Source: Nocardioides iriomotensis (GTDB lineage Bacteria > Actinomycetota > Actinomycetes > Propionibacteriales > Nocardioidaceae). From it: a stretch of DNA of 64,000 bases. How positions within the stretch are numbered: position 1 is the first letter of the stretch; every line of letters starts with the position of its first letter. Below, piece by piece: positions 1 through 64,000 of the stretch. Location of the stretch: NCBI RefSeq assembly GCF_004168035.1, contig NZ_SDPU01000007.1:1-64000 (forward strand). Direction: 5' to 3'. Below the pieces are notes generated by a model. The model was not told the origin of the DNA. It saw only the letters and a program-made list of their open reading frames with translations, and searched no databases. A program made the translations under genes and the position numbers.

Positions 1-1
1 C

Positions 2-619
2 GAGCTCGCCCGCGGCACCGACCCGACCCTCGACCTGGCCAAGCCCATGAACGGTCACGGCCGCGAGGTCGTGCTCAACGTCCACGTCACGCCGGACGCG
101 ATCACCGACCAGCCAGGCACCCATCTCGCGCGGGTGGACAACACCCGTTCCTTCGTCGACGCCGACCAGGTCCGCACCTGGTGCGGCACCCCCGGCACCA
201 CCATCACCGTCCGGCCGGTGCTCGACCTGGCCGAGCACCTGTCCGGCACCGCCTACGAGACCCCCGACCGGCTCGCCGAGCAAGCCACCCACGTCGACGG
301 CACCTGCGTCTTCCCGTGGTGCTCGCGACCCGCGCGGTCGGCCGACTGCGACCACGTCCAGCCCCATGCCGAGGGCGGCCCCACCTGCTCCTGCAACATC
401 GCCCGCCTCTGCCGCCGACACCACCGCCTCAAGACCCACACCGCCTGGCGCTACGAGGCCCTCGAGCGCGGCAGCTACCTGTGGACCAGCCCGCACGGAC
501 TCAGCTTCCTCCGCGACCGCACCGGCACGATCGACGTCACCGGACCCGCGAGTCCCGATGATCGCGCTGGTCCCGGCCGACCCGCAGGCGGACACCTCCT
601 GCTCGTTCCCGACCCGTAG
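2..619 (+). CDS. DUF222/13E12-type HNH endonuclease domain protein, 3' part only
   Basis: This is the C-terminal part of a gene that begins before the window; the frame is already open at base 2. The visible protein has an HNH-type zinc nuclease module: a Cys-x4-Cys pair (CVFPWC, near base 305), then CDH (near 350), then the C-x2-HH segment CRRHH (near 412-426). This arrangement is typical of the DUF222-HNH (13E12 repeat) family, which is abundant in Nocardioides and Mycobacterium and usually near 400-500 residues long. The DUF222 part would lie upstream. The in-frame ATG at base 47 falls inside the domain and is unlikely to be the start. These proteins are associated with mobile or repeated loci, but no transposase is visible here. 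The cellular role is not known. Confidence 0.8.
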   Translation, partial: ELARGTDPTLDLAKPMNGHGREVVLNVHVTPDAITDQPGTHLARVDNTRSFVDADQVRTWCGTPGTTITVRPVLDLAEHLSGTAYETPDRLAEQATHVDGTCVFPWCSRPARSADCDHVQPHAEGGPTCSCNIARLCRRHHRLKTHTAWRYEALERGSYLWTSPHGLSFLRDRTGTIDVTGPASPDDRAGPGRPAGGHLLLVPDP

Positions 620-744
620 CGACCGTGGTCCGGCACGACCCCTGCCGATCTGCTCACTTCTTCTACGCCGTCCGTCCGATGCTCGCCGCCGCGCGCCCGT
701 AGTTCTGTTGGTTGGTGCGTAGCTCGGTGGGGAGCAACTCCGGG

Positions 745-2178
745 ATGCCGACGCGAGCAGGGTGGCGCCGGCTGGTCTCGGCTGTCGTCGCTCTCAGCGC
801 CTTCGGCCTCGCGATCAACACGGCCACCAGTGGCGGGGCGCACGGGCACGTGCCCTCGTGCGGCGGCCACCTCCCCGCGTTCCCCGGTGCCGAGGGCTAC
901 GGCTGCGCGACGCCGGGCGGGCGGGGCGGACGCGTGGTCACGGTCTCGAACCTCGACGACTCCGGGCCCGGGAGCCTGCGGCGGGCCCTCGAGTCCCCCG
1001 GCCGGCGGTTCGTGGTCTTCGCCGTGTCCGGCACGATCGACGTGAGCTCGCAGATCATCGTCGACGACCCGTACGTCACCGTCGCCGGCCAGACCGCTCC
1101 CGGAGGCGGGATCACGCTCCGGGCGGGGCCCGGCAACGTGAGCGGACTGGTGGACGTGCGCACCCACGACGTGGTGATCAGGTTCCTCCGCTTCCGCGCG
1201 GGTGCACCGGACGGCGTGTCCGGCGAGAACCTCGACGGGCTCAACATCTGGGAGCAGGGCAGCCACGACATTGTCATCGACCACAACTCGTTCAGCTGGG
1301 CGGTCGACGAGAACGTGAGCACCTGGGACGACGCCCGCGACATCACGTTCTCCTGGAACATCATCGCCGAGGGGCTCCGGTACGCCACCCATCCCGAGGG
1401 CGAGCACAGCAAGGGCCTGCTGGTCAGCGGCGACGCGACGCGCAACATGAGCGTCCACCACAACCTGTTCGCCGACAACACCGCCCGCAACCCGCAGATC
1501 AGCGCCCCGGGGAAGGTCCAGGTCGTCAACAACGTCGTGTTCAACTACGTCGACTCGGCGCTGCAGACCTCGAACGCGCACGGGTCCCCGCACGTCGACA
1601 TCGTGGGCAACTACTTCATCGCGGGGCCGGACAGCGACCCCGACCGGTACGAGATCGACGGCTACCCCGAGGGGCCCCAGGACACGTGGAGCATCCACCT
1701 GGAAGGCAACGTCGGTCCGCACAGCCGGACCATCGGCTCGCAGCGTGACCTGGTCACCCCGGAGGACCGCAACCTGATCGTGGACACCGCCCCACCCGGG
1801 CTCCCGACCATCACGACGGTCCGGGCCGAGCAGGCGTACGACGAGGTCCTGGCCCACGCCGGCGCGCGGGTCCCCTACCTGGACTCGGTCGACGCGCAGG
1901 TCATCGAGGACGTGCGCCAGGGCCGGGGCCGGATGGTCGACGACCCCTCCGACGTCGGCGGGTGGCCGTCGCTGCCGGCCGGGAAGCCGCGTCCCGACCA
2001 GGACCGGGACGGCATGCCCGACACCTGGGAGGCGAACGCCGGGCTGTCGGCCCAGCGCAACGACAGCGGAGGGGACGTCGACGGTGACGGCTACACCAAC
2101 GTCGAGGAGTACGCCAACGCTCTCGTCAGGTCGGTCGCCCCGCAGGACGCGGACCTGCCGCAGCCCCCGGCGCGGTGA
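745..2178 (+). CDS. Secreted pectate-lyase-like parallel beta-helix protein with C-terminal Ca-binding repeats
   Basis: A secreted protein of about 477 residues. Residues 1-30 form a signal peptide (basic Arg-rich start, then LVSAVVALSAFGLAI). The next part has the pectate lyase superfamily opening FPGAEGYG and GGRGG, followed by SGPGSLRRAL, TVAGQTAPGGGI and IWEQGSHDIVIDHNSFSW, all features of polysaccharide lyase family 1-like beta-helix proteins. The tail from about residue 418 carries two EF-hand/thrombospondin-3-like acidic loops (DQDRDGMPDTWE and DVDGDGYTNVEEY), probably binding calcium. Likely role: cleavage of pectin or related polygalacturonate outside the cell. I chose ATG 745 because GGGGAG lies about 10 bases upstream and the signal peptide then begins properly; TTG 712 and GTG 715 in the same frame are alternatives. 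The gene stands alone and ends just before a strong hairpin. Confidence 0.85.
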   Translation: MPTRAGWRRLVSAVVALSAFGLAINTATSGGAHGHVPSCGGHLPAFPGAEGYGCATPGGRGGRVVTVSNLDDSGPGSLRRALESPGRRFVVFAVSGTIDVSSQIIVDDPYVTVAGQTAPGGGITLRAGPGNVSGLVDVRTHDVVIRFLRFRAGAPDGVSGENLDGLNIWEQGSHDIVIDHNSFSWAVDENVSTWDDARDITFSWNIIAEGLRYATHPEGEHSKGLLVSGDATRNMSVHHNLFADNTARNPQISAPGKVQVVNNVVFNYVDSALQTSNAHGSPHVDIVGNYFIAGPDSDPDRYEIDGYPEGPQDTWSIHLEGNVGPHSRTIGSQRDLVTPEDRNLIVDTAPPGLPTITTVRAEQAYDEVLAHAGARVPYLDSVDAQVIEDVRQGRGRMVDDPSDVGGWPSLPAGKPRPDQDRDGMPDTWEANAGLSAQRNDSGGDVDGDGYTNVEEYANALVRSVAPQDADLPQPPAR

Positions 2179-2190
2179 GCAGGTACGACG

Positions 2191-2218
2191 AAGGCCCCCT
2201 CCAACAGGAGGGGGCCTT
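2191..2218. terminator. Bidirectional hairpin between pectate lyase gene and rplA
   Basis: A perfect 12-bp stem (AAGGCCCCCTCC against GGAGGGGGCCTT) with a four-base loop lies between two convergent genes. The arms begin with A and end with T, so a short T-run follows the stem on both strands. It most likely ends transcription of both the lyase gene and the rplK-rplA transcript. Confidence 0.85.
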
Positions 2219-2242
2219 CGGCGCTGCGGGGGGAAGCGAGGG

Positions 2243-2956
2243 TCAGTCCTCGTCCTCGACCGCGACGTTGCGGGTCTTGTTCGGGTCGACCTGGACACCG
2301 GGGCCCATGGTCGTCGACATCGTGACCTTCTTCAGGTAGCGGCCCTTGGAGCTGGCCGGCTTGAGCCGGAGCACCTCCTCGAGCGCCGCGGCGTAGTTCT
2401 CGGCCAGCTGGGCCTCGGAGAACGACGCCTTGCCGATGATGAAGTGCAGGTTGGCGTGCCGGTCGACGCGGAACTCGATCTTGCCGCCCTTGATGTCGGT
2501 GACGGCCTTGGCCACGTCGGGGGTGACGGTGCCGGTCTTCGGGTTCGGCATGAGGCCGCGGGGGCCGAGCACGCGGCCGAGGCGGCCGACCTTGCCCATC
2601 ATGTCGGGGGTCGCGACGACGGCGTCGAAGTCGAGCCAGCCACCGCTCACCTTGTCGATGAGCTCGTCGCCACCGACGATGTCGGCGCCGGCCTCGCGGG
2701 CGGCGTCAGCCTTGTCGGCGTTGGCGAACACGAGGACCCGGGCGGTCTTGCCGGTGCCGTGCGGGAGGTTGACGGTGCCGCGGACCATCTGGTCGGCCTT
2801 GCGCGGGTCGACACCCAGGCGCATGGCGACGTCGACGGTCTCGTCGAACTTCTTCTTGCTGCCCGCCTTGGCCAGCTTGATGGCCTCGAGCGGGGAGTAC
2901 AGCGCGTCCTTGTCGAACTGCTCGGACGCGGCGCGGTAGGTCTTGCTGCGCTGCAT
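2243..2956 (-). CDS. rplA: 50S ribosomal protein L1
   Basis: Large-subunit protein L1 (237 residues, the usual bacterial length), which binds 23S rRNA in the L1 stalk. The sequence has the family core: [57 protein letters not shown] and the C-terminal [21 protein letters not shown]. The start is ATG 2956 ([10 protein letters not shown]), with AAAGGA eight bases upstream on the minus strand; an extension to 3013 lacks family similarity. It follows rplK by 105 bases containing a hairpin, in the standard nusG-rplK-rplA order. Confidence 0.98.
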
Positions 2957-3030
2957 GGTCTGGTTCCTTTGCTTGTGTTCCAGGTGTGGTGCGGACCAGC
3001 GCGGTCCTTCCACAGTTGCGTCGGAGTACG

Positions 3031-3057
3031 TCGGTGGTCGACAGGGTCGACCACCGA
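3031..3057 (-). other. rplK-rplA intercistronic hairpin
   Basis: An 11-bp perfect stem (TCGGTGGTCGA against TCGACCACCGA) with a five-base loop sits four bases after the rplK stop codon and about 75 bases before the rplA start. It has no clear T-run, so partial termination, RNA processing or 3'-end stabilisation of rplK mRNA are all possible. Confidence 0.6.
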
Positions 3058-3061
3058 GGGA

Positions 3062-3490
3062 CTACTCCGTGGTGACGCCCATCGACCGGGCGGTGCCCTC
3101 CACGATCTTCATCGCGGCGTCGATGTCGTTGGCGTTGAGGTCGGGGAGCTTCGTCGTCGCGATCTCGCGCACCTGGTCCTTGGTCAGCTTGCCGACCTTG
3201 TCCTTGTGCGGGACGCCCGAGCCCTTCGCGAGACCGGCCGCCTTCTTGATCAGCTCAGCCGCCGGCGGCGTCTTCGTGATGAAGGTGAACGAGCGGTCCT
3301 CGTAGATGGTGATCTCGACGGGGATGACGTTGCCCCGCATGGCCTCGGTCTGCGCGTTGTAGGCCTTGCAGAACTCCATGATGTTCACGCCGTGGGGACC
3401 GAGCGCGGTACCCACCGGCGGAGCAGGAGTGGCCGCCCCGGCCTGCAGCTGCACCTTGACGAGCGCTGCGATCTTCTTCTTGGGAGGCAT
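3062..3490 (-). CDS. rplK: 50S ribosomal protein L11
   Basis: Large-subunit protein L11 of the GTPase-associated centre (142 residues, normal length). Diagnostic segments are the lysine-rich start followed by [58 protein letters not shown] and the C-terminal [16 protein letters not shown]. The ATG at 3490 is preceded by a purine-rich AGAGAAAG segment. It lies downstream of nusG, separated by 89 bases with two hairpins, and upstream of rplA. Confidence 0.98.
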
Positions 3491-3521
3491 TGCTTTTCTC
3501 TTTCTCTCGTGTGGTCCTGAC

Positions 3522-3575
3522 GGGGGCTAGCCCCCTGCCACGTCGTGCCAGCGGGTCCTCGCGGGCGAGGACCCG
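3522..3575 (-). other. Two hairpins in the nusG-rplK gap
   Basis: Just after nusG, CGGGTCCTCG pairs with CGAGGACCCG (10-bp stem, four-base loop, 3552-3575). Further on is the self-complementary 14-mer GGGGGCTAGCCCCC (3522-3535). Such structures commonly separate the nusG transcript from a strongly expressed rplK-rplA unit. A promoter between them was not identified. Confidence 0.55.
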
Positions 3576-3579
3576 AGCC

Positions 3580-4509
3580 TCAGACCTTCTGGATCTGGTT
3601 GAAGCTCAGCTCGACCGGGGTCTCCCGGCCGAAGATCTCGACGAGGGCCTTGACCCTCTGGGACTCGGCGTTGATCTCGGTGATCGTCGCGTGCAGCGTG
3701 GCGAACGGGCCGTCGACCACCATGACCGAGTCGGACACGTCGAAGTCGGCGACCTCGACCTTCTTCTTGGTCGCGGTGGTGCCGCCGGCCGGGGCACCGC
3801 CCTGCTCGGCAGCCGCGGCCTCGACCTCGGCCGCGATGGCCGGGGCGAGCATGCTCTCGACCTCGTCGAGGCTCAGCGGCACCGGCTGGTGGCTGTGGCC
3901 GACGAAGCCCGTCACCGACGGGGTGTGGCGCACGGCCGACCAGGACTCGTCGGTGAGGTCCATCCGGACCAGGACGTAGCCGGGGAGCACGGTGCGCTTG
4001 ACCAGCTTGCGCTGGCCGTTCTTGATCTCCGCGACCTCCTCGGTCGGGACGATCACCTCGTGGATGTAGTCCTCCATGTTGAGGGAGGTGATGCGGTTCT
4101 CGAGGTTGGCCTTCACCCGGTTCTCCATGCCGGAGTAGGTGTGGACCACGAACCAGTCGCCGGGCTTGGAGCGCAGCGACTCGCGGAACTCCTCGAGCGG
4201 GTCGGCGGCCGGCGCGTCGATCTCATCGGCGGCGTCGATCTCGTCAGCGGCGTCGGCGGCCTCGTCGACCTCGGCGGCGATCTCGTCCGCCGCGTCGGAC
4301 TCGGCGGTCTCGGCGTCCTCGGCCGGGCCGTCGCTGAGCTCGTCGGCGTCGTCGCCGAGAACCTCGGTGGCCTCGTCGGCCGGCGAGGCGTCGAGCTCGT
4401 CGGTGGCAGCCTCGTCGACCTCGACGGCCGCGGGCTCCTCGACGCCCTCAGCGGCGTCGACGGACTCGGCGGACTCGGCGGTCGGCTGCTCGTCGTACGA
4501 CTGCGACAC
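3580..4509 (-). CDS. nusG: Transcription termination/antitermination protein NusG with long acidic N-terminal extension
   Basis: NusG binds RNA polymerase and links it to Rho or the ribosome. The NGN domain begins near residue 116 ([21 protein letters not shown]), with the family motifs [19 protein letters not shown] and [10 protein letters not shown]. The C-terminal KOW domain is at about 255-309 ([19 protein letters not shown], then [21 protein letters not shown]). Residues 1 to about 115 are a low-complexity acidic extension of Asp/Glu/Ala (for example [13 protein letters not shown]), making the protein 309 residues against about 180 in E. coli. Actinobacterial NusG proteins often have such extensions, and this one is on the long side. 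A further Ala/Glu/Gly-rich insert separates NGN from KOW. The start is GTG 4509, 67 bases after the secE stop. Confidence 0.96.
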
Positions 4510-4576
4510 GGTTATCCATTCACCTTCACTGTTGAAGAACTGCGGGTTGCCCGGCGGCCGGGACCCGGCCTGCGGA

Positions 4577-4813
4577 TCAGCCGAAGACGGCGAAGATCAG
4601 CTTTCCGAAGCCCAGGTCGAGCAGGGACACGACCGTCATGACCACGGCCACGAAGACCAGGACCACGATGAAGTACGTGACCAGCTGCTCCTGCGTCGGC
4701 CAGACGACCTTGCGGAGCTCGGCCACGACCTGCCGGTAGAAGGTGGCAGGGCTGGTGCGCCTGTCGCGCGACTGGCTGCCGCCAGACGTCGACACCGAAC
4801 GGCTGTCCGCCAC
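4577..4813 (-). CDS. secE: Preprotein translocase subunit SecE
   Basis: A small single-span subunit of the SecYEG channel (78 residues). The C-terminal half has the conserved amphipathic segment [20 protein letters not shown] followed by the membrane helix [28 protein letters not shown]. The preferred start is GTG 4813 (protein begins [10 protein letters not shown]), because GGAGAGG lies six bases upstream; ATG 4840 in the same frame would add nine residues without a good ribosome binding site. It lies between tRNA-Trp and nusG, the standard actinobacterial arrangement. Confidence 0.93.
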
Positions 4814-4878
4814 TGCTCTGCCTCTCCACTCGACTTCCACTCGACCACAGGTCGGGTCGTCTCCGACTCCGCTCCTCG

Positions 4879-4951
4879 CAGGGCACGAGGGACTTGAACC
4901 CCCAACCTTCGGTTTTGGAGACCGATGCTCTGCCAGTTGAGCTAGTGCCCT
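4879..4951 (-). tRNA. tRNA-Trp (anticodon CCA)
   Basis: On the minus strand a 73-base cloverleaf is visible: acceptor AGGGCAC/GTGCCCT, D-arm with AGCTCAACTGGCAGAGC, anticodon loop TCTCCAAAA with CCA, and T-arm GGGGGTTCAAGTCCC. No 3' CCA is encoded. Its place just before secE is conserved in actinobacteria. TTGACT at 5031-5036 (minus strand) could be the -35 of its promoter, but no good -10 is evident. Confidence 0.96.
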
Positions 4952-5164
4952 ACAGGGGTCCTCATCCGTGCCCTCAGCCCCGCCGCGTGGCGCGCCGGCA
5001 GGGTGCGCTTCCGCGGATCGTGGGCATGACAGTCAAGGGTGAGATCCACCAACGGTGAAGTGTACGGGGAAGGCCGAAGGGAAGTCGAACCGAGCGATCC
5101 GGCCCGGCGACCACGGGCCAGAACCCGGGTGCCGCCGCGACGGCCCGAGTGGAACGATAGGCGC

Positions 5165-6391
5165 ATGAGCGCATCGACCGACGCCGCACGCCCCGCCACC
5201 AGCCGCCGGATCTCCGCCCGGGTCGGCGGTATCGCAGAGTCCGCCACGCTGGCGGTCGACTCGAAGGCCAAGGCGCTCAAGGCGGCCGGGCGGCCGGTGG
5301 TCGGCTTCGGCGCCGGCGAGCCGGACTTCCCGACGCCGGACTACATCGTCGAGGCCGCCGTCGAGGCCTGCCGGGTCCCCGCGAACCACCGCTACACCCC
5401 CGCCGGAGGGCTCCCCGAGCTCAAGAAGGCGATCGCGGAGAAGACGCTGCGCGACACCGGGTACGCCGTCGAGCCGGCCCAGGTGCTGGTGACCAACGGC
5501 GGCAAGCAGGCCATCTACGAGGCCTTCGCCACCCTGCTCGACCCGGGCGACGAGGTGATCCTGCCGGCGCCGTACTGGACCACCTACCCGGAGGCGATCC
5601 GCCTCGCCGGCGGCGTGCCGGTCGAGGTGCTCGCCGACGAGACCCAGGACTACAAGGTCACCGTCGACCAGCTCGAGGAGGCGCGCACCGACCGGACCAA
5701 GGTGCTGCTGTTCAACTCGCCGTCGAACCCGACCGGCGCCGTCTACGACCGCGCCGAGACCGAGGCCATCGGGCGCTGGGCCCTCGACAACGACCTGTGG
5801 GTGCTCACCGACGAGATCTACGAGCACCTCACCTACGACGGTGCCGAGGCGCCGTCGCTGCCGGTCGTCGTGCCCGAGCTCGCGGACACCTGCGTCGTGG
5901 TCAACGGCGTCGCCAAGACCTACGCCATGACCGGCTGGCGCGTCGGCTGGGTGATCGCCCCGCAGGACGTCGTCAAGGCGGCGACCAACCTCCAGTCGCA
6001 CGCGACGTCCAACGTCACCAACGTCGCCCAGCGGGCCGCGATCGCCGCGGTGTCGGGCGACCTGGCCGCCGTGGGGACGATGAAGGAGGCGTTCGACCGG
6101 CGCCGCCGCACGATCGTGTCGATGCTCAACGAGATCGACGGCGTGGTCTGCCCGGAGCCCAAGGGCGCGTTCTACGCCTTCCCGTCGGTGAAGGGGCTGC
6201 TGGGCCGAACCTTCGACGGGGTCACCCCGACGACGTCGGCCGAGCTCGCCGAGCTGATGCTCGACAAGGCCGAGGTGGCCGCGGTGCCGGGTGAGGCGTT
6301 CGGGGCGCCGGGCTACCTGCGCTTCTCCTACGCGCTCGGCGACGAGGACCTGGTCGAGGGGATCACCCGGCTCCAGAAGCTGTTCGCCTGA
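5165..6391 (+). CDS. Pyridoxal-phosphate aminotransferase, aspartate aminotransferase type
   Basis: A class I/II fold-type I aminotransferase (408 residues) moving amino groups between aspartate (or another amino acid) and 2-oxoglutarate. Key residues: Lys251 in [17 protein letters not shown] is the PLP Schiff-base lysine; Asn188 in SPSNPTG and Asp216/Tyr219 in LTDEIYEH bind the cofactor; the Arg in [10 protein letters not shown] should bind the substrate carboxylate. The substrate range cannot be fixed from sequence. In related genomes this gene lies, as here, beside tRNA-Trp/secE. ATG 5165 was chosen; the frame is open further upstream but without family sequence. The adenosine deaminase gene follows after five bases. 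Confidence 0.92.
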
Positions 6392-6396
6392 CCCGC

Positions 6397-7434
6397 GTGG
6401 GGGACTCGGGAGGCGGCCGCCCGGTCGCCACGCTACCCAAGGCGCACCTGCACCTGCACTTCACCGGTTCGATGCGGCACGGCACGCTGCTCGAGCTGGC
6501 CGAGCGCGACGGCATCCTGCTGCCCGACGCCCTGGTCGAGGACTGGCCGCCGCAGCTGTCGGCGGCCGACGAGAAGGGCTGGTTCCGCTTCCAGAGGCTG
6601 TACGACGTCGCGCGGTCCGTGCTGCGCACCGAGGACGACGTGCGCCGGCTGGTGCGCGAGGCCGCCGAGGACGACGTCGCCGACGGCGGGCGCTGGCTGG
6701 AGATCCAGGTGGACCCCAGCGGCTACGCCGCGCGCTTCGGGGGCATCACCGCCTTCACCGACCTGGTGCTCGACGCGGTGCGCGACGCCTCGGCCCGCAC
6801 CGGGCTGGGCATGGCCGTGGTGATCGCGGCGAACCGCACCCGGCACCCGCTCGACGCGCGCACGCTGGCCCGGCTCGCGGCGCAGTACGTCGGCCGCGGC
6901 GTGGTGGGCTTCGGCCTCTCCAACGACGAGCGCCGCGGCACGACCACGGAGTTCGCGCCGGCCTTCCGGATCGCCGAGCGTGCCGGCCTGATGCTGGCGC
7001 CGCACGGCGGCGAGCTGCTCGGGCCCGAGCACGTGCGGACCTGCCTCGACGCCCTGGGCGCCGACCGGCTCGGCCACGGCGTGCGGGTCGCGGAGGACCC
7101 GGCCCTGCTCGACCGCGTCGTGGCGAGCGGCGTACCCCTGGAGGTGTGCCCGGTGTCCAACGTGGCGCTGGGCGTCTACAGCGACCTGACCTCGGTGCCG
7201 CTGCCCAGCCTGCTGGAGGCGGGCGCGACCGTCGCGCTGGGCGCCGACGACCCGCTGCTGTTCGGGTCGCGGCTTGCCGGGCAGTACGCCACCATGCGGG
7301 CCGCCCACGACCTCGACGACTGCACGCTGGCCGAGCTGGCGCGGATGTCGGTGCGCGCGTCGCGGGCGCCGGACGGCCTGAAGGCCGAGGTGCTGCGCGA
7401 CGTGGACGCGTGGTTGGCAGAATCACCCGTATGA
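6397..7434 (+). CDS. add: Adenosine deaminase
   Basis: A cytoplasmic zinc enzyme converting adenosine or deoxyadenosine to inosine in purine salvage (345 residues). The metal-dependent TIM-barrel signature is complete: HLHLH near residues 17-21 (metal), LAPHGGELLGPEH (metal His and catalytic Glu), RLGHGVRV, and LGADDPLLFGS (metal/catalytic Asp). The start is GTG 6397, five bases after the aminotransferase stop, so the two genes are probably co-transcribed; the ribosome binding site is weak. The stop overlaps the next gene's start. Confidence 0.93.
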   Translation: MGDSGGGRPVATLPKAHLHLHFTGSMRHGTLLELAERDGILLPDALVEDWPPQLSAADEKGWFRFQRLYDVARSVLRTEDDVRRLVREAAEDDVADGGRWLEIQVDPSGYAARFGGITAFTDLVLDAVRDASARTGLGMAVVIAANRTRHPLDARTLARLAAQYVGRGVVGFGLSNDERRGTTTEFAPAFRIAERAGLMLAPHGGELLGPEHVRTCLDALGADRLGHGVRVAEDPALLDRVVASGVPLEVCPVSNVALGVYSDLTSVPLPSLLEAGATVALGADDPLLFGSRLAGQYATMRAAHDLDDCTLAELARMSVRASRAPDGLKAEVLRDVDAWLAESPV

Positions 7435-7997
7435 CGACACCTCCGGGCGACGAGCAGCCCGAGCCCCAGCCGGGCGAGCCGGGTCAGCCGGGCCAGCCGG
7501 GTCCGCCGGGCCAGCAGCCGGACCCCACCCAGCCGCTCGGTTACTGGGAGCAGCAGGCGCAGGGCCCGCAGGGCCCGCCCCCGGGCCAGCAGCCGCCGCC
7601 GTCGTCGGGCTACCAGTACCCGCCGCAGCAGCCGTACGGCCCGCCGCCGCAGGGCTACGCGCAGCAGGGCTACGGGCAGCCGCCGTACCGGCCCGCCGAC
7701 CACCCGCGCGCGACCACGGCTCTCGTGCTCGGCCTGGTCGCGATCGTGGGCGGCCTGACCTGCGGCCTGCCGCTGGTGGTCGGTCCGTGGGCGTGGGTGT
7801 TCGGCCGCGGCGCGGTGCGTGACATCGACCGCGAGCCGCAGCGGTACGGCGGTCGCGGGATGGCCATGGCCGGCTACGTCATGGGCGTGATCGCCACGAT
7901 CCTGCTGGTCCTGGGCATCTTGGCGTTCATCGCGGTCCTGCTGTTCGCGGTCGCGATGCCGAGCGGCAGCTTCTCCGAGAGCGGCGTCCGGGCCTGA
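7431..7997 (+). CDS. Proline/glutamine-rich DUF4190 membrane protein
   Basis: A 188-residue protein with an N-terminal half (residues about 1-85) of low-complexity Pro/Gln/Gly/Tyr repeats (QPGQPGPPGQQ, QQPYGPPPQGYAQQGYGQ), then two membrane segments (TTALVLGLVAIVGGLTCGLPLVVGPWAWVFG and MAGYVMGVIATILLVLGILAFIAVLLFAVA). The stretch between them (RGAVRDIDREPQRYGGRGMAMAGY) is characteristic of DUF4190. Function unknown; the disordered cytosolic tail may be a protein-interaction region. It starts at ATG 7431, overlapping the adenosine deaminase stop (ATGA), so it is translationally coupled. Confidence 0.85.
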   Translation: MTTPPGDEQPEPQPGEPGQPGQPGPPGQQPDPTQPLGYWEQQAQGPQGPPPGQQPPPSSGYQYPPQQPYGPPPQGYAQQGYGQPPYRPADHPRATTALVLGLVAIVGGLTCGLPLVVGPWAWVFGRGAVRDIDREPQRYGGRGMAMAGYVMGVIATILLVLGILAFIAVLLFAVAMPSGSFSESGVRA

Positions 7998-8003
7998 CGT
8001 CGA

Positions 8004-9032
8004 TCAGGCAGACGGCACGGGCAGGTCGCACCCGACCAGCACCGGCTCGTTGACCAGCCAGACCCCGAACCTCGCGAGCACACCCCGCTGCACCTCGCCG
8101 GCGAGGGCGAGCAGGTCGGCGGTCGCGGCGTCGCCCCGGTTGGTCAGCGCCAGCGTGTGCTTGGTCGACAGCGAGACCCGGTCGTTGCCGTAGCCCTTGC
8201 CGAACCCGGCGTGCTCGATCAGCCAGGCGGCGCCGGTCTTGACGGTGCCGTCCGGCTGCTCCCACGCGGGGGCCCCCTCCGGCAGGTCGGCCGGGTCGAC
8301 GAACGGGTTGGTGAAGAACGAGCCGGCGCTCCAGGTGTCGTGGTCGTCGGCGTCGAGCACCATGCCCTTGCCGCGGCGCAGGCCGAGCACGGCCTCGCGG
8401 ACGTCGCGCGCCGGCGCTCGTCCGCCCGGCTCGACGCCGAGGGTGCGGGCGAGCTCGGCGTAGCGCACCGGGGCCCCGAGGTCGCCGAGCGGGAGCTGGA
8501 AGGTGACCTCGAGGACGACGTACCGGCCGGGGTCCTGCTTGAACCGGCTGGTGCGGTACCCGAAGCCGCAGTCGGCCGCGAAGAACGTCTTGTAGGCCGA
8601 CGCCACCCGGTCCCAGCAGCGCACGGACGCGACCGTGTCGGCGACCTCCTGTCCATACGCGCCGACGTTCTGGATGGGCGTCGCACCGGTCGAGCCGGGG
8701 ATGCCGGAGAGCGCCTCGACGCCGATCCAGCGGTCCTCGACGGCGCGGGCGACGACGTCGTCCCAGACCTCGCCGGCCTGCACGGTGACGAACGCGCCGC
8801 CGCAGGTGTCACCGGCGACGGAGATGCCGCGGCTCGCGACCTCGACGACGGTGCCGTCGAAGCCCTCGTCGGCCACGACGAGGTTGCTGCCGCCGGCGAG
8901 CACCAGCACCGGGGTGCCGGCCTCGTCGGCGGTGCGGACCGCCTCGACGAGCGCGTCCCCGGTGGTGGCGGTGACCCAGTCGCGGGCCGGGCCGCCCAGC
9001 CGCAGGGTGGTGTGGTCCTTCAGCTCGGGCAC
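8004..9032 (-). CDS. murB: UDP-N-acetylenolpyruvoylglucosamine reductase
   Basis: A FAD enzyme that reduces UDP-GlcNAc-enolpyruvate with NADPH to UDP-MurNAc, early in peptidoglycan synthesis (342 residues). Visible motifs: HTTLRLGGPA at the start, VLAGGSNLVVADEGFDG and ALSGIPGSTGATPIQNVGAYGQE (FAD binding), FGYRTSRFK, and DTWSAGSFFTNPF, whose Ser is the expected proton donor. The C-terminal AAWLIEHAGFGKGYG, then STKHTLALTNRGDA fits the family. It lies just after hadB (one base gap), the last gene of the rpmG-hadA-hadB-murB run. Confidence 0.97.
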   Translation of the reverse strand: MPELKDHTTLRLGGPARDWVTATTGDALVEAVRTADEAGTPVLVLAGGSNLVVADEGFDGTVVEVASRGISVAGDTCGGAFVTVQAGEVWDDVVARAVEDRWIGVEALSGIPGSTGATPIQNVGAYGQEVADTVASVRCWDRVASAYKTFFAADCGFGYRTSRFKQDPGRYVVLEVTFQLPLGDLGAPVRYAELARTLGVEPGGRAPARDVREAVLGLRRGKGMVLDADDHDTWSAGSFFTNPFVDPADLPEGAPAWEQPDGTVKTGAAWLIEHAGFGKGYGNDRVSLSTKHTLALTNRGDAATADLLALAGEVQRGVLARFGVWLVNEPVLVGCDLPVPSA

Positions 9033-9033
9033 G

Positions 9034-9429
9034 TCAGGCTTCCAGGACGGCCTTCGGTGCCCCCAGCACCTTGTCGTCGCCGCAGGTGACCTCGAGCGCG
9101 ACCTGCACGCCCGCGTCGGTGACCTGCTTGACCGTGCCGTTGACGCGCACGACCACGCCCTCGTCGTCGTCGGGGACGACGACGGGCTTGGTGAACTTGC
9201 AGGACAGCTCGCGCACCTTGCCGGTGCCGCCGGCCCAGGTGTCGAGGGCGCGGGCGGCGAGCGCCATGGTGTACATCCCGTGCGCGATCACGCCGGGCAG
9301 GCCGACGGAGGTGGCCACGCGCTGGGACCAGTGGATCGGGTTGCGGTCGCCGCTGGCGCCGGCGTAGCGGACCAGGTCGGCGCGGGTGACGGTGTAGGCC
9401 TGCTCGGGCAGGACGTCGCCGGTCTGCAT
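9034..9429 (-). CDS. hadB: MaoC-type (3R)-hydroxyacyl dehydratase subunit, HadB-like
   Basis: A single hot-dog-fold hydratase (131 residues) with the catalytic hydratase-2 motif in YAGASGDRNPIHWSQ (Asp and His) and the GVIAHGMYTMALAARAL segment. In mycobacteria HadB pairs with HadA as the fatty-acid-synthase-II dehydratase. ATG 9429 overlaps the hadA stop (TGATG), which fits a co-translated heterodimer. The frame is open upstream to 9501 but inside hadA. There is no hadC. Whether the substrate is ACP- or CoA-bound is unknown, since this organism is not expected to make mycolates. Confidence 0.88.
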   Translation of the reverse strand: MQTGDVLPEQAYTVTRADLVRYAGASGDRNPIHWSQRVATSVGLPGVIAHGMYTMALAARALDTWAGGTGKVRELSCKFTKPVVVPDDDEGVVVRVNGTVKQVTDAGVQVALEVTCGDDKVLGAPKAVLEA

Positions 9430-9863
9430 CAGGCCTCGCCCCCGGTGTCGTCGTTGTCGTCGGAGGGGCCGCGGTGCACCAGCGTCGCGAACGCCGTGCA
9501 CACGGGCTTGCCGTCGGCGTCGGTGATCTCGCTGCGGGTGCCGATGATGTCGGCGCCGCCGATCTGGCGGAGGGTGTCGACGGTCAGCTCGGCGGTCAGC
9601 TCGTCACCGACCACGACGGGCCGGGTGTAGCTGAACCGCTGCTCCCCGTGCACCACCCGGTGCAGCGCGATACCGACCTCGGGGTCCTCCATCAGCCCGG
9701 TCATCGCGCCGAACGCGACGACGATCGGGAACGTCGCCGGCGCCGCCCCTCCGTCGTACGACGAACCGGTGGCGGCCGCGAACTCGCGGACCCGCTCCTC
9801 GGTCACGGTGTAGGCAGCCGTCGGCGGGAAGGTCCGGCCGGCGAGCGTGGGGTCGACTGGCAT
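9429..9863 (-). CDS. hadA: FAS1-like dehydratase-domain protein, HadA-like partner
   Basis: A hot-dog protein (144 residues) of the HadA/MaoC N-terminal dehydratase type: LAGRTFPPTAAYTVTEERVREFAAATG, FPIVVAFGAMTGLM, HGEQRFSYTRPVVVGDELTAELTV. It lacks the Asp-x4-His catalytic pair found in the adjacent HadB, as expected for the non-catalytic, substrate-binding subunit. I chose ATG 9863 (MPVDPTLAGR), matching family N-termini, rather than ATG 9911. A strong hairpin (9901-9932) separates it from rpmG, so it probably has its own promoter or depends on read-through. Confidence 0.87.
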   Translation of the reverse strand: MPVDPTLAGRTFPPTAAYTVTEERVREFAAATGSSYDGGAAPATFPIVVAFGAMTGLMEDPEVGIALHRVVHGEQRFSYTRPVVVGDELTAELTVDTLRQIGGADIIGTRSEITDADGKPVCTAFATLVHRGPSDDNDDTGGEA

Positions 9864-9900
9864 GGCGACCACGTTATCGGGGGCACCCGCCGCAACGCGA

Positions 9901-9932
9901 AGGAGCGGCACCCCCGAAGGGATGCCGCTCCT
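9901..9932 (-). terminator. Hairpin between rpmG and hadA
   Basis: AGGAGCGGCA pairs with TGCCGCTCCT (10-bp stem, extended by partial GC pairing toward the loop). It lies about 30 bases after the rpmG stop on the minus strand and before hadA, and probably reduces transcription from the tRNA/rpmG unit into the dehydratase genes. Confidence 0.7.
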
Positions 9933-9963
9933 CGACGGTGCGGTGGTCGGTGTGACCGACGAC

Positions 9964-10134
9964 TCAGCGGGTCTCGCGGTGCGCGGTGTGCTTGCGGCAG
10001 CGCGGGCAGAACTTGCTCAGCTCCATGCGGTCCGGGTCGTTGCGGCGGTTCTTCTTGGTGATGTAGTTGCGTTCCTTGCACTCCGTGCAGGCCAAGGTGA
10101 TCTTGGGGCGAACGTCTGAGCTCTTGCTGGCCAC
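9964..10134 (-). CDS. rpmG: 50S ribosomal protein L33
   Basis: A small ribosomal protein (56 residues): [49 protein letters not shown]. The two CxxC pairs (CTEC and CPRC) form the zinc ribbon of the zinc-binding (C+) L33 type. The start is GTG 10134 (VASKSSD) with GAGG upstream; the longer frame would run into tRNA-Met. It follows tRNA-Thr and tRNA-Met on the minus strand. Confidence 0.96.
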
Positions 10135-10176
10135 GGTGTGCCTCTTCTTCGGATCGACTGCTGCTGATGTCTCTGT

Positions 10177-10253
10177 TGGTAGCGGGGGCGGGACTCGAAC
10201 CCGCGACACCACGATTATGAGCCGTGTGCTCTAACCACCTGAGCTACCCCGCC
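10177..10253 (-). tRNA. tRNA-Met (elongator, anticodon CAT)
   Basis: Minus-strand cloverleaf: acceptor GGCGGGG/CCCCGCT (the first pair is G-U), D-arm TAGCTCAGGTGGTTAGAGCA, anticodon loop GGCTCATAATC with CAT, and T-arm GCGGGTTCGAGTCCCGC. The discriminator A is followed by an encoded CCA. The paired first position argues for the elongator rather than the initiator. Confidence 0.94.
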
Positions 10254-10302
10254 ACAGGGACGGGCACCGCGCAGGCCTCGGCTCACGCGACTTCCTACCC
10301 AG

Positions 10303-10375
10303 AGCCCCTTTACGGAATCGAACCGTAGACCTTCTCCTTACCATGGAGACGCTCTGCCGACTGAGCTAAAGGGGC
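10303..10375 (-). tRNA. tRNA-Thr (anticodon GGT)
   Basis: Minus-strand cloverleaf: acceptor GCCCCTT/AAGGGGC, D-arm TAGCTCAGTCGGCAGAGC, anticodon loop TCCATGGTAAG with GGT, and T-arm TACGGTTCGATTCCGTA. No CCA is encoded. It lies 49 bases upstream of tRNA-Met and is probably co-transcribed with it and rpmG. Confidence 0.95.
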
Positions 10376-10419
10376 AACGCCGGAAGAGAATACACAGGCC
10401 TCACGGGGAACATGAAATC

Positions 10420-11208
10420 GTGTCACCGGTGACCGCTTTCTACCTCCAGGACGGCCCCGACCGCTTCCTCTCCCAGCCGTCGACGGCGGGCCCGTGGGGC
10501 CCCGACAGCCAGCACGGCGGACCGCCCGCGGCGCTGCTCGGCCGGGCGATCGAGGGGCTGGTCCCGGACGGCTCGCGGACCGTGGGCCGGGTCACGATCG
10601 AGCTGCTCGGGCCGGTGCCCGTCGGACCGCTGCGGGTCTCCGCGACGGAGGTCCGGCCGGGCCGGTCGGTGTCGCTGGTCGAGGCCACGCTGTACGACGA
10701 GCAGCGGGACCGGCCGGTGGCCCGCGCGGCCGCGTGGCTGTTCCCGGCCACCGAGGACGGGCCGGGCAAGGTCGTCCCGCTGCCGCACGGCCCGGCCGAC
10801 GGCGAGGAGAAGCCGCGGCCGGCGAGCTGGTCGGGCGGCTACCTCGACGCCGTCGAGTGGCGGTGGATCGTCGGGTCGGTCGGCGAGCCCGGTCCCGGTG
10901 TGGTGTGGATGCGCCCGCCGTCCGAGCTGGTCGCCGGCGAGCCGATCAGCCCGCTGCAGCGGCTGCTGGCCTGCGTGGACTCGGCGTCCGGGGCGTCGGC
11001 GTGCCTGGACCCGGCCGACTGGGGCTTCCTCAACACCGAGCTCACCGTGCACGTGCTGCGGCCGCCGGTGGGCGACTGGGTCTGCCTGGACGCGACCACG
11101 ACGCTCGGCACCGGGTCGGTCGGCCTGGCCACGTCGTCGGTGCACGACGAGCTCGGGCTGGTCGCGCGCAGCGCCCAGGCGCTGCTCGTCGTGGCGCGGC
11201 GCTCCTAG
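10420..11208 (+). CDS. Acyl-CoA thioesterase-like double hot-dog family protein
   Basis: A 262-residue protein resembling the TesB/acyl-CoA thioesterase superfamily: DRFLSQPSTAGPWGPDSQHGGPPAALLGRAIE forms the first hot-dog with the HGG/PPA turn, and FLNTELTVHVLRPPVGDWVCLDATTTLGTGSVGLATSSVHDELG the second. It probably hydrolyses acyl-CoA thioesters; the substrate is unknown. The start is GTG 10420 with GGGGA upstream. It is convergent with, and overlaps by four bases, the LigB-like gene. Confidence 0.8.
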   Translation: MSPVTAFYLQDGPDRFLSQPSTAGPWGPDSQHGGPPAALLGRAIEGLVPDGSRTVGRVTIELLGPVPVGPLRVSATEVRPGRSVSLVEATLYDEQRDRPVARAAAWLFPATEDGPGKVVPLPHGPADGEEKPRPASWSGGYLDAVEWRWIVGSVGEPGPGVVWMRPPSELVAGEPISPLQRLLACVDSASGASACLDPADWGFLNTELTVHVLRPPVGDWVCLDATTTLGTGSVGLATSSVHDELGLVARSAQALLVVARRS

Positions 11209-11873
11209 TAGGTCCAGGTGGCGACGGCGTAGAGCACGCCGTAGGGGTCGTCGGCGTGCGACACCTCGGTGCGGGCCGGGTGGCCGAGCCGGGCGAGCAG
11301 GCGGAACGACCCGCGGCCCTCGACCATCAGCTCCCGGGCCAGGTCGACGTCGAGAGCCGTGAGGGCGGTCGCGTCCCCCTCGCGCAGCGCGCGCAGCACG
11401 GCGTCGTCGAAGCCGAACGCCCGCTCGTCGAGCATGCCGGGGCCCTTGTCGAGGCGGCGCGCGCTGCCCTCGGCCATCAGCAGCAGCACCTCGCGACCGG
11501 GCCGTGCGGCGAGCTCGTCGGCCAGCCCGGCCAGGTCGGCGTCGGCGGCGTCGGGCGGCAGGGCGCGCAGCGCGGCCGGACCGGTCCAGCCGGCCTCGTC
11601 CAGCAGGCGGCGGCCGACGCCCAGCGCCTGGGGCAGCCCGGGGCCGGTGCGGGCGGACGTCGTACCGAAGCGGCGGACGTCGACGGGTGCGCCCTCGTCG
11701 AAGCCGGGCTCGGCCGGGCCGACCACGACGACACCGTCGGGGGCCGTCGCGAGGGCGGCGGACAGCGCGGCGGAGCAGGCGGCGCGCAGGTCGGCCACGG
11801 GGTCGGCGATCCCGCCGAGCTCGCGCAGCAGCAGCGGCGGGTGCGGGACGACGACGGCGGTGGAGATCGTCAT
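11205..11873 (-). CDS. Class III extradiol dioxygenase (LigB)-like protein
   Basis: A 222-residue protein beginning TISTAVVVPHPPLLLRELGG, the start typical of the actinobacterial class III extradiol-dioxygenase subunit-B-like family. The PHPP motif is where related enzymes place a metal-binding His, but the usual set of His/Glu iron ligands is not clearly complete, so enzymatic activity is doubtful. It overlaps the folP2-like gene by four bases (ATGA) and is thus co-translated. Physiological role unknown. Confidence 0.7.
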   Translation of the reverse strand: MTISTAVVVPHPPLLLRELGGIADPVADLRAACSAALSAALATAPDGVVVVGPAEPGFDEGAPVDVRRFGTTSARTGPGLPQALGVGRRLLDEAGWTGPAALRALPPDAADADLAGLADELAARPGREVLLLMAEGSARRLDKGPGMLDERAFGFDDAVLRALREGDATALTALDVDLARELMVEGRGSFRLLARLGHPARTEVSHADDPYGVLYAVATWTY

Positions 11874-12730
11874 GCCAGGCCTCGCACGACGCGGGCGGGC
11901 GGCCGGTCGCCCTTGATCGAGGCGACCATGTCGAGCACCTGGCGGGTCTCGGCGACCTCGTGCACCCGGTACACCTGGGCGCCGTGCCACGCGCTGACCG
12001 CCGTCGCGGCGAGGGTGCCGACGACGCGCTCGCCGACGGGCCGGTCGAGCGTCTCCCCCACGAAGTCCTTGTTGGACAGGGACACCAGCACGGGCCAGCC
12101 GGTCGCGGCCATCTCGTCCAGGCGGCGAGTCAGCTCGAGCGAGTGCCAGGTGTTCTTGTCGAAGTCGTGCGCCGGGTCGATGAGGATGCTGCGCCGGTCG
12201 ACGCCCAGGGACAGCGCGCGCTCGGCTAGCGCGACGGTGTCGTGGATGGCGCTCGCCACCACGTCGTCGTACGACGGACGGTGCGGCGGCGTGCGCGGGA
12301 CCGCGCCGTTGGTGTGGGTGCAGACGATCGCGGTGCCGGTCGCGGCCGCCACCTCCGCCAGCCGCGGGTCGTGCCCTCCCCACGCGTCGTTGAGCACGTC
12401 GGCGCCGGCGGCGACGACCTCCTCGGCCACGTCGGCCCGCCAGGTGTCCACGCTGACCACCAGGTCCGGGAACTCCGCGCGGACCTTCGCCACGAACGGC
12501 GCCGTGCGGCGGATCTCCTCCGCGGCGTCGACCACCTCTCCCGGGCCGGCCTTCACGCCGCCGATGTCGACGAGGTCGGCGCCCTCGGCGACGACCTGGC
12601 GTACCCGGTCGAGGGCGCGCTCCTCCTCCCAGGTGGCGCCGTTGTCGTAGAAGGAGTCGCGGGTGCGGTTGACGATCGCCATCACGAGGAGGGCGGTGTC
12701 GTCGAACTCGCCGCGTCCGAGCTTGAGCAC
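11870..12730 (-). CDS. folP2: Dihydropteroate synthase family protein, FolP2-like
   Basis: A pterin-binding TIM barrel (286 residues): VMAIVNRTRDSFYDNGATW, GADLVDIGGVKAGPG, VVSVDTWRADV, ADVLNDAWGG, LIDPAHDFDKNT and the C-terminal WHGAQVYRVHEV. The VNRT-x-DSFYD version of the first motif (rather than VNVTPDSFSDGG) is that of the second FolP of actinobacteria; mycobacterial FolP2 is reported not to act as a true dihydropteroate synthase, so a folate role should not be assumed. I chose GTG 12730 (VLKLGRGEF), matching family N-termini; no good ribosome binding site was seen. It is co-transcribed with the downstream LigB-like gene. Confidence 0.85.
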   Translation of the reverse strand: MLKLGRGEFDDTALLVMAIVNRTRDSFYDNGATWEEERALDRVRQVVAEGADLVDIGGVKAGPGEVVDAAEEIRRTAPFVAKVRAEFPDLVVSVDTWRADVAEEVVAAGADVLNDAWGGHDPRLAEVAAATGTAIVCTHTNGAVPRTPPHRPSYDDVVASAIHDTVALAERALSLGVDRRSILIDPAHDFDKNTWHSLELTRRLDEMAATGWPVLVSLSNKDFVGETLDRPVGERVVGTLAATAVSAWHGAQVYRVHEVAETRQVLDMVASIKGDRPPARVVRGLA

Positions 12731-12772
12731 GCCCGCGACAGTACCGGCGGGTCCACGGCGCGCGGGACACGA

Positions 12773-12784
12773 GGGACTAGTCCC
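12773..12784. promoter_or_regulatory. Perfect 12-base palindrome, possible operator
   Basis: GGGACTAGTCCC lies between the divergent folP2-like and DUF6220 genes, about 120 bases upstream of the latter. It resembles a shortened DosR-type box (GGGAC-N4-GTCCC without the N4 middle being A/T rich). It could control the DUF6220/multicopper oxidase unit, but no regulator is adjacent. Confidence 0.35.
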
Positions 12785-12905
12785 AAATGAGGAGGACAAA
12801 GCCGGGCCGACAGTGCATATTTTCAGTCACGGGGTCATCGGGGGCCACCGCAGGAACACGTCCGGACTCACCCTGTCCCGGCCGTACATCTTTCGGAGGC
12901 ATCAC

Positions 12906-13361
12906 ATGAAGTCTGCTTACAAGGTCCTCGCCTACCTCATCGCGGCCCTGGTCGTGGTGCAGTCCGCCGCCATGGTCTTCGCCGTCGCCGGGCTGGGCAT
13001 CTGGGTCGAGGAGGGCGGCGTGCTCGACGCCGCGACGATGGAGAGCGAGCCCACCTTCACCGGGGCGCTCGGGTTCATGATCCACGGCATGAACGGGATG
13101 ATGCTGATCCCGCTGGTCGCCGTCGCGCTGCTGGTCGTGTCGTTCTTCGCGAAGGTGCCCGGTGGCGTCCGCAACGCGGCCGTCGTGCTCGGGCTCGTCG
13201 TGCTGCAGGTCGCGCTCGGCCTGTTCGGTCACGAGAACGCCTACATCGGCATGCTGCACGGCGTGAACGCGCTCGTGCTGTTCGCCGCCGCCCTGTTCAG
13301 CGGTCGCGCGGCCGCCAAGGCGGACTCGATGGCGGCACCGCGCACCGCCGCGACGGTCTGA
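12906..13361 (+). CDS. DUF6220-type four-helix membrane protein
   Basis: A 151-residue integral membrane protein with four predicted helices (roughly residues 5-32, 54-80, 86-108 and 114-132). The hydrophobic segments contain IHGMNGMMLIPLVAVALLVVSFF and GHENAYIGMLHGVNALVLFAAALF; the repeated H-G-[MV]-N motifs (HGMN and HGVN) and a further His in GHEN could bind metal or haem. This fits DUF6220, often found beside copper enzymes, as here. ATG 12906 has a strong GGAGG seven bases upstream. The multicopper oxidase follows 38 bases later on the same strand. Confidence 0.75.
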   Translation: MKSAYKVLAYLIAALVVVQSAAMVFAVAGLGIWVEEGGVLDAATMESEPTFTGALGFMIHGMNGMMLIPLVAVALLVVSFFAKVPGGVRNAAVVLGLVVLQVALGLFGHENAYIGMLHGVNALVLFAAALFSGRAAAKADSMAAPRTAATV

Positions 13362-13399
13362 CCGCTCGCGCAGCACACGAGAGCGAAACGGCGGGGCAG

Positions 13400-14950
13400 A
13401 TGAGCAGGAGTCGACTTCGGCTGTTGCTCGCCTGCCTCGCCGCGCTCGCGATCGTCATCCCCCTGGCCTGGATGTGGCAGGCCAGCCTCGTGCCCGCGAC
13501 GTACTCCGTCATGGACATGGGCACGCTCGACTACGGCGGCGGGCCGGAGCCAGCGGCCGGCGCCATGGACCACGGGTCCTCGGGCGACATGGGCGACATG
13601 GGCGACATGGGCGACATGGACATGGCCGGGATGGAGCACGGCGCCACCACCAGCGTCGCGGACCTGGTCACGAAAGCCGACGGGCCGCCGGACGTCGCGG
13701 TCGACCTGGTCGCCGCCCAGGGCGAGGTGACGCTCGCGTCCGGCCGGAAGGTCCCTGGCTACACGCTCAACGGCACGTCACCGGGCCCGCAGATCGACGC
13801 CCGGCAGGGCGACCTCGTCGAGGTCACGGTCCGCAACGAGTCCGTCACCGACGGCATGACCCTGCACTGGCACGGCGTCGACGTGCCGAACGCCGATGAC
13901 GGGGTCGCGGGCGTCACCCAGGACGCCGTCGCGGTCGGCGAGGAGCACACCTACCGCTTCGTCGCCGAGCAGGCGGGGACCTACTGGTACCACTCCCACC
14001 AGGTCTCGCACGAGCAGGTCATCGGCGGCCTCTTCGGCGCGCTGGTCGTGCACCCGGCCCGGGGCTCCAGGAACGCGGCCGACAGCGACACCGTCGAGGC
14101 CATGGCCGTCGCGCACACGTACTCCGGCACCCGCACGCTGAACGGCGAGGAGGGCGACGTGCCCTTCGTGGCCGAGCCCGGCCAACGCGTCCGGGTCCGC
14201 GTGGTCAACACCGACAACGGGCCGACGCAGGTGTGGGCGGGCGGTCCGTACGTCGTCCGCGCCGTCGACGGCTACGACCTCGTCGAGCCCACCCCGGTGA
14301 CCGACCGGAGCGTCACGCTGACCGGGGGCGCGCGGCTCGACATCGAGGTGGCGGTGCCCGACGACGGGTCGGCGGTCCGGCTGCACGTCGGCGGCGCGAC
14401 CGCCCTCGTGCTCGGCCCCGAGGGCTCGGTGGCGCCCGAGGTCACGCAGCCGACCGAGAAGCTCGACCTGCTCTCCTACGGCTCCCCCGCCGACCTGCCG
14501 TTCGACGTCTCCGACCCGGATCGGACGTTCGACTACGACATCGGCCGCCGTCCGGGGTTCCTCGACGGCCGGCCCGGCCTGTGGTGGACGGTGAACGGGA
14601 AGATGTTCCCCGACGTGCCGATGTACGTCGTGCGCGAGGGCGACGTCGTGGTGATGCGGATCCACAACGGCACCAGCGAGGACCACCCGATGCACCTGCA
14701 CGGCCACCACGCCGTCGTGCTCAGCCGCGACGGGGTCGCCGCCACCGGCAGCCCGTGGTGGGTCGACTCGCTGGCCGTCGACCCCGACGAGACCTACGAG
14801 ATCGCGTTCGTCGCCGACAACCCCGGCCTCTGGATGGACCACTGCCACAACCTCCCGCACGCCAAGGAGGGGCTGGTCGCCCACCTGATGTACGAGGGCG
14901 TCGACACGCCGTACCGCGTGGGCGGGGCCCTGGAGAACCAGCCCGAGTAG
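13400..14950 (+). CDS. Multicopper oxidase with methionine/histidine/aspartate-rich copper-binding segment
   Basis: A secreted or membrane-anchored multicopper oxidase (516 residues) with an N-terminal hydrophobic signal/anchor (LLLACLAALAIVIPLAWMW). Residues about 55-78 are a metal-binding low-complexity stretch (MDHGSSGDMGDMGDMGDMD, then MAGMEHG). Copper ligands follow the family order: HWHG (about residue 156), HSHQ (about 198), HPMHLHGHH (about 431) and MDHCHNLPHAKEGL (about 479), giving one type 1 and a trinuclear cluster. It probably oxidises Cu(I) or organic substrates at the cell surface with oxygen. It follows the DUF6220 gene and is likely co-transcribed; the start at 13400 has GGGGCAG upstream. 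Confidence 0.92.
   Translation: MSRSRLRLLLACLAALAIVIPLAWMWQASLVPATYSVMDMGTLDYGGGPEPAAGAMDHGSSGDMGDMGDMGDMDMAGMEHGATTSVADLVTKADGPPDVAVDLVAAQGEVTLASGRKVPGYTLNGTSPGPQIDARQGDLVEVTVRNESVTDGMTLHWHGVDVPNADDGVAGVTQDAVAVGEEHTYRFVAEQAGTYWYHSHQVSHEQVIGGLFGALVVHPARGSRNAADSDTVEAMAVAHTYSGTRTLNGEEGDVPFVAEPGQRVRVRVVNTDNGPTQVWAGGPYVVRAVDGYDLVEPTPVTDRSVTLTGGARLDIEVAVPDDGSAVRLHVGGATALVLGPEGSVAPEVTQPTEKLDLLSYGSPADLPFDVSDPDRTFDYDIGRRPGFLDGRPGLWWTVNGKMFPDVPMYVVREGDVVVMRIHNGTSEDHPMHLHGHHAVVLSRDGVAATGSPWWVDSLAVDPDETYEIAFVADNPGLWMDHCHNLPHAKEGLVAHLMYEGVDTPYRVGGALENQPE
13582..13617 (+). repeat. Four tandem copies of a 9-base unit in the multicopper oxidase gene
   Basis: GGGCGACAT is repeated four times without interruption, coding for Gly-Asp-Met x4. 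Such an in-frame tandem repeat can expand or contract by slippage, changing the number of methionines available for copper. Confidence 0.9.
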
Positions 14951-15039
14951 CCGGACGGCCAGACCTTCCGGATTCGCCGGACACGGGTCGCGGCCGGAGC
15001 TACAAATGAGCTCCACCCCCTTCTCGGTTTGGCTGTCGC

Positions 15040-16545
15040 ATGTCGTCTCACCAGGTCCGGCCCGCTGCCGGTCGTCGTCCGTCCCTCACCGTCACCGCGC
15101 GGGTCACCGCCGCCGTCCTGCTCGGCCTCGCCGGCGGCTGGCTCGGCCTCAGCGTCGCCGGCTCCGTCCACCACGAGGTGGGCCCGCTCACCACGTCGAT
15201 GCGGATCGTGCCGACGTGGGGCGGGGGCACCGTCGTCGAGATCGCCCCGCTCGGCGAGCTGCGGCTCGCCACCCACGCGGGCCCGCTCGGCATCCACGCC
15301 ACCCTCGACGGCTTCGACGTCGAGGAGGCCCGGGCCCTGGTCACCAACCCCGAGCGGCTGAGCACCCTCAAGCCCGAGGCCGTCGCCGACATCACGTGGG
15401 CGGTGAAGATGGCCGTCCTGCGCGGGCTGGCCGCCGCCCTGGTCGGCGCCGTGCTGCTCGCCGGTCTCGCGTCGCGGCGGGTGCTGTCGGCCGCGATCGG
15501 TGGCGGCAGCGTGCTCGTCGCGGCCGCCTGCTCGCTCGCCGTCGCGGTGACGGGCTGGAACCCCAACGCCCTCGCCGAGCCCCGCTACACCGGCCTGCTG
15601 ACCACCGCCCCCTCCGTCGTGGGCACGGCCGAGAGCATCGTCACCGACTTCTCGACGTACGGCGACCAGCTCGCGCAGATCGTCGGCAACGTCAGCGGCC
15701 TCTACTCCGCGACGTCGTCGCTGCCGCTGCTGCCCGACCAGGACGAGGTCGTCAAGATCCTGCACGTCTCCGACCTGCACCTCGCGCCGCAGTCGTGGGA
15801 CGTGATCGCGACCGTCGCCGAGCAGTACGACGTGGACGTCATCGTCGACTCCGGCGACATCACCGACCACGGCAGCCGCGCCGAGAACCGGTACGTCGAG
15901 GAGGTCCGGCGGATGCCCGCGCCGTACGTCTGGGTGCGCGGCAACCACGACTCCGCCGTCACCCAGCGCGCGATGCGCCAGGTCCCCAACGCGGTCGTGC
16001 TCGACGGCAAGCCGCGTGAGGTGGCGGGCCTGACCTTCCTCGGGCTCGGCGACCCGACGTTCACCCCCGACAAGTCGCTCGACAACGACGAGCGCAAGGT
16101 CACCGAGGCGACCGAGGACCTCGCCGCCGCGGCCGAGAACCTCGGCGGCGTGGACGTCCTGGTCTTCCACGACCCCACCGACGCCTCGCTGCTCGACGGG
16201 CAGGCGCCGCTCGCGCTGTTCGGCCACAAGCACTACCGCAAGGTCGAGCGCGGCGAGACCGGCACGTTCCTGATGACGCAGGGCTCGACCGGCGGCTCGG
16301 GCCTGCGCGCCCTGGAGCCGGACGAGCCCACCGACATCCTCCTCTCGGTGCTGTACGTCGACCGGGGGACGAGCCAGCTCCGCGCCTACGACGACATCCG
16401 GCTCGGCGGGCTGGGCAGCGCCGCGGCGTCGATCAACCGGCACGTCGTCGACCACGCCGGCGACACCACCTACGTCGCGCCGCCACCCGTCGACGGCACC
16501 GGGGGCGAGACCGGCGCCACGGCGGTGCCGGGCGGGGCGGAATAG
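15040..16545 (+). CDS. Membrane metallophosphoesterase
   Basis: A 501-residue protein with two hydrophobic regions (residues about 20-42 and 127-172) and a calcineurin-like phosphoesterase domain from about residue 240. The two-metal motifs are complete: SDLHLAP (DxH), DSGDITDHG (GD), VRGNHDS (GNHD), VFHDPTD (His) and FGHKHYRK (GHxH). The domain probably lies outside the membrane or at its surface. The substrate is unknown. The C-terminal tail is Gly/Thr/Ala rich. The upstream gap of 89 bases holds no recognisable promoter. Confidence 0.85.
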   Translation: MSSHQVRPAAGRRPSLTVTARVTAAVLLGLAGGWLGLSVAGSVHHEVGPLTTSMRIVPTWGGGTVVEIAPLGELRLATHAGPLGIHATLDGFDVEEARALVTNPERLSTLKPEAVADITWAVKMAVLRGLAAALVGAVLLAGLASRRVLSAAIGGGSVLVAAACSLAVAVTGWNPNALAEPRYTGLLTTAPSVVGTAESIVTDFSTYGDQLAQIVGNVSGLYSATSSLPLLPDQDEVVKILHVSDLHLAPQSWDVIATVAEQYDVDVIVDSGDITDHGSRAENRYVEEVRRMPAPYVWVRGNHDSAVTQRAMRQVPNAVVLDGKPREVAGLTFLGLGDPTFTPDKSLDNDERKVTEATEDLAAAAENLGGVDVLVFHDPTDASLLDGQAPLALFGHKHYRKVERGETGTFLMTQGSTGGSGLRALEPDEPTDILLSVLYVDRGTSQLRAYDDIRLGGLGSAAASINRHVVDHAGDTTYVAPPPVDGTGGETGATAVPGGAE

Positions 16546-16567
16546 CCGAGCCCTCTCCCTGGTTCGT

Positions 16568-16587
16568 ATAGTTGAATCTGAAACTAT
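16568..16587. promoter_or_regulatory. Inverted repeat upstream of the flavin monooxygenase operon
   Basis: ATAGTT and AACTAT flank an eight-base spacer, in an AT-rich patch ending 18 bases before ATG 16605. Its size and position fit a MarR- or TetR-type operator over the start of the operon. No regulator gene is adjacent. Confidence 0.4.
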
Positions 16588-16604
16588 TAGACCAGGGAGC
16601 AGCG

Positions 16605-17750
16605 ATGCAGTTCGGGATCTTCACCGTCGGCGACGTCACCACCGACCCGACGACCGGCACCACGCCGACCGAGCACGAGCGCATCAAGGCGACCGTCGCC
16701 ATCGCCAGGAAGGCCGAGGAGGTCGGGCTCGACGTCTTCGCGACCGGCGAGCACCACAACCCGCCGTTCATCGCCTCGGCCCCGACGACGACGCTCGCCT
16801 ACATCGGCGCGCTGACCGAGCGGATCATCCTCTCGACGTCGACGACGCTGATCACCACCACCGACCCGGTGCTGATCGCGGAGGACTACGCGAAGCTGCA
16901 GCACCTCACCGACGGCCGCGTCGACCTGATGATGGGTCGCGGCAACACCGGCCCGGTCTACCCGTGGTTCGGCAAGGACATCCGCGACGGCATCAACCTC
17001 GCGATCGAGAACTACCACCTGCTGCACCGCCTGTGGCGCGAGGACGTCGTCGACTGGGAGGGCAAGTTCCGGACGCCGCTCCAGGGCTACACCTCCACGC
17101 CGCGGCCGCTCGACGGCGTCCCGCCGTTCGTCTGGCACGGCTCGATCCGGTCCCCCGAGATCGCCGAGCAGGCGGCGTACTACGGCGACGGCTTCTTCGC
17201 CAACCACATCTTCTGGCCCGCGTCGCACACCGAGCGGATGATCAACCTCTACCGCCAGCGGTTCGAGCACTACGGCCACGGCTCCGCCGACCAGGCGATC
17301 GTCGGGCTCGGCGGCCAGGTGTTCATGCGCAAGAACAGCCAGGACGCGGTCAACGAGTTCCGGCCGTACTTCGACAACGCGCCGGTCTACGGCCACGGCC
17401 CGTCGCTGGAGGACTTCACCTCGCAGACGCCGCTGACCGTCGGCAGCCCGCAGCAGGTCATCGAGCGCACGCTCGGCTTCCGGGAGTACGTCGGCGACTA
17501 CCAGCGCCAGCTGTTCCTCATGGACCACGCCGGGCTGCCGCTGAAGACCGTGCTCGAGCAGCTCGACATCCTCGGTGAGAAGGTCGTCCCGGTGCTCCGC
17601 AAGGAGTTCGCCGCGTTCAAGCCGGCGCACGTCCCGGAGGCACCCACCCACGCCTCCCGGGTCGCGGAGGCCGGCGGGCCGCGCGACACGACCGTGCACG
17701 CGGCGGGCGACGACGTGACCGGCCGCTCCCCCGCGGCGGTGACCCGATGA
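16605..17750 (+). CDS. Luciferase-like FMN-dependent monooxygenase (CE1758 family)
   Basis: A 381-residue LLM-class flavin-dependent monooxygenase TIM barrel: FGIFTVGD, ARKAEEVGLDVFATGEHHN, LSTSTTLITTTDPVLIAEDYAKLQHLTDGRVDLMMGRGN, and the C-terminal region VGSPQQVIERTLGFREYVGDYQRQLFLMDHAGLP. The CE1758 type is typically encoded next to a CE1759-type FMN reductase, exactly as here. It should insert one oxygen atom into an organic substrate using reduced FMN from its partner. The start ATG 16605 has AGGGAGC upstream. It is the first gene of a four-gene operon. Confidence 0.9.
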   Translation: MQFGIFTVGDVTTDPTTGTTPTEHERIKATVAIARKAEEVGLDVFATGEHHNPPFIASAPTTTLAYIGALTERIILSTSTTLITTTDPVLIAEDYAKLQHLTDGRVDLMMGRGNTGPVYPWFGKDIRDGINLAIENYHLLHRLWREDVVDWEGKFRTPLQGYTSTPRPLDGVPPFVWHGSIRSPEIAEQAAYYGDGFFANHIFWPASHTERMINLYRQRFEHYGHGSADQAIVGLGGQVFMRKNSQDAVNEFRPYFDNAPVYGHGPSLEDFTSQTPLTVGSPQQVIERTLGFREYVGDYQRQLFLMDHAGLPLKTVLEQLDILGEKVVPVLRKEFAAFKPAHVPEAPTHASRVAEAGGPRDTTVHAAGDDVTGRSPAAVTR

Positions 17751-18352
17751 CGCGCGTCGCCGTCGTCACGGCGGGCCTCGGCCAGCCGTCCTCGTCCCGG
17801 CTGCTGGCCGACCGGCTCTCCGACGCGACCGACCGCGCCCTCCGCCTGCAGGGCGAGCGGGCCGAGGTGACGGTGGTCGAGCTGCGCGACTTCGCGCACG
17901 AGATCACCGACCACCTGCTCACCGGCTTCGCTCCGCCGCGGCTGGCCGAGGCGATCGAGGCCGTGACGTCCGCGGACGCGGTCATCGCCGTGTCGCCGGT
18001 GTTCTCGGCGTCGTACAGCGGGCTGTTCAAGTCGTTCTTCGACGTGCTCGACGACGGCGTGCTCGACGCGAAGCCGGTGCTGCTCGGCGCCACGGGCGGC
18101 ACCGCCCGGCACTCGCTGGCGCTGGAGTTCGCGCTGCGCCCGCTGTTCGCCTACCTGCGGGCGTCGGTCACACCGACCGCGGTCTTCGCCGCGAGCGAGG
18201 ACTTCGGGACGGCGGGAGCGGGTACCTCCCTGTCGACGCGTGCGGACCGCGCGGGCCGGGAGCTCGCCGACCTGGTGCTGCAGCGGCCTCGCACCGCGCC
18301 GACGGACCCGTTCGACAACCCGACACCGTTCGAGCAGCTGCTCGGCAGCTGA
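17747..18352 (+). CDS. NADPH-dependent FMN reductase (CE1759 family)
   Basis: A flavodoxin-like FMN reductase (201 residues): VAVVTAGLGQPSSSRLLADRL at the phosphate-binding loop, and AVIAVSPVFSASYSGLFKSFFDVLDDGVLDAKPVLLGATGGTARHSL, typical of the SsuE/CE1759 group. It supplies reduced flavin to the upstream monooxygenase, whose stop it overlaps (ATGA). The C-terminus PFDNPTPFEQLLGS is a hallmark of the CE1759 family. Confidence 0.9.
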   Translation: MTRVAVVTAGLGQPSSSRLLADRLSDATDRALRLQGERAEVTVVELRDFAHEITDHLLTGFAPPRLAEAIEAVTSADAVIAVSPVFSASYSGLFKSFFDVLDDGVLDAKPVLLGATGGTARHSLALEFALRPLFAYLRASVTPTAVFAASEDFGTAGAGTSLSTRADRAGRELADLVLQRPRTAPTDPFDNPTPFEQLLGS

Positions 18353-18392
18353 CCGGCGACCGACCGCCACGACTCTCGGGAGGCATCGCACC

Positions 18393-19406
18393 ATGGCTTC
18401 TGGCACGTACGTCGAGGACGACTTCCAGCGCGACACGGACTACATCGAGGACCGGATCACCCGCGACGGCGCGGGCGATCGGGAGTGGCCGGTCGAGCCG
18501 AACCGCTACCGGCTGGTCGCGGCCCGCGCCTGCCCCTGGGCCAACCGCGCCATCATCGTGCGCCGGCTGCTCGGGCTGGAGGACGCACTGGGCATGGGCC
18601 TGTGCGGCCCGACGCACGACGAGCGCAGCTGGACCTTCGACCTCGACCCGGGCGGCGTCGACCCGGTGCTCGGGATCGAGCGGCTGCGGGAGGCCTACCT
18701 CGCGCGGTTCCCCGACTATCCCAAGGGGATCACCGTGCCTGCCGTCGTCGACGTGCCGACCGGCCGGGTGGTCACCAACGACTTCGCACAGATGACCCTC
18801 GACCTGTCGACGGAGTGGACGGCGCACCACCGCGACGGCGCCCCGGACCTCTACCCGGAGCCGCTGCGCGACGAGATCGACGAGGTCAACGCCTGGGTGT
18901 ACGCCGACGTCAACAACGGCGTGTACCGCTGCGGCTTCGCCGGCAAGCAGGCTTCCTACGAGCGGTCGTACCGCCGGCTCTTCGGCGCGCTCGACCGGCT
19001 CGAGAAGCGGCTCACCGACCGGCGCTTCCTGGTCGGCGACACAATCACCGAGGCCGACGTCCGGCTCTTCACGACCCTGGTCCGCTTCGACGCGGTCTAC
19101 CACGGCCACTTCAAGGCCAACCGCAACAAGCTCAGCGAGATGCCGGCGCTGTGGGGCTACGCGCGCGACCTCTTCCAGACCCCGGGATTCGGCGACACGG
19201 TGGACTTCGCCCAGATCAAGGCCCACTACTACGTCGTGCACAAGGACATCAACCCGACCGGCATCGTCCCCGCCGGTCCCGACCTGGCAGGCTGGCTGAC
19301 GCCGCACCACCGGGAGCAGCTCGGCGGCCGGCCGTTCGGCGAGGGCACGGCGCCCTCCGCACCGCCCGCGGACGAGCTCGTCCCGCAGGAAGGACGCGCA
19401 GCCTGA
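18393..19406 (+). CDS. Glutathionyl-hydroquinone-reductase-type glutathione S-transferase (Xi class)
   Basis: A 337-residue member of the Omega-like Xi-class transferases (YqjG/Ecm4). The catalytic cysteine motif is ARACPWANRAIIVRRLLGLEDA (Cys in CPWA); family segments are PAVVDVPTGRVVTNDF, ADVNNGVYRCGFAGKQASYE and FLVGDTITEADVRLFTTLVRFDAVYHGHFKANR. These enzymes remove thiol conjugates from hydroquinones. Actinobacteria normally lack glutathione and use mycothiol, so the natural thiol here is probably mycothiol (inference). ATG 18393 has GGGAGG about nine bases upstream. It is the third gene of the operon, following the FMN reductase by 40 bases. Confidence 0.9.
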   Translation: MASGTYVEDDFQRDTDYIEDRITRDGAGDREWPVEPNRYRLVAARACPWANRAIIVRRLLGLEDALGMGLCGPTHDERSWTFDLDPGGVDPVLGIERLREAYLARFPDYPKGITVPAVVDVPTGRVVTNDFAQMTLDLSTEWTAHHRDGAPDLYPEPLRDEIDEVNAWVYADVNNGVYRCGFAGKQASYERSYRRLFGALDRLEKRLTDRRFLVGDTITEADVRLFTTLVRFDAVYHGHFKANRNKLSEMPALWGYARDLFQTPGFGDTVDFAQIKAHYYVVHKDINPTGIVPAGPDLAGWLTPHHREQLGGRPFGEGTAPSAPPADELVPQEGRAA

Positions 19407-20158
19407 TGCCCACCACCAGCACCGTCGACGTCAGCACCCCCGACGGCACCGCCGACGCGATCCTGGTCACCGCCGACGGCCCGGGCCCGCACCCGGGCGT
19501 GCTGCTCTACATGGACGCGTTCGGCCCGCGCCCACGCCTGGCCGAGATGGCCGGCCGCATGGCCGAGCAGGGCTACACCGTGCTCGTGCCGAACGTCTTC
19601 CACCGGCACGGCCGCGCGCCCCTGCTCGACCTCAGCGGGCTGGCCGACCCGGACCAGCGGCACGCGCTGTTCGGCACGCTCGGGCCGTGGATCCGCGAGC
19701 TGACGCCCACGATGCTGGCCTCCGACAACGCGGCGTACCTCGACCACCTGCTCGCCCTCGACGACGTCACGGGCCCGGTCGGCGTGGTGGGCTACTGCTT
19801 CGGCGGCGCCGCCGCGCTGCGGTCGGCGGCCCAGCGGCCCGAGGACGTCGCGGCCGTGGCGGCGTTCCACCCGGCCCGGCTGGCGACCGACGACCCGGAC
19901 AGCCCGCACCTGCTCGCCGACCGGTTCCGGGCCGAGGTGTACGTCGGCAGCGCCGACCAGGACCCGGGCATGCCGCCGGAGATGCAGCAGCGGCTCGACG
20001 ACGCGCTGACGGCGGCCGGCGTCGAGCACACCTGCGAGCAGTACGACGGTGCGCTGCACGGCTGGACGATGGCCGACACCCACGTCTACGACGAGGCCGC
20101 GACCGAGCGGCACTGGGACGCGCTGCTCGGCCTGTTCGCGCGCCGGCTGGGCGGCTGA
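19406..20158 (+). CDS. Dienelactone hydrolase family protein
   Basis: A cytoplasmic alpha/beta hydrolase (250 residues). The nucleophile is the Cys in GVVGYCFGGAAAL; the acid is in GSADQDPG; the His is in GALHGWTM. This Cys-Asp-His set is that of dienelactone hydrolase, which opens the lactone made after ring cleavage of chlorinated catechols. It overlaps the upstream transferase stop by one base (TGATG), so the operon runs monooxygenase, reductase, hydroquinone reductase, lactone hydrolase, a plausible order for aromatic or quinone breakdown. Confidence 0.9.
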   Translation: MPTTSTVDVSTPDGTADAILVTADGPGPHPGVLLYMDAFGPRPRLAEMAGRMAEQGYTVLVPNVFHRHGRAPLLDLSGLADPDQRHALFGTLGPWIRELTPTMLASDNAAYLDHLLALDDVTGPVGVVGYCFGGAAALRSAAQRPEDVAAVAAFHPARLATDDPDSPHLLADRFRAEVYVGSADQDPGMPPEMQQRLDDALTAAGVEHTCEQYDGALHGWTMADTHVYDEAATERHWDALLGLFARRLGG

Positions 20159-20161
20159 CCC

Positions 20162-20959
20162 TCAGGAGCGGACGACCGCCCGGAGCCGGTCCCACTCGTC
20201 GGCCAGGCCGAGGTCGGTGCCGATGTCGAGCACGGTCGCCTCGAACAGCGCGCCGCTCGTGATCAGCCCCGGGTGCACGTGGCCGAACACCTCCAGCGTG
20301 ACCGTGCCGTAGATGCGCGCCCAGGCGCGCTCGAACAGCCACAGCATGCCCGGCGTCACGGGTGACCCCGTGGCCGGCGACCCGAGCTTGTGCTCGGCGT
20401 CGTCGCCGGTGAGCGCCTCGAGCACCCCGGTCGGCAGGTCGTCGTCGGCGGGCACCGGGAACTGGTACGTCACCCACAGCCGCCCGAAGATGTCGGCGAA
20501 GAACGTGCCGAACTCGCGGGCCCCCATCTCCTCCGGCGCGCAGTCGCCCAGGGACAGCAGCGGCTTGTGCGCGTTGGCCTCGGCCTCCGGCGACGGGGGC
20601 GAGGCGAAGACCAGCCGGAACTCCTCCCGGTTGCCGAGCGCCCAGGTGCGGAACGCCGCGACCCCCGCGATGATCTGCGCGGCCGGGTCGTCGTCGGGGT
20701 GCTGGTCGCGCGCCACCGTCATCGCGGCGACCACGTCGACGAAGATCGCCCGCGCCACGAGCGTCAGCAGCTCGGCGTGGCTGTCGACGTATCGGTAGAG
20801 CGCGGGAGCGGTCAGGCCCATCTCGGTGGCGACCGCCCGGATCGAGACGTCCCGGTCCTCGCGCAGCAGCCTACGGGCCACCTCGACGATCTCGTCGAAG
20901 GTCGCCTGGCGCTGGCGCTCGCGCCGGGTGGGACCCGCCCCCTGGGCCGTGCTCGTCAT
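20162..20959 (-). CDS. TetR/AcrR family transcriptional regulator
   Basis: A 265-residue DNA-binding repressor. The helix-turn-helix is at about residues 15-60: RQATFDEIVEVARRLLREDRDVSIRAVATEMGLTAPALYRYVDSHAELLTLVARAIF. The C-terminal ligand domain (FGTFFADIFGRLWVTYQFPVP, GMLWLFERAWARIYGTVTLEVFGHVHPG) matches the TetR_C_33-like type common in actinobacteria. ATG 20959 was chosen. It is divergent from the MMPL exporter gene and probably represses it; a small inverted repeat lies between them. Confidence 0.9.
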   Translation of the reverse strand: MTSTAQGAGPTRRERQRQATFDEIVEVARRLLREDRDVSIRAVATEMGLTAPALYRYVDSHAELLTLVARAIFVDVVAAMTVARDQHPDDDPAAQIIAGVAAFRTWALGNREEFRLVFASPPSPEAEANAHKPLLSLGDCAPEEMGAREFGTFFADIFGRLWVTYQFPVPADDDLPTGVLEALTGDDAEHKLGSPATGSPVTPGMLWLFERAWARIYGTVTLEVFGHVHPGLITSGALFEATVLDIGTDLGLADEWDRLRAVVRS

Positions 20960-21000
20960 CTGGTGCGCCTGCCTCTCTGCCGGTTCCCGCCAGCACATCA

Positions 21001-21023
21001 TAAACGCTTGACACCGGAGTTTA
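21001..21023. promoter_or_regulatory. Possible TetR operator between tetR and mmpL
   Basis: TAAAC and GTTTA arms are separated by 13 bases in the AT-rich 120-base gap between the divergent TetR gene and the exporter. The stretch also contains TTGACA (21008-21013), a good -35 element for the rightward promoter. Binding here would control both genes. Confidence 0.4.
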
Positions 21024-21079
21024 CATCCTTCACTGTTATGCCCGTTAACTGAAATGACGACAGATAGCGAGCGTGAGCG

Positions 21080-23275
21080 ATGTACACCTGGGGACGGATC
21101 GTCGCCGCACGAGCCCGGCTGGTGCTCGTCGGCGGGATGGTGCTGGTGGCCGCCGCGGCGGCCTACGGGCTGGGCGTGTTCGGCCAGCTCAGCGACGGTG
21201 GGTTCGACGACCCCGCCAGCGAGTCGTCGCGGGCCCTGGCGGCCGAGCGCGAGGTGTTCGGCGACCGCGGCGCCGACGTCGTCGCCATCTACTCGAGCGA
21301 CGACCTGCGGGTCGACGACCCGGCGTTCCGCGACGCGGTGACGGGGACGCTGGACGACCTCCCCGCCGGCGCGGTCGAGCGGGTCGTCTCCTACTACGAC
21401 ACCCCGGACCCGAGCCTGGTCGGCGAGGACGGCCGCACCACCCGGGTCGTGCTCACCCTCGCCGGCGACGGCCAGGACGCCAAGTCGCGGAGCTGGGACG
21501 AGGTCGCGGACGCGCTTGACGCGCCCGGGCTGACGACGAACCTCGCGGGCCAGTGGGCGGTCTTCGGCGACGTGAACGAGCAGGTCTCCGCCGACATCGC
21601 GCGGGCCGAGTCGCTGTCGATGCCCATCGTGTTCCTGCTCAGCCTGCTGATCTTCGGGAGCCTCGTCGCCGCGCTCATGCCGACGCTCGTGGGCGCGATC
21701 GCGGTGCTCGGCGCCTTCGCCGTCGTGCGGCTGATCACCGGCGTCACCGACGTCTCGGTGTTCGCGATCAACGTGATCACGCTGCTGGGCATGGGCCTGG
21801 CGATCGACTACGCGCTGTTCGTGGTCAGCCGGTTCCGGGAGGAGCTCGCCGGCCAGCCCGACGACAGCCGGGAGAGCGTGCGCGCCGCGGTCGCCCGCAC
21901 GATGGCGACCGCCGGCCGCACCGTGCTGTTCTCCGGCCTGATCGTCGCCGCCTCGCTGGCCTCGCTGCTGATCTTCCCGCAGACGTTCCTCCGGTCCATG
22001 GGGTACGGCGGGGTGGCGGCCGTGCTGGTCGCGATGGCGGCGGCGCTGACCGTGCTGCCCGCGCTGCTCGTCGTGCTGGGCCGCCGCATCGAGCTCGGCC
22101 GGATGCCGTGGCGCCGCCGCGCCGCCCGCCGTACCGATGACCACGGCGCCTGGGCGCGGGTCGCGCACAGCGTGATGCGCCGGCCGGTGACCTACCTCGC
22201 CGTCATCACCGTCGGCCTCCTCGCCCTGGCCTCGCCGTTCGCGAGCGCGCAGTGGGGCAGTGTGGACGAGCGCGTGCTGCCGGAGGAGATGCCGAGCCGG
22301 GTGGCGGCCGACCTCCTCGCCGACCAGTTCGGCGGCGAGACGTCGTCCGCGACGATCGTGCTGCGCGGGGCGGACCGGGCCGACGTGCGCGACTACGTCG
22401 CCGAGGTCGGCGACCTGTCCGGCATGAAGGACGTGCAGCCGGTCGACGCCGGTCGCGACGGCGGCGACGCGATGACGCTGGTGAACGCCACCTGGGCCGG
22501 CAACGGCCAGACCCAGACGTCGCAGGACCTGGTGCGCGACATCCGCGCGATCGACCCCGGCGACGGCGCGACCGCGCTGGTCGGCGGACCGTCGGCGCAG
22601 GCCGTCGACATCATCGACTCCGTGGGCGACCACCTGCCGTGGATGGGCCTCGTCGCGGTCACGGTGATGCTGGTGCTGCTGTTCGTCGCCTTCGGGTCGC
22701 TCGTGCTGCCGCTCAAGGCGGTCGTGATGACGGCCGTCTCGATCGTAGCGTCGTTCGGCGTGGTGACGTGGATCTTCCAGGAGGGCCACCTGTCCGGGCT
22801 GCTCGGCTTCACCTCCCCCGGCTACCTCGACGTGACCCAGCCGATCCTGATGCTGGCGATCCTGTTCGGGCTCTCCATGGACTACGAGGTGTTCCTGCTC
22901 TCGCGGGTCCGCGAGGAGTGGGACCGCACGCACGACAACACCGCCGCGGTGGCCGCGGGCGTGCAGCGCACCGGCCGGATCATCACCAGCGCCGCGCTCC
23001 TGCTGGCCGTCGTCATCGGCGGCTTCGCGACCAGCGGCATCGTGTTCCTGAAGATGATCGGGATCGGCATGCTCGTCGCGGTGCTGCTGGACGCGACCGT
23101 CGTCCGGGCGCTGCTGGTGCCGGCCACGATGCGGCTGCTCGGCCGGGCGAACTGGTGGGCACCCGCGCCCCTCGCCCGCTGGTGGCAGCGGCACGGGCAC
23201 CGTGAGGGCATCGCGCCCGAGCCGCCGGTCTCGCCGCAGCCGCCCGCCCGGGAACCCGACCTGGTGGATGCCTGA
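21080..23275 (+). CDS. MMPL family RND transporter
   Basis: A 731-residue inner-membrane transporter with two halves, each having a large extracytoplasmic loop and a block of helices. Helices lie at about residues 14-36, 178-330 (several) and 375-392, then 545-690 (several). The proton-relay Asp-Tyr pairs of MMPL proteins are present in LGMGLAIDYALFVVSRFREE and LFGLSMDYEVFLLSRVREEW. The typical PxxFLRSMGYGG segment is also there. The substrate (lipid, drug or siderophore) is unknown. ATG 21080 is next to the divergent TetR regulator. Confidence 0.93.
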   Translation: MYTWGRIVAARARLVLVGGMVLVAAAAAYGLGVFGQLSDGGFDDPASESSRALAAEREVFGDRGADVVAIYSSDDLRVDDPAFRDAVTGTLDDLPAGAVERVVSYYDTPDPSLVGEDGRTTRVVLTLAGDGQDAKSRSWDEVADALDAPGLTTNLAGQWAVFGDVNEQVSADIARAESLSMPIVFLLSLLIFGSLVAALMPTLVGAIAVLGAFAVVRLITGVTDVSVFAINVITLLGMGLAIDYALFVVSRFREELAGQPDDSRESVRAAVARTMATAGRTVLFSGLIVAASLASLLIFPQTFLRSMGYGGVAAVLVAMAAALTVLPALLVVLGRRIELGRMPWRRRAARRTDDHGAWARVAHSVMRRPVTYLAVITVGLLALASPFASAQWGSVDERVLPEEMPSRVAADLLADQFGGETSSATIVLRGADRADVRDYVAEVGDLSGMKDVQPVDAGRDGGDAMTLVNATWAGNGQTQTSQDLVRDIRAIDPGDGATALVGGPSAQAVDIIDSVGDHLPWMGLVAVTVMLVLLFVAFGSLVLPLKAVVMTAVSIVASFGVVTWIFQEGHLSGLLGFTSPGYLDVTQPILMLAILFGLSMDYEVFLLSRVREEWDRTHDNTAAVAAGVQRTGRIITSAALLLAVVIGGFATSGIVFLKMIGIGMLVAVLLDATVVRALLVPATMRLLGRANWWAPAPLARWWQRHGHREGIAPEPPVSPQPPAREPDLVDA

Positions 23276-23289
23276 GTAGTTTCGGAGGC

Positions 23290-24066
23290 ATGACGGAGCC
23301 ACTCGACCTGCACCACGTCGACGAGGGGGCGCCGGACGGACCCGCGGTCCTGCTCGGCGCCTCCCTCGGCACCACCCACCGCATCTGGGACGCCCTCGCG
23401 GCCGACCTGGCCCGCGACTTCCGCGTCGTCCGGTTCGACACCCGCGGACACGGCGAGTCGCCGGCCCCGGCGACGCCGTACACCCTCGAGGACCTGGCCG
23501 CCGACGTCGTGGCCCTCGCCGACCGGCTCGGGATCGACCGCTTCGCCTACGCCGGCCTCTCCCTCGGCGGCGCCATCGGGCAGCGGCTCGGCGTCGACCA
23601 CGGCGACCGGCTCACCTCGCTCGCGCTGTGCTCGACCGCCCCGGTGTTCGGCACCCCGGAGATGTGGGAGGAGCGCGCGGAGACCGTCCGCAGCCAGGGC
23701 ACCAAGGCCCTCGTCGACGCGACGGTCGAGCGGTGGTTCACCCCCGAGTTCCGCGCCGATCACGCCGACCAGGTGTCGTGGGTGATGGACATGTTCCGCG
23801 CGACGCCCGACCACGGCTACGCCGGCTGCTGCGCGGCGATCGCGCGGTTCGACGCGACCGACGAGCTGGCCGCGATCCGCGTGCCGACCGTCGTCGTGGC
23901 CGGCGCCGAGGACCCGACCTGCCCGCCGTCGGTGGGCGAGGCGATGGTCGAGTCGATCCCCGACGCGGACTTCGTCGTGATCGACGACGTGGCCCACATC
24001 TCCAACGTGGCCAGGCCGGAGGCGTTCAACGCCGCGATCCGGGCGCACCTCGAGAAGCACCGGTGA
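23290..24066 (+). CDS. Alpha/beta hydrolase, 3-oxoadipate enol-lactonase (PcaD)-like
   Basis: A 258-residue alpha/beta hydrolase: GASLGTTHRIWDALAADLARDFRVVRFDTRGHGESP, nucleophile Ser in YAGLSLGGAIGQRL, acid in GAEDPTCPPSVGEAM, His in VIDDVAHISNVARPEAFN. Similarity is strongest to beta-ketoadipate enol-lactone hydrolase, but no other beta-ketoadipate genes are adjacent, so the substrate is open. It follows the exporter by 14 bases and overlaps the next gene by four bases (GTGA). Confidence 0.85.
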   Translation: MTEPLDLHHVDEGAPDGPAVLLGASLGTTHRIWDALAADLARDFRVVRFDTRGHGESPAPATPYTLEDLAADVVALADRLGIDRFAYAGLSLGGAIGQRLGVDHGDRLTSLALCSTAPVFGTPEMWEERAETVRSQGTKALVDATVERWFTPEFRADHADQVSWVMDMFRATPDHGYAGCCAAIARFDATDELAAIRVPTVVVAGAEDPTCPPSVGEAMVESIPDADFVVIDDVAHISNVARPEAFNAAIRAHLEKHR

Positions 24067-24947
24067 CGACCGTCCTCGACGGCGGGCTGTCCAACGCGCT
24101 CGCCGAGCGCGGGCACGACCTCGCGGACGAGCTGTGGACCGCGCGGCTGCTGCGCGACGCACCTGACGAGATCGCGGCCGTGCACCGCGCCTACTTCGCC
24201 GCCGGCGCGACCGTGGCCACGACCGCGAGCTACCAGGCCAGCGTGGACGGCTTCGAGCGCTCGGGCCTGTCGCGTGCCGAGGCGGAGGCGCTGGTCGCAC
24301 GCAGCGTCACCGTCGCCCGCGAGGTGCGGGACGAGCTGGCCAGTGACGGCACCACCCGCCTGGTGGCCGCGTCGGTCGGGCCCTACGGCGCCGTCCTCGC
24401 CGACGGCTCGGAGTACCGCGGCCGTTACGGGCTGACCCGGACGCAGCTGCGCGACTTCCACCGTCCGCGGATCGAGCTGCTCGCCGCAGCGGGGCCCGAC
24501 CTGCTCGCCGTCGAGACCGTGCCTGACGCCGACGAGGCCGAGGTGCTGGTGAAGATCGTCGCCGACGTGGGCCTCCCGGCCTGGCTGAGCTACAGCGTCG
24601 CCGGTGGCACGACGCGCGCCGGCCAGCCGCTCACGGAGGCCTTCGCCGTGGCCACGGGCGTCGACGCGCTGGTCGCCGTCGGCGTCAACTGCTGCGACCC
24701 CGACGACGTCGCGCCGGCACTCGACGTCGCGGCTCGGGTGACCGGCAAGCCCGGCATCGCCTACCCGAACACCGGCCAGGGCTGGGACAGCGGCACCCAC
24801 ACGTGGACCGGGACGACGTCGTACGACGTCACGATGGCGCCCGGCTGGGTGGCCCAGGGGGCCGCCTGGGTCGGCGGGTGCTGCCAGGTGGGGCCGGCCG
24901 ACATCGCGGCGCTGGCCGCGGTGCTGGGTCAGAAATCGAGCACGTAG
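24063..24947 (+). CDS. mmuM: Homocysteine S-methyltransferase
   Basis: A zinc-dependent methyltransferase (294 residues) moving a methyl group from S-methylmethionine (or S-adenosylmethionine) to homocysteine. Zn ligands are visible as Cys in VAVGVNCCDPDD and the pair in WVGGCCQVGPADIAAL. Family segments are LDGGLSNALAERGHDL, TTASYQAS, VAASVGPYGAVLADGSEYRG and ETVPDADEAEVL. The start is GTG 24063, overlapping the hydrolase stop. Its last 19 bases overlap the convergent acetyltransferase gene. Confidence 0.92.
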   Translation: MTTVLDGGLSNALAERGHDLADELWTARLLRDAPDEIAAVHRAYFAAGATVATTASYQASVDGFERSGLSRAEAEALVARSVTVAREVRDELASDGTTRLVAASVGPYGAVLADGSEYRGRYGLTRTQLRDFHRPRIELLAAAGPDLLAVETVPDADEAEVLVKIVADVGLPAWLSYSVAGGTTRAGQPLTEAFAVATGVDALVAVGVNCCDPDDVAPALDVAARVTGKPGIAYPNTGQGWDSGTHTWTGTTSYDVTMAPGWVAQGAAWVGGCCQVGPADIAALAAVLGQKSST

Positions 24948-25834
24948 GCCCGCATCCCGCCGGTCGTCACGAAGCCGAGGCGGCGGTTGGCGGCCAGAAT
25001 CGCGTCGTTGCCCTCCATGTTCTGGGTGACGATGCGCACCCAGCCCGCCTCCGCCAACGCACACGCCTGCGCGGCCTTGAGGCAGGTTGCCAGCCCCTGC
25101 CCGCGTCGGTCCCGGTCGACGCCCGTGAACCAGGTGTTGAGCGCGCCATCACCGGCGCGAGGCGCCAGCACCGTCAGCCCGACGAGCCGGCCGTCGGACC
25201 AGGCCCCGAGCACCTGCCAGGGCTCACGGATCAGCCGACGCCAGAGCGCGAACGGCATCGGCTCGCTGCCTCCGGCCATGTCGGGCGCGTCGGCCATGAG
25301 CCGCACGTACGCGGCGTGCACGCCGCGCCACTCGTCCTCCGTCGCCCCCTCCGCGAGCGACGCGACACGCACGTCGCCACCGTCCGGCACCCGCGACAGC
25401 GGGCGGATCTCCTCGGCGCGCGCCAGCTCGAGCTGGCTCTCCAGGTGCAGACCGTGGTCCTCGAACCCGTGGTCCGCCAGCACCTGCTTGGCGCCCTCGT
25501 CGCCGTCGTCGACCTGCACCAGGACGCCGGGCACGCGCTCGGGCGTGCAGACCTCCAGGACGGCCTGCCAGAGGGCCCGCCCGACGCCGCGGCGACGGTG
25601 GTCGCGCCGCACGTACACGTGCCCCAGACCGCGGTGCCCGTCCCCCGCTCCGACTCCGAGTCCGTAGCCGGTGCCCACGAGGACCCCGTCGTCCTCGGCC
25701 ACCATGAGCCGGCGGGGGAAGTCGCCGCTACCCAGGAGCTCGCGCATGGTGCCCTCGCCGAGCCAGCCGCGCCACCCCTCGTGCACGGCGTCGAGGTCGT
25801 CGGTCTCCGAACAGTCCCGCACGACGATGGTCAT
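24929..25834 (-). CDS. Tandem GNAT acetyltransferase
   Basis: A 301-residue protein with two GNAT folds. The first acetyl-CoA loop is VRRDHRRRGVGRALWQAVLEV (residues about 76-96); the second is DRDRRGQGLATCLKAAQACAL (about 241-261). The C-terminal NMEGNDAILAANRRLGFV is a standard GNAT ending. The R/Q-x-x-G-x-G/A motif is intact in both halves. Tandem GNATs in actinobacteria include mycothiol synthase-like proteins, but this one is not clearly MshD. Substrate unknown. Confidence 0.82.
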   Translation of the reverse strand: MTIVVRDCSETDDLDAVHEGWRGWLGEGTMRELLGSGDFPRRLMVAEDDGVLVGTGYGLGVGAGDGHRGLGHVYVRRDHRRRGVGRALWQAVLEVCTPERVPGVLVQVDDGDEGAKQVLADHGFEDHGLHLESQLELARAEEIRPLSRVPDGGDVRVASLAEGATEDEWRGVHAAYVRLMADAPDMAGGSEPMPFALWRRLIREPWQVLGAWSDGRLVGLTVLAPRAGDGALNTWFTGVDRDRRGQGLATCLKAAQACALAEAGWVRIVTQNMEGNDAILAANRRLGFVTTGGMRAYVLDF

Positions 25835-25853
25835 GCGGCCATTGTGCGGCGGG

Positions 25854-26765
25854 TCAGCCCCAGTCGAAGCGCGAACCGGTGAGGTCGAGCGAGAGGTCCC
25901 AGAGCTTGCCGGCCAGCGCCTCGTCGCGGGCGTAGCGGCTCATCCGCGCCGGCCCGACCGGGCCCCGGCTCTCGCGCAGCCGCTGCGGCCCGGTGTACGA
26001 CGCCGGGCCGGCCTCGGCGACGGCGTACAGGGTCGGGTTGGCGCCGGCCGCGGCCGACTGGAAGAGCAGGCGCAGCACGGCCGGCGCGAGCGGGCGCACG
26101 CCGGGGATCGCGCCGAGGCCCTGCGGGCTCGTGACCAGGCCGGTGGCCGAGACACCGGGGTGTGCGGCGTTGGAGACCAGGTTGCTGCCGACGAGGGCCG
26201 CGCGACGCTGCAGCTCGAACGCGAAGAGCAGGTTGGCGAGCTTGGTGTTGCCGTAGGCGTGCTCCGGCCGGTAGGTCCCGCCCTGGTTGCCGTCGAGCAC
26301 GTCCGGGCGGCCGCGCCAGTGCGCGATCGACGAGACCGTCGTGACCCGGGGCTGCTCGGCCGCGAGCAGGTGCGGCAGCAGCCCGGCGGTCAGCGCGACG
26401 TGACCGAGGTGGTTGGTGCCGAACTGCAGCTCGAACCCGTCCACGGTCTGCCGGTAGCGCGGCGGCGTCATCACCCCCGCGTTGTTGACCAGAACGTCGA
26501 GCGGGCCGTGCCAGCGCTCGGCGAAGCCACGCACCGAGGCGAGGTCGGCCAGGTCGAGCTCGGCCACCTGCACGCCCGTGGCACCGTCGGCGGCCATCGC
26601 CGCCACCGCCTCCTCGGCGGCGGTCACGTTGCGGCAGGCGATCGTCACCTCGGCGCCGGCCCGGGCGAGCGCGGCGGCGGTGTGCCGGCCGATCCCGGAG
26701 TTGCCCCCGGTGACGACGACGGTGCGGCCGTCGAACGACGGCAGGTCGGCGGGAGTCCAGGTCAT
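25854..26765 (-). CDS. Short-chain dehydrogenase/reductase, retinol-dehydrogenase-like
   Basis: A 303-residue NAD(P)-binding oxidoreductase. The cofactor loop is VVVTGGNSGIGRHTA (about residues 18-31); LVNNAGVM is the structural NNAG motif; the catalytic Ser is in TTVSSIAH and the Tyr-Lys pair in HAYGNTKLAN. Its length and the late FELQRR segment match the protochlorophyllide/retinol dehydrogenase-like group. ATG 26765 (MTWTPADLPSF) was chosen over an extended start at 26843. Substrate unknown. It is divergent from the first ROK regulator. Confidence 0.88.
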   Translation of the reverse strand: MTWTPADLPSFDGRTVVVTGGNSGIGRHTAAALARAGAEVTIACRNVTAAEEAVAAMAADGATGVQVAELDLADLASVRGFAERWHGPLDVLVNNAGVMTPPRYRQTVDGFELQFGTNHLGHVALTAGLLPHLLAAEQPRVTTVSSIAHWRGRPDVLDGNQGGTYRPEHAYGNTKLANLLFAFELQRRAALVGSNLVSNAAHPGVSATGLVTSPQGLGAIPGVRPLAPAVLRLLFQSAAAGANPTLYAVAEAGPASYTGPQRLRESRGPVGPARMSRYARDEALAGKLWDLSLDLTGSRFDWG

Positions 26766-26825
26766 GACCCAGACGTACCCGCGGTACGGGAAGACGAACC
26801 GTGCGGCCGTGACATGCGTGCAAGG

Positions 26826-28040
26826 ATGCCCACCGTGCTGCACTCACTGGCGGGCCGCGCGGAGAACCCCATGCAGACGCGCATCCTCGAACGCCTCCGC
26901 GACGAGGGGCCGCTGTCCCGGGTCCAGCTCGCGGACCTCCTCGGCGTCTCGCGTACGACGATCGCGGCCGAGGTCGCGCGGCTGTCCGAGCTCGGCCTCG
27001 CCCAGGAAGTGGGACAGGCCGCCTCCCGCGGGGGCCGGCGCTCCACCCTGGTCGACCTCGCCGACGACATCCGGTTCGTGGGCGTCTCGATCGGCGCCAC
27101 CGGCATGTCGGTCGGCGTCACCGACGGCCGGGTCGCGGTGCTCAAGACCCGCACCATCCCCTGCGACATCACCCAGGGCCCCGAGCCGGTCCTCGCGCTC
27201 GCGCTGAAGGAAGCCCGAGCCCTGCTCGACGAGCTCGGCATCGAGCGGCCGATGGGCGCCGGCATCGCCGTGCCCGGCCCCGTCGACTTCCACCGCGGCG
27301 TCCCGGTTTCCCCGCCGATCATGCCCGGGTGGGACGGCTACCCGGTCCGCGACGCCCTCGCCCGCGAGCTGGGCGCGCCCGCCGTGCTGGACAACGACGT
27401 CAACGCGATGGCCCTCGGCGAGCAGCACGCCGGCGTCGCCCGCAACGCCCGTGACTTCCTGTTCGTGAAGATCGGCACCGGCATCGGCTGCGGCATCGTC
27501 GTCGACGGCGAGCTCTACCGCGGCGTCGACGGCTGCGCCGGCGACATCGGGCACATCCGCGTCGAGGAGTTCGGCCCCACCTGCGCCTGCGGCAACACCG
27601 GCTGCCTGGAGGCGTTCGCCGGCGGCTCCGCCCTGGCCCGCGACGCCACCGCCGCCGCCCGGGCCGGCCGCTCCCCCGCCCTGGCCGCCCTGCTCGAGGA
27701 GCGCGGCGAGCTCACCGCCGCCGACATCTCGCTCGCCGTCGCGCAGGGCGACGCCCAGGCGGTGCAGCTGATCCGCGACGCCGGCCGGCGCACCGGCCAG
27801 GTGCTCGCGAGCCTGGTGTCGTTCTTCAACCCCGGCCTCATCGTCATCGGCGGCCGCGTCACCGGCCTCGGCCACGCACTGCTCGCCGAGATCCGCGGTG
27901 TCACCTACCGCCGCTCGCTCCCGCTCGCCACCGGCAACCTGCCGATCGTGCTCAGCGAGCTGGGCGACGAGAGCGGCGTGATCGGCGCCGCCCGGCTGAT
28001 CAGCAGCTCGGTCTACGCGCCGCTGCGGGACCGGTCGTGA
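26826..28040 (+). CDS. ROK family transcriptional regulator, XylR-like
   Basis: A 404-residue repressor with an N-terminal winged helix ([38 protein letters not shown]) and a C-terminal ROK sugar-binding domain: [61 protein letters not shown] and the zinc motif [15 protein letters not shown]. It overlaps xylB by four bases (GTGA), so it is most likely the xylose-responsive regulator of xylB and perhaps of the whole island. The start could be ATG 26814 or ATG 26826, both with poor ribosome binding sites; a GTACC/GGTAC inverted repeat at 26775-26787 lies just upstream. Confidence 0.88.
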
Positions 28041-29440
28041 GCCGCCCGCTCGTCGCCGGCGTCGACTCCTCGACGCAGTCCTGCAAGGTCGTCGTCCGCG
28101 ACGCCGAGACCGGCGCGCTCGTCCGGTCCGGCCGGGCCGGCCACCCCGACGGCACCGAGGTCGACCCGGCCGCGTGGTGGGCCGCCCTGCAGAAGGCGGT
28201 CGCCGACGCGGGCGGCCTCGACGACGTCGCCGCGGTCGCCGTCGGCGGCCAGCAGCACGGCATGGTCTGCCTCGACGAGCGCGGTGACGTGGTGCGGGAC
28301 GCCCTGCTCTGGAACGACACCCGGTCCGCCACCGCCGCCGACGACCTGGTCTCCGAGCTGGGCGGCGGACAGGCCTGGGCGGACGCCGTCGGGTCGGTCC
28401 CGGTCGCCTCCTTCACCGTGACCAAGCTGCGCTGGCTCGCCGAGCACGAGCCCGACCACGCCCGCGCGACCGCGGCCGTCTGCCTGCCGCACGACTGGCT
28501 GACCTGGAAGCTGTCCGGCAGCCGCGAGCTCGCCGACCTCGTCACCGACCGCAGCGACGCCAGCGGCACCGGCTACTGGTCGGCCGAGACAGGCGACTAC
28601 CGCACCGACCTGCTGGAACGCGCGCTCGGCCACGTGCCCGCACTGCCCCGCGTGGTCGGCCCCGGCGAGGCCGCCGGCCGCACCCCCACCGGCGCGCTGC
28701 TCGGACCCGGCGCCGGCGACAACGCCGCGGCCGCCCTCGGCCTGGGCGCCGGACCGGGCGACGTCGTCGTCTCCGTGGGTACGTCGGGCGTGGTCACCGC
28801 GATCGCTGACCGCGGGTCGCGCGACGGGACCGGCGCCGTGGCCGGGTTCGCCGACGGCACGGGGCGCTTCCTGCCGCTGGTGTGCACGCTCAACGCCGCC
28901 CGCGTCCTGGACGCGATGGCGCGGGTGCTCGGCGTCGACCACGCGCGGCTGTCCGACCTTGCGCTCGAGGCGGAGCCGGGCGCCGGCGGGCTCGTGCTGG
29001 TCCCCTACCTCGAGGGCGAGCGCACGCCGAACCTGCCCGACGCCTCCGGGAGCCTGCACGGCCTCACGCTCGGCAGCGCCCGGCCGGCCGACTTCGCACG
29101 GGCGGCCGTCGAAGGCCTGCTCTGCGGCCTCGCCGACGGCCTCGACGCACTGGTCGCCCAGGGCGTCACCCCGCACCGGGCCCTGCTGGTCGGCGGGGGC
29201 GCCGCCTCCGAGGCGGTCCGGCAGGTCGCCCCGACCGTGCTCGGGGTCCCGGTCGACGCGCCACCTCCCGGCGAGTACGTCGCCGACGGGGCCGCGCGCC
29301 AGGCCGCGTGGGTGCTGGCCGGGACCGACGCGCCGCCCGCGTGGGCGCTCGCCGACGTGGCGTCGTACCGGAGCAAGGCGGTGCCGGCGGTCCGCGAGCG
29401 CTACGCCGCCGCGCGCGCCGCCGCCTACCCGGCCGGCTGA
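28037..29440 (+). CDS. xylB: Xylulokinase
   Basis: A FGGY-family kinase (467 residues) phosphorylating D-xylulose to xylulose 5-phosphate for the pentose phosphate pathway. Motifs: [13 protein letters not shown] (ATP loop), [13 protein letters not shown] (xylulokinase-type QQHG), [54 protein letters not shown] and the FGGY-like [16 protein letters not shown], then [15 protein letters not shown]. The start is GTG 28037, overlapping the regulator's stop. Xylose isomerase lies about 6.5 kb downstream in the same direction. Confidence 0.94.
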
Positions 29441-29503
29441 GGCTCGGGAGCCGTCGCTCGGAGGTCCGTTATGAGCCTCTTTGTCCGTCGAACTTTCGAA
29501 ATT

Positions 29504-29517
29504 GACTTGGCAAAGTC
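29504..29517. promoter_or_regulatory. Near-perfect palindrome upstream of the second ROK operon
   Basis: GACTTGGCAAAGTC matches its own reverse complement at 12 of 14 positions. It lies in the 200-base gap between xylB and the second ROK gene, which is clearly more AT-rich than its surroundings. It is a good candidate binding site for one of the two ROK regulators. Confidence 0.5.
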
Positions 29518-29551
29518 TGCAGCCTGAATGCAGAAAATCGCGGGGAAGGGC

Positions 29552-29600
29552 TTGCACGATGGCGACTGGCCCGCTTAGTTTGTGCCTCATCTGAACAAAC
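29552..29600 (+). promoter_or_regulatory. Promoter with overlapping inverted repeat for the ROK-ABC-xylA operon
   Basis: TTGCAC (29552-29557) and TTAGTT (29575-29580) have the ideal 17-base spacing of a housekeeping promoter. An inverted repeat, GTTTG (29578-29582) and CAAAC (29596-29600), overlaps the -10 element and the expected transcription start, as expected for a repressor site. The regulator gene begins 45 bases further on. Confidence 0.55.
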
Positions 29601-29644
29601 GAGTGGTCACCGTCACATGACCGCCGTCACGCGAGGAGGTGCCC

Positions 29645-30919
29645 GTGCAGGACCACGAGACCCTGCTCGTCGGCACCACCGCCGCCGACCAGATGACGCT
29701 GCGCCGCTCGAACCTGGCGCTCGTGCTGCGATCCCTTCGCGACGCCGGCCCGCGCTCGCGCGCCCGGCTCGCTGCCGACCTGGGACTCAACAAGGCCACC
29801 GTCTCCAGCCTCGTGGCCGAGCTCACCGACCGCGGCCTGGTCCGCGAGGGTCAGGTCGAGCGCGGCGGCATCGGCCGCCCGGGGCTCACCGTCGAGCTCG
29901 CCGGCCAGAGCGTCTGCGGCATCGGGGCTGAGGTCAACGTCCACCACGTCGCGACCCTTGCGCTGGACCTCGGCGGGGCGGTCGTCTCCGAGCACCGGCG
30001 GTCGCTCGACACGGCGAGCCTCGACGCGGGCGTGGTGCTCGACCACCTCGCGGACCTGGTCACCCGCACCGCCGACGACGTCGCGGCCCACGGCGCGCGG
30101 CCGATCGCGCTGACCGTCGGCATCGCGGGACTCGTCGACGCCGAGCGTGCCGTGCTCACCACCGGGCCCAACCTGGGCTGGCGTGACGTGCCGGTCGCCC
30201 GGATGCTGCGCGACCGCCTCGGCAGCACGGACAGCGGTGGCTACCCGATCGTGATCGACAACGAGGCCAACCTCGCCGCGATCGCCGAGGCGACGCCCGG
30301 CGACGCCTCGCGCCGCGACATGCTCGTGATCTTCGGCGAGGTCGGCGTCGGCGGCGGGATCATCGCCGACGGACACCTGCTCCGCGGCCACCAGGGGTAC
30401 GCCGGCGAGTTCGGCCACATGATCGTGGATCCCACCGGCCACCGTTGCGGCTGCGGCCGCACCGGCTGCTGGGAGACCGTCGTCGGGCTGCGAGCGCTCC
30501 TCGACGCCGCCGCCGACCCCGACGACCCGGTGCGTGACCCGAGGCTCGGCCTCGAGGACCGCCTGGCCGAGATCAACCGGCGCGCGTCGCTCGGTGACAC
30601 CCGCACGCTCGCCGCCCTGGAGCGCGTGGGCGACTGGGTCGGCGTCGGTGCCGGCGTCCTCACCAACGCGCTCAACCCCGGCGTGATCGTGCTGTCCGGC
30701 TACTTCGCCGAGGTCGGCTCGTGGATGCGCGCCGCGATCGAGCGCCGCCTGCACGACGCGGTCCTCGCGCCGCACGCGGGCGGCACCCGCGTCGAGCTCT
30801 CGACCCAGGGCTTCACCGCCGCCGTCCGTGGCGCCGCGACCGTGGCGCTCGAGTCCGTGTTCCACGACCCGACCCGCGTCGAGCGCCGGGTCGGGTCCTC
30901 GATCGGAGGCACCCCGTGA
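29645..30919 (+). CDS. ROK family transcriptional regulator, NagC-like
   Basis: A 424-residue repressor-type ROK protein: winged helix RSNLALVLRSLRDAGPRSRARLAADLGLNKATVSSLVAELTDRGLV, then GIGAEVNVHHVATLALDLGG, LTVGIAGLVD, VIDNEANLAAIAE, GEVGVGGGIIADGHLLRG, and the zinc motif CGCGRTGCWETVVG. GTG 29645 was chosen because GAGGAGG ends five bases upstream; GTG 29639 would overlap that site. It overlaps the ABC ATPase gene by four bases and heads the transport operon, so autoregulation and sugar-dependent control of the importer are likely. Confidence 0.92.
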   Translation: MQDHETLLVGTTAADQMTLRRSNLALVLRSLRDAGPRSRARLAADLGLNKATVSSLVAELTDRGLVREGQVERGGIGRPGLTVELAGQSVCGIGAEVNVHHVATLALDLGGAVVSEHRRSLDTASLDAGVVLDHLADLVTRTADDVAAHGARPIALTVGIAGLVDAERAVLTTGPNLGWRDVPVARMLRDRLGSTDSGGYPIVIDNEANLAAIAEATPGDASRRDMLVIFGEVGVGGGIIADGHLLRGHQGYAGEFGHMIVDPTGHRCGCGRTGCWETVVGLRALLDAAADPDDPVRDPRLGLEDRLAEINRRASLGDTRTLAALERVGDWVGVGAGVLTNALNPGVIVLSGYFAEVGSWMRAAIERRLHDAVLAPHAGGTRVELSTQGFTAAVRGAATVALESVFHDPTRVERRVGSSIGGTP

Positions 30920-32445
30920 CCACCCAGAACACCGTGCACGACGGAGCCCTGCTCCAGATGTCGGGCATCGTCAAGGAGTTCCCGGGCGTGCGCGCCCTGG
31001 GCGGCGTCGACCTCGATGTCCGCGCCGGCGAGGTGCACTGCCTGCTCGGCCAGAACGGCGCCGGCAAGTCGACGCTGATCAAGGTGCTGTCCGCGTCCTA
31101 CCAGCCCGACGACGGCACCATCGAGTGGGAGGGCGAGTACGTCTCGCTCACGACGCCGGTCGCCGCGATGAAGCTCGGCATCTCGACGATCTACCAGGAG
31201 CTCGACCTGGTCCCCGACCTGACGGTGGCCGAGAACATCTACCTCGGCCACGAGCTCAGCAAGGGCGGGTTCACCCAGCGGGCCGCCGCGGCGAGCAACA
31301 CCCGAGCCATCATGGAGCGCCTGGGTCACCCGGAGATCGCGCCGTCGCGCACGGTCGGGTCGCTGTCCCCGGCCGGCCAGCAGATCGTGTCCATGGCCCG
31401 CGCCCTCTCCCACGACACCAAGCTGCTCATCCTCGACGAGCCGTCGGCGGTCCTCGACCAGGGCGAGGTGCACAACCTCTTCCGGGTCATCCGCGGCCTG
31501 ACCGACGAGGGCGTCGCGATCATCTACATCTCGCACCGGCTCGAGGAGATCCGCGAGATCGGCGACCGGATCACCGTCCTCAAGGACGGCAGGACGGTGG
31601 CCACCGGGCTCGACGCCAAGGTGACGCCGACCAAGGAGCTGATCCAGCTCATGACCGGCCGCTCCATCGAGTACGTCTTCCCGCCCCGCCCCGACACCCC
31701 GCGCGACCGCGGCGAGGCCGTGCTGGAGGTGCGCGACCTCGCCCTGGCCGGCGTCTTCAGCGGCGTGGACCTCACCGTGCACGCGGGCGAGATCGTCGGC
31801 CTGGCCGGACTCGTCGGGGCCGGCCGCTCCGAGATCATCGAGACGGTGTACGGCGCCCGGAAGGCGACCGGCGGCACGGTCACCGTCGACGGCACGAAGA
31901 TCAGCCGCGGCTCGGTCGTCGCGGCCGTCAAGGCGGGTGTCGGCCTCGCCCCCGAGGAGCGCAAGAGCCAGGGCCTGCTGCTCGACCAGGCCGTCTACCG
32001 CAACATCACGATCTCGTCCCTCAGCCGCTTCTCGCGCTCCGGCTTCCTCGACAGTGCGGACGAGCGACGCAGGTCCGACGAGCTCGTCACGTCGCTCGAC
32101 GTACGCCCCAAGGGCGTGTCCCGCGCCGTCCGCACCCTGTCCGGTGGCAACCAGCAGAAGGTCGTGCTCGCCCGTTGGCTGCTGCGCGACTGCCGGGTGC
32201 TGCTGCTCGATGAGCCGACCCGCGGCGTCGACGTCGGCGCGCGCTCCGAGATCTACAACCTGATCCGCAGGCTGGCCGACAGCGGCGTCGCCGTCGTCGT
32301 GGTGTCCAGCGAGGTCGAGGAGGTGCTCGGTCTCGCCGACCGGGTGCTCGTCGTCCGCGAAGGCGCCGTCGTGCACGACGCACCGGCGACCGAGCTCGAT
32401 GAGTCCAAGGTCCTGGACCTGGTCATGGAAGGAAGAGTGGCATGA
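30916..32445 (+). CDS. Sugar ABC transporter ATP-binding protein (RbsA/XylG type)
   Basis: A 509-residue double-ATPase subunit of a monosaccharide importer (CUT2 class). The first half has Walker A GQNGAGKST, signature LSPAGQQ and Walker B LLILDEPSAVLD. In the second half the Walker A is degenerate (GLVGAGRSE), while the signature LSGGNQQKV and Walker B LLLDEPTRGVD are present. This asymmetry is normal for the class. GTG 30916 overlaps the ROK stop, with GGAGG upstream. It works with the permease and lipoprotein encoded next. Confidence 0.95.
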   Translation: MTTQNTVHDGALLQMSGIVKEFPGVRALGGVDLDVRAGEVHCLLGQNGAGKSTLIKVLSASYQPDDGTIEWEGEYVSLTTPVAAMKLGISTIYQELDLVPDLTVAENIYLGHELSKGGFTQRAAAASNTRAIMERLGHPEIAPSRTVGSLSPAGQQIVSMARALSHDTKLLILDEPSAVLDQGEVHNLFRVIRGLTDEGVAIIYISHRLEEIREIGDRITVLKDGRTVATGLDAKVTPTKELIQLMTGRSIEYVFPPRPDTPRDRGEAVLEVRDLALAGVFSGVDLTVHAGEIVGLAGLVGAGRSEIIETVYGARKATGGTVTVDGTKISRGSVVAAVKAGVGLAPEERKSQGLLLDQAVYRNITISSLSRFSRSGFLDSADERRRSDELVTSLDVRPKGVSRAVRTLSGGNQQKVVLARWLLRDCRVLLLDEPTRGVDVGARSEIYNLIRRLADSGVAVVVVSSEVEEVLGLADRVLVVREGAVVHDAPATELDESKVLDLVMEGRVA

Positions 32446-33515
32446 CAGACACCGCCGGTGTCTCCCCGTCCGCCTCGCAGCCGGAGCCGACGAGCGACAG
32501 CAAGAGCGTCGAGGAGGCCGCCGCCCGCGCGGGTCAGCAGCAGGGCGGCCTCGCCCTCTTGCGAACCAGCGCCGGTCGCAACCTCGGCCTGGTGCTGGCG
32601 CTGGTGCTCGTCTGCATCGCCGGCTTCGTGACGAGCGGGAGCCAGTTCGCCAACCTCGACAACGCCCTGACGATCCTGCGCCTCGCGTCGGTGATCGGGG
32701 TGGTCAGCATCGGCATGACCTTCGTGATCATCGGCGGCGGCATCGACCTCTCGGTGGGCGCGATCGTCGCCCTCGCCTCGGTCTGGTGCACGACACTGGC
32801 GACGCAGCGGATGGCCGAGGACACCCACTGGACGATGATGGTGTTCAGCGCGCTCGCCGTCGGCCTCGGCTGCGGCCTGGTCAACGGCCTCCTGATCTCC
32901 TACGGCGGAGTGGTGCCGTTCATCGCCACGCTCGCCATGCTGGCCGCGGCCCGCGGCTACGCCGAGATCCTGGCCCAGCGCCGGACCCAGCTCGTCAGCG
33001 TCTCGGAGTTCCTGGACTTCTTCCGGATCGACGTCCTGGGCGTGCCGATGCTGGTGCTGATCTTCGTCGTGGTCTCCGCGATCGGCTGGGTCGTGCTCAA
33101 CCGGACGACGTTCGGCCGCCGCACCCTGGCGGTCGGCGGCAACCCCGAGGCCGCCCGTCTCGCCGGCATCAACATCAAGCGCCACACCGTGATGCTCTAC
33201 GCCCTGCTCGGGCTGTGCTGCGGCATCGCGGCGCTGATGATCACGGCGCGCACCACGACCGGAGCGTCCACGCACGGCCTGCTCTACGAGCTCGACGCCA
33301 TCGCGGCGGTCGTCATCGGCGGCACGCTGCTGTCCGGCGGGCGCGGCACCATCGTCGGCACCGTGCTCGGCGTGCTGATCTTCGGAGTCCTGAACAACGT
33401 CTTCGTCCAGAACGACCTCTCGAGCTCGGCCCAGGCCGTCGCCAAGGGCGTCATCATCGTGGCCGCTGTCCTGCTGCAGCAGCGGTTCGCCCGGCAGTCC
33501 AGCAGCTCACCGTGA
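32442..33515 (+). CDS. Sugar ABC transporter permease (RbsC/XylH type)
   Basis: A 357-residue membrane subunit of the CUT2 importer with about nine to ten helices from residue 50 onward. Family signatures are MTFVIIGGGIDLSVGAIVALASV, VNGLLISYGGVVPFIATLAMLAAARG, FGRRTLAVGGNPEAARLAGINI and the C-terminal ELDAIAAVVIGGTLLSGGRGTIVGTVLGVLIFGVLNN. The first 45 residues are polar and cytoplasmic. It overlaps the ATPase stop by four bases. Confidence 0.95.
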   Translation: MTDTAGVSPSASQPEPTSDSKSVEEAAARAGQQQGGLALLRTSAGRNLGLVLALVLVCIAGFVTSGSQFANLDNALTILRLASVIGVVSIGMTFVIIGGGIDLSVGAIVALASVWCTTLATQRMAEDTHWTMMVFSALAVGLGCGLVNGLLISYGGVVPFIATLAMLAAARGYAEILAQRRTQLVSVSEFLDFFRIDVLGVPMLVLIFVVVSAIGWVVLNRTTFGRRTLAVGGNPEAARLAGINIKRHTVMLYALLGLCCGIAALMITARTTTGASTHGLLYELDAIAAVVIGGTLLSGGRGTIVGTVLGVLIFGVLNNVFVQNDLSSSAQAVAKGVIIVAAVLLQQRFARQSSSSP

Positions 33516-33571
33516 TCCGGCACGCACCCCGGCACATCTCGGACCCCATCCACACCACGAGGAGAACAACC

Positions 33572-34630
33572 ATGTCCGTTTCCACCCTGCCGCGCCGGCG
33601 CAGGCTGCTGACCGGCGTCGCCACCCTCGCTGTCTCGGCGGTCGTGCTGACCGGCTGCACGAGCAACGAGCCCGAGCCCACCGGCGACACCGGTGGTGGC
33701 ACGGAGAACGCAGCGAGCTCGAACGACGACACCGGCGAGACCGTGACGATCGGGTTCTCCGGTCCGGCCGCCGACCACGGCTGGCTCGCCGCGATCAACA
33801 GCAGCGCGCAGGCGGAGGCCGAGAAGTACGAGGACATCGACTTCCAGACCGCCGAGGGCACCAACGACCCGAGCGCGCAGATCGCCCAGGTCGAGACCTT
33901 CATCAACAACAAGGTGGACGCGATCGTCCTGCTGCCGACCGACGGTGCCGCTCTGACCGACGTCGCCATCAAGGCGATGGACGCCGGCATCCCGGTGATC
34001 AACGTCGACCGCGAGTTCTCCTCGCCGTTCGCCGCGCGCACCACGATCCTCGGCGACAACTACGGCATGGGTGTCTCGGCCGGCACCTACGCCTGCCAGC
34101 TGATCGAGGACAACGACATCGCCGACCCGGTCATCGCCGAGATCGCCGGCATCGACTCGCTGCCGCTGACGCAGGACCGCTCGCAGGGCTTCAAGGACGC
34201 CCTCGAGGCCTGCGACCAGGAGGTCGACAACCGCGTCGCGGCCGAGTTCACCGTCGAGTCCGGCAACGAGGCCGCGGCCAACCTGCTCCAGGCCGAGGAC
34301 AAGATCGACATCATCTGGAACCACGACGACGACCAGGGTGTCGGCGTCAAGGCGGCGTTCGACGACGCCGGTCGCGACGAGTTCTTCTTCATCGGCGGCG
34401 CGGGCTCCAAGAACGCCATGCAGTGGATCAAGGACGGCGAGATGGAGGCCACGGTCCTCTACCCGCCGACCCAGGCCGCTGACGGCATCCGCCTCGCCCG
34501 GCTCATCGCGCAGGACAAGGGCATGTCCGACCTGGTCCAGGTCGAGGTCCCGAAGCGGATCGTGCTGAACGCCCCGGTCGTGAACGCCGACAACGTCGAC
34601 CAGTACTTCGACCTCGGCTTCGAGTCCTGA
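33572..34630 (+). CDS. Sugar-binding lipoprotein (RbsB/XylF type)
   Basis: A 352-residue extracytoplasmic solute-binding protein anchored by a lipid: basic start LPRRRRLLTGVATLAVSAVV, then lipobox LTGC. The binding domain is Peripla_BP_4-like: TIGFSGPAADHGWLAAINSSAQ, VDAIVLLPTDGAALTDVAIKAMDAGIPVINVDREF, and IIWNHDDDQGVGVKAAFDDAG. It captures a monosaccharide for the importer; xylose, ribose or a sugar released outside the cell are possible. ATG 33572 has GAGGAG upstream. A strong hairpin follows its stop. Confidence 0.95.
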   Translation: MSVSTLPRRRRLLTGVATLAVSAVVLTGCTSNEPEPTGDTGGGTENAASSNDDTGETVTIGFSGPAADHGWLAAINSSAQAEAEKYEDIDFQTAEGTNDPSAQIAQVETFINNKVDAIVLLPTDGAALTDVAIKAMDAGIPVINVDREFSSPFAARTTILGDNYGMGVSAGTYACQLIEDNDIADPVIAEIAGIDSLPLTQDRSQGFKDALEACDQEVDNRVAAEFTVESGNEAAANLLQAEDKIDIIWNHDDDQGVGVKAAFDDAGRDEFFFIGGAGSKNAMQWIKDGEMEATVLYPPTQAADGIRLARLIAQDKGMSDLVQVEVPKRIVLNAPVVNADNVDQYFDLGFES

Positions 34631-34658
34631 CCGACTGACTCTGACCGGTCGCACGTCT

Positions 34659-34705
34659 CGTGCCCGCCCCGGTGACCCGATCCTCCTCGGACCGGGGCGG
34701 GCACG
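34659..34705 (+). other. Large hairpin after the sugar-binding-protein gene
   Basis: A perfect 15-bp GC-rich stem (CGTGCCCGCCCCGGT against ACCGGGGCGGGCACG) with a 17-base loop lies 29 bases after the lipoprotein stop and before the Gfo/Idh gene. There is no T-run. Such structures in ABC operons typically stabilise the binding-protein mRNA or partly stop transcription. Confidence 0.7.
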
Positions 34706-34728
34706 CCCACCCACAGGAGCCTCACCAG

Positions 34729-35916
34729 ATGAACGACACGCCCTCCGCGGGGACACTCGCGGTCGCCATGGTCGGTCACGCCTTCATGGGTGCCGCCCAC
34801 TCCCAGGCCTGGCGCACGGCGCCGCGGTTCTTCGACCTGCCGCTCGACCCGACGATGTCGGTGCTCTGCGGCCGTGACGCCGGGCGCGCAGCCGCGGCCG
34901 CCTCCCGGCTGGGCTGGGCCGAGAGCGCCACCGACTGGCGGTCCGTGATCACCCGTGACGACGTCGACCTGGTCGACATCTGCACCCCGGGCGACAGCCA
35001 CGCGGAGATCGCGGTGGCCGCGCTCGACGCGGGCAAGCACGTCCTGTGCGAGAAGCCGCTGGCCAACACGGTCGCGGAGGCGGAGCAGATGGCCGAGGCG
35101 GCCGAGCGGGCCCGCGCCGCGGGGGTGCGGGCCATGGTCGGCTTCACCTACCGCCGGGTCCCGGCCATCGCCTTCGCCCGGCAGCTCGTCGCCGAGGGGC
35201 GCATCGGCGAGGTCCGGCACGTCCGCGCGCAGTACCTCCAGGACTGGATCGCCGACCCCGAGGCACCGCACTCGTGGCGCCTCGACAAGGAGCGGGCAGG
35301 CTCCGGTGCGCTCGGCGACATCGGCGCCCACATCGTCGACCTCACCCAGTTCATCACGCAGGACCGGATCACCGAGGTGTCCGGCCAGCTCGTGACGTTC
35401 GTCAAGGAGCGCCCGGTCGCGGCCGAGCACTCCGGTCTGTCCGGCACCGCCGGACGTGCGGGCGAGACCGCCCCGGTCACCGTCGACGACGCGGCGGTCT
35501 TCCTCGCGAAGTTCACCGGCGGCGCCGTCGGCGTCTTCGAGGCGACCCGGTTCGCGACCGGCCGCAAGAACGCCATCCGGATCGAGATCAACGGCAGCGC
35601 CGGCAGCCTCGCCTTCGACTTCGAGGACATGAACGTCCTCCACCTCTACGACGCCACCGAGCCCGACGAGACCGCCGGCTTCAAGCGGATCCTCGTCACC
35701 GAGTCGACGCACCCGTACGTCGCCGCCTGGTGGCCGCCCGGCCACGGTCTCGGCTACGAGCACGGCTTCACCCACCAGGTGGTCGACCTCGTCACCGCCA
35801 TCGCCGAGGGCACCGACCCGGCCCCGACGTTCGCCGACGGCCTGCAGGTGCAGCGTGTGCTCGCCGCCGTCGAGACCAGCTCCGACACCCGCCTGTGGCA
35901 GGAGATCCCCGCATGA
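34729..35916 (+). CDS. Gfo/Idh/MocA family oxidoreductase
   Basis: A 395-residue NAD(P)-dependent sugar oxidoreductase. N-terminal Rossmann fold: [36 protein letters not shown] carries the catalytic/binding Lys of the EKP motif; [17 protein letters not shown] has the conserved Asp and His (D-x-x-x-H) of this family. Members oxidise hydroxyls of inositol, free sugars or glycosides, some at C3 of glycosides. In this setting it may act on the imported sugar or on a glycoside handled by the neighbouring TIM barrels. ATG 34729 has CAGGAG nine bases upstream; it overlaps xylA by four bases. Confidence 0.9.
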
Positions 35917-37073
35917 GCGACTACACCCCGCGCCCGGAGGACAAGTTCTCCTTCGGCCTCTGGACCGTCGGCTGGCAGGGGGTCGACGTGTTCGGCCCGG
36001 CGAGCCGGCCGCTGCTCGACCCCGTCGAGGCGACGTACACCCTGGCCGAGCTCGGCGCCTCCGCCGTCACGTTCCACGACGACGACCTGGTACCCGAGGA
36101 CAGCAAGCGCGAGGAGACCCTGGAGCGGTTCGCCAAGGCGCTCGCCGACACCGGCCTCGGCGTGGAGATGGTGACGACCAACCTCTTCGGCCACCCGGTG
36201 TTCAAGGAAGGCGCGTTCACCGCCAACAACCGCGAGGTCCGCAGGTACGCCGTCGCGAAGACGCTGCGCAACATCGACCTCGCCGCGAGCCTCGGCGCGC
36301 ACACCTTCGTGCTCTGGGGCGGGCGCGAGGGCGCGGAGCACGGCGCCGGCAAGAACGTCCGGGCCGCCCTCGACCGGTACGCCGAGTCGCTCAACCTGCT
36401 CTGCGCCTACGTCAAGGAGCAGGGCTACGACATCCGCTTCGCGCTGGAGCCGAAGCCCAATGAGCCGCGCGGCGACATCCTGCTGCCCACCATCGGACAC
36501 GCGCTCGCGCTGATCAGCGAGCTCGACGACCCGTCGATGGTCGGCCTCAACCCCGAGGTCGGGCACGAGGAGATGGCCGGGCTGAACTTCGCCCAGGGCA
36601 TCGCGCAGGCGCTCTGGCACGACAAGCTCTTCCACGTCGACCTCAACGGCCAGCACGGCCCCCGCTTCGACCAGGACCTGCGGTTCGGCGCCGGCAACCT
36701 GCGCGGCGCGTTCTGGACGGTCGACGCCCTCGAGGGCAGCGGCACCGGTAACCGCTACGACGGCTACCTGCACTTCGACTTCAAGCCGCCGCGCGCCGAG
36801 GCGATGGACGGCGTCTGGGAGTCGGCGCGGGCCTGCATGCGCAACTACCTGATCCTGCGTGACAAGGTGCGCGCGTTCCGGGCCGACCCGGACGTCGCCG
36901 CCGCCCTCGCCGCCGCCGAGGTCGCGACGCTCAACGAGCCCACTCTGGGCGACGGCGAGTCGCTGGCCGACCTCCGCGCGGAGAGCCACGACATCGAGGC
37001 GCTCGCCGGCCGCAGCGTCGGCATGGAGGCCCTCGACCAGCTCGCCATGGAGCACCTGCTCGGCGTGCGCTGA
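35913..37073 (+). CDS. xylA: Xylose isomerase (group I, actinobacterial type)
   Basis: A 386-residue metal-dependent isomerase turning D-xylose into D-xylulose (and glucose into fructose in vitro). The protein matches the Streptomyces-type enzyme along its length: [25 protein letters not shown] (catalytic His and Asp), [24 protein letters not shown] (metal Glu and the key Lys), [33 protein letters not shown] and the C-terminal [16 protein letters not shown] 35913 overlaps the Gfo/Idh stop. With xylB upstream it completes the isomerase route for xylose. Confidence 0.98.
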
Positions 37074-37114
37074 CGCCGCACCCTCCCCCGCCGTACCGGA
37101 AGGAACGAACTGAG

Positions 37115-38122
37115 ATGGCACGACCGATCACCCTGTTCACCGGCCAGTGGGCCGATCTGCCGTTCGAGGAGATGTGCAAGCTCGCCTCGGGCTGGGGGTA
37201 CGACGGCCTGGAGATCGCCTGCTGGGGCGACCACCTCGACCCGTGGCAGGCCGCCGAGGACGACTCCTACGTCAAGGCGAAGCTGGACCTGCTGGAGAAG
37301 TACGGCCTCAAGGTCTATGCGATCTCCAACCACCTCAAGGGCCAAGCCGTTTGCGACGACCCGATCGACCAGCGGCACAAGGACATCCTGTCCTCGCGCA
37401 TCTGGGGCGACGGCGATCCCGAGGGCGTGCGGCAGCGCGCGGCCGAGGAGATGAAGATGACCGCCCGCGCCGCCAAGAACCTCGGTGTCGACGTCGTCGT
37501 CGGCTTCACCGGCTCGTCCATCTGGAAGTACGTCGCGATGTTCCCGCCGGCCACCGCGGAGATGGTCGCGGCCGGCTACCGCGACTTCGCCGACCGGTGG
37601 AACCCGATCCTCGACGTGTTCGACGAGTGCGGCGTGAAGTTCGCGCACGAGGTGCACCCCTCCGAGATCGCCTACGACTACTGGACCACGGTCGCGACGA
37701 TGGAGGCGATCGGGCACCGCGAGGCGTTCGGCCTCAACTGGGACCCGAGCCACTTCGTCTGGCAGGACCTCGACCCGGTCGGGTTCCTCTGGGACTTCAA
37801 GGACCGGATCTACCACGTCGACTGCAAGGACGCGAAGCGTCAGGTCGGCAACGGTCGCAACGGCCGCCTCGGCTCGCACCTGCCCTGGGCCGACCCCCGA
37901 CGCGGCTGGGACTTCGTGTCCACCGGCCACGGCGACGTGCCCTGGGAGCAGTGCTTCCGGATGCTCAACACGATCGGCTACACCGGCCCGATCTCGATCG
38001 AGTGGGAGGACGCCGGCATGGACCGGCTGCTCGGCGCCCCGGAGGCGCTGGAGTTCGTCCGCCGGCTCGCCTTCGACGCACCGGAGGCCGCCTTCGACGC
38101 GGCCTTCTCCACCTCCGACTAG
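37115..38122 (+). CDS. Sugar phosphate isomerase/epimerase-like TIM barrel (AP endonuclease 2 family)
   Basis: A 335-residue cytoplasmic TIM barrel: [79 protein letters not shown], and [31 protein letters not shown]. The Glu (HEVH), Asp (NWDPSH), His (YHVDCKD) and Glu (IEWED) could bind one divalent metal as in xylose isomerase-like and C-deglycosylating enzymes. Such genes often accompany Gfo/Idh oxidoreductases in sugar and glycoside loci. The true substrate is unknown. It follows xylA by 41 bases, with GGAAGGAA upstream of ATG 37115. Confidence 0.85.
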
Positions 38123-38156
38123 GTCCGGCCGGTCGAGCCTGTCGAGACCCCGGACC
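38122..38156. repeat. REP-like palindromic hairpin
   Basis: GGTCCGG and CCGGACC enclose the imperfect palindrome GGTCGAGCCTGTCGAGACC (38131-38149). Its reverse complement contains the GTCTCGACAGGCTCGAC-type core I associate with short interspersed repeats of high-GC actinobacteria. It begins at the last base of the TIM-barrel gene's stop codon and may end or protect the transcript. Confidence 0.5.
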
Positions 38157-38199
38157 CAGCACCACCCACAACACCAGTCCCCTCGGGAAAGGACTCACC

Positions 38200-39153
38200 A
38201 TGTGTTACGGATACGACGGCCACGCTGCCTTGCGCGAGTCGATGGAGAGGCGCGGCGCCAGCCGTCGCTCGTTCCTCAAGGGCGCAGCCGCCTCGCTGGC
38301 CGGCGCGGCCGCGGTCGGGGCCGGCGCGCTCCCCGCGTCGGCGGCGGTACACGCCGTACGACGGGTGCCGCCGGGCAAGATCAGCATCCAGCTGTACACC
38401 CTGCGCTCCATCATGAGCGGCGACGGGATCGAGGCGACGCTCGCGAAGCTGGAGGAGTACGGCTACCCACGCGTCGAGCTCGCCGGGCTCTACGGCCGGA
38501 CGGCGTCGTCGTTCCGCTCGACGCTGGACTCCTACGGCATCCGCGCCTCGTCGAGCCACGACGGGATCAGCGGGAGCACGGCCGCTCTGCACCAGAAGCT
38601 CCAGAACGCCGTCACGCTCGGCCAGAACTACGTCAACGTCCCGTACCTCAACTCCGCCGAGCTGTCGGCCTGGCAGGAGTGGGCCGACCAGATGAACGCC
38701 GAGGCCGCGGTCGCCAAGGGCTACGGCCTGCGCTACGGCTACCACAACCACGCCCACGAGTTCACGATCCGGCTCAGCAACGGCCAGACGCCGTGGGAGG
38801 TGTTCACCGAGCGGCTCGACCCGTCGCTGGTGCACCTCGAGGCGGACCTCTACTGGGTCGTCACCGGTGGTCTCAACAGCGGTGACGGCGTGGCCGACCC
38901 GGAGCAGTTCGCGATCGACACGATCAAGGCCGCGCCGCAGACCGTCCGGCAGTACCACGTGAAGGACAAGCAGTACGCACGACCGAACAGCGACGGCGAC
39001 CACGTCGACCTCGGCACCGGGTTCATCGAGTTCGACCGGATCTTCGCCGCGCACACCGTCGAGGAGTACATCGTCGAGAACGACTCTCCCGACGTCACCC
39101 CGCTGCAGACCGCGGAGGTCGGCTACAACTACCTCCGCACCCTGCGGTTCTAG
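38200..39153 (+). CDS. Tat-exported sugar isomerase/epimerase-like TIM barrel
   Basis: A 317-residue protein with a twin-arginine signal: SRRSFLKGAAASLAGAAAVGAGALPASA at about residues 21-48. The mature part is a xylose-isomerase-like TIM barrel: ISIQLYTLRSIM, LEEYGYPRVELAGLYG, YGIRASSSHDGI, LRYGYHNHAHEF, VHLEADLYWVVTGG, VRQYHVKDKQY and EYIVENDSP, giving possible metal ligands Glu, Asp/Glu, His and Glu. Export is odd for a phosphate-sugar enzyme, so it probably acts on free sugars or glycosides outside the cell. ATG 38200 has GGGAAAGGA upstream. Its TAG stop comes from the left end of the repeat element that follows. Confidence 0.87.
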   Translation: MCYGYDGHAALRESMERRGASRRSFLKGAAASLAGAAAVGAGALPASAAVHAVRRVPPGKISIQLYTLRSIMSGDGIEATLAKLEEYGYPRVELAGLYGRTASSFRSTLDSYGIRASSSHDGISGSTAALHQKLQNAVTLGQNYVNVPYLNSAELSAWQEWADQMNAEAAVAKGYGLRYGYHNHAHEFTIRLSNGQTPWEVFTERLDPSLVHLEADLYWVVTGGLNSGDGVADPEQFAIDTIKAAPQTVRQYHVKDKQYARPNSDGDHVDLGTGFIEFDRIFAAHTVEEYIVENDSPDVTPLQTAEVGYNYLRTLRF

Positions 39154-39317
39154 GGCGTGGCTCTCAATTCTGGCCGTCGCGAGCGTCGTCCGGTGCGTGC
39201 GATGGCAAGGCGCCGGAGCGAGGGCGGGCCGGCGGCCCGTCGAGTGACGGCAACGCCGCCAGCGTGCGTGTCCGGGCGGCGCGCAGCAGGCCAATGGAAT
39301 TGAGAGACACGCCCTAG
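39150..39317. mobile_element. 168-bp MITE-like element with 21-bp terminal inverted repeats
   Basis: The ends CTAGGGCGTG-N-CTCTCAATTC (39150-39170) and GAATTGAGAG-N-CACGCCCTAG (39297-39317) are inverted copies with one mismatch; pairing continues inward after a three-base offset (TGGCC with GGCCA). The interior is GC-rich without a transposase. The outer CTAG on each side could be a duplicated target site, which is the type used by IS5-group elements (inference). The element carries the TAG stop codons of both convergent neighbours and would form a long hairpin in RNA from either side. Confidence 0.7.
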
Positions 39318-39979
39318 GCTCCGATCAGCTCCAGCACCGCGGAGGTGGGCCGCACGTCGCCGAACGAGCGGTACACCACGTGGAGGCTGGCGTTGTGGTC
39401 CTGGTCGTCGACCGCCGCACAGGCGTCGGCGACCAGGACCACGCGGTAGCCCAGCGTGCTCGCGTCGCGCACGGTCGACTCGCAGCACACGTTCGTCACC
39501 GTGCCCGTCACGACCACCGTGTCGATCCCGCGCTCGGCCAGCAGCTCCGGCAGGGGCGAGCGTCCCGGGAAGAACGCGCTGGCTGCGGACTTCTCCACCA
39601 GCAGGTCCGTGTCCTCGCGCACCTCGAGCTCGTGCCAGAGCCGGTCGCGCAGCGGGCCGCTCCCGCCGGACGCGCTGTAGGCAGCCGCGACCTCCTCGCC
39701 GTAGAACTCCCGGTCGACCGCCGTACGACGGGAGGGGCCGGGCACCACCCAGGCCACCGTGCCGCCGGCGTCGCGCAGCGCCGTCGCGAGCGCGTTGACG
39801 CGCGGCACGAGGCCGAAGGCGTACTCGTTCTGCTCGACGAAGAACGGCACCACGTCGACCACGACGAGCGCCGTCCGGCGGGGGTCGAGCTGCTCGAACG
39901 CGTGCCGCCGTCCGCGGCGTGACTCGTGCCGGGCGTACTGCCGCTCGTCGATCCGCCAGTCGTGGGTGCGCCGCTGCAT
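39314..39979 (-). CDS. Isochorismatase-family cysteine hydrolase
   Basis: A 221-residue hydrolase of the isochorismatase/nicotinamidase fold. The catalytic triad is visible: Asp in ALVVVDVVPFF, Lys in LLVEKSAASAFFPG, and Cys in VTGTVTNVCCESTVRDA. A cis-peptide VVTGT segment precedes the cysteine. Substrate (isochorismate, a ureido compound or an amide) unknown. Its last codon and stop lie in the terminal repeat of the MITE-like element. A GDSL esterase gene lies upstream on the same strand's far side. Confidence 0.9.
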   Translation of the reverse strand: MQRRTHDWRIDERQYARHESRRGRRHAFEQLDPRRTALVVVDVVPFFVEQNEYAFGLVPRVNALATALRDAGGTVAWVVPGPSRRTAVDREFYGEEVAAAYSASGGSGPLRDRLWHELEVREDTDLLVEKSAASAFFPGRSPLPELLAERGIDTVVVTGTVTNVCCESTVRDASTLGYRVVLVADACAAVDDQDHNASLHVVYRSFGDVRPTSAVLELIGA

Positions 39980-40000
39980 CGGGCCAGTCTGGCCCGCGGG

Positions 40001-40858
40001 TCAGCCGAGCCCGAGCACCCGGACCGCGCGCGTCGCCATCCGGGCCTCGCCCAGCGCGTTGGGGTGCACCACGACCGGGTTCGTGCCCTGCAGCACCGGC
40101 TCGACCCAGCGCACACCGACCGGCTGGCAGGCGTCGTGACCCTCGGAGACCTTGTTGAGGTTGACGTACGTCGTGCCGGTGGCGGCGGCCGCGCGCCTCA
40201 CCGCGTCGTTGAGCACCCACTGGATGTGCCGGACGTAGGGGACGTCACCGGTCGCGACCGGCATCCGGTCGAAGCAGCCGACGGCCTTCGGCATGATCCA
40301 CGGGTAGCCGAGGATCGCGACCTCCGCCCTCGGCGCGCGACGGTGGACCGCCTTCAGCGCCTTCACCAGGTCGGGGTACGTCGTGGTGCGGATGGTGTCC
40401 GCGAAGGACGAGCCGTACCTCTCCTTGCAGGGGCTGCCCTGCCCGAGCGTGCTGAGGCCGGCCACGCCGCAGGACTGGATCGTGCTGATGAAGACGCCGC
40501 TGTCGTTGCCGCCGATCGTCATCGTGACCAGGTCGGCCTGCTTGGAGAGCGCGTCGAGCTGCGGCGCGACCCCGGGGTACTGCGACTCGAAGTAGTCGCT
40601 CGTGTCGGCTCCCCCGCAGGTCACGTCGACCAGCGCGGCTCCGGTCCGCTGGGCGATCCGGTGCGGGTAGTTGCTCGTGGAGCGCGCGCACTGCGGCGCC
40701 GCCGTCGGGTCGGGCGGCAGCACACCCGAGGCAGCGCTGTAGGAGTCGCCGAGCGCGACGTACCTCAGCGGGTCCTCCGACGCGGCCTGCGTCGGGGCGG
40801 CGAGCGCGGCGGCAGCGATCAGCGCGGAGAGGACGGGGACGAGCAGGCGGACGCGCAC
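40001..40858 (-). CDS. Secreted SGNH/GDSL hydrolase
   Basis: A 285-residue secreted esterase or lipase. Signal peptide: VRVRLLVPVLSALIAAAALAAPTQAA. Blocks of the SGNH family: VALGDSYSAASGV (nucleophile Ser), CGGADTSDY, IGGNDSGVF, and the terminal NPVVVHPNALGEARM with the catalytic Asp/His region reduced to HPN. Several cysteines fit the disulfide pattern of Streptomyces lipases. GTG 40858 was chosen because GAGGGAG lies six bases upstream; an extension to 40930 would spoil the signal peptide. Confidence 0.9.
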   Translation of the reverse strand: MRVRLLVPVLSALIAAAALAAPTQAASEDPLRYVALGDSYSAASGVLPPDPTAAPQCARSTSNYPHRIAQRTGAALVDVTCGGADTSDYFESQYPGVAPQLDALSKQADLVTMTIGGNDSGVFISTIQSCGVAGLSTLGQGSPCKERYGSSFADTIRTTTYPDLVKALKAVHRRAPRAEVAILGYPWIMPKAVGCFDRMPVATGDVPYVRHIQWVLNDAVRRAAAATGTTYVNLNKVSEGHDACQPVGVRWVEPVLQGTNPVVVHPNALGEARMATRAVRVLGLG

Positions 40859-40952
40859 GGAGTACTCCCTCGGTCGGTTGTCTGCACAGTGCAACTGGGA
40901 GTGACAACGCGCAAGACAGGACGAGGTCACGGGGCACCACTACGGTGTGCGG

Positions 40953-41519
40953 ATGTTCTCGCGGCTGCTCGGCTCGTTCCCCCGCTCCGACGTCCCGGGG
41001 CCGGAGGACGCCGGCCGTCCGCCGAGCGGCGTGCGAGCCGTCGTGGGAGAGCTCGCCGGCGCGACGCTCGCGGACGGCCTCTACCGGTTCCACACCGCGG
41101 CCTCGGCCGCCCGTGCGGACGCGATGGTGCTCGAGGCGTTCCCCGGGCTCGCCGGCCGGGTGGCCTGCTTCGGGTTCGACTGGCTCGGCCATCAGCTCAG
41201 CCTGGACCCCACCCGCGGCGCGGACGACGACCCCGAGGTGCTGCTCCTCGACGTCGCGTTCGGCGAGGTGCTGGAGGTCCCGGTCCCCTTCTCGCGGTTC
41301 CACGACGAGGAGGCGGTCGACCACGCGGACGCCGCCCTCGCGTCCGACTTCTACGCCGAGTGGCGGGAGACGACGGCCCAGCCCCTGGCGTTCGGCGAGT
41401 GCGCCGGCTACACGACACCGGTCTTCCTCGGCGGGGAGGACGACGTGGAGAACCTGGAGATCACCGACCTGGAGGTCTACTGGTCACTGACGGCGCAGCT
41501 CCGGCAGGGCATCTCCTAG
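40953..41519 (+). CDS. DUF1851-domain protein (T6SS immunity Tdi1-like)
   Basis: A 188-residue cytoplasmic protein whose C-terminal half matches DUF1851: FGECAGYTTPVFLGGEDDVENLEITDLEVYWSLTAQLRQ. This domain includes Tdi1, the immunity partner of a type VI secreted nuclease, but many members are of unknown function. No toxin or secretion gene is next to it. The middle segment FGFDWLGHQLSLDP and LDVAFGEVLEVPVPFSRFHDEE resembles the SUKH-like N-terminal part. The start could be GTG 40947 or ATG 40953; neither has a clear ribosome binding site. Confidence 0.75.
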   Translation: MFSRLLGSFPRSDVPGPEDAGRPPSGVRAVVGELAGATLADGLYRFHTAASAARADAMVLEAFPGLAGRVACFGFDWLGHQLSLDPTRGADDDPEVLLLDVAFGEVLEVPVPFSRFHDEEAVDHADAALASDFYAEWRETTAQPLAFGECAGYTTPVFLGGEDDVENLEITDLEVYWSLTAQLRQGIS

Positions 41520-41593
41520 CCGGTGGCCGGTGCCGCGATGAGTTCGCGGGCCCCCGGCGGTCGTACCTGCACCAGACCCCTGAGGAGGACCCC

Positions 41594-42472
41594 ATGACCG
41601 AGCCGACCACCCACCAGCTGTCCCGCCCCGGCGTCACCCTGACGTACGACGTCCGCGGCGACGTGGCGGACGCGACCCCTGACCGCCCGGTGCTCGTGCT
41701 CGTCGGCTCACCGATGGGCGCCGCCGGGTTCACGACGCTGGCGTCGCACTTCACCGACCGTCCCGTCGTGACCTACGACCCGCGCGGTGTCGAGCGCAGC
41801 GTGAAGGACGAGCCGGCGTCGGAGTCCACGCCCGAGGAGCACGCCGACGACATCGCGGCGATCATCGACGCGCTCGGCGTCGAGCACGTCGACCTGATGG
41901 GCAGCAGCGGCGGGGCCGTCAACGGCCTCGCCCTGGTCGCCCGGCACCCGGGCCGGGTCCGCACGCTCGTCGCGCACGAGCCGCCGGCTGTGGTCAACCT
42001 CCCTGACGCCGAGTGGGCGCTCGCCGCGAACGACGACATCGGCGCGACGTACCAGAAGGAGGGCATGGGCCCGGCCATGGCCAAGTTCATCGCGCTGGTG
42101 ATGCAGCAGGGCGAGATCACCCCGGCCTACCTCGAGCAGCCCGCGCCGGACCCGGCGATGTTCGGCCTCCCGGCGGAGGACGACGGCGACCGCACCGACG
42201 CGCTGCTCGGCCAGAACAACCGCAGCTGCGTGCGGCTGGTCCCCGACGTCGAGGCGATCCGGGCGAGCGGTACCCGCGTGGTCGTGGCCCGCGGCGTCGA
42301 GTCCGGCGAGCAGCTCGCGGCTCGTTCGGCGGGCGCGGTCGCGGCCCTGCTGGGGCAGGAGGCCGTGTCGTTCCCGAGCGACCACGGCGGCTTCCTCGGT
42401 GGCGAGTACGGCCAGCAGGGCGACCCCGACGCGTTCGCGTCGAGGCTGCGCGAGGTGCTCGACGGGGCGTGA
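41594..42472 (+). CDS. Alpha/beta hydrolase
   Basis: A 292-residue alpha/beta hydrolase: LVLVGSPMGAAGFTTLASHF, TYDPRGVERSVKDEP, nucleophile Ser in DLMGSSGGAVNGLAL, and His in FPSDHGGFLGG near the C-terminus. The oxyanion motif is GSPMG. Similar actinobacterial proteins are annotated only as hydrolases; esterase or haloalkane-type activity cannot be distinguished. ATG 41594 has an excellent GAGGAGG upstream. Confidence 0.86.
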   Translation: MTEPTTHQLSRPGVTLTYDVRGDVADATPDRPVLVLVGSPMGAAGFTTLASHFTDRPVVTYDPRGVERSVKDEPASESTPEEHADDIAAIIDALGVEHVDLMGSSGGAVNGLALVARHPGRVRTLVAHEPPAVVNLPDAEWALAANDDIGATYQKEGMGPAMAKFIALVMQQGEITPAYLEQPAPDPAMFGLPAEDDGDRTDALLGQNNRSCVRLVPDVEAIRASGTRVVVARGVESGEQLAARSAGAVAALLGQEAVSFPSDHGGFLGGEYGQQGDPDAFASRLREVLDGA

Positions 42473-42473
42473 G

Positions 42474-44444
42474 TCAGCCGGCCCGCCGGCGGCCCTTGCG
42501 GACTCGCAGGTAGTCGGCGACGACGTACTCGCCGAGCCGCGACAGGTCGGGGGTGAACACCCGGCCGCCGGCGCGGCGTGCCATCGCGTCGACGAACCGC
42601 TCCAGCCCGGGGTCGTTGCCGAGCATGAAGAAGTTGATGCCGGCGCCGTACCGCGCGAGCTCGTCGACCTGCCGCACTGTCGCGCGGACGGTCTCGTGGG
42701 TCGGTGGCCAGTTGAAGACCGGGTAGCCGTCGGCGGTGAGGTGCGCCGTCGGCTCGCCGTCGGTCACGACCAGCACGACGGGCTCGGCGTCGGGGTGCCG
42801 GCGCAGGTGTCGGGCCGCGATCATCAGCGCGTGCTGCAGGTTGGTGCCCTGCACCCACTCGGGCTCGACGTCGGCGAGCTGCACGGGGTCGAGCCGTCGG
42901 GCGGTCCGGTCGAAGCCGATGATCTCGAGGGCGTCCTGCCGGAACCGGGTAGCGACGAGGTGCGAGAGCGCGAGGGCGGTCTGCTTCATCGGCCCCCAGC
43001 GGCCCTCCTGCACCATCGAGAAGGACAGGTCGACGCAGAGCGCGACGGCGGCGGAGGTACGACGCTCGGTCTCGACGACCTCGAAGTCGTCGACGTGCAG
43101 CCGCGCCGGGATGCCGGCGCCGCGGCGCAGCGCGTTGCCGACCGTGCGCACCGCGTCGATCGGCAGCTCGTCGCCGAACTCCCAGGCCCGGGAGGAGCCG
43201 GTGAGCTCGTCGGCCGACCCGGTGCGGTGGTCGGCGTGGTCACCGGAGGAGGCGGCGTCGATCTGGGCGAACACCCGCTTGAGCGCGGTCTCCCCGAGCC
43301 GCCGGACGGCCCGCGGCGTCAGGCGGACCCCGTCGTCGCCGCGGGTGACGTATCCCTGGCGCTCGAGCTCGCGCTCCAGCTCGCGCAGCGCCTGGAAGTC
43401 GGCGGCCGCGGACGAGCCGAGCTGCTGCTCGAGCACCTCGACGTCGACGTCGTCCAGGGTGCCGCCGGGGCGGTCCATCGCGAGCGCCTGCTCCAGCGCC
43501 TCGAGGTCGGCGAGCTCGGCGACGGCCTGGACCGCGTCGCTGTAGCCCATCGGCTCGCCGCCCTCGCGCATCTGCACCGGGCCGCGGTCCATGCCGGGTC
43601 GCAGCGCGCGCAGGTTGTCGGAGAGCTGGGCCATCTGCGAGGCGAGGTCGGGGTCGGACAGCGCGTCGCTCATCAGCTGGCCGAGCTGGGCGCGCTGCTC
43701 GGGCGACAGCGACGCCATCATCCGGTCGGCCGCGGCCTGCCGGCGGGCGAGCGCGTCGATCAGCTCGTCGACGTTCTCCGGCTGCTCGGGGAACAGGTCG
43801 CCGTGCTTGTCCATGAACTCGCGGAACTTGTCCTCGGTGTCCTCGCCGCGGGCGTGCGCCGCGAGCAGGTTGTTGAGGTCGGCGAGCATGTCCTTGACCG
43901 CCTGCATCATCGCGGGGTCGGGGTCCTGCAGGGCCTGGGCCATCCCGGCGAACTGCGCGTCGAGCACCTCGCGGCGCAGCATGTCCTGGATCGAGTCGTA
44001 GGTCTGCTTCGCGGTCGGCGAGTGCCACTGGTAGTCCGCGAGCGCCCGCACGGCTCCTGCCGTGTCGTCGGGGACGGTCGCGAGCTCCATCTCGGCCCAG
44101 CGGGCGTCCTCGCCGTCCTCGGCCGCCAGGGTGTCGCGCTCGTCGGCCAGCGCCTGGTCGAGCGCGGCCCGGACCTGGTCGAGGGTGCCGCCGAGGTCGC
44201 CCCGTCGGCGGGCGGCGTTGCGCATCCGGCGGGCGCGGGCGGCGAGCTCGTCGAGGCCGCGGCGTCCGTCGAAGCCGCGGCGCAGCAGGTCGGCGAGCGC
44301 CTCGCGCATCGAGCCGCCCGCGAGCACGTCGCGGCCGACCTCGTCGAGCGCCGCGCGTACGTCGTACGGCGGGGCGAGCGGGTCGGGCCCGCCGTGCCAC
44401 GGGCCGTAGCGGAAGCGGCCGGTGCCGTGGCCGTGGCGTGGCAC
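42474..44444 (-). CDS. VWA-domain protein, partner of a MoxR-type ATPase
   Basis: A 656-residue cytoplasmic protein with an Ala/Asp/Arg-rich helical N-terminal region and a C-terminal von Willebrand A domain from about residue 450. The metal-ion-dependent adhesion site is complete: CVDLSFSM (DxSxS), QGTNLQHAL (Thr) and VVTDGEPTA (Asp). It lies one base after the ATPase gene, forming the usual MoxR/VWA pair, analogous to the BchI/BchD subunits of chelatases. Such pairs act as chaperones that load metal cofactors or remodel complexes; the client here is unknown. Confidence 0.87.
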   Translation of the reverse strand: MPRHGHGTGRFRYGPWHGGPDPLAPPYDVRAALDEVGRDVLAGGSMREALADLLRRGFDGRRGLDELAARARRMRNAARRRGDLGGTLDQVRAALDQALADERDTLAAEDGEDARWAEMELATVPDDTAGAVRALADYQWHSPTAKQTYDSIQDMLRREVLDAQFAGMAQALQDPDPAMMQAVKDMLADLNNLLAAHARGEDTEDKFREFMDKHGDLFPEQPENVDELIDALARRQAAADRMMASLSPEQRAQLGQLMSDALSDPDLASQMAQLSDNLRALRPGMDRGPVQMREGGEPMGYSDAVQAVAELADLEALEQALAMDRPGGTLDDVDVEVLEQQLGSSAAADFQALRELERELERQGYVTRGDDGVRLTPRAVRRLGETALKRVFAQIDAASSGDHADHRTGSADELTGSSRAWEFGDELPIDAVRTVGNALRRGAGIPARLHVDDFEVVETERRTSAAVALCVDLSFSMVQEGRWGPMKQTALALSHLVATRFRQDALEIIGFDRTARRLDPVQLADVEPEWVQGTNLQHALMIAARHLRRHPDAEPVVLVVTDGEPTAHLTADGYPVFNWPPTHETVRATVRQVDELARYGAGINFFMLGNDPGLERFVDAMARRAGGRVFTPDLSRLGEYVVADYLRVRKGRRRAG

Positions 44445-44445
44445 G

Positions 44446-45855
44446 TCAGGCTCCGTAGACCGACCGGCCCGAGCCGTCGTGGGCGGGCGACTTGTCGATG
44501 CGGCGGGTCAGGTGCAGGCCCTCGAGGACGAGCTCGACCGCGGCGGCCACCTGGCCGGGCCCCGGCGGGTCGACGTCGCTGGTGACGTCGCCGTACCCGA
44601 GCCGGTCGAGGACCTTGGCGAGGCCGGGCACCGTGCCGACCTGGCGCAGCAGCTCGTCGCTGGTGACGAGCTCACCGGTCTCGACCGTCGCGCCCTCGGC
44701 GAACAGGTCCGTGAAGCCGGAGAGGTCGAGGCCGTGCAGCCGCTCGCGGAACGTCTCGGCGACCGCGACGCGCATCAGGTGCGCGACGACCTCCTCCTCG
44801 CGGCCCTCCTCGCCCATCTCGAACTCGACCTTGCCCAGCAGCGTGGGCAGCACGCCCGGCAGGTCGCAGACGCGGGCGACGGCGTCGTCCTCGCCGGTGC
44901 GGGCGCTGCGCCGGAGCGCCGAGGCGGCGAGCGCCTCGACGGCCGCGATCGCGAACCGCGCGCTCACGCCCGAACGCTGGTCGACCGACGGGGACTCCCG
45001 CAGGCCGCGGGTCAGCCGGGCGACCACCTCGATGAGGTGGACCGGCACGTCGGCGACGACCTCGGCCTCCTGCGCGACGAGCACGATCTCCTGCTCGACC
45101 TCGTCGGGGTAGTGGGTGCGGATCTCGGCGCCGAACCGGTCCTTGAGCGGCGTGATGATCCGGCCGCGGTTGGTGTAGTCCTCGGGGTTGGCGCTCGCGA
45201 CCAGCAGCACGTCGACCGGCAGCCGCAGGCTGTAGCCGCGCACCTGGATGTCACGCTCCTCGAGCACGTTGAACATCGCGACCTGGATGCGTTCGGCGAG
45301 GTCGGGCAGCTCGTTGATGCCGAAGACACCGCGGTTGGTGCGCGGCAGCAGGCCGTAGTGGACGGTCTCCGGGTCGCCCAGCGTGCGGCCCTCGGCGACC
45401 TTGACCGGGTCGACGTCGCCGACGAGGTCGCCGACGCTGGTGTCGGGGGTGGCGAGCTTCTCGACGTACCGCTCGTCGCGGTGCCGCCACGCGATCCTCA
45501 GGTCGTCGCCCAGCTCGTCGGCGAGCCGGCGGCAGCGCGAGCAGACCGGGGCGACCGGGTCGTCGTTGATCTCGCAGCCCTCGACGTACGGCGTCCACTC
45601 GTCGAGCAGCGACGCGAGGGTGCGCATCAGGCGGGTCTTGCCCTGGCCGCGCTCACCGAGGAGCACGAGGTCGTGGCCGGCGAGCAGGGCGCTCTCGAGC
45701 TGCGGCAGCACGGTGTCGTCGAAGCCGACGATGCCGGGGAACGCGGGCTCGCCCGCGCGCAGCTTGGTGAGGAGGTTGTCGCGGATCTCGGCCTTGACGG
45801 GCCGGGAGCGGTAGCCGGTGTCGCGGAGGGCACCCAGCGTCGTGGGTCGGCTCAT
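44446..45855 (-). CDS. MoxR/magnesium-chelatase-type AAA+ ATPase
   Basis: A 469-residue ATPase. Walker A is LLGERGQGKTRLM (about residue 77), Walker B is GVFGINELPDL, sensor 1 is LLVASANPEDYTNRGRIITPLKDRF. Between Walker A and B is an inserted pair CSRC, in the stretch DDPVAPVCSRCRRLADELG, which may bind zinc. The C-terminal part is helical, as in BchI. ATG 45855 (MSRPTTLGAL) was preferred over an extended start at 45882. It is directly followed by its VWA partner gene. Confidence 0.9.
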   Translation of the reverse strand: MSRPTTLGALRDTGYRSRPVKAEIRDNLLTKLRAGEPAFPGIVGFDDTVLPQLESALLAGHDLVLLGERGQGKTRLMRTLASLLDEWTPYVEGCEINDDPVAPVCSRCRRLADELGDDLRIAWRHRDERYVEKLATPDTSVGDLVGDVDPVKVAEGRTLGDPETVHYGLLPRTNRGVFGINELPDLAERIQVAMFNVLEERDIQVRGYSLRLPVDVLLVASANPEDYTNRGRIITPLKDRFGAEIRTHYPDEVEQEIVLVAQEAEVVADVPVHLIEVVARLTRGLRESPSVDQRSGVSARFAIAAVEALAASALRRSARTGEDDAVARVCDLPGVLPTLLGKVEFEMGEEGREEEVVAHLMRVAVAETFRERLHGLDLSGFTDLFAEGATVETGELVTSDELLRQVGTVPGLAKVLDRLGYGDVTSDVDPPGPGQVAAAVELVLEGLHLTRRIDKSPAHDGSGRSVYGA

Positions 45856-45886
45856 GTGAGCGAACCTACGCCTGACCGGCAAGCGG

Positions 45887-48019
<2,133 letters not shown>

Positions 48020-48153
48020 GCGTTCCCTCTCCCTCGCGGCTGCGTGCTCGCACCGTACCCACCCCTGGTGACGATCACGTGTCGCGTCCGCCACGACCCA
48101 GGGCGACGGATTCCGCACTTTTCTCGGGCCCGGATGCGTGGAAGCCTGGGCCC

Positions 48154-49527
48154 ATGGCCATCTCCACCACCGATCCCCGCACCGGCGAGGTGCTCCGCAC
48201 GTTCGACGAGCTGACCGACGAGCAGCTCGAGGACCGACTGGCCCGGGCCGCGGCCGCCGCCGCGTCGTACCGGCTCACGTCGTTCGCCGAGCGGGCCGGC
48301 TGGCTCACCGCCGCGGCGCAGATCCTCGACGACCGGGTCGACGAGCTCGCCGCCCTGATGACGCTCGAGATGGGCAAGACCAAGAAGGCCGCCGCCGCGG
48401 AGGTCGGCAAGTGCGCGTCGGTGCTGCGCTACTACGCCGAGCACGCCGAGTCGATCCTCGCCGACGAGCCGGTCGACGCGTCGAAGGTCAACGCCAGCAA
48501 GGCCTACGCCCGCTACCTGCCGATCGGCGTCGTGCTCGCGATCATGCCGTGGAACTTCCCGCTCTGGCAGGCGATGCGCTTCGCCGCGCCCGCCCTGGCC
48601 GCCGGCAACGTCGGGCTGCTCAAGCACGCCAGCAACGTGCCGCAGACGGCGCTGTTCATGGAGGACCTGTTCCGCGAGGCCGGCTTCCCCGACGACGTCT
48701 TCCAGACCTTGCTCATGGGCAGCGGCAAGGTCGAGGCCGTCATCCGGGACGACCGCGTCGCCGCGGCCACGCTGACCGGCTCCGAGGGCGCCGGCGTCGC
48801 GGTCGGCCGCACCGCGGGCGAGTCGCTGAAGAAGGTCGTCCTCGAGCTCGGCGGCTCCGACGCGTTCGTGGTGATGCCGTCGGCCGACCTGGCCCAGGCG
48901 GCGAAGGTCGCGACCACCTCCCGCACCCAGAACAACGGCCAGTCCTGCATCTCCGCCAAGCGGTTCATCGTGCACACGGACGTGTACGACGAGTTCCTGG
49001 CGCACTTCGCCAAGGAGATGTCCGCGCTCGTCGTCGGCGACCCGATGGAGGAGGGCACCGACGTCGGCCCGCTGGCCACCGAGGGCGGCCGCGAGGACGT
49101 CGAGACGCTGGTCAAGGACGCCGTCGACAAGGGCGCGACCGTGGTGCTGGGCGGCGAACGGCCCGAGGGCGGCGGCTGGTGGTACCCGCCGACGATCCTG
49201 GCCGACCTCACCGAGGACATGGACCTGTACGACGAGGAGGTGTTCGGCCCGGTCGCGTCCGTCTACCGCGTCGCCGACATCGACGAGGCGGTCAGCCTGG
49301 CCAACGGCACCCGCTTCGGCCTCGGCTCCAACGCCTGGACCAACGACGCCGACGAGCAGGAGCGGTTCATCCGCGACCTGGAGGCCGGGCAGACGTTCGT
49401 CAACGGCATGGTGGCGTCGTTCCCGGCCCTGCCGTTCGGCGGCATCAAGGCCTCCGGGCACGGCCGCGAGCTCGCCGACCACGGCATCCGGGAGTTCTGC
49501 AACATCAAGACCGTCTGGATCGCCTGA
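48154..49527 (+). CDS. gabD: Succinate-semialdehyde-type aldehyde dehydrogenase
   Basis: A 457-residue NAD(P)-dependent aldehyde dehydrogenase resembling actinobacterial GabD: MPWNFPLWQAMRFAAPALAAGN, LTGSEGAGVAVG, LELGGSDAFVVM (catalytic Glu) and RTQNNGQSCISAKRFIV (catalytic Cys), and the C-terminal LPFGGIKASGHGRELADHGIREFCNIKTVW. It oxidises succinic semialdehyde to succinate in the GABA or 4-hydroxybutyrate route, or a related aldehyde. ATG 48154 has a weak ribosome binding site. A strong hairpin follows. Confidence 0.9.
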   Translation: MAISTTDPRTGEVLRTFDELTDEQLEDRLARAAAAAASYRLTSFAERAGWLTAAAQILDDRVDELAALMTLEMGKTKKAAAAEVGKCASVLRYYAEHAESILADEPVDASKVNASKAYARYLPIGVVLAIMPWNFPLWQAMRFAAPALAAGNVGLLKHASNVPQTALFMEDLFREAGFPDDVFQTLLMGSGKVEAVIRDDRVAAATLTGSEGAGVAVGRTAGESLKKVVLELGGSDAFVVMPSADLAQAAKVATTSRTQNNGQSCISAKRFIVHTDVYDEFLAHFAKEMSALVVGDPMEEGTDVGPLATEGGREDVETLVKDAVDKGATVVLGGERPEGGGWWYPPTILADLTEDMDLYDEEVFGPVASVYRVADIDEAVSLANGTRFGLGSNAWTNDADEQERFIRDLEAGQTFVNGMVASFPALPFGGIKASGHGRELADHGIREFCNIKTVWIA

Positions 49528-49543
49528 GCCATTCCACTCGACC

Positions 49544-49576
49544 ACACGGCCCGGACCGGTCTGGTCCGGGCCGTGT
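49544..49576 (+). terminator. Hairpin terminator after gabD
   Basis: A perfect 14-bp stem (ACACGGCCCGGACC against GGTCCGGGCCGTGT) with a five-base loop lies 17 bases after the dehydrogenase stop. There is no T-run, as is common for terminators in high-GC actinobacteria. Confidence 0.75.
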
Positions 49577-49661
49577 CGCGTATGACCCGTTTGGCCCATG
49601 TCGTCCCCCTGCGTCCGGCCCTACTCTCGGGGAACTGTCGTCGTCAGGGGGAGGCGCGCGC

Positions 49662-51677
49662 ATGCGTCGTGGTCGTACGTCGTCGTTGCTGGTAGCTGGT
49701 TCTCTCATCGGGCTGGCGCTGGCGCCACCCACCGCGCAGGCCGCCGTGAGCAGCGGACTCTTCCAGCCGCACGTCACCCAGGCGCTGCCCGCATCCGTGC
49801 GCGGCGTGGCGTTCGGCGACGTGACGGGCGACGGGCGCGCTGACGTCGTCGCGACCACCGACACCAGCCTCGTCGTGATGGCGCAGTCCGCCGACGGCTC
49901 GCTGGCCGCTCCGGTGTCGTACGCCCACGCGGCCGCGGCGACCTCCGCCAACGAGCTGGCGATCGGCATCTCGGACCTGGACGGGGACGGCGACAACGAC
50001 GTCGTGCTCACCAGCAAGGCGGGCGTGCAGCTCTGGGACCAGGTCGCGGGCGGGACTCTTCGCTACGACTGGTCGTTCCTGCCGCCCGGTGCCCGCGACC
50101 TCGAGGTGGTCGACGTCAGCGGCGACGGTCAGGCCGACCTGGTCGTGAACACCGGCGCCGGGATCCGGGTGTACTGGCAGATCTTCGGCGACCTGATGTC
50201 GGCCAGACCCACCGCCGAGGTCAGCACCGGCAACGCCACGGAGGTGGAGGTCGGCGACGTCACCGGTGACGGACTGCCCGACATCGTCAGCGCCCTCGGC
50301 CGGACCGTCGAGGTACGCGCGCAGCAGCCCGACCTCTCGTTCGCAGCGCCGGTCACCTACCTGTCCGGCGGCGTCTCCGGGTGGGAGACGGTCAACGGCC
50401 TCGCCCTGGGCGACACCAACGGTGACGGCCGGCTCGACGTGCACGTGACGACCGGTGGCAACTCCCCCACCGCGCGGGTGGTGACCCGGGAGCAGACACC
50501 GAACGGCGTGCTGGGCGCCCCCCAGGCCCTGACCAGCTACGACATCCCCGAGACGATCGAGGCGGCCGACGTGACCGGTGACGGCCGGGACGACCTGTTG
50601 GTGCTGCACGGCGGCTGGAACCGGCTCGGCGTCTACGACCTGACCCCCGGCACCAACCCGGCGGAGACGTTGTTCGCCATCCCCTACGCGAGCCACTACC
50701 CCGTCGACGGCCTTGCCGTCGGCGACGTCAGCGGCGACGGGCAGGCGGACGTCGGCATCGCGGACTACAACCAAGGCGTCGTGCTGCTGCGGCACTCACC
50801 CGCCGGCACCGACGCGACGCCCCCGCAGACGACGATCACGAGCGGCCCCTCGGGAGGCACGCCCGACCCGACGGCGACCTTCACGTTCACGTCGAGCGAG
50901 GCGGGCAGCTACGAGTGCCAGTTCGACCAGGAGCCGCGGTTCACGACCTGCACGAGCCCGAAGACCTACAGCGGGCTGACCGCCGGCGCCCACTCCTTCC
51001 AGGTCCGCGCCGTCGACCTGGTGGGCAACGTCGACCCGACGCCGGAGTACCAGGGCTTCCAGGTCAGCGCGCCGGACACCGTCATCACCGGCGGGCCGAC
51101 CGGCACGGTGCGCTCCGACACGGCGTCTTTCGCGTTCGACTCCGGTACGACGTCGGCGGCCGGTTTCCAGTGCCAGTGGGACGGCGGCCTGTGGACCGCG
51201 TGCACCTCACCGGCCACGAAGTACGGCCTCGCGGCCGGGCCCCACACGTTCGGCGTCCGCGCCGTCTCGACGTACGGCGTCGCCGACCCCTTCCCCGCGA
51301 CCCGCTCCTGGACCGTCGAGACACCGGCCGACGTGGCCGTCAGCACGACCGGGCCGGCAAGCGTCAGGAAGAACGGCACGATCACGTGGACGACGGTGGT
51401 CTCGAACCCCGGTCCGGCCGGCGCGACCGGTGTCGTCCTCGCGCAGACCGTGCCGTCCGGCGTAACCTCGGCCAAGGCCACCGGCTGCACCGGGTCGACC
51501 ACGCTCACCTGCCCCGTCGGCACGCTGGCAGCCGGCACGAGCCGGACCTTCACGATCACCGGCAAGGTCACGGCCACGAAGGGCACGCTGACCTCGACCG
51601 CGACGGTCACGAGCACGTCGTGGGACCGGAACACCGCCAACGACCGGGCGACCGCTACCAGCACGGTCGGCAGGTAG
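49662..51677 (+). CDS. Secreted FG-GAP/VCBS beta-propeller protein with DUF11 domain
   Basis: A 671-residue secreted protein. Signal peptide: residues 1-27 (SSLLVAGSLIGLALAPPTAQA). Residues about 40-380 are FG-GAP/VCBS repeats with Ca-binding loops DVTGDGRADV, DLDGDGDNDV, DVSGDGQADL, DVTGDGLPDI, DTNGDGRLDV, DVTGDGRDDL and DVSGDGQADV, forming a beta-propeller. Two Ig-like domains (about 385-555) with Cys pairs (YECQFDQEPRFTTC and FQCQWDGGLWTAC) follow, then DUF11 (ADVAVSTTGPASVRKNGTITW). This looks like a cell-surface or extracellular binding protein; no sorting signal was seen. ATG 49662 has GGGGGAGG upstream. Confidence 0.87.
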   Translation: MRRGRTSSLLVAGSLIGLALAPPTAQAAVSSGLFQPHVTQALPASVRGVAFGDVTGDGRADVVATTDTSLVVMAQSADGSLAAPVSYAHAAAATSANELAIGISDLDGDGDNDVVLTSKAGVQLWDQVAGGTLRYDWSFLPPGARDLEVVDVSGDGQADLVVNTGAGIRVYWQIFGDLMSARPTAEVSTGNATEVEVGDVTGDGLPDIVSALGRTVEVRAQQPDLSFAAPVTYLSGGVSGWETVNGLALGDTNGDGRLDVHVTTGGNSPTARVVTREQTPNGVLGAPQALTSYDIPETIEAADVTGDGRDDLLVLHGGWNRLGVYDLTPGTNPAETLFAIPYASHYPVDGLAVGDVSGDGQADVGIADYNQGVVLLRHSPAGTDATPPQTTITSGPSGGTPDPTATFTFTSSEAGSYECQFDQEPRFTTCTSPKTYSGLTAGAHSFQVRAVDLVGNVDPTPEYQGFQVSAPDTVITGGPTGTVRSDTASFAFDSGTTSAAGFQCQWDGGLWTACTSPATKYGLAAGPHTFGVRAVSTYGVADPFPATRSWTVETPADVAVSTTGPASVRKNGTITWTTVVSNPGPAGATGVVLAQTVPSGVTSAKATGCTGSTTLTCPVGTLAAGTSRTFTITGKVTATKGTLTSTATVTSTSWDRNTANDRATATSTVGR

Positions 51678-51686
51678 CGACTCGAC

Positions 51687-52715
51687 TCAGAACAGCGTCG
51701 GGTCGGGCTCCGGCTGCTTCGGCAGCGGCGGGAAACGGGCGGCCGACCGCGCCCGCGGCGGCCGCCAGGCGGTGTCGACGTCGACCGGGCGCGGCTCCGG
51801 CGGCTCGGCGCCGGTGAGCGCCCGGACCAGTGACGGCGTGCGCAGGTCGAACCGCGCCAGCACGCTGCGGACCTGTTCGAGGTCGAGCGGGAGCCGGCCG
51901 ACACCGCGCGGGATGTCGAGGCCGAGGGGCACGTCGCGGTGCATGGTCATCACCGCCCGGTTGAGCTGGAACGCCGCCCGGGCCTCGCTCGTCGCGAGCG
52001 TCGCGGCGAGCGCCTTGCCCACGGCCGCCCGGCAGCGCTCGCCGTCGGTAGCGGCCTCGGTGAAGGCCTCCTCGGCGGTGGCGAACGCCGCCAGCAGCTT
52101 GGCCGCGGTCTTGGGACCGAAGCCGCGCACGCCGGGGAGGTTGTCGGAGGCGTCACCGCGGAGCGCGGCGTAGTCGAGGTACTGCTCGGGGCGGACCCCG
52201 GCGACGAGGGTCAGCCGGTGCGGATCGAGCATCGGCGAGGCGTCGACGCCGCCGTTGAGGATGCGCAGCATGCGGGTGTTGTCGTCGATCAGCCCGAACG
52301 AGTCGCGGTCGGACGTCGCGATGACCGTGCATGCGCCGACGCTCGGCGCCCACGCGGCGGCCGAGGCGAGCACGTCGTCGGCCTCCAGCCCGTCGGGACG
52401 GACGACGACGACGCCGAGGTCGCGCAGCACGTGCACCGCGGTCTCGAGCTGCTCGTCGAGCGTCGCGGGCTTGGGGTCGCGGTGCGCCTTGTAGATCGGC
52501 CAGCGGGTGCGGCGGTGGCTGACGTCGGGGTCGTCGAACCCGACCACGACGGCGTCGGCACAGGCCCGGTCGACGGCGGCGCCCAGCATCGACAGGAACC
52601 CGCGCACCGCCCAGGCCGCCTGCCCGTCGGCGGTGCGGAACCCGGTGCGCGCCGAGGCGTGGAAGCACCGGTGGAGCACCGAGTTACCGTCGATCGCGAG
52701 CAGGGTGGGAGCCAT
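51687..52715 (-). CDS. 5'-3' exonuclease, DNA polymerase I N-terminal type
   Basis: A 342-residue stand-alone flap/5' nuclease of the PIN-like family. Metal and DNA-binding segments: LLAIDGNSVLHRCFHA, GFDDPDVSHRRTRWPIYKAHR, RPDGLEADDVLA, ATSDRDSFGLI and the helix-hairpin-helix LRGDASDNLPGVRGFGPKTAAKLLAAF. The C-terminal 40 residues are Pro/Arg-rich and not conserved. It probably processes RNA primers or flaps beside DNA polymerase I. It is convergent with the VCBS protein gene. Confidence 0.93.
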   Translation of the reverse strand: MAPTLLAIDGNSVLHRCFHASARTGFRTADGQAAWAVRGFLSMLGAAVDRACADAVVVGFDDPDVSHRRTRWPIYKAHRDPKPATLDEQLETAVHVLRDLGVVVVRPDGLEADDVLASAAAWAPSVGACTVIATSDRDSFGLIDDNTRMLRILNGGVDASPMLDPHRLTLVAGVRPEQYLDYAALRGDASDNLPGVRGFGPKTAAKLLAAFATAEEAFTEAATDGERCRAAVGKALAATLATSEARAAFQLNRAVMTMHRDVPLGLDIPRGVGRLPLDLEQVRSVLARFDLRTPSLVRALTGAEPPEPRPVDVDTAWRPPRARSAARFPPLPKQPEPDPTLF

Positions 52716-52816
52716 CGGGAACAGCCTAAGGTGATCGACCGACAGCCGGGCGGAGGGTCGGACGCCAGGCGGTGCTGCCTAGGATCGCGATCATGACCAG
52801 CGAGATGGAGGTCGGC

Positions 52817-53197
52817 ATGACCAACGCCGGTGGCGCGTTCACGGAGTACCTCGGCGTCCGGTTCGAGGAGGCCACCGGCGACCGGGTGGTCGCGACGTGG
52901 ACAGCGACCGAGGCGCTGCACCAGCCGTTCGGCATCGTCCACGGCGGCGCGCACGCGGGGGTCGTCGAGACGCTGGCCAGCGTCGGCGCGAGCGTCTGGT
53001 GGGGCGACCGCGGGAAGGTCGTCGGAGTCAACAACAACACCGACTTCTACCGCGCGGTCAGCGAGGGCGAGCTCACCTCGACCGCCGTGCCGCTGCACCG
53101 CGGCCGCTCCCAGCAGGTCTGGGTGGTCGAGACCGTCGACGCCGAGGGGCGGACGGTCGCGCGCGGTCAGGTCCGGTTGCAGAACCTGACCGGCTGA
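52817..53197 (+). CDS. PaaI family hot-dog thioesterase
   Basis: A 126-residue thioesterase of the PaaI/hydroxybenzoyl-CoA type: EALHQPFGIVHGGAHAGVVETLAS, with the HGG motif and a downstream Glu as catalytic residue, then VNNNTDFYRAV and QQVWVVETVDAEGRTVARGQVRLQNL. It probably hydrolyses aromatic or medium acyl-CoAs. ATG 52817 was preferred because GGAGG lies five bases upstream; ATG 52793 in frame would add eight residues. Confidence 0.87.
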   Translation: MTNAGGAFTEYLGVRFEEATGDRVVATWTATEALHQPFGIVHGGAHAGVVETLASVGASVWWGDRGKVVGVNNNTDFYRAVSEGELTSTAVPLHRGRSQQVWVVETVDAEGRTVARGQVRLQNLTG

Positions 53198-53225
53198 CGA
53201 CCGGCCCCGAGCAGCCCGCGAGGGC

Positions 53226-53483
53226 TCAGACGGAGACCGGGTTCGACGCCGAGCCCGGCTCGCGCTGCTGCGGGAACACGGAGACGTACGGCGACAGCAG
53301 GCCGGTCAGGCCCTCGCTGGCGATGCGGCGCTGGTACTCCAGCTGCTGCTGCTCGGAGGTCACGACGGCTAGGTCCTTGGCCTCGGCCCAGCAGTCGGCG
53401 TGGTAGGAGTTCTCGGCGTTGGCCGGCCCCGCCGTGGCGTGGTGGGGCTTGATCCGGTTACGGCAGTGCGAGCAACGATCCAC
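53226..53483 (-). CDS. Small putative zinc-finger protein
   Basis: An 85-residue protein of unknown function, starting at GTG 53483, with AAAGG eight bases upstream. Its start has a LIM-like half-finger: DRCSHCRNRIKPHHATAGPANAENSYHADCW (Cx2C, then Hx2C). The remainder is helical (SEQQQLEYQRRIASEGLTGLLSPYVSVF). It could be a DNA, RNA or protein adaptor. The frame extends upstream to 53615 but without the Cys motif context. Confidence 0.6.
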   Translation of the reverse strand: MDRCSHCRNRIKPHHATAGPANAENSYHADCWAEAKDLAVVTSEQQQLEYQRRIASEGLTGLLSPYVSVFPQQREPGSASNPVSV

Positions 53484-53684
53484 AGTGCAGGCCTTTCTCA
53501 ACACCGGTGACAGTACCGGAGCGATCGCCTCCCAAGCACCGCTTCGGCCGTACCGGTCCCGTCGAACCCTGTGAACTCCCGGCCCCCGCCGGATCCGCTG
53601 GATCTCTGCGTCCACCTGACATGAGACATATCGGTCGAACGGGAGGACCGACTCAAGGGCGACCCGAGGATTTGACCTATTTGT

Positions 53685-54275
53685 TTACCTTGTGGCCCAG
53701 ATGCCCGAGGTCCCGCGCCGGTGGCTCCCGATGAGATGGGTGTCCACGATGCCGACGGCCTCCATCAGGGCGAACATCGTCGTGGGCCCGACGAAGACGA
53801 ACCCGCGGCCGCGCAGCGCCTTCGCGAGGGCCTTCGACTCGGCGGACTGTGTCGGCACCTCGTCGTACGACGCGGGGGCGGGCGTCGCGGGCGGCCGGAA
53901 CGACCACACCAGGTCGGCGAGGCCGCCGTCCTCGCGCAGCGCCACCGTCGCGCGGGCGTTGGTGACGGTCGCCTCGATCTTGCGCCGGTTGCGCACGATG
54001 CCGGCGTCGGCCATCAGCCGCTCGACGTCGCCGGCGTCGTAGGCCGCCACCCGGTCGGGGTCGAAGCCGTCGAAGGCGGTGCGGAAGGCCGGCCGCTTGC
54101 GCAGGATCGTCGCCCAGGACAGGCCGGACTGGAACGCCTCGAGGCTGAGCCGCTCGAACAGCCCCTGCTCGTCGCGGACGGGCATCCCCCACTCGGTGTC
54201 GTAGTAGTCGCGCAGGAGCGGGTCGGTCGCGGCCCAGGTGGGCCGGGCCAGGCCGTCGTCGCCGATCACGAGCAT
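53685..54275 (-). CDS. tag: DNA-3-methyladenine glycosylase I family protein lacking zinc ligands
   Basis: A 196-residue protein of the Tag family, which cuts 3-methyladenine from alkylated DNA. The fold is preserved: RDYYDTEWGMPVRDEQGLFERLSLEAFQSGLSWATILRKR, then FDGFDPDRVAAY, DAGIVRNRRKIEATVTNAR and GRGFVFVGPTTMFALMEAVGIVDTHL. The glutamate in the EAFQSGLSW segment that contacts the base is present. Of the four zinc ligands of E. coli Tag (Cys4, His17, His175, Cys179), three appear replaced (Tyr for His17, Ser for Cys179, and no N-terminal Cys). A zinc-free but active member is possible. Confidence 0.9.
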   Translation of the reverse strand: MLVIGDDGLARPTWAATDPLLRDYYDTEWGMPVRDEQGLFERLSLEAFQSGLSWATILRKRPAFRTAFDGFDPDRVAAYDAGDVERLMADAGIVRNRRKIEATVTNARATVALREDGGLADLVWSFRPPATPAPASYDEVPTQSAESKALAKALRGRGFVFVGPTTMFALMEAVGIVDTHLIGSHRRGTSGIWATR

Positions 54276-54318
54276 GCGGGTGAACCTAGTACGGCCCGCC
54301 GACCACCCCGGTGACCAC

Positions 54319-56577
54319 CTAGCCGCGCGGTCGGGCGCGGGCCTCCTCGATGCCGTCGAAGGTCAGCACCGCCGCGGGGGCCGGGCGCGCGAACAGGTAG
54401 CCCTGCGCCAGCTCGCAGCCGAGATCGGCCAGCCGGTCGCGGGCCGCGGCCGTCTCGACGCCCTCGGCGACGACCCGCAGGTCGAGCGAGCGCGCCAGCG
54501 TCAGCGTGGACTCGACGATGGCCGCGGCGCGCTGGTCGTCGACGAGGTGCGTGACGAACGACCGGTCGAGCTTGAGTCCGGTGATCTCGTGCAGGTCGCG
54601 CAGGTAGCCGAGCGAGGAGTAGCCGGTGCCGTAGTCGTCGACCATCATCCGCACGCCCAGCCAGCGCAGGTCGCGGATCACCCCGCGGGCCCGGTCGGGG
54701 TCGGCCATGAACAGGTCCTCGGTCAGCTCGAGCTCCAGTGACTGGCCGGGCAGTCCCTCGGACTCCAGCAGCATCGCGAGCTGGTCGGGGAAGGCGACGT
54801 CGAGCAGGTTCGTGACCGAGAGGTTCACCGCGACGGTCGCGTCATGGCCGAGGCGACGCCAGTCGGCGGCCTGCCGGACGGCCTGGCCGAGCACGTTGAG
54901 GGTGAGCAGCCGCATCAGCCCGCCGCTCTCGGCGAGCGGGAGGAAGCCGGCCGGTGGCACGAGCCCGAGATCAGGGTTCTGCCAACGGCACAGCGCCTCG
55001 AACCCCTGCACCTCGCCGCTGTCGAGGCGGACGATCGGCTGGTAGTGCAGGACGATCTCGTCCGCCTGGATCGCCCGGCGGATCCGCTCCACGGACTCCA
55101 GGCGCACCAGGTTGGCACGGTGCGGCTCGGGCCGGTAGAGACTGTGCCCGACGCGGTTGACCTTGGCCTCGTACATCGCGAGGTCGGCGTGCTGCAGCAG
55201 CTCGCCGGGCTCGGTCCCGTCGCCGGGGAAGACCGCGATGCCGACGCTGGCGGACACGTCGAGCTCTCGGCCGGCGGTCGGGAACGGGCGCCGCATCGCG
55301 AGGGTGATCCGCTCCGCCGTCGCCAGCGCCACCTCGGCGTCGGCGGCCTCGAGCAGGATCGCGAACTCGTCGCCGCTCATCCTGCCCAGCCGGTCGGCCG
55401 GCCGCAGGACGTCGAGCAGGCGGTCCGCGACCTGGCGCAGCACCCGGTCCCCGTGAGCGTGCCCGAGCGCCTCGTTGACCGCCTTGAAGTCGTCGACGTC
55501 GAAGATCAGCAGGGCGAGCGGCAGCTGACGTGACCGGCCGCGCAGGGTGCGACCGAGGTGCTCGTGGAAGGCGCGTCGGCTCTGCACCTCGGTGAGCTCG
55601 TCGACGCGGTCCTCGCGGCCCGCGGCCACGCCCACGACGGTGCGGAACGTGAGCGTCGTCCGCGCCAGCACGACCACCAGCGCGAGCCCGATGAGCACGC
55701 TGGCCACGACCAGGGCGTCGCTCACGGCGGCGTACACGAGGGCGGTCACGCACAGCAGCGCGAGCGCGCCCGGCACGGCGAGGGTCGGCAGCAGCTCGCG
55801 CCGGACCGCGGGCCGGGACGGGAGGAAGCCGGCCGCGGCGAGCACGAAGTTGGTGAGCAACGTGAACCCGACGAGCAGGGTGCCCGGCCGCCACGTGCCG
55901 GCGGTGATCTGCGCCAGGAACACCGTGTCGACCACGACGAAGCTCAGCACGCCGGCGAAGAGCGCCCAGATCGGGAGCGGCGGCTGCCAGCGGTACGCCG
56001 CCAGCACGGACGCGACGACCATGAGCAGGGCGATGTCGAGCACCGGGTAGGCGAGGTTGGTGAACACCACGGACGGTGCGCCACCCACCCGCCCCAGCAG
56101 GGTCGGTCCGAGCAGCGCCACCGCCACGCCACCCGCGAACAGGGCCGTCGCGATGCCGTCGAGCGCCATGCCGGCGGACACGAAGGAGAACCGCGACCGG
56201 ACCAGCAGCACCAGCCCGACCATCATCAGCACCGGCGTGAGCAGCCAGAAGGCGTCGGCGAGCGACGGGTACACCGGCGGCACCACGAACCGGACCCAGC
56301 CGAAGTAGGTGACGAACCCGAGGGCACGCGCCGACAGGCCGAGGCCGATCCACAGCCACAGCCAGGCGTCCTCGTCGCGCCGGGCCGCCCGCAGCAGGCA
56401 CAGCACGGCCGCGAGCACGAAGCAGGAGCCCTGCACCCAGCCGTCGACCCAGGGGATGAAGGTGTGCGACGGGCGGATCGCCGGGAGGTTGTGCACGGTC
56501 ACGACGAGCGCGAGGCCGGCGACGACTGTCACCAGCACACGGACCACGCGGTCGGACGCGGTGCCGGACAGCAACAC
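54319..56577 (-). CDS. Membrane GGDEF-EAL cyclic di-GMP protein
   Basis: A 752-residue protein with about nine membrane segments (residues about 10-310), a GGDEF domain (about 330-490) and an EAL domain (about 500-745). The GGDEF signature is MSGDEF (first Gly replaced by Ser) with no obvious RxxD inhibitory site upstream. The EAL domain keeps its metal and catalytic residues: FEALCRW, VNLSV, LELTEDLF, DDYGTGYSSL, LKLDRSFV, AEGVET and QGYLFARP. It is thus probably a phosphodiesterase degrading c-di-GMP, with uncertain cyclase activity. The membrane part may sense a signal. Confidence 0.9.
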   Translation of the reverse strand: MLLSGTASDRVVRVLVTVVAGLALVVTVHNLPAIRPSHTFIPWVDGWVQGSCFVLAAVLCLLRAARRDEDAWLWLWIGLGLSARALGFVTYFGWVRFVVPPVYPSLADAFWLLTPVLMMVGLVLLVRSRFSFVSAGMALDGIATALFAGGVAVALLGPTLLGRVGGAPSVVFTNLAYPVLDIALLMVVASVLAAYRWQPPLPIWALFAGVLSFVVVDTVFLAQITAGTWRPGTLLVGFTLLTNFVLAAAGFLPSRPAVRRELLPTLAVPGALALLCVTALVYAAVSDALVVASVLIGLALVVVLARTTLTFRTVVGVAAGREDRVDELTEVQSRRAFHEHLGRTLRGRSRQLPLALLIFDVDDFKAVNEALGHAHGDRVLRQVADRLLDVLRPADRLGRMSGDEFAILLEAADAEVALATAERITLAMRRPFPTAGRELDVSASVGIAVFPGDGTEPGELLQHADLAMYEAKVNRVGHSLYRPEPHRANLVRLESVERIRRAIQADEIVLHYQPIVRLDSGEVQGFEALCRWQNPDLGLVPPAGFLPLAESGGLMRLLTLNVLGQAVRQAADWRRLGHDATVAVNLSVTNLLDVAFPDQLAMLLESEGLPGQSLELELTEDLFMADPDRARGVIRDLRWLGVRMMVDDYGTGYSSLGYLRDLHEITGLKLDRSFVTHLVDDQRAAAIVESTLTLARSLDLRVVAEGVETAAARDRLADLGCELAQGYLFARPAPAAVLTFDGIEEARARPRG

Positions 56578-56701
56578 CTGATGACCCCCGTTCCGGGCGC
56601 GAGAGGGCGTGGGGCAGCGCCTCGATGCTAGGGGCGCGGGCCGCTGCGCGTCGCCGGAACACGCGGACCGGCCCGCCCGCCGGGACGCCGCCCGGACGCG
56701 G

Positions 56702-57658
56702 TCAGTCCAGGCCGACGGCGTCCAGCACCCAGCGCCAGACCTGGTCGCGCTCCTGCGCCGTCTCCCGGGTGCCCCGCCGGTAGTGCGTGGTCCGGGGTGC
56801 CCGGTCGTGCCAGAACCGGCCGCCCGGGGGCGCGGGCTCGGAGGCCGCCAGCCAGACCACCGTGTCGGCGCCGGCCGACGCGTCGCGTAGTACGGGCCCG
56901 GTGACCTTGGCGAAGGTCGGCAGCGACGAGGTCACGCCAGGGGTGGCCGCCCAGCCCGGGTGCATGACGTGCACGGCGATGCCGTCGGACCGCCAGCGCT
57001 CCTGCAGCAGCGGCGCGAGCGCCACCTGCATCCGCTTGGAGCGGGCGTAGGCGGTGGTGCCGCGGTACTCCCCGCGCCGGTAGTCCGGGTCGTCCGCGGG
57101 CAGCCGCTGGGCGTACATCCCACCGGAGGCCACGAGCACCACCCGGGCGTCGTGACCGGCCAGGACCGGGCGGAGCAGCTCGGTCATCAGCACCGGGCCG
57201 AGCACGTGCACGGCGACGGTCAGCTCGTGGCCGTCGACGGACTCGGTGCGCTCGGCCGGGAGGGTGCCCGCGTTGTGCACGAGCACGTCGAGCCGCGGCA
57301 CCTCCCGTGCGAACGCCTCCGCGAACCGGCGTACGGCGGAGAGGTCGGAGACGTCGCACAGCCGCACGTGCACCTCCGCCTGCGGCACCTCGGCCCGAAT
57401 CGCGTCGGCCGCGGCCGCTCCCTTGGCCTCGTCGCGGACGAGCAGGTGCACGGTCGCGCCGAGCCGGGCGAGACCGAGCCCGGTCGCCTGCCCGAGCCCG
57501 GACCCGGCGCCGGTGACCAGGGCGACCTTGCCGGCCAGCGCCTCAGGACGCGGGTCGTCGGGCCACCAGGTGCGGCGCAGGCGGTAGCCGATGCTGCTGT
57601 AGCCGGGCACGACCGTGCGGTCGAGCGCGGTGTCGAGCGCCCGGGTGAGCGCGCTCAT
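56702..57658 (-). CDS. SDR family oxidoreductase
   Basis: A 318-residue short-chain dehydrogenase: VALVTGAGSGLGQATGLGLARLGA (cofactor), CDVSDLSA, LVHNAGTLP, and the catalytic Ser-x(n)-Tyr-x3-Lys as ASGGMYAQ and YARSKRM. The N-terminal 45 residues (IGYRLRRTWWPDDPRP) precede the Rossmann fold and are typical of a membrane-associated actinobacterial subgroup. It overlaps the CPBP gene by four bases, being the last gene of a three-gene operon divergent from MerR-DICT. Confidence 0.87.
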   Translation of the reverse strand: MSALTRALDTALDRTVVPGYSSIGYRLRRTWWPDDPRPEALAGKVALVTGAGSGLGQATGLGLARLGATVHLLVRDEAKGAAAADAIRAEVPQAEVHVRLCDVSDLSAVRRFAEAFAREVPRLDVLVHNAGTLPAERTESVDGHELTVAVHVLGPVLMTELLRPVLAGHDARVVLVASGGMYAQRLPADDPDYRRGEYRGTTAYARSKRMQVALAPLLQERWRSDGIAVHVMHPGWAATPGVTSSLPTFAKVTGPVLRDASAGADTVVWLAASEPAPPGGRFWHDRAPRTTHYRRGTRETAQERDQVWRWVLDAVGLD

Positions 57659-58392
57659 CGGGGCTCCTCGTCGTGGGCGCGGCGGAACAGCGGCGGCAGG
57701 TAGCGCACCATCAGCGCCGACCAGGTCAGGTGGGTGAGCACCGGCGCCTGCAGACCCTGGGAGGCGCGGCGCTGGAGGCCGAAGAGGCTGCCCATGACGC
57801 CGGCCGCCAGCACCAGCGCGGGGTTGCGGGTGGTCGAGGTGGCCAGGGCGTAGACGGCGGTGGACTTCACCACCGGGTGGTCGTCGCCGAGCGCGGCGTA
57901 GAGCGCTCCCCGGAAGAACACCTCCTCGCCGAGCCCGTTGGCCAGGGTGGTCAGCAGGACGAGCGGCTCGTCGCCCTCCTCGGCGAAGACGAGCACCCGC
58001 GAGATGGCGCGGTCGAGCAGCGGGATCTTCTGGGCGACCAGGGCGCAGCCGTAGAAGAACCCGAACGCGGCGACGCCGGTGGCGACCGGCGTGACCACGG
58101 GCCGGCGGAGCCGGTCGTCCTGGCCCTCGATCCAGCCGAGGTGCAGCGGCCCGGACACGAGGCCGCCGACCGTCCAGACGCCGGCGACGGTGAGCGTGGT
58201 GCCGTAGAACTCCCGCGAGCCGGGCTTGGTCGAGAGCCCGGCGCCCAGCAGGCTCGCGCCGACGACCGAGACGCCGGCGACGATCCGCCGGCGGCGCCGG
58301 ACGATCGCCGCCGCCTCGTCGTGGACGACAGGCGCGACGTGGGTGATCGGCTTCGGCAGCCGGCCCCGCAGCCGGGCAACGAGGGCTCTCAG
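57655..58392 (-). CDS. CPBP family intramembrane metalloprotease, non-canonical CTG start
   Basis: A membrane protein of the CAAX-prenyl-protease/bacteriocin-processing type: GLGEEVFFRGALYAAL (EExxxR motif), FGLQRRASQGLQAPVLTHLTWSALM (His motif). Coding sequence clearly continues upstream of GTG 58158 (LPKPITHVAPVVHDEA, a hydrophobic span, then LTVAGVWTVGGLVSGPLHLGW), but no ATG, GTG or TTG occurs in frame there. CTG 58392 overlaps the upstream gene's stop (CTGA) and has AGGAG seven bases before it, so it is the likely start, giving 245 residues. If wrong, the protein starts at GTG 58158 with 167 residues. Confidence 0.7.
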   Translation of the reverse strand: MRALVARLRGRLPKPITHVAPVVHDEAAAIVRRRRRIVAGVSVVGASLLGAGLSTKPGSREFYGTTLTVAGVWTVGGLVSGPLHLGWIEGQDDRLRRPVVTPVATGVAAFGFFYGCALVAQKIPLLDRAISRVLVFAEEGDEPLVLLTTLANGLGEEVFFRGALYAALGDDHPVVKSTAVYALATSTTRNPALVLAAGVMGSLFGLQRRASQGLQAPVLTHLTWSALMVRYLPPLFRRAHDEEPR

Positions 58393-59297
58393 CGCGGGCT
58401 CCTGTGCTCGGCGAGCGCGGCCCGGACGGCGTCGTCGTACCCCATGGGATCGAACGGTACGACGCGGCGGATGCTGTCGTCCTCCACGACCACCTCCGTG
58501 CTCATCGACTCGACCAGGTTGCGGCCGGCCTCGGAGTCGACGTCGGTCACCAGCGCCAGCCAGCGCGACGACAGGCTCGGGCTCAGCAGCGGCACCGGGA
58601 CGATCGGCAGCGGCCGGCCCTCGATCCGGGCGACCCGCTTGAGCATGTCGGCGTAGCGCAGCACCTCCGGGCCGCCGACCTCGAAGACCTCGCCGAGCGC
58701 GTCGGCGTTGCCGAGGACGCCGACGAGGTAGCGGACGACGTCGTCGACGGCGATCGGCTGCGTGCGGGTGTTGACCCAGCGCGGGGTGACCATCGCCGGC
58801 AGGTGCTGCACGAGCTGGCGGGTGATCTCCCAGGAGATGCCGCCGGAGCCCACGACGATGCCGGCGCGCAGCACGGTGACGGGCACGCCGCCGGCGCCGA
58901 GGAGGCCCTCGACCTCGCGGCGGCTGCGCAGGTGGGCGGAGAGGTGCTCGAAGTCGCGGTCGCGGCCGAGACCGCCGAGGTAGACGATCTGCTCGAGCCC
59001 GGCGTCACCCGCCGCCTCGCCGAAGGCGGTCGCCGCGTCGGCGTCCATCCGCTCGAAGTCGGGCGAGTCGAGCGAGTGCACGAGGTAGTACGCCGCCGTG
59101 CACCCCTCGAGCGCCGTGGCCAGCGAAGACGGGTCCAGGACGTCGCCCCGGACCGGCTCGCCCGGGCCCTCGTAGCGCTCGGGCCGGCGGGTCATCGCCC
59201 GGACCGGGTGCCCCGCCTCGACCAGCGCGGCGGTCAGCCGGCGGCCGACGAACCCGCTGGCGCCGGCGACGAGCACCGATGGCTTCTCCGCGGCCAC
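58389..59297 (-). CDS. NAD(P)H-binding atypical SDR (NmrA/epimerase-like)
   Basis: A 302-residue NAD(P)-binding protein: VLVAGASGFVGRRLTAALVEAGHPVRAMTRRP, YYLVHSLDSPDFERMDADAA, IVYLGGLGRDRDFEHLSAHLRSRREVE and LRAGIVVGSGGISWEITRQLVQHLPAMVTP. The YLVHS and SSGISFEM-like segments mark the group often annotated next to DUF2867 proteins. The usual catalytic Tyr-x3-Lys is replaced, so it may be a regulator or use another mechanism. GTG 59297 with AGGGAGG upstream is the first gene of the operon facing MerR-DICT. Confidence 0.85.
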   Translation of the reverse strand: MAAEKPSVLVAGASGFVGRRLTAALVEAGHPVRAMTRRPERYEGPGEPVRGDVLDPSSLATALEGCTAAYYLVHSLDSPDFERMDADAATAFGEAAGDAGLEQIVYLGGLGRDRDFEHLSAHLRSRREVEGLLGAGGVPVTVLRAGIVVGSGGISWEITRQLVQHLPAMVTPRWVNTRTQPIAVDDVVRYLVGVLGNADALGEVFEVGGPEVLRYADMLKRVARIEGRPLPIVPVPLLSPSLSSRWLALVTDVDSEAGRNLVESMSTEVVVEDDSIRRVVPFDPMGYDDAVRAALAEHRSPR

Positions 59298-59348
59298 CCG
59301 GCCACCTCCCTATGCTCGCGCATCGTCGTCGCGAATAGTTCAGCACTT

Positions 59349-59369
59349 ACCTCAACACGCTGTCGAGGT
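59349..59369. promoter_or_regulatory. Inverted repeat between merR and the SDR operon
   Basis: ACCTC (59349-59353) and GAGGT (59365-59369) are separated by 11 bases in the 85-base gap between the divergent genes. MerR-family proteins bind such dyads in the spacer of the promoters they control. Confidence 0.45.
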
Positions 59370-59382
59370 TTACCCTCCTCCC

Positions 59383-60201
59383 GTGCCCGTCACTCCTGAG
59401 GCCAAACCTGTCCCGCCGGGGGCGATGACGATCGGCGAGCTCGCCCGGCGCACCGGCGTCACGCCCGAGGTGCTGCGCACCTGGGAGGCCCGGCACGGGT
59501 TCCCGCGTCCGCTGCGGCTGCCGAGCGGGCACCGGAGGTACGCCCCGTCCGACGTGGCCGCCGTCGAGCGCGTGCTGCGCCGGCGGGCGGAGGGCGTCCG
59601 CCTCGAGGTCGCCGTCGCGGAGGCGTGCCGGGACCGGGAGCCCACCCCGGCCGTGCCGTCGGTGTTCGCCACCCTGCGCCGCACCCACCCGCACCTGACG
59701 CCGACCCGGCTGCGCCGCGCCACGCTGGTCGCGCTGTCCCGCGCGATCGAGGACGAGTGCTGTGCCCGCGCGCAGGGACCGGTGCTGTTCGGGTCCTTCC
59801 AGCAGCCCCACCGGTACGCCGCCGCCGCGGCGCGCTGGACCGAGCTCGCCCGCACCGCCCGCCGCACGGTCCTGGTCGCGGCCGAGGAACACCTGCCCGA
59901 CGACGCGCCGATGCGCCGCGAGTGGGTGGTCGGCTGCGACGGGCCCGCCCTGTGCGCCGTCCTCGCCGCCTGGGAGCCGCCCGGCCAGACCGGCCTCGCC
60001 GACGGCGACCGGGTGTTCGAGGCGATCTGGACCGTCGACCCCTCCGCCGTGCGCGCGGCCGCCCGGGTCTGCGCGACCGTCGCCGGCGACCTCGACCTCG
60101 CGGAGGAGCTGTCCGCGCAGCCGACCGCGCCCGAGACCGACCTGGCGGCGGCGACGGCGCTGTTCAGCCGGGTCGTGGCGTACGTGGACGCCGTCGCATG
60201 A
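59383..60201 (+). CDS. MerR-DICT transcriptional regulator
   Basis: A 272-residue regulator. An N-terminal MerR helix-turn-helix: TIGELARRTGVTPEVLRTWEARHGFPRPLRLPSGHRRYAPSDVAAVERVL (residues about 15-66). The C-terminal half is a DICT-like sensory domain: SRAIEDECCARAQGPVLFGSFQQPHRYAAAAARWTELARTARRTVLVAAEEHL. DICT domains are found with light- or redox-sensing proteins. GTG 59383 was taken; ATG 59425 is an alternative that would still keep the HTH. It is divergent from the SDR/CPBP/SDR operon and is its likely regulator. Confidence 0.85.
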   Translation: MPVTPEAKPVPPGAMTIGELARRTGVTPEVLRTWEARHGFPRPLRLPSGHRRYAPSDVAAVERVLRRRAEGVRLEVAVAEACRDREPTPAVPSVFATLRRTHPHLTPTRLRRATLVALSRAIEDECCARAQGPVLFGSFQQPHRYAAAAARWTELARTARRTVLVAAEEHLPDDAPMRREWVVGCDGPALCAVLAAWEPPGQTGLADGDRVFEAIWTVDPSAVRAAARVCATVAGDLDLAEELSAQPTAPETDLAAATALFSRVVAYVDAVA

Positions 60202-60213
60202 CCATCCGGCCGC

Positions 60214-60849
60214 TCAGGCGGTGCGCTCCCTGGCCCGTCGTGCGTGCGCAGCGACCTTCGCCCGGTTGCCGCAGACAGCCATGTCGCACCAGCGGCGACG
60301 GCCCCGGGTGTCCAGGAACAGCCAGCCGCAGTCGATGCCCGGGCAGGCACACACCTTCGCGACGTCGGGGCTGCTGAGCAGACCCGCCGCGGACCAGGCG
60401 GCCGCGAGGACGGGCAGCTCCAGACCGGCCTCCAGGCCGACGGCGAGGTCCGCCCCGGCGTCCGCGTCGGGACCGGCCGGCACGACGTCGACCAGTGCGC
60501 CGGCCCGCCGTACCTCGGGGGTGAGGGCGGCGAGCGCGTCCGCGTCGGCAGGGTCGAGGACCGCGTCGTGCACGGCGACGCGCAGCGCGCGGGCGCGCTC
60601 GAGCACCGTCGCGGCCTCCGCCTTGCGGCGTGCCGCGCGTCGGCGCAGCACGTCGGCATCGTCGCGGGAGACCAGCCCGGCGTACACCGACCACGCGACC
60701 AGCACGTCGTACGACTTCAGCCACTCGCGCCGCGCGTCCTCGACCTCGGTGACGTCGCCCCAGCCGGCCCAGGTGTTGCAGAAGTCGAGCGCGGGGTGGC
60801 CGCCCAGCCGCTTCGGAAGCGTCACGCCGTCCAGCTCGATCCAGTGCAC
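60214..60849 (-). CDS. CGNR zinc-finger (ABATE domain) putative regulator
   Basis: A protein of about 211 residues: LGGHPALDFCNTWAGW at the N-terminus (ABATE domain), a helical middle, and a C-terminal CGNR zinc finger ACPGIDCGWLFLDTRGRRRWCDMAVCGNRAKVAAHARR. CGNR proteins are thought to bind DNA. Start choice is difficult: GTG 60849 (VHWIELDG) fits family N-termini; TTG 60879 is in frame; but the only excellent start, an AGGAGG-spaced ATG at 60886, is in another frame. A frameshift or short leader is possible. It is divergent from the solute-binding protein gene. Confidence 0.8.
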   Translation of the reverse strand: MHWIELDGVTLPKRLGGHPALDFCNTWAGWGDVTEVEDARREWLKSYDVLVAWSVYAGLVSRDDADVLRRRAARRKAEAATVLERARALRVAVHDAVLDPADADALAALTPEVRRAGALVDVVPAGPDADAGADLAVGLEAGLELPVLAAAWSAAGLLSSPDVAKVCACPGIDCGWLFLDTRGRRRWCDMAVCGNRAKVAAHARRARERTA

Positions 60850-60895
60850 GCCGCCAATTGTGCCTTGATTCGTTATCAACGCACATGGTGTCCTC

Positions 60896-60925
60896 CTAAC
60901 CGTTTAGATCCGTCTAACTGGTTAG
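60896..60925. promoter_or_regulatory. Two tandem 12-base palindromes in the CGNR-SBP gap
   Basis: CTAACCGTTTAG (60896-60907) and CTAACTGGTTAG (60914-60925), each of type CTAAC-N2-GTTAG, are 18 bases apart centre to centre and form a larger near-palindrome between them. The flanking CTCC/GGAG provides ribosome binding sites on both strands. Strong candidate operator controlling both divergent genes. Confidence 0.65.
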
Positions 60926-60933
60926 GAGCACTC

Positions 60934-62700
60934 ATGACGAACGCACGACGTCGCGGGGCGGCGGCCGCACTCGCGGCCGCCTCCCTCGTGACGCTGGCCG
61001 CCTGCGGCGGCGGGTCGGGCAGCGACGGGGGTCCGTCGGCGGACGAGACGTTCCGTGCCGGCGGCGCGGCCGGCTCGGCGAAGAACGCGGAGGCCGAGGG
61101 GCCGGTGGCACTGCCGGACGACGCCACCGAGGGCGGCACGCTCACGGTGCTGACGGCCGTCGCTCCGTCGACCCTGGACCCGACCCAGGCCTACTACACC
61201 GACTCGACCGCGATCCTCTCCGACCTGGTCACCCGGTCCCTGACGCAGTTCGTCTACGACCCGACCAGCGACGACATGCAGCTCGTCCCCGACATGGCCA
61301 CCGACCTCGGGCGGCCCAACGAGGACAACACCGAGTGGACCTTCACGCTGCGCGACGGCCTCAAGTACGAGGACGGCACCGCAGTGAAGGCCGAGGACGT
61401 CGCGTACGCGATCAAGCGCTCGTTCGCGATCGCGGAGCTCCCCGACGGGCCGACGTACAACACGACGTTCTTCCTCGACGGCGACACGTACAAGGGCCCG
61501 TTCTCCGACGGCGACGACTACCAGGGCGTCACGGTGAACGGCAACGACATCACGATCACGATGCGCCGCCCGTTCAGCGACATGGACTACTACGCGTCGT
61601 TCCCACAGTTCACCGCCATCCCGGAGGCCAAGGACAACCCGGAGACCTACGGGCAGCACCCGCTCGCCACCGGGCCCTACAAGTTCGCCGACTACAAGGC
61701 GGGCTCGAGCCTGACCCTGGTCAAGAACGACCAGTGGGACCCCGCCACCGACCCGGGCCGCATCCAGGCCGTCGACGGCTGGGACTTCAGGTTCGCCCAG
61801 GACACCGCGAAGCTCGAGAACGTCATCATCAACGACAACGGCTCGGCGCAGACCACGCTCACCTACGACAACGTCTCGGCGTCGTCGTACCGGCAGATCC
61901 AGCAGGACAAGGACCGGCTCGTCACCGGCACCTCGCCCTGCACGTTCATGTGGTTCATCGACATGACGAAGATCAAGGACCTCAAGGTGCGGCAGGCGCT
62001 GGGCTGGGCCTACCCGTACGTCGACGCGTGGAAGGCCGCCGGCGAGATCGTCGGCGTCACCCGCGTCCCGGGCACCTCCATCCTCCCGCCCGGCACCGCG
62101 GGGCGCACCGAGTACGAGGCGCTGCCCGGCCAGGACGGTCAGACCACCGACCCCGAGAAGTCGAAGGCCCTGCTGAAGGAGGCCGGCGCCGAGGGCTACG
62201 AGATCAAGTACCTCTTCGCGGCCGATGACGAGGCCGCCGTCGCCGCCAAGGACGCGATCGCGAAGGGCCTGGAGGCGGGCGGCTTCAAGGCCACCCCGAT
62301 CGCCTCGACGGTCGAGACGATCCGCACCGACCGGACCGACTACAACAGCCCGATCAACGTCCGCTCCAGCGGCTGGTGCTCGGACTGGCCGGCCGGCGCG
62401 ACCTGGTTCCCGGCGCAGTGGTCCGGCAGCCTCGTCGGCCTGGAGGGGATGCCCAACCCGGCCAACTTCAAGGTCAAGGAGATGGACGCCGAGCAGGACC
62501 GGATCCTCGACACCCTGACTCCGGAGGAGGCGCCCAAGGCCTGGGGCCAGTTCGACAAGACCATGGAGACCGAGTACTACCCCGCGGTCAACACCGGGTA
62601 CGGCGGCACCGCGATGATCCGCGGCTCGAAGGTCGGCGGCATGGTCAACGACAACGTGCGCGGCATGCCGACGTTCTCGCGGATGTACATCAGCCAGTAG
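60934..62700 (+). CDS. Peptide/nickel-type ABC solute-binding lipoprotein
   Basis: A 588-residue extracytoplasmic lipoprotein of the SBP_bac_5 (DppA/OppA) family: signal NARRRGAAAALAAASLVTLAAC with lipobox LAAC, then GGTLTVLTAVAPSTLDPTQAYYTDS, WTFTLRDGLKYEDGTAVKAEDVAYAIKRSF, GTGPYK-like ATGPYKFADYKAGSSLTLVKN and LKVRQALGWAY. No permease or ATPase gene is next to it, so it either serves a transporter elsewhere or signals. ATG 60934 has AGGAG five bases upstream, inside the double palindrome. Confidence 0.9.
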   Translation: MTNARRRGAAAALAAASLVTLAACGGGSGSDGGPSADETFRAGGAAGSAKNAEAEGPVALPDDATEGGTLTVLTAVAPSTLDPTQAYYTDSTAILSDLVTRSLTQFVYDPTSDDMQLVPDMATDLGRPNEDNTEWTFTLRDGLKYEDGTAVKAEDVAYAIKRSFAIAELPDGPTYNTTFFLDGDTYKGPFSDGDDYQGVTVNGNDITITMRRPFSDMDYYASFPQFTAIPEAKDNPETYGQHPLATGPYKFADYKAGSSLTLVKNDQWDPATDPGRIQAVDGWDFRFAQDTAKLENVIINDNGSAQTTLTYDNVSASSYRQIQQDKDRLVTGTSPCTFMWFIDMTKIKDLKVRQALGWAYPYVDAWKAAGEIVGVTRVPGTSILPPGTAGRTEYEALPGQDGQTTDPEKSKALLKEAGAEGYEIKYLFAADDEAAVAAKDAIAKGLEAGGFKATPIASTVETIRTDRTDYNSPINVRSSGWCSDWPAGATWFPAQWSGSLVGLEGMPNPANFKVKEMDAEQDRILDTLTPEEAPKAWGQFDKTMETEYYPAVNTGYGGTAMIRGSKVGGMVNDNVRGMPTFSRMYISQ

Positions 62701-62765
62701 CGCTCGCGACCGCCCCGGCCAGGACCCGGGGCCAGGCCCCGGTCGACCTCAGGGCGTCGGCCGGC

Positions 62766-62808
62766 ACGGCCGGTGAGGACGGAACCACCACCCGTCCTCA
62801 CCGGCCGT
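62766..62808 (+). terminator. Strong hairpin after the solute-binding protein gene
   Basis: ACGGCCGGTGAGGACGG (62766-62782) pairs perfectly over 17 bases with CCGTCCTCACCGGCCGT (62792-62808); the loop is nine bases. It lies 65 bases after the lipoprotein stop. Confidence 0.8.
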
Positions 62809-62876
62809 CGTGCGCCTGGTGCAGCCCGGCACGACGCGGGTACCCGTGGCTGTGAGGTGGCCCACACCCCGGAATA

Positions 62877-62922
62877 CTTGACGGTTCAATCTTGCTCCCT
62901 CTACATTGATTGAACCTTCAAG
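62877..62922. promoter_or_regulatory. MarR-type double operator upstream of yceI
   Basis: CTTGACGGTTCAATC (62877-62891) and GATTGAACCTTCAAG (62908-62922) are inverted copies (14 of 15 matching) with a 16-base spacer, ending 20 bases before the yceI start. Each arm is itself of the TTGAA-N2-TTCAA type bound by MarR repressors. TTGACG at 62878-62883 could serve as a -35 element. Confidence 0.7.
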
Positions 62923-62941
62923 CCACAGAGGAGAACACATC

Positions 62942-63547
62942 ATGGGTCTGTTCAACCGCTCCACCGCCACCGCCGACGCCCCCGTCGCCACCGAGGCGAC
63001 CACGCCGCTCAACGGCGTCTACACGATCGACGCCGCGCACAGCCGGGTCGGCTTCTCCGCCCGCCACGCGATGGTCACCACGGTCCGCGGCCAGTTCAAC
63101 GAGTTCGAGGGCTCCGCGACGTTCGACTCCGCGAACCCGGCCGGCTCGTCGGCCCAGATCGTCGTCAAGACCGCGAGCATCGACACCCACCAGGGCGACC
63201 GCGACGCGCACCTCCGCTCCGACGACTTCTTCGCCTCCGAGACCTACCCCGAGATCCGCTTCGCCTCCACCTCGGCCGTGCTCGTCGACGCCGAGACCTG
63301 GGAGCTCACCGGTGACCTGACCATCAAGGACGTCACCAAGCCCCTCACCATCACCTTCGAGTACACCGGCTCCGCCACCGACCCGTTCGGCAACCAGCGC
63401 GCCGGCTTCGAGGGCGCCGTCACCGTCAACCGCAAGGACTGGGGCCTCGGCTGGAACGCCGCCCTCGAGACCGGTGGCGTGCTGGTCAGCGAGAAGGTCA
63501 AGCTCGAGTTCGACATCTCCGCGATCGCCGCTCCGGCCCAGGCATGA
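62942..63547 (+). CDS. yceI: YceI family lipocalin-like protein
   Basis: A 201-residue beta-barrel protein: GVYTIDAAHSRVGFSARHAMVTTVRGQFNEFEGSATFD, GDRDAHLRSDDFFASETYPEIRFAS, LTGDLTIKDVTKPLTITFEYTG, and DWGLGWNAALETGGVLVSEKVKLEFDISA, all characteristic of YceI. Members bind polyisoprenoid or amide lipids. It has no signal peptide, unlike E. coli YceI, so is cytoplasmic. ATG 62942 has GAGGAG upstream. In actinobacteria yceI is often MarR-controlled; the operator just upstream fits that. It overlaps the VOC gene by four bases. Confidence 0.92.
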   Translation: MGLFNRSTATADAPVATEATTPLNGVYTIDAAHSRVGFSARHAMVTTVRGQFNEFEGSATFDSANPAGSSAQIVVKTASIDTHQGDRDAHLRSDDFFASETYPEIRFASTSAVLVDAETWELTGDLTIKDVTKPLTITFEYTGSATDPFGNQRAGFEGAVTVNRKDWGLGWNAALETGGVLVSEKVKLEFDISAIAAPAQA

Positions 63548-64000
63548 GCGTCGACGCCGTACGGCTCAACCACGCCGTCCTCTTCGTCTCGGACCTGACG
63601 CGCTCGCTCGCGTTCTACCGGGAGGCCTTCGGCATGGAGGTGGTGGCGGAGGAGCCGCGTGCGAACGCGGCCTTCCTCCGCCTGCCGCGGTCGGGTAACC
63701 ACCACGACCTCGGGCTGTTCGGCGTCGGGTCCCAGCAGCCGCGGCCGCGCGGCTCGCTGGGGCTGTACCACCTGGCCTGGCAGGTCGACACGATCGAGGC
63801 GCTCGAGGAGGCCAAGGCCACCCTCGTGCGGCTCGGCGCGTACGGCGGCGAGTCCAGCCACGGCGCGACGAAGAGCATCTACGCGCACGACCCCGACGGC
63901 AACGAGTTCGAGGTCATGTGGATGCTCCCCCGTGCGCAGTGGGGCGCCTACGAGAACGCCGCACCCGTGGAGCGCCTCGACCTCGCCGCCGAGGTCGACC
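63544..64000 (+). CDS. VOC family (glyoxalase/dioxygenase) protein, 5' part only
   Basis: The first 152 codons of a vicinal-oxygen-chelate protein, running off the window: RLNHAVLFVSDLTRSLAFYREAFGMEVVAEEPRANAAFLRLPRSGNHHDLGLF, GLYHLAWQVDTIEALEEAK and KSIYAHDPDGNEFEVMWM. The His in LNHAV, the His in YHLAW and the Glu in NEFEV are the usual metal ligands; the spacing resembles catechol-2,3-dioxygenase-like proteins. It overlaps yceI by four bases (ATGA) and shares its operator. Confidence 0.88.
   Translation, partial: MSVDAVRLNHAVLFVSDLTRSLAFYREAFGMEVVAEEPRANAAFLRLPRSGNHHDLGLFGVGSQQPRPRGSLGLYHLAWQVDTIEALEEAKATLVRLGAYGGESSHGATKSIYAHDPDGNEFEVMWMLPRAQWGAYENAAPVERLDLAAEVD

Follow-up and report, generated by a model that had tools for sequence, protein, structure and literature searches.

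A 162-bp hairpin between two convergent genes of Nocardioides iriomotensis is very probably a non-autonomous transposon, a MITE, mobilised in trans by a transposase of the IS5 family and IS427 type. It would have inserted at a CTAG shared by the two genes, leaving both proteins unchanged, and would belong to a foldback superfamily with exchangeable ends. The element lies in a window, the whole stretch of 64,000 nucleotides analysed here, on contig C45 of a 4.71-Mb genome assembled in 47 contigs. The features of the locus are as follows.

38200-39153, + strand: gene of an exported xylose-isomerase-like TIM barrel (PF01261), from ORF and Pfam; its stop TAG consists of TA plus the element's first G.
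39150-39170, + strand: left terminal inverted repeat including CTAG, from an inverted-repeat search.
39151-39152, no strand: TA within CTAG 39150-39153, presumed left copy of the duplicated target; TA flanks both sides of other copies.
39153-39314, + strand: element proper, best taken as 162 bp (GGGCGTGG...ACACGCCC), from sequence, inverted ends, fold and copies; + is the better folding (sense) strand.
39170-39293, + strand: conserved hairpin core, matching covariance model R1 with 117 bits, the window being one of the 30 sequences behind the model.
39297-39317, - strand: right terminal inverted repeat including CTAG, from an inverted-repeat search.
39314-39979, - strand: isochorismatase-family gene (PF00857), from ORF and Pfam; its stop TAG consists of TA plus the element's terminal G, on this strand.
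39315-39316, no strand: TA within CTAG 39314-39317, presumed right copy of the duplicated target; TA flanks both sides of other copies.

The two arms of the element are 21 nt long, 95% complementary and separated by 126 nt. This agrees with a preliminary description of the locus, which had reported 21-bp inverted ends with one mismatch. CTAG is indeed outermost on both sides (39150-39153 and 39314-39317), as direct reading of the 168-nt stretch confirms. Every ORF of at least 80 aa that overlaps the element continues outside it, so the description was also right in seeing no coding capacity for a transposase. Its extent of 168 bp is correct as a description of the repeat, but the element itself is best delimited as the 162 bp at 39153-39314, flanked by two TA dinucleotides. 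On the + strand, all 168 nt fold into a single hairpin of -117.4 kcal/mol (z -8.45; none of 200 shuffles equally low), and the - strand likewise folds far beyond its shuffles (-95.6, z -6.44). Placing the boundaries by folding was abandoned, as the search ran too far into the GC-rich flanks. In the Rfam search of 39000-39500, the element itself had no match. The only two hits, sub-threshold microRNA matches, fall inside the isochorismatase gene, where an 18-nt inverted repeat with a 12-nt loop (39395-39442) is their source.

Chance does not account for the inverted-end hairpin, of which both near-identical and diverged copies are present elsewhere in the same genome and in relatives. BLAST with the element gave 19 matches at 17 places of its own genome, two copies being matched in two pieces each. 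Three matches end mid-hairpin at contig ends (C14, C30, C45) and three start mid-hairpin where a contig starts (C15, C31, C46), the pattern that assembly breaks at the palindrome would produce. One of these copies, at 64695-64800 of C45, about 700 bp past the window end, runs off the contig, and C46 starts with its apparent other half; the palindrome is probably behind the C45/C46 break. In practice, such palindromes coincide with contig breaks of the draft assembly. Among 58 genomes, 23 (own included) match at an E-value of 0.001 or better, several of them by short weak matches (E 1e-5 to 6e-4) that may be due to chance. The terminal end pattern is found in 11 of 100 genomes (own included) and its reversed control in none. 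The search of the genome and its relatives that the preliminary description had proposed thus returned a multi-copy element with ends matching IS5-family elements, and not the single copy without insertion-sequence ends that it had set against its own reading.

The core is 79% GC and spreads further. Model R1, built from 30 sequences and 123 positions long, matches at least 122 of 245 genomes of the family (own included, up to 14 candidates scored per genome) and at least 22 of 396 genomes of the phylum (own included, up to nine scored per genome). With 150 candidates scored in each of 14 selected genomes, each genome had 2 to 53 matches, 339 in total. R1 E-values are rough, since the window yields 60 matches up to E 10, the second best reaching 20 bits against 117 for the element; phylum-level matches at 35-40 bits are less certain, and so is the match of L235. 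An exact core motif scanned over named genomes gave 24 stretches, all from Nocardioides speluncae, the own genome being possibly outside that scan. The motif also occurs in one viral contig. Two Streptomyces plasmid records match the element over 61-67% of its length at about 76% identity, and phage records did not contain it. Our literature search of open-licence PMC papers found no description of this hairpin family.

Several variants of the hairpin were seen. Four copies of the own genome (L012, L013, L023, L024) and five of G068 (L077, L080, L082, L083, L085) bear in the upper stem an extra hairpin of 50-60 bp, like GGGGTCCC...GTGGGGTG. It sits in the left arm of some copies and in the right arm of others, a nested module common to two genera. 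L019, at about 2002-2067 of C13 in the own genome, is a miniature form, its roughly 66 bp consisting of the two ends with hardly any core between them. In G093, L087-L090 have CTAGGGCGTGTCTCTCAATCC-like ends and a different-looking core, and two of them still match the core model with about 65 bits. Related hairpins with a TCGCGAGCAGGTGC...GTGCCGCGCAGCACGC core (L043, L045, L072, L073 in G041 and G043) occur in another family of the order.

The affiliation with IS5 comes from elements of relatives. Five genomes (G018, G067, G101, G123, G149) carry autonomous elements, 955, 957, 979, 999 and 1078 bp long, in which one end is CTAGGGCGTGTC and the opposite end nearly the same; the 955-bp element is present three times in G018. 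In four of the five (L097, L111, L115, L124), the frames match PF13340 (DUF4096) and PF01609/PF13586 (DDE transposase), and the fifth (L095) matches PF13340. The DUF4096 and DDE frames of these four overlap in different reading frames, a layout like that of the IS427 group of the IS5 family, which an excerpt of PMC3281130 describes as having two overlapping ORFs and mostly 2-bp repeats. The similarity between our element and its autonomous partners covers about the first 12-15 bases, beyond which the sequences diverge. Because the CTAGGGCGTGTC-ended elements of relatives carry DUF4096/DDE frames, membership of the window element as a non-autonomous IS5-type element is well supported; this part of the preliminary description stands, the element being multi-copy with an end that matches relatives' IS5-family elements. 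As for a transposase gene bounded by the same ends, which had been proposed as a check, one was found in relatives and none in the own genome: all 14 end-pattern matches there are hairpin copies or contig-end halves. The own genome has four DUF4096 matches, and one such element (L096) has CTGGGTGTGTCC ends between TAA repeats. An IS630/Tc1 affiliation, suggested by the CTAG/TA target, was rejected on the IS5-type proteins of the partners.

The duplicated target appears to be TA, in most cases as part of CTAG, and not CTAG itself, because copies in GTAG, TTAG, TTAA and CTAA contexts (L053, L036, L069, L097) have only TA common to both flanks. Partner L097, in CTA...TAA, fits TA only, and the other four partner elements sit in CTAG. 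Hence the CTAG duplication anticipated from IS5 elements in the preliminary description is not supported, although this expectation was not baseless, as a mycobacterial IS5 element has been described with 4-base CTAG repeats (PMC9241763, in excerpt). At the window locus, TA lies in a palindromic CTAG, which makes a duplication indistinguishable from stem pairing. Among GGG-type copies, 16 of 29 are flanked by TA on both sides; identical flanks (17, against 14.8 after permutation) are not in significant excess because nearly all flanks are TA. GCC-type copies have identical 3-bp flanks in 14 of 29 cases, against 4.7 after permutation (0 of 2000 permutations), with TCA in eight, TGA in three and TAA in two (13 TNA) plus one GAA. 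In this flank test, the pattern mis-parsed a few right ends (L208, L211, L284). The TNA repeats are non-palindromic and are therefore real target duplications, which argue for staggered-cut (DDE) insertion. They also bear on single-strand transposition by an HUH/Y1 enzyme, as in REP/RAYT or IS200/IS605, a reading to which the one-strand fold and the replication-linked orientation described below would lend themselves. The lack of target duplication expected for REP/RAYT is contradicted by these 3-bp repeats, present as TNA in 13 of 29 GCC-type copies, and the ends are common to DDE elements. We consider such a mechanism very improbable.

At the window locus, both TAG stops lie inside the terminal repeats (39151-39153 for the TIM barrel and 39316-39314 for the isochorismatase), as first described. 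That the insertion had reset both C-termini, as was also claimed, is contradicted by the sequence: when the flanks are joined in silico at one CTAG, the TIM barrel still ends in LRTLRF* and the isochorismatase in LELIGA*, so neither C-terminus was reset. In six homologues of the isochorismatase (56-67% identity), the C-terminus lies 0 to 8 residues past the last residue of the window protein; judged by this comparison there was no reset, with room for a small shortening. In this view the two convergent genes would originally have had overlapping TAG stops within a single CTAG, and the TA of that CTAG would have been the target of the MITE. A second TA, followed by G at either element end, would then provide each gene with a separate TAG. 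The unchanged proteins are shown on the sequence; the insertion event itself is inferred. The comparison with syntenic loci that had been suggested was run on six homologous loci with about 1.5 kb of flank each; the TIM barrel was not beside the isochorismatase gene in them, and no empty site was found.

Stop codons are frequent at element ends generally. After removal of six of 88 rows for core length, flank length or duplication, 36 of 82 copies (44%) have a coding-like stop at an end and seven at both, while a random-position control gives 64 of 5730 per end. Background CTAG sites contain a stop on at least one strand in 26 of 77 cases (34%) and on both strands in three of 77. As background CTAG sites have stops nearly as often, most of the stops at element ends can be put down to the choice of target, and a special targeting of stop codons was rejected. 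Among the 82 copies, gene stops adjoin the right end in 29 and the left end in 14, a twofold difference that fits the replication bias described below. Insertion at a shared CTAG stop would offer a gene-dense genome a way to accept DNA between convergent genes with both proteins unaltered. In its position between convergent genes, so stable a hairpin could also act as a bidirectional terminator for the pair, as the preliminary description had proposed. However, we found no terminator-like site with a T-tract in 38900-39600, and 15 of 60 copies in three genomes lie between genes called convergent. This makes the shared terminator quite improbable, and its claim unsupported.

The copies of the element also share a fold. 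In alignment A1 (32 copies, made without structure), 46 consensus pairs were obtained, 40 of them with changes on both sides. Stem cells are paired in 88.5% of cases against 66.9% after shuffling, and 305 cells show double changes against 100. None of 500 shuffles is as high on any of five measures, and slid structures reach at most 47.4%; these figures come from related sequences, which may inflate the shuffle test, and from a structure drawn from the same alignment. The strand test outweighs the covariation count for these two reasons. Covariation can also come from template-switch repair of imperfect palindromes. The mapped length is 164-170 in 37 of 38 copies, a regularity partly built in, as mapping was extended by the query; L012, L023 and L024, which bear the extra inner hairpin, were mapped wrongly.

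In the strand test, for which 11 of 88 rows were dropped (length, N, duplicates), the sense strand folds better in all 77 copies, with a mean RNA MFE of -108.5 versus -83.5 kcal/mol. DNA parameters give the same result in 77 of 77 (-55.9 versus -46.2). For background genomic windows, the + strand is better in 31 of 60 and the mean is about -77. Hence the average folding of the complementary strand is little above that of ordinary DNA in these genomes, even though this strand of the window copy folds well beyond shuffles. The aligned stem contains 167 G-T against 22 A-C appositions, and A1 folded on the reverse strand gives -23.7 versus -56.7 kcal/mol. A crude finder detected GNA triloops in 34 of 124 apical loops and a GNRA tetraloop in one. 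GNA loops are unusually stable in DNA hairpins.

These data weigh on a simpler reading, in which the hairpin is a plain MITE, a deletion derivative of an IS5-type element with the palindrome as by-product, and in which template-switch repair explains the agreement of the arms, strand-biased mutation the strand asymmetry and insertion bias the orientation. Its ends, common to IS5-type elements, speak for it. On the other hand, core motifs recur in distant genomes, unpaired bases included, despite changing ends. The excess of G-T over A-C also speaks against it, though G-T was permitted in the fold from which the pairs were taken; the reverse-strand fold of the same alignment and the per-copy result, 77 of 77 without that choice of pairs, point the same way. 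Taken with the orientation data that follow, we regard the plain MITE as somewhat unlikely.

Orientation was counted in 12 genomes of one or two contigs, taking dnaA as the origin and assuming the terminus half a turn away, for the best-scoring 149 of the 339 R1 matches (G213, with one row, and G588 were left out). Of these 149 matches, 115 place the sense strand on the leading-strand template. The count is 90 of 116 without G197, which from its equal scores looks like a mirror-image near-duplicate of G224, and 77 of 100 when the terminus zone is also removed, again for best-scoring matches. Three of the 12 genomes have no clear bias (G014 2:3, G098 1:1, G178 5:3). In 60 copies of three genomes, orientation is 46 to 14. 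Where a gene side faces the fork head-on, the bias persists (31 of 44, with two non-independent sides per copy). Because it remains where the flanking gene opposes the fork, orientation follows replication and not transcription. Recent and old copies, split at 90% identity, show similar ratios (16:6 and 30:8), so that these ratios do not separate insertion bias from later loss. This independence of copy age suits the plain MITE, as does an excerpted review (PMC5371812), in which multiple IS families are reported to bind the sliding clamp and to be biased in orientation with respect to replication. The review also reports such biases in orientation for Tn7 and IS200/IS605.

The same counts bear on a role at the RNA level, where the sense RNA hairpin would work when transcribed, as an RNase III substrate or mRNA stabiliser, in the manner of ERIC and NEMIS. 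The sense RNA is very stable, with G-U pairs, and in the window the TIM-barrel mRNA corresponds to the sense strand. However, flanking genes are antiparallel to the sense strand at 72 gene sides and parallel at 46 (60 copies), orientation tracks the fork even at head-on genes (31 versus 13), apical loops are GNA triloops far more often than GNRA tetraloops, and Rfam has no match to the element. An RNA-level element is accordingly improbable. Strand asymmetry and replication orientation together suggest instead that the core of the MITE is kept for a single-stranded DNA fold.

The ends behave differently from the core. In A1, 24 copy pairs with 80-90% identical cores have ends that are on average 45% identical (minimum 21%), and 13 pairs with cores more than 90% identical have ends at 85%. 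Arms are complementary within a copy (70% Watson-Crick over aligned columns) much more than between copies (38%). Three genomes each contain several end types around recognisably one core. Of the end types, only CTAGGGCGTGTC has an autonomous counterpart that was demonstrated here. A search for GAGGTTCCGCCA-type ends used pattern GAGGTTCCGCCARTAGGTGG, allowing two mismatches, and gave 16 places in nine of 197 genomes. The reversed control gave at least 27 matches, more than GAGGTTCCGCCARTAGGTGG itself, and only the 10 of the 16 that form hairpin pairs, in five of 197 genomes, were therefore taken as real; no autonomous element with GAGGTTCCGCCA ends was seen in these 197 genomes, where the pattern search was at noise level.

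Overall, we propose an actinobacterial superfamily made of two modules. The first would be a conserved core with one strand folding better than the other; the second, the outer stems, would be the transposase-facing ends, varying between copies, complementary within a copy and associated with TA or TNA duplications. The core may be a foldback passenger, acting as folded single-stranded DNA that brings the two ends together, and changed ends would let it follow different IS5-type transposases, as the diversity of ends and the two types of duplication suggest. A wider and more tentative proposal, which we hold to be possible but less than even in likelihood, is that of a phylum-wide class of mobile DNA: a heritable single-strand foldback with one strand selected to fold, ends recruiting different IS5-type transposases (TA/TNA), and persistence that, as for attC, requires the leading-strand template to bear the folding strand. 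If true, a MITE could be a stable structural core switching transposase allegiance through its ends, and the persistence of non-autonomous elements beyond that of their helpers would become easier to understand. With 2 to 53 matches per genome in the 14 selected genomes, the family would then also be a dense natural data set on single-stranded DNA folding, replication direction and genome shape.

Compared with known systems, the element resembles IS5-family, IS427-type insertion sequences in its near-identical ends and its location at CTAG/TA, and differs from them as a 162-bp hairpin without ORFs and with a conserved core. The palindromic MITEs ERIC, Correia/NEMIS and RUP share with it a size of about 100-170 bp, a mostly intergenic location, a hairpin over most of the length and a TA target. 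They are linked to IS630, whereas here the ends are IS5-type and exchangeable and the fold is that of one strand. Like REP/REPIN with RAYT, it is a dispersed mobile hairpin without genes of its own, but it is longer and has target repeats and DDE-type ends. Actinomycete relatives of IS427 are described beside the mycobacterial IS5 element in the excerpted PMC9241763. MITEs are typically AT-rich according to an excerpt of a review (PMC10969869), unlike the GC-rich core found here. For the placement on the leading-strand template, the closest precedent may be the attC site of integrons: its recombinogenic strand, which is the folded one, stays on that template (PMC11023631, in excerpt), as does the better folding strand here; unlike attC sites, our element has target repeats and insertion-sequence ends.
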